From the NCBI GenBank assembly GCA_002714565.1, contig PAXU01000071.1:8841-19243 (forward strand): DNA of 10,403 bases, read 5' to 3'. Below the pieces are notes generated by a model that made no database searches, was not told the origin of the DNA, and saw nothing but the letters and a program-made list of their open reading frames with translations. Position 1 is the first letter of the stretch. Each line of letters begins with the position of its first letter. Source of the DNA: Rhodopirellula sp. (GTDB taxonomy: Bacteria > Planctomycetota > Planctomycetia > Pirellulales > Pirellulaceae). This document shows, one piece after another, positions 1 through 10,403 of the stretch. The translations under genes were made by a program, and so were the position numbers.

Positions 1-215
1 CTGTCTTTTCCGCCAGCATCCATAGCCTGAAAGACAACGAGCAGTCGCTGGGTACCTTGCGCATAAAGTCGCCGCTGAAGTTCAACCAGCTCATCTCTAA
101 GTTGTCGAAACTCTCGTTCAGCTGCTGGACGATCATCCGAGAACATCTCTGCACACGTCGGAATGGCTGACAAATCAACCGGCTTATCCGGTTCTACTAA
201 GTGTGTTTGTGGCAT
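1..215 (-). CDS. Polyphosphate kinase 2 (PPK2) family protein, N-terminal part only
   Basis: Reading the minus strand from the ATG at 215 gives 71 codons with no stop before the window edge. The end of this fragment, with RLYAQGTQRLLVVFQAMDAG followed by GKD, matches the start of the PPK2 kinase core: a helix with an LQxxLYA-type pattern, a hydrophobic strand, and the Walker A-like MDAGGKD loop that binds phosphate. PPK2 enzymes move phosphate between polyphosphate and nucleotides (AMP, ADP or GDP) in the cytoplasm. The subclass cannot be told because the lid and Walker B regions are missing. No other in-frame start lies between this ATG and an upstream in-frame TAA, so the start is well set. 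No clear ribosome binding site precedes it. It lies 61 bases downstream of the MlrC-family gene on the same strand, with a promoter-like sequence in the gap, so it may be transcribed with that gene, alone, or both. Confidence 0.85.
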   Translation of the reverse strand, partial: MPQTHLVEPDKPVDLSAIPTCAEMFSDDRPAAEREFRQLRDELVELQRRLYAQGTQRLLVVFQAMDAGGKD

Positions 216-247
216 GTAAGGAATCCCATAATTCTTGCTTTAACTCA

Positions 248-276
248 GTTATAACCACCATGCGAGTCAGTCCGAA
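248..276 (-). promoter_or_regulatory. Possible sigma70-type promoter for the PPK2 gene
   Basis: On the minus strand TTCGGA (276-271) and TATAAC (253-248) are separated by exactly 17 bases. The -10 matches consensus at 5 of 6 positions and the -35 at 3 of 6. It would start a transcript roughly 25-30 bases before the ATG at 215. It begins right after the stop codon of the MlrC-family gene, where an internal promoter would be expected. Short promoter matches often occur by chance. Confidence 0.35.
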
Positions 277-1788
277 TCAACAATTCGTTAAGACTTTATT
301 GTGCTCGTCAAAATCATCTTGCCACGGAAAGGCTGGTCTTGTGATTCTCTGGAATGGCAAATGTCGACACGTCGCTGGTGTCGGCCCTCGTGTATCAAGC
401 ACCATCATCAAATCACTGTAATCCGAGAATGCCATCCCGTAATTCATGGGATTCTTAGCGACAATGATTTTCATTTGTGACACGTCTATTTCGAAGGCAT
501 CGTACTGCTCCCCGCACCATTCATATGTAGGATGCGTTGCAACACACACGTGTACGCCTCCAACTTTTATCACCGCCGAGGAACCCATGTGACCTTCGCA
601 TCTATCCCAAATGCCACCACGATATGTAAACACACCGTCGTTCAGCTGTATAATCGTTCCGCAAACGGGGACCGGATCACCCCAGTCCGGGTCGTGACGA
701 AATCCGATTTCAATCATGATTTCATCGCCTACGGAGTGCTTGTGGCACTCCGCCGCTACATGCGCATCAACAACCGGAATGACGGAATGAATGTCTGCCG
801 TAAGAGCCATCAAATGCGGAAGTAGCTGAACACTGTCACCTGCCGCACCGCCTCCGCAACAATCTGACGTTTCAACCAACACCACGCAACCGTCATGTGC
901 AAGGCTACGCTCGATAGCACTTTCAACGCCGATCAATTCTGGTTCCAGATCATGCCTGCGTGACCAGTAGTATTCCGTTATTTCTGTGGCGAGTTCACAT
1001 GCAAGGTCTGGATCATCGTTAGTTATCACCAATCCACCGCCGCCCATATTTGGTGCATCCAGATATGGATGCACAAGGAATGCGCTGGTCATGTAAACGT
1101 CGTCGCGTTTCTCAATTCGTTTCGCCAATCGCATCGTATCTGCAAACGGACCTTCACCTTCCGTGGTCCCATTTATGGCGCCAACAAGCACAGGTGTAAT
1201 TCCCATCGCCATGCATGGGATTAGATTACCATCAACAATGTCGAGCAGAGCCGTAGCACCACGTTGCCCCGTCTCAAAGGCGTCACGATGAGGGTATGTA
1301 TCCCAGGCCACCAGCACATCTGAGTTGCTGACCATTTGTTCTGTCATGTAAGCATGAAGATCGAGGGTTGCCACAAGTGCAACATCTGCGCCGATCAAAT
1401 CTCGCACGGACTCGAGTAAGTCACCCTCAAGGTCAGGAATTCCATCGACCGCCGCTGCCCCGTGAAGTGCCAGCAAGACTCCGGCCACTGGTCCTTCAGA
1501 AATCGCTTCTGAAATACCAGTTAAGATTTGTTGCTTGATGGCACTATATGCCCGTGTGGTGACAGGCCCGCCGGGACATGCAGTAGCCGCAATCGTTGGG
1601 ATCACTTCAATATCACCGGCACGCGGACTTAGCACATCGTAATACCCGCCAAGCGTTCCATCTGCAATCTCTAATACATCCTGCCCAGTGATGTATTGAG
1701 TACGTTTGAACGAATTAAGATCGGTGGGAATTCCACCAAAGTGGTTACATTCCACAAGCAGAGCGCCAATGACGATTCGTTGTTTCAT
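277..1788 (-). CDS. M81 family metallopeptidase (MlrC / microcystinase C family)
   Basis: This 503-residue protein matches the MlrC family along its whole length. Members are zinc-dependent hydrolases; the founder cuts linearised microcystin, but most relatives have unknown substrates. Visible landmarks are an N-terminal V-E-C-N-H-F segment (residues 12-17, ETNTF in typical members), LALHGA (107-111) followed by the D-L-E-G pattern (119-122), TLDLHAYMTEQM (141-152), TYPHRDAFETGQRGA (164-178), a glycine-rich GGGAAGDS loop (312-319) and the C-terminal KNPMNYGMAF and LPFQRITRPAFPW segments (445-489). Asp143, His145 and His167 have the D-x-H...H spacing of the family's zinc ligands. Two features differ from typical members: the D-N-P before the glycine loop is D-C-C (309-311), and there are 14 cysteines in all. 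No signal peptide is seen, so the protein is probably cytosolic. A weak AGG lies about 8 bases before the ATG. It is transcribed divergently from the unit at 1950-2145 and the six-gene run, so shared control is possible. Family is certain; substrate is unknown. Confidence 0.93.
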   Translation of the reverse strand: MKQRIVIGALLVECNHFGGIPTDLNSFKRTQYITGQDVLEIADGTLGGYYDVLSPRAGDIEVIPTIAATACPGGPVTTRAYSAIKQQILTGISEAISEGPVAGVLLALHGAAAVDGIPDLEGDLLESVRDLIGADVALVATLDLHAYMTEQMVSNSDVLVAWDTYPHRDAFETGQRGATALLDIVDGNLIPCMAMGITPVLVGAINGTTEGEGPFADTMRLAKRIEKRDDVYMTSAFLVHPYLDAPNMGGGGLVITNDDPDLACELATEITEYYWSRRHDLEPELIGVESAIERSLAHDGCVVLVETSDCCGGGAAGDSVQLLPHLMALTADIHSVIPVVDAHVAAECHKHSVGDEIMIEIGFRHDPDWGDPVPVCGTIIQLNDGVFTYRGGIWDRCEGHMGSSAVIKVGGVHVCVATHPTYEWCGEQYDAFEIDVSQMKIIVAKNPMNYGMAFSDYSDLMMVLDTRGPTPATCRHLPFQRITRPAFPWQDDFDEHNKVLTNC

Positions 1789-1949
1789 CGATTACCTAAT
1801 GTGCGAAGACTCACGATTAAGAAATTACTATTGCAATGTACCTCTAAATCTACACGATATGGGGTGTGGATCGTGCGAACGCAGCATGATGAACTGACGA
1901 CCACGAAGGAGTCACCAGGTACAACGGTGACAGAAGTGGAAGCTGTATA
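1789..1949. other. Divergent intergenic region with a 6-bp inverted repeat
   Basis: No convincing gene is present. It must hold the start signals of the minus-strand MlrC-family gene and of the plus-strand unit at 1950-2145. On the plus strand TTGCAA (1831-1836) with ACGATA or CGATAT 17-18 bases later is a weak promoter candidate, which would give an RNA of roughly 280 bases ending at the terminator at 2145. A perfect inverted repeat, GTCACC (1911-1916) and GGTGAC (1926-1931) with a 9-base spacer, lies 22 bases before the ribosome binding site of the 14-codon frame. It could be an operator or a leader hairpin. GTCACC could also pair, with one G-U, to GGTGAT inside that ribosome binding site. 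Confidence 0.4.
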
Positions 1950-1952
1950 AAC

Positions 1953-1966
1953 GAAAGGAGGTGATC
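1953..1966 (+). promoter_or_regulatory. Exceptionally long Shine-Dalgarno sequence
   Basis: GAAAGGAGGTGATC is complementary over all 14 bases to the standard 3' tail of bacterial 16S rRNA (GATCACCTCCTTTC). It is followed by T and then a GTG codon at 1968, so the GGAGG core ends 6 bases before the start codon, a working distance. Ordinary sites pair over 4-7 bases, and most genes in this window have no clear site at all. The 16S gene of this organism is not in the window, so its tail is assumed to be standard. Confidence 0.75.
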
Positions 1967-1967
1967 T

Positions 1968-2012
1968 GTGGACCATTACGACTGTACAAGATTAAGAGGT
2001 GGAAACGCCTAA
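1968..2012 (+). CDS. 14-codon small ORF or leader peptide, unknown function
   Basis: A GTG start directly after the long ribosome binding site opens a frame that reads MDHYDCTRLRGGNA and stops at TAA (2010-2012). The peptide is too short to assign. It has an acidic-aromatic start and a basic-glycine end (RLRGG), with no membrane segment and no run of one amino acid of the kind that marks classical amino-acid attenuators. The end of the frame lies inside the GAAA-capped hairpin at 1997-2010, so a ribosome reaching the stop codon would open that hairpin. This is typical of leader peptides that sense translation, but no target is shown. The case for translation rests on the ribosome binding site alone. 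An RNA with this sequence could instead act by occupying ribosomes. Confidence 0.5.
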   Translation: MDHYDCTRLRGGNA

Positions 2013-2099
2013 TGCCAATCGGCGGATTGCCCGCATGGGCGTCCACCCACCTGAGACCGGTGCCGTGAAAACGGATGGATCAGGTCATATAAATGGTGC

Positions 2100-2145
2100 A
2101 ACCGTGTCGACGACTTCGGTAGTCTCGGCACGGTTGTTTTTTTTT
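2100..2145 (+). terminator. Strong intrinsic terminator of the small unit
   Basis: AACCGTG (2100-2106) pairs with CACGGTT (2129-2135). The stem continues inward through a T-G pair, CGA/TCG and GACT/AGTC, with one bulged C at 2111 and a TCGGT loop (2116-2120), for about 15 base pairs in total. A G and nine Ts (2137-2145) follow. This is the clearest terminator in the window. It separates the 14-codon unit from the promoter of the PSCyt2/PSD1 gene. Confidence 0.9.
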
Positions 2146-2202
2146 GCCACGGCATTATCGGTACTAGACCGGGCGATTCGTGAGAGCAGAAGAAAAACCG
2201 AC

Positions 2203-2208
2203 TATAAT
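2203..2208 (+). promoter_or_regulatory. Consensus -10 box before the six-gene run
   Basis: TATAAT is a perfect -10 hexamer, 47 bases before the ATG at 2256 and 57 bases after the terminator. No good -35 lies 16-18 bases upstream (the region reads CGTGAGAG), so it may need an activator or another sigma factor. It would start a transcript near 2215 with a leader of about 40 bases, making the run from 2256 independent of the small upstream unit. Confidence 0.5.
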
Positions 2209-2255
2209 GAAAATCCACACCAACACATCTCACTTCTTAGCGAGTTGGCTTTTAC

Positions 2256-4445
2256 ATGAACCGCTGCTTTATCATCTTGGCATTGCTATGGATGCCATCA
2301 CAGCTAACCGGGCAAGAAGTAGCTGATCTGCCATGGGCTTTCCGGTCGCCACAATCGCCCGCCGTACCGATGGGTGATCAAATCAAGCATCCAGAGTTAG
2401 TACTGAACTCCATCGATGCCTTTATTCAAGCACGCCTCGACAGCATGAATCTTGCTCGTGCACCAAAAGCGGAGAAGCATACTCTGGTGCGACGTGCATA
2501 TTTCGATCTCATCGGGCTACCTCCATCTCCGGAACAGATCGAGGCCTTTGTTAACGATGAGAGTGGAAATGCATGGATCAATCTAATAAACAATTTGCTC
2601 GAGTCACCCCAATATGGAGAACGCTGGGGAAGGCACTGGCTGGACGTTGCTCGATATGCCGATTCGCAGGGATTCGAAGGCGACAACTCCATACCCAATG
2701 CCTGGCGATATCGGGATTACGTCATCAAGTCCTTTAACGACGACAAGCCGTACGATCAATTTGTACAGGAACAGATAGCGGCCGACGAAATCTGGCCGGA
2801 CAACCTGGATCTGGACCCCAAGCGTGTTTACATCCTGGCCGAGTCAAAACGTCGCAGCATGGAAGCACGCGTCGGCACAGGCTTTTTCGCATTAAGCCCT
2901 CAGGTTGCTGAGTCAGCATTGGATGCGCACAGGCTGAAGCACGAAACACTTACCGACTGGGTGGATACGACTACATCGGTATTCATGGGGCTGACCGTTG
3001 GCTGTGCACGATGTCACGAACACAAGTTCGACCCGATCAGCCAGGAAGACTATTACGCGATGCAGGCTATTTTCGCGCCGTCCACCAAAGAATATCTGCA
3101 TTTACACACACCAATGATGCGTGGTGACTGGCACTGGCTTTATCCGAGGCTAACAGCTGTAGAAGAAGCAAAGATTGCCTTAAAAGTGTTTCGATCTCGC
3201 ACCGGCGGTCGCGAGCTAAACGACGATGAAAAACAGCAACGCGAGCAATTACGTAACGCATTGATTGAGAGCGTAATGCGATTACCTGACAATGCAAACT
3301 CGGTGCCGAATGAGCCATTTGACATTTTAATGACGTCACCAACTGCAACAGTACTTGGGCATGATCATCCCAAACTTTTGAAACCTGTGCACTTTCTGGA
3401 TCGTGGAGAATTAGGTCACAAGGAACATGTGGTAAAAGCTGCAATTCCTGTTTCATTAGCTAACTCAACCGACCGTGACCCGGCCATCACGAAACCGTTT
3501 GAATCTCGCAAGGAATTCGCACTTTGGCTGACGCAATCTGACAATCCACTAACAGCGCGTGTCATGATGAATCGTATCTGGCAGTGGCACTTCGGCCGCG
3601 GCATTATATCCACCCCCAATGACTTCGGAGAAATGGGAGCAGCGCCAACCCATCCGGAATTACTGGATTGGCTAGCTCTGTCATTCATCGAACACAAATG
3701 GAGCATTAAGGAGATGCATCGCTTGATCATGACCAGCTACGCATATCAAGCCTCGAGCCAATTCGGCACCGACGAACACGAGCAGGTTGATCCTGACAAC
3801 AAGTATTTTTGGCGGATGAATCGTCGGCGCCTCGAAGCTGAAGCGTTATGGGACAGCGTACATGCTACTGCCGGCACAATTAACTTGAAGATGTATGGCC
3901 GCCCGGTTGTACCACCTCTGGCACCTGATGAAATCGCTGCATTACGGGAGAAATGGCAATGGCCTATTTCCGGCGATCCTGCTGAACACACCCGCCGTGG
4001 AGTGTATATCATGGTTCGGCGCAATTTCCGATTCCCAATGTTTGAAGTGTTTGATGCACCCATTACATCCGTTAGTTGTCCGCAGCGCGATGTCACTACG
4101 GTTGCACCTCAAGCACTTTGGACGCTTAACAGCCCTTCGGTTTATCGACAAGCAAAGCACCTCGCCAACCGCCTGGTTCAAGCCAGCCCTAATGACCCAA
4201 ACGTGTGGGTGAAAACTTTGTGGAAAATCACGCTTGCCCGAACAATCACCGATCAAGAACGGGCGGAGGCCATCGACTTGCTTAATGCACTGGAGTCAGA
4301 TGCCGCAGAGAACTTGGAACAAACCAAAGCCAACATTGGTCAATTGGAAACGGAACTGGCAACATTAACACCGCAACGAGCTGCGGGACTCATCCATCTT
4401 TGCCTGACCGTTTACAACCTGAATGAATTCTCATTTGTTGACTGA
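2256..4445 (+). CDS. Secreted PSCyt2/PSD1 (DUF1549 and DUF1553) domain protein
   Basis: The 729-residue protein starts with a Sec-type signal peptide (MNRC, hydrophobic stretch to about residue 17, probable cut near 20). The PSCyt2/DUF1549 domain fills about residues 45-280, with ARAPKAEKHTLVRRAYFDLI (68-87) and LIGLPPSPEQ, YGERWGRHWLDVARYADSQG (120-139) and VGCARCHEHKFDPI (248-261). Cys250, Cys253 and His254 form a CxxCH motif of the kind that binds haem c. The PSD1/DUF1553 domain follows from about 415 (LTARVMMNRIWQWHFGRGI, 432-450; THPELLDWLA, 465-474) to the end, LCLTVYNLNEFSFVD, which is the usual family ending. A lysine- and glutamate-rich segment at 684-706 may be a coiled coil. No N-terminal PSCyt1 domain is present. 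The family is abundant in Planctomycetota; its biochemical role is not established, and haem binding here is inferred from the motif only. The ATG gives a clean signal peptide, although no strong ribosome binding site precedes it. The DUF1501 gene follows after 24 bases. Confidence 0.92.
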   Translation: MNRCFIILALLWMPSQLTGQEVADLPWAFRSPQSPAVPMGDQIKHPELVLNSIDAFIQARLDSMNLARAPKAEKHTLVRRAYFDLIGLPPSPEQIEAFVNDESGNAWINLINNLLESPQYGERWGRHWLDVARYADSQGFEGDNSIPNAWRYRDYVIKSFNDDKPYDQFVQEQIAADEIWPDNLDLDPKRVYILAESKRRSMEARVGTGFFALSPQVAESALDAHRLKHETLTDWVDTTTSVFMGLTVGCARCHEHKFDPISQEDYYAMQAIFAPSTKEYLHLHTPMMRGDWHWLYPRLTAVEEAKIALKVFRSRTGGRELNDDEKQQREQLRNALIESVMRLPDNANSVPNEPFDILMTSPTATVLGHDHPKLLKPVHFLDRGELGHKEHVVKAAIPVSLANSTDRDPAITKPFESRKEFALWLTQSDNPLTARVMMNRIWQWHFGRGIISTPNDFGEMGAAPTHPELLDWLALSFIEHKWSIKEMHRLIMTSYAYQASSQFGTDEHEQVDPDNKYFWRMNRRRLEAEALWDSVHATAGTINLKMYGRPVVPPLAPDEIAALREKWQWPISGDPAEHTRRGVYIMVRRNFRFPMFEVFDAPITSVSCPQRDVTTVAPQALWTLNSPSVYRQAKHLANRLVQASPNDPNVWVKTLWKITLARTITDQERAEAIDLLNALESDAAENLEQTKANIGQLETELATLTPQRAAGLIHLCLTVYNLNEFSFVD

Positions 4446-4469
4446 TATCGAAACAGTAAAGAATACGAA

Positions 4470-5903
4470 ATGAATAATCCCTCAACGAATTGTTGTACTC
4501 AACAGAAAATGCCAGGCGTCTACACGCGTCGTCAAGCACTTTCACAATTTGGGATGGGATTAGGAGCATTTGGTCTCGCTGACCTTCTTGCCCGCGATTC
4601 GTATTCACAGGAAGGGGTAGGGGCGAGAGAGGACTCCCTGCCAGGCACGGCGGAGCACGTCATCTGGCTTTTCATGCAGGGTGGACCTAGTCAAGTTGAG
4701 ACGTTTGACCCAAAGCCAGCTTTGGCTAAACATGATGGAAGCCTGTTACCAGAAGAATTTAAGAAGTTTGATCTGGCCCAAATTAACACGGCAGATGCCA
4801 AAGTCTTCGGACCGCAATTCGAATTTGCAAAGCATGGCGAATCAGGGCTTGAGATTTCCTCACTGTTCCCTGAAATCTCAAAGCATGCCGACAAGCTGGC
4901 GGTCGTACGTTCGTGTTATCACGAACTATTCATTCATGGCTCGGCCCTGACCATGATGCATACTGGCACTCGTCTGCTTGGGCACCCAAGTGCTGGATCG
5001 TGGGTCGTGTATGGCCTGGGAAGCGAGACGCAAAGCTTGCCAAGTTATGTTGCCATGACCGATTCAATGTTTAGAAACGGGACAGCTACGTTTAGCTCCG
5101 GATACCTGCCAGCGATATATCAGGGTACATACTTACGCACGACGGGCATGCCAATTCAGAATCTGGGAAGACCGAACGGACTCACAGAGACCAGCCAGAA
5201 ACGCGTGCTAGATCAACTCAAGAAGTGGAATGGTCGGCACCGTGACAACCGACCGATCGATTCAAGACTAGATGCCCGAATTTCGAATTATGAACTTGCT
5301 TTTCAAATGCAAATGGCCGCTCCGGAGCTGATAGATCTTTCAAAGGAAACAGCGGCCACCAAAGAGCTTTACGGCATCGATGGCTCGGCGACCGATGCAT
5401 TTGGAAAAATGTGCTTGATGTCTCGACGAATGGTCGAGCGTGGCGTGCGTTACATGCACCTAGTTGATGCGGACTGGGATGCACACGGTGATGTAAAGGG
5501 TAATCATCAGTCCAGAGGGAAGGCCGTGGACAAACCCATCGCGGGTTTACTTGCTGATCTGGAGGCGCGAGGTCTTCTGGAAAAGACGCTTGTGGTTTGG
5601 TCAGGCGAATTTGGACGAACGCCCATCATGCAAGGCAGTAATGGACGTGACCATCATCCATATGGTTTCAGCATCTGGATGGCAGGTGGCGGCATTAAAG
5701 GCGGTAAGGTCATCGGCGCTACTGATGACTTTGGCTTTAATGCCGTTGAAGATCGATTTCACGTAAACGACCTGCACGCCACGATGATGTCTTTACTCGG
5801 AGTCAATCACGAAGAACTTACATATCTCTTTGAAGGTCGAGAACGCCGGTTAACGGATGTCGGTGGCCAAAATGACATCTCACGCCGATTGGTCGAAGGC
5901 TAA
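4470..5903 (+). CDS. DUF1501 domain protein with Tat signal
   Basis: A 477-residue DUF1501 protein, a family related to the alkaline phosphatase/sulfatase fold. The N-terminus has a twin-arginine motif, TRRQALSQFG (Arg20, Arg21), followed by a hydrophobic stretch to about residue 41, so export of a folded protein through Tat is likely. Family landmarks are IWLFMQGGPSQVETFDPKPA (65-84), CYHELFIHGSA (149-159), the metal-site-like DADWDAHGD (333-341), VVWSGEFGRTP (375-385), GRDHHPYGFSIWMAGGGIKG (392-411) and HVNDLHATMMSLLGV (431-445). The length is normal. DUF1501 genes commonly follow PSCyt2/PSD1 genes in Planctomycetota, and here the gap is 24 bases. The pair probably works together outside the cytoplasm. 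The substrate is unknown and hydrolase activity is inferred from the fold. Confidence 0.92.
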   Translation: MNNPSTNCCTQQKMPGVYTRRQALSQFGMGLGAFGLADLLARDSYSQEGVGAREDSLPGTAEHVIWLFMQGGPSQVETFDPKPALAKHDGSLLPEEFKKFDLAQINTADAKVFGPQFEFAKHGESGLEISSLFPEISKHADKLAVVRSCYHELFIHGSALTMMHTGTRLLGHPSAGSWVVYGLGSETQSLPSYVAMTDSMFRNGTATFSSGYLPAIYQGTYLRTTGMPIQNLGRPNGLTETSQKRVLDQLKKWNGRHRDNRPIDSRLDARISNYELAFQMQMAAPELIDLSKETAATKELYGIDGSATDAFGKMCLMSRRMVERGVRYMHLVDADWDAHGDVKGNHQSRGKAVDKPIAGLLADLEARGLLEKTLVVWSGEFGRTPIMQGSNGRDHHPYGFSIWMAGGGIKGGKVIGATDDFGFNAVEDRFHVNDLHATMMSLLGVNHEELTYLFEGRERRLTDVGGQNDISRRLVEG

Positions 5904-5947
5904 TCAATATTCTGTTTCGCACAAACAATTAACAACCATTGTGCCCT

Positions 5948-5951
5948 GGAG
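5948..5951 (+). promoter_or_regulatory. Ribosome binding site that sets the amidase start
   Basis: GGAG lies 8 bases before the ATG at 5960. A TTG codon in the same frame at 5939 opens a frame 7 codons longer, but it lies upstream of this site and has no ribosome binding site of its own. The ATG is therefore preferred. Confidence 0.6.
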
Positions 5952-5959
5952 TCTACCAC

Positions 5960-6856
5960 ATGCATAAACTTCCTCTTGGACCACTTTACTACGAATACAG
6001 TCGCCATAACGAGCCACGTCTTACGATCGAATCTGGTGACAGCGTCGAAGTCGAAGCGGAAGATGCGTTTTCCGGTCAAATTCGAAGCAATGATGATCGA
6101 CGTGACAAATCCAAGCGTCCGTTTGGAAATCCTCAAACCGGACCTATTTATGTGAACGGTGCTAGTCCCGGAGACACGCTGGCCGTGAAGATTGAATCGA
6201 TCGAACCACTGAACGGTCAATGTGCGACGCGAACGAGCGATCCTAACCAAATGTGCCAATGGTTAGGAACGGATTGTCACCACGGAACACATGTCTGCCC
6301 GATTTCAGATGGTGTTATTCACTGGAGCGACGACTTGAAGATCCCATATACACCAATGCTTGGCTGTATTGGCACATCTCCGGCAACCACCGTACCGGGC
6401 ACTGGGCCGGCAGGCCCTCACGGTGGCAATATGGATATCATCGAAACTTGTCCAGGCAATACCATTTACCTGCCGGTATATGTCGATGGAGCATTTTTGT
6501 ACCTGGGAGATGCACACGCAGCTATGGGGCATGGCGAACTCTCTGCATCCGGCCTGGAGATGGCGTCGCGCAGCGTCATTACGGTCAATGTTCTAAAAGG
6601 TAAGACTATCGAGTGGCCTCGTATTGAATCCCCCGATGAAATCATGGTCGTGGTTAGTGAGACACCAATGGAACGCAGTATTGCTCATGCTTCCGCACTG
6701 CTTATCCTGTGGATGGAGGAGGAGTTCGGTTGGGACCGTTGGCGGGCTTACGACATTTTGACGCATGTCATGCAAATCTCAATTGGGTATTACGGTATAG
6801 GCACCGTTGCCTGCAAGATTGCTAAGGAGCACCTTGCCAAACCGAGCGTTTTATAA
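5960..6856 (+). CDS. Acetamidase/formamidase family amidase
   Basis: From the ATG at 5960 the protein has 298 residues and matches the acetamidase/formamidase family (FmdA/AmdA). These enzymes hydrolyse short amides such as formamide or acetamide to ammonia and the carboxylate in the cytoplasm. Landmarks are NPQTGPIYVNGASPGDTLAV (57-76), PMLGCIGTSP (132-141), the glycine-rich GPAGPHGGNMD (149-159), IYLPVYVDGAFLYLGDAHAA (169-188) and MGHGE (189-193), and the C-terminal helix with ISIGYYGIGTVACKIAK (273-289). Asp184, His186 and Glu193 lie in the segment most conserved in the family. No signal peptide is visible. Cysteine-histidine clusters (Cys88, Cys99, Cys106, His107, His108, His111, Cys113) occur in the middle region. 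It lies 56 bases after the DUF1501 stop and 21 bases before the dehydrogenase. The family is clear; the exact amide is not. Ammonia release fits a nitrogen-scavenging role next to a peptidase, which is inference. Confidence 0.9.
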   Translation: MHKLPLGPLYYEYSRHNEPRLTIESGDSVEVEAEDAFSGQIRSNDDRRDKSKRPFGNPQTGPIYVNGASPGDTLAVKIESIEPLNGQCATRTSDPNQMCQWLGTDCHHGTHVCPISDGVIHWSDDLKIPYTPMLGCIGTSPATTVPGTGPAGPHGGNMDIIETCPGNTIYLPVYVDGAFLYLGDAHAAMGHGELSASGLEMASRSVITVNVLKGKTIEWPRIESPDEIMVVVSETPMERSIAHASALLILWMEEEFGWDRWRAYDILTHVMQISIGYYGIGTVACKIAKEHLAKPSVL

Positions 6857-6877
6857 ACACACCAACTCAAAACCCCT

Positions 6878-7849
6878 ATGGCAAGAATCTTAATAACGGA
6901 ACAGATCGATGGTGCGGCTGTTGATCAGCTAAGTCAGAACCACGAAGTCTTGATTGAGCATCGCTTGTGGTCAGATATGGAGCAACTTAAAGCACGATCG
7001 GTTGATATCGATGCCATCATTGTTCGCAATCAAACCCAGGTAACCGCGGATCTCATACAATCTGCCAGTCATCTGAAAGTCATCGGACGCGCTGGAGCAG
7101 GGCTCGATAACATCGATTGTGATGCGGCAAGTAAAGCCAATGTCGTCGTCTGCTATACGCCTTCAGAAAACTCGTTGAGTGTCGCCGAACTGGTGATGGG
7201 GTATATGCTCTCACTGGCGCGGGATATTCCTGCAGCACAGCAAAGCACATCTAAAGGGAATTGGGAACGTAAACGCTTTACCGGAAGCGAATTGTCCGGC
7301 AAAACACTGGGGATTATCGGATTCGGTCGCATCGGTACCCTTGTGGCAGAGCGAGCCAATGCATTTGGTATGACGGTCATCGCACATGACGAGTTTCTTA
7401 CCCCTGATGCACCTCATCTTCTGGAGAACGATGTTGAATTGATGGGATTGAGCGACCTCTTGAGCCAGTCTGACTTTGTGTCTTGCCATACCCCGTTAAC
7501 CGAAGATACAAGAGGCTTTGTAAATAGCGACTTTCTTTCTCAAATGAAGCATAACGCCTACCTCATTAATGCATCGCGAGGTGAAGTGATAAACGAGTCG
7601 GATTTGGTGGTGGCATTGGAATCTGAAAAACTTTCTGGAGCAGCACTAGATGTGCGTGAAGTTGAGCCACCGATTGCGGGTAAGTTGGAAGAGATGACAA
7701 ATGTGCTGTTAACACCACACATCGGTGCATTTACGCGAGAAGCTCAAGACCGTGTCATCGAGCGAGTTTGCCATGATGTAGACGCTGTATTGCATGGTGA
7801 GCCGGCAACGAGTTTTTTCAATTTCCCCCTACCCAATTCCCAACCGTGA
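6878..7849 (+). CDS. NAD-dependent D-2-hydroxyacid dehydrogenase (SerA-like, short form)
   Basis: A 323-residue member of the D-isomer-specific 2-hydroxyacid dehydrogenase family, which reversibly oxidises D-2-hydroxyacids with NAD. The substrate-domain segment VIGRAGAGLDNIDCDAASKA (68-87) is followed by the Rossmann motif GIIGFGRIG (145-153). Asp171 ends the second strand and favours NAD over NADP. The catalytic residues are seen as Arg234 in NASRGEVINE, Glu263 in DVREVEPP and His281 in TPHIGAF. The C-terminal ACT regulatory domain of long phosphoglycerate dehydrogenases is absent, so it may be a short-form SerA or an enzyme for another hydroxyacid such as glycerate, glyoxylate or a catabolic intermediate. 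No strong ribosome binding site precedes the ATG, which lies 21 bases after the amidase stop. The stop (7847-7849) is one base from the next ATG, suggesting coupled translation. Confidence 0.92.
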   Translation: MARILITEQIDGAAVDQLSQNHEVLIEHRLWSDMEQLKARSVDIDAIIVRNQTQVTADLIQSASHLKVIGRAGAGLDNIDCDAASKANVVVCYTPSENSLSVAELVMGYMLSLARDIPAAQQSTSKGNWERKRFTGSELSGKTLGIIGFGRIGTLVAERANAFGMTVIAHDEFLTPDAPHLLENDVELMGLSDLLSQSDFVSCHTPLTEDTRGFVNSDFLSQMKHNAYLINASRGEVINESDLVVALESEKLSGAALDVREVEPPIAGKLEEMTNVLLTPHIGAFTREAQDRVIERVCHDVDAVLHGEPATSFFNFPLPNSQP

Positions 7850-7850
7850 C

Positions 7851-8771
7851 ATGAGAGCCGAAGCTATAGCAATCACGACGATGGTAAAAAAGAGCCATGC
7901 CACAGCCGTCGCTGCTTGGATTCCTCTTCTTGTTGCACCCGCCATTGTAATATCAGTCTTCCCGCGAGAACTCCCGAAATGGGCATACATGTGGACTCTT
8001 GCATTCACCATTTATTGCGGTTGTAAATGGCTCACGTGGAGAACGTATAAAAGTGAAAGAAACAACACTACCACCGTAGCCCGACAATTCGCCTACATGC
8101 TTCTTTGGCCTGGTTTGGATGCAGATGCATTCCTAAATCAAACGAAAGTTGATGATCAGCCAACGCGATTAGAACTTTTATCAGCAGTAATTAAGACATC
8201 CGTTGCAATCGCCTGTCTGATTTGGGTAATGCCGCGAACAGCTGAACTTCCTGTCTACCTAAGAGGCTGGTTTGCTGCCATTTGTATTGTCTTTATGCTG
8301 CACTTTGGTCTGTTTCATTTATTGAGCATCGCTTGGCGGTTCAACGGCGTCCAAGCACGCAAACTAATGAATGCGCCACTACTCTCAACTTCGCTGACGG
8401 AGTTTTGGGGGAAGCGATGGAACGTGGCATTTCGCGATCTAACACACAAGTTCCTTTTTCGACCGCTGCTGCGAAAACTAGGAGCAAACGGTGCGTTAAT
8501 CGTTGGCTTCATCATGAGTGGGCTTATACACGACCTTGTCATTTCCGTGCCAGCTGGTGGTGGATATGGTGAACCCACACTTTATTTCATGATTCAGGCC
8601 ATCGGCGTCTCCATACAGAAATCTGAATTTGCATCCGCCTTAAAACTGGATCGTGGTTTTAGAGGCTGGGTTGTTACCACAGCATTTCTGCTCGGCCCAG
8701 TGGTACTACTGTTTCACAAACCGTTTATGGCAGAAATTATGGTGCCGTTTACTGATTTGATCGGAGGATAA
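7851..8771 (+). CDS. MBOAT / wax-synthase-like membrane O-acyltransferase
   Basis: From the ATG at 7851 the protein has 306 residues and about seven hydrophobic segments (near 18-38, 42-63, 109-127, 137-162, 214-233, 244-255 and 272-289). NAPLLSTSLTEFWGKRWNVA (174-193) and GFIMSGLIHDLVI (219-231) match the signature of plant-type wax synthase/MBOAT_2 proteins, where the second segment carries the conserved catalytic-type histidine (His227 here). The family moves acyl groups onto hydroxyl compounds in the membrane, such as fatty alcohols. The acceptor here is unknown. A start further upstream at 7794 would overlap the dehydrogenase by 56 bases and adds a non-hydrophobic tail, so it is not used; the ATG at 7881 is another option. 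None of these starts has a clear ribosome binding site. It is one base after the dehydrogenase stop and one base before the next gene, so coupled translation is likely. Confidence 0.82.
   Translation: MRAEAIAITTMVKKSHATAVAAWIPLLVAPAIVISVFPRELPKWAYMWTLAFTIYCGCKWLTWRTYKSERNNTTTVARQFAYMLLWPGLDADAFLNQTKVDDQPTRLELLSAVIKTSVAIACLIWVMPRTAELPVYLRGWFAAICIVFMLHFGLFHLLSIAWRFNGVQARKLMNAPLLSTSLTEFWGKRWNVAFRDLTHKFLFRPLLRKLGANGALIVGFIMSGLIHDLVISVPAGGGYGEPTLYFMIQAIGVSIQKSEFASALKLDRGFRGWVVTTAFLLGPVVLLFHKPFMAEIMVPFTDLIGG
8763..8767 (+). promoter_or_regulatory. Ribosome binding site of the four-helix protein gene
   Basis: GGAGG ends 5 bases before the ATG at 8773 and lies inside the last codons of the acyltransferase gene. 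It is one of few strong sites in this window. It fixes the start and suggests that the four-helix protein is translated efficiently alongside its partner. Confidence 0.7.
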
Positions 8772-8772
8772 C

Positions 8773-9183
8773 ATGGAGAATTGGCGTGAGATTCTGATCA
8801 CACTTGCCGGTGCAGGACAACTATGCGTGCTTGTAGCTTCGGCATTAGTACCCGCAAGGCTGAATTGGAAACAAGATCTTGCTTCGCTTAGCCGGCTTCA
8901 TCGTCAAATGTACTGGACGTATGGCGGATATGTCGTGATGGCAATAATTGCCTTCAGCGTCATTAGCTTACTGAATGCAGGTGAGTTGGCGGAAGGAGGC
9001 TTGCTGGCCCGAAGCATTTGCGCTTACATCATGGTGTTTTGGGGAGTACGTCTAGCGTTACAAACCGTGTTCGATGTCAAAGAGCATCTGACTACATGGT
9101 GGCTCGTGGCAGGGTATCACACGTTAACCCTGTTGTTCCTCTTCTTCACCATCACTTACGCTATCGTCACTTTCGGATTCTGA
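8773..9183 (+). CDS. Small four-helix membrane protein of unknown function
   Basis: The 136-residue protein has four hydrophobic segments (about 8-27, 50-68, 80-100 and 110-135). Charged residues lie mainly in the first loop (PARLNWKQDL, 27-36, and SRLHRQ, 40-45) and before the last helix (FDVKEHL, 100-106). I do not recognise a family. The start is set by the GGAGG at 8763-8767. It is the last gene of the plus-strand run, one base after the acyltransferase, so it may be a small subunit or stabiliser of that enzyme; the sequence does not prove this. Its last 18-19 codons, which code for most of the fourth helix, are read antisense by the CNNM gene. No terminator is visible after its stop, so transcription may run into the opposing gene. 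Confidence 0.82.
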   Translation: MENWREILITLAGAGQLCVLVASALVPARLNWKQDLASLSRLHRQMYWTYGGYVVMAIIAFSVISLLNAGELAEGGLLARSICAYIMVFWGVRLALQTVFDVKEHLTTWWLVAGYHTLTLLFLFFTITYAIVTFGF

Positions 9184-10251
9184 AGTATCATCTACATCAT
9201 CGCTTTGCTGTTTGAGCATGTGCTCACGAGGACTAGCGTGTAAATCTGTCTCGTCGGCAATCGGTATTCCCACAATGGCTTCGAGCAAATCTTCATCACT
9301 AACGATTCCGACCACCTGACCGAATTCATCCGTTACTGCGAGCATTTTGTGCGTGTGTTTCACCATAGACTCAAATGCTTCGTAGGCTGGTTTAGCATCA
9401 GATACTTCACTTAACGGGTACGCCATTTCTGAGAGCGGTATATCCCGTGAATCAAGTTGAGCTTCGAGTATTTCGCTGTACATTGCATACGAAACCAGCT
9501 TACCGTCGTCTTCAAGTGGGATACGTGCGAAGTCTTTGGGAATGTGATTCGCGACAAACTCGCTTACCGTCATGGACACCGGGACATAAAACACAGCGTT
9601 TTGTGGTGTCATCACGTCGCGAATCGTCATACCCCGCAATTCCAAAGTGTTTTGCAGCATTTCAGCTTCTTCATCTGTGATTGAACCTTCTTCACTAGCG
9701 AGTCCAGCAATGGCAATTAACTCAATTCTCGAAAAGCCACCATGTTCTCCTTTAGCAGACACCAGACGCGAACATAGTTTCAAAGCCCAAACAACGGGGA
9801 ACAATAAGATAATAAGCCACTGAATGAATCGAGCTGTAATGCCGGCCAATCCGTTGCAGTAACGTGCACCAAGTGTTTTGGGGATAACCTCAGATAAGAC
9901 AAGAACCAGAATTGTCAAAACTGCTGAAGCAAGTCCCAGGTAGTTATCACCAAAAACAGAAGCGACCTCTGCACCAACCCCTGCCGCACCCATGGTGTGG
10001 GCGATCGTGTTAAGGGCAAGGACCGCCGATAGTGACTTGTCCAGATCTTCTTTTAGCTCTTGTAATAAAACGCCAGACTTTTGACCACGGTCGATCATGA
10101 TTTGGACTTGGCCGGGGCCAACCGACAAAAGAACAGCTTCCAGGATCGAACAAAGAAACGACACGCAAAGTGCTAACGCCAGGTAAAACAACAATGGCAC
10201 ACACTGTGAAAGTGTGACCGGGTCGTTTTGTGCAATTATTAATTCCATCAT
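9124..10251 (-). CDS. CNNM (DUF21) transporter-like protein with CBS pair (CorC/hemolysin family)
   Basis: The 375-residue protein begins with a CNNM/DUF21 membrane domain (hydrophobic segments about 17-43, 73-101, 104-124 and 134-164) with the conserved SEVIPKTLGARY (120-131), the Glu-x-x-Pro-Lys signature. A CBS pair follows at about 211-332 (RDVMTPQNAVFYVPVSMTVS and, at the end, VVGIVSDEDLLEAIVG). Family members export or sense magnesium or other divalent metals in the membrane, with CBS domains binding adenine nucleotides. The usual C-terminal CorC/HlyC transporter-associated domain is missing. Instead residues 351-375 are a low-complexity acidic tail with 13 Asp/Glu, ending EEEEQQG. Residues 357-375 overlap the convergent four-helix gene. 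ATG codons at 10251 and 10248 are both possible; no ribosome binding site is clear. A hairpin with a T-run lies about 20 bases upstream, hinting at control in the leader RNA. The name hemolysin is historical. Confidence 0.9.
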   Translation of the reverse strand: MMELIIAQNDPVTLSQCVPLLFYLALALCVSFLCSILEAVLLSVGPGQVQIMIDRGQKSGVLLQELKEDLDKSLSAVLALNTIAHTMGAAGVGAEVASVFGDNYLGLASAVLTILVLVLSEVIPKTLGARYCNGLAGITARFIQWLIILLFPVVWALKLCSRLVSAKGEHGGFSRIELIAIAGLASEEGSITDEEAEMLQNTLELRGMTIRDVMTPQNAVFYVPVSMTVSEFVANHIPKDFARIPLEDDGKLVSYAMYSEILEAQLDSRDIPLSEMAYPLSEVSDAKPAYEAFESMVKHTHKMLAVTDEFGQVVGIVSDEDLLEAIVGIPIADETDLHASPREHMLKQQSDDVDDTSESESDDSVSDGEEEEQQG

Positions 10252-10271
10252 TTTATTACGATCGTTCTGTT

Positions 10272-10311
10272 AAAAATAATGACTGTTGGGTATAGCTATG
10301 CGGCAGTCATT
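10272..10311 (-). terminator. Hairpin with T-run upstream of the CNNM gene (terminator or attenuator)
   Basis: AATGACTG (10278-10285) and CAGTCATT (10304-10311) form a perfect 8-bp inverted repeat with an 18-base spacer. Read on the minus strand, the hairpin is followed by A and five Ts (10277-10272), the form of an intrinsic terminator, although the stem has only three G-C pairs and the loop is long. The end lies 20 bases before the CNNM start codon, leaving no room for a separate promoter. It may therefore be an attenuator in the leader of that gene. Alternatively, the spacer holds the palindrome ATAGCTAT (10292-10299), so the whole could be an operator over a plus-strand promoter. Confidence 0.4.
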
Positions 10312-10334
10312 CAAGCATGCAGTTTATCAACTCA

Positions 10335-10403
10335 CGAGGGGCCTGTCCCCTGTGGAGGCACGGGCCAATGGCTACCTCGCTGTAACGACAGCCCACGCTC
10401 CGG
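10335..10403. ncRNA. Foldable segment, possible structured RNA cut by the window edge
   Basis: This gene-free stretch has dense, stackable pairing. CGAGG (10335-10339) pairs with CCTCG (10375-10379). Directly inside, GGCCTGT (10340-10346) pairs with ACGGGCC (10360-10366) with one G-T. A further hairpin CTGT (10380-10383)/ACAG (10388-10391) follows at once. The strand cannot be decided. On the minus strand it would lie upstream of the hairpin at 10272-10311 and the CNNM gene, as a riboswitch-like leader would. On the plus strand GGGCCTGTCCCCTG (10339-10352) matches, apart from one base, the sequence I recall from the 5' half of E. coli 6S RNA, but the local stem drawn here does not fit a 6S rod. 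No known RNA family is assigned, and only about 70 bases are visible. Confidence 0.3.

Follow-up and report, generated by a model that had tools for sequence, protein, structure and literature searches.

The window analysed here, a stretch of 10,403 nucleotides from Rhodopirellula sp., carries a very short open reading frame (ORF) behind a long Shine-Dalgarno (SD) sequence, in the intergenic space that separates a PSCyt2/PSD1 gene from a divergent M81/MlrC gene. The question raised by this locus is whether such an arrangement constitutes a gene for a small peptide, a leader that controls its neighbour, or an RNA that works through its own structure and translation.

Extent, distribution and novelty of the unit

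The initial annotation had placed a self-contained small transcription unit at positions 1950 to 2145. Its main parts are present, but the real start appears to lie about 84 bases further upstream, and the larger unit, on the forward strand at approximately 1866–2145, takes in an additional hairpin (P1) and an arm (P2) and is preceded by a promoter-like site (Table 1). We infer from the sequence a transcript that starts near 1866 and ends at about 2145, apparently a free-standing structured RNA of around 260–290 nt with a short ORF of its own.

Table 1. Features of the unit, with positions in the window
Feature	Position	Strand	Basis or remark
−35-like TTGCAA	1831..1836	+	TTG spacing across members
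−10-like CACGAT/CGATAT, spacer 16 or 18	1853..1860	+	best-scoring hexamers
P1 hairpin ATCGTGC-GAACGCA-GCATGAT, loop ~ACGCA conserved	1870..1890	+	family alignment
P2 arm, CCAC/GTGG and GTCACC/GGTGAC, loop AGGTACAAC (1917–1925)	1901..1939	+	fold, alignment
Pseudoknot (PK), 5′ strand GTACA in the P2 loop	1919..1923	+	complementary to TGTAC (1983–1987) in the ORF
Shine-Dalgarno GAAAGGAGGTGATC	1953..1966	+	14-base complement of the 16S 3′ end
Mini-ORF, GTG start, 14 sense codons and TAA, MDHYDCTRLRGGNA	1968..2012	+	ORF in relatives
PK, 3′ strand TGTAC (codons TGT ACA) inside the ORF	1983..1987	+	complementarity
P3, 5′ strand GAGGTGG (RGG codons)	1996..2002	+	similar to the SD core; its end lies 4 nt from the last sense codon
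P4 hairpin CAATC-GGCG-GATTG, right after the stop codon	2016..2029	+	alignment
P3, 3′ strand CCACC	2043..2047	+	pairs with the RGG codons
P5 hairpin ACCTGA...TCAGGT, containing GGATCAGG (2077–2084)	2049..2085	+	predicted fold
Intrinsic terminator, long stem and T9	2099..2145	+	predicted fold; family comparison

Upstream of the unit, 64 of 66 members have a TTG at a distance of 44–58 nt from the P1 loop, whereas the mean density of this triplet there (0.038 per position) would predict one in about 44%. The −10-like hexamers are the best matches chosen by a script, without a control. At the other end, the proposed nine-T terminator with its long stem was borne out: the strands CAACCGTG and CACGGTTG occupy 2099–2106 and 2129–2136 and are followed by nine T at 2137–2145, the run being of seven T in the relatives G001 and G003. 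A terminator-like hairpin with a T run occurs in 60 of 77 members, compared with 21 of 231 shuffles. The predicted fold of 1950–2145 reaches −74.8 kcal/mol (z −4.2, equalled by 0 of 200 shuffles), and that of the whole unit, 1866–2145, reaches −99.2 (z −3.0, equalled by 1 of 200).

Among 60 relatives, blastn detected nearly the whole unit in two genomes, G001 (99%) and G003 (88%). Matches in the other relatives were weak, several of them starting at the SD, and the weakly matching loci, when read directly, displayed the same anatomy at low identity. A degenerate pattern run over a genome contig collection returned 67 stretches with one match each; by title, 64 are planctomycete (some of the genera named being ones that we take to be planctomycetes), two are only 'bacterium' and one is candidate division TA06. 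This last record, JADFOU010000059.1 (positions 979–1093), is a typical member of the RNA; it may be a planctomycete contig that was mis-binned or mislabelled, or the result of a transfer.

With a covariance model built from nine members (R1), 216 of 397 class genomes gave a match; one built from 94 members (R2) found matches in 257 of the 397, in 126 of 186 genera, and none in the other 140 genomes. These searches used rough E-values, with strict filtering of the large searches and 9–12 candidates scored per genome. R2 found one match per genome, except for two in G307, although a second divergent copy could be missed because only nine candidates per genome were scored. The two matches of G307 (C12:32-140 and C14:211445-211553) have equal scores and one lies at a contig edge, so that the second is possibly an assembly duplicate. 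Cultured carriers of the RNA include Blastopirellula marina DSM 3645 (locus L108) and Thalassoglobus neptunius KOR42 (L061). When 20 genomes missed by model R1 were searched more laxly with R2, one gave a match at E 0.01 and another three gave matches of up to E 1; the RNA has therefore been lost or is very divergent in some genomes. In a sample of 294 genomes from the phylum, 20 matches were obtained, all in the same class or nearer, and distant blastn of 1860–2260 revealed no plasmid copies. This conservation rejects a chance origin.

The unit does not correspond to a catalogued RNA in the searches performed. Against Rfam 15, the window has no match at the gathering score and, at E 10, only two matches far below it (E 6.8 and 8.6), and in 15 member loci only tRNAs were found, none of them over the element. 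ARAGORN finds no tmRNA in the window, a separate tmRNA match lying elsewhere in the host genome (G000:C5:52039-52401). The 6S RNA model (RF00013), which finds 5 of 14 controls, finds none in the window or in the host genome. A known Rfam RNA, a tRNA, tmRNA or 6S RNA was rejected as the identity of the unit because the window searches found none. No description of this RNA was found in the literature searched, in which the one lead is the Rhodopirellula-1 motif, a candidate structured RNA from Proteobacteria and Planctomycetes, whose row in the published table has a 'y' in a column taken to mean cis-regulation (Weinberg 2010, PMC2864571). Both are candidate planctomycete structured RNAs; to judge from that table row, they would differ in that Rhodopirellula-1 includes Proteobacteria, whereas the records retrieved by our pattern are the 64 planctomycete-named, two 'bacterium' and one 'TA06' ones.

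A conserved fold that involves the ORF

By-eye inspection of a plain MAFFT alignment (A5) of 53 of the 77 loci gave the shared structure, the 24 loci left out being in part near-duplicates and in part divergent or atypical. It comprises P1, the two P2 helices, P3, P4, an SD paired to an anti-SD-like GGATCACC further downstream, and a P2 loop paired to those ORF codons that precede RGG; for the alignment of all 77 members it was projected through locus L083. In A5, 88.1% of the cells pair, against 31–53% in slid versions. Changes on both sides occur there in 31 of 47 pairs, and shuffles yield 73 ± 11 double-changed cells where the alignment has 221. Over all 77 members, 85.5% of the cells pair (30–47% when slid), 33 of the 47 pairs have both-sided changes, and the double-changed cells number 313 against 108 ± 11, a value reached in 0 of 500 shuffles; since the members share ancestry, these shuffle controls overstate significance. 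Pairing conserved with compensatory changes, a test named beforehand in the initial annotation, is therefore found in the 33 both-sided pairs of the 77-member alignment.

The single helices differ in how regularly they are kept. Six of the pairs of P1 are formed in 94.6% of the cells over 77 members, all six with both-sided changes, and a stem of at least six pairs exists in 71 of 77, a few (e.g., L117, L059 and L099) having it at another position. The P2 helices are family-wide (77–86% of cells paired), the main P3 helix is paired in 96.3% of the cells, and P4 in 92.7%, with both-sided changes in four of its seven pairs. Minimum-energy folds of single members miss some of these helices, and pseudoknots cannot appear in such folds.

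The pseudoknot between the P2 loop and the ORF changes its letters from lineage to lineage: the partners GTACA:TGTAC of the window lineage are elsewhere, for example, TGGCT:AGCCA, TTGGC:GCCAA, GCTGGT:ACCAGC or TCGGC:GCCGA. This helix alone accounts for 24 double-changed cells against 10.2 ± 4.4 in shuffles, with its outermost three pairs formed in only 54% of the cells over all 77 members. In a focused test with Watson-Crick pairs only, the own partner scored 4.96 and swapped partners 4.40 ± 0.10 (0 of 300 as high). Among 20 loci fetched later, one (L177) is identical to L090, which is part of R2; the 19 outside both models gave 4.84 against 4.27 ± 0.17 (1 of 500). An untargeted test of complementarity between P2 and the ORF was not significant (own 14.76, swapped 14.63 ± 0.23), and neither was the focused test with G-U pairs allowed (29 of 300).

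Downstream, the locally predicted P5 fold of 43 of 53 members takes up both the anti-SD and the outer strand of P3, GGATCAGG at 2077–2084 being the local form of GGATCACC; covariation of inner P5 is modest, 21–49 of 500 shuffles being as high. As far as the alignments and predicted folds indicate, P3 and the pseudoknot would pair codons of the ORF, and P5 would compete for the outer strand of P3 and with the SD:anti-SD pairing. The two GAAA hairpins of the initial annotation (1998–2009 and 2063–2074) can be drawn, but they fall outside the conserved structure. Of the 77 aligned members, just the window's own locus, L065 and L079 have the first, GGTGG pairing with CCACC in the others, and the loop of the second reads GTCA in the relative G003. 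GAAA tetraloops were consequently rejected as defining features because they are lineage-specific.

The mini-ORF and its Shine-Dalgarno sequence

The 14-codon frame first reported, GTG to TAA, was confirmed. An ORF is found in 74 of 74 unique cores, which come from 97 of 107 loci; the remaining ten, read separately, have a 13-codon ORF in 10 of 10, and the loci fetched later, largely from other families, have ORFs of 10–14 codons in 20 of 20. Its length is 12–18 codons in the 74 cores and 10–18 across all members. In the cores, the start is GTG (67), TTG (6) or ATG (1), and the stop TAG (26), TAA (24) or TGA (24). The first GTG or ATG after the SD, present in 72 of 76 members, is in frame in 72 of 72, and 76 of 78 unique members have a frame that reaches past RGG. 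Over the same span, stops interrupt frame +1 in 29 of 76 and frame +2 in 64 of 76, frame 0 being open in 76 of 76 by construction, as the span ends at its first stop.

These counts bear on the idea that the RNA is structured and non-coding, with an ORF that is merely incidental. Constraint at the RNA level accounts for the conserved codons, and frame +1 is also often open over the ORF (47 of 76), both of which suit this idea; against it, a start at SD distance, the frame and the position of the stop all survive codon-sized changes of length (10–18 codons), and the stop codons interchange, which makes an incidental ORF very unlikely. In the window lineage, the stop overlaps an ATG (TAATG, 2010–2014) that would open a second frame of 18 codons; the site is TAGCG, TAAGG or similar in many other members.

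A micro-mRNA, whose product would be the peptide of 10–18 residues and whose RNA structure would merely control its translation, agrees with the conserved start, stop and frame, with RGG in 76 of 78 unique ORFs and with TGT (Cys) as codon 5 in 54 of 78. Substitutions were counted in 102 close pairs, which are non-independent, and compared with a neutral expectation that assumes equal rates. The SQRGG codons have a synonymous excess (63 synonymous to 48 non-synonymous changes, for an expected synonymous fraction of 0.27), also in line with a selected peptide. Yet these are the paired codons, the first Gly codon being GGT in 76 of 76, and pairing or peptide selection could each produce such an excess. 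The codons before SQ, with 21 synonymous and 111 non-synonymous changes (0.16, where the neutral expectation is 0.16), and the tail of the ORF, with 6 and 55, lack it, and therefore translation seems to be conserved more than the peptide. Moreover, in several of the later loci RGG gives way to PGG, WGG, IGG or RGD, or disappears (NQGRLA type), and yet P3 pairs by eye, as it also does in L034 (VGS) and L135 (GVD). A peptide as the functional product is, for these reasons, unlikely. We conclude that it is mainly translation up to a stop in front of P4 that appears to be kept, with codons that would be largely dictated by pairing.

The 14-base anti-SD match of the initial annotation held when compared with the 3′ end of the host genome's own 16S rRNA (GGATCACCTCCTTTC). 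In this genome, searched over 4.5 Mb at 89% completeness, AAAGGAGGTGRTC occurs twice, once in this unit and once as the antisense of the 16S 3′ end, and the looser AAAGGAGGTGRTY has one to four occurrences in each of eight genomes. The SD pairs with the downstream GGATCACC in most members, and a comparison of own with shuffled partners, made on 75 of 78 loci, gave 0 of 2000 as high. Several lineages have a weak anti-SD or none, among them the window's own, which keeps only five pairs. In one genus (g60: L124, L126, L128, L130, L132–L134 and L136), the SD has changed to AAAGGAGGTGTTCC and reads GGTGTTCC, and in these eight loci the changed SD is matched by a changed anti-SD-like partner, GGAACC.

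The RGG segment repeats the core of the SD, with an identical 7-mer in 45 of 76 members. The distance from the end of the SD core to the start codon is 4 nt in 59 of 76 and 3 nt in 15 of 76; that from the end of the internal GAGGTGG to the last sense codon is 4 nt in 67 of 76 and 7 nt in 9 of 76. Such an SD-like copy near the last codon would suit a held terminating ribosome. GAGGTGG is replaced by GGGGCGG or similar in five f21/f23 loci (L165–L168 and L184). A stop with its own SD was rejected as the main mechanism, for it fits 67 of 76 members and not these five loci.

It could be proposed from these data that the RNA is a trap or decoy, in which the SD and the SD-like GAGGTGG before the stop hold 30S subunits or terminating ribosomes and so titrate them. 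The 14-base complement to 16S rRNA, the rarity of AAAGGAGGTGRTC and AAAGGAGGTGRTY and the similar spacing of both elements (4 nt) speak for a trap, but some members lack the second SD, helices concealing the SD would work against a trap, and titration would demand very high expression. A trap is accordingly rather unlikely.

Genomic context and a possible ribosome-operated switch

A short ORF followed by a terminator is the classic anatomy of a cis-acting leader or attenuator, and in the window the PSCyt2/PSD1 gene starts 110 bases past the T run on the same strand. At 2256–7849 come PSCyt2/PSD1 (DUF1549/DUF1553) genes and DUF1501 genes, and after them FmdA_AmdA and a 2-hydroxyacid dehydrogenase. 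Control of the downstream gene is nevertheless hardly probable at all. The flanking ORFs of 67 loci have no common family, the largest cluster comprising 5 of the 67, in a clustering that took up to two ORFs per side of at least 90 aa and in which some loci have few flanks. The orientation is mixed, with the downstream ORF on the same strand in 34 of 60, and the terminator is, by eye, clear of the switching helices in the loci inspected. The lack of a shared neighbour family therefore disfavours a cis leader and favours a role that is self-contained or exerted in trans.

The proposal of a previously undescribed small-RNA, small-peptide or attenuation system thus stands in part. A small structured RNA, conserved in the class and without a match in Rfam 15, is retained; the attenuation part is not, given flanking genes that are not conserved, and the small-peptide part is weakened by amino-acid changes that are as frequent as neutral outside the paired codons.

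The best reading of these data, to which we give a probability of about one half, is a ribosome-operated RNA switch acting in trans. Sequence comparison supports its components: helices P1–P4, the pairing of the P2 loop with the ORF, that of RGG with CCACC, that of the SD with GGATCACC in most members, an open ORF and no conserved neighbour. Without a ribosome, the ORF would be buried in the fold, with the SD, the pseudoknot and P3 paired. A 30S subunit recruited by the near-perfect SD would then invade the fold, and the ribosome would read 10–18 codons and halt before P4, breaking the pseudoknot and P3 as it reads. The freed outer strand of P3 and the anti-SD would fold into the competing hairpin P5, so that the translated and untranslated forms would differ in their 3′ half. 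This half may act in trans on an RNA or a protein, or set the lifetime of the RNA, and would provide a readout of translation capacity.

Such a switch would share features with several known systems. Attenuators of the trp, erm and tna type have a short ORF behind an SD, with codons in competing helices. The RNA described here likewise has a very short ORF behind an SD and, by prediction, codons in competing helices, and, as in leader-peptide attenuators, the position of the ribosome is proposed to decide the fold. In contrast to them, no conserved regulated gene follows, the terminator lies after the switching helices, and the peptides lack an obvious run of one regulatory amino acid. Like tmRNA, it is structured, with a short in-built ORF and a pseudoknot, and is present once per genome. 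tmRNA has a tRNA-like domain and a tag ORF without a start of its own, whereas the ORF of this RNA comes with an SD and a start codon of its own. With the dual-function sRNAs (SgrS/SgrT, RNAIII and SR1) it has in common a small transcript with a short ORF, a promoter and a terminator, the transcript, promoter and terminator being predicted here. The peptide is the functional product in those sRNAs; in this RNA, unlike them, the peptide looks neutral at most positions and the conserved fold draws the ORF itself into pairing.

It is tentatively suggested, with somewhat less confidence than the switch itself, that this could be the first free-standing ribosome-operated switch, one whose signal would be the translation of an almost arbitrary peptide and which would report free-ribosome or initiation capacity in trans. 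Being usually single-copy, kept through much of a deep class and without a match in Rfam 15, the RNA likely has a basic role. Conserved translation without a conserved peptide would part two things that are usually taken together, and calls for caution in the annotation of tiny ORFs, which can mistake translation as a signal for peptide genes. In planctomycetes, it would make the sensing of a cell's own translation capacity directly testable.
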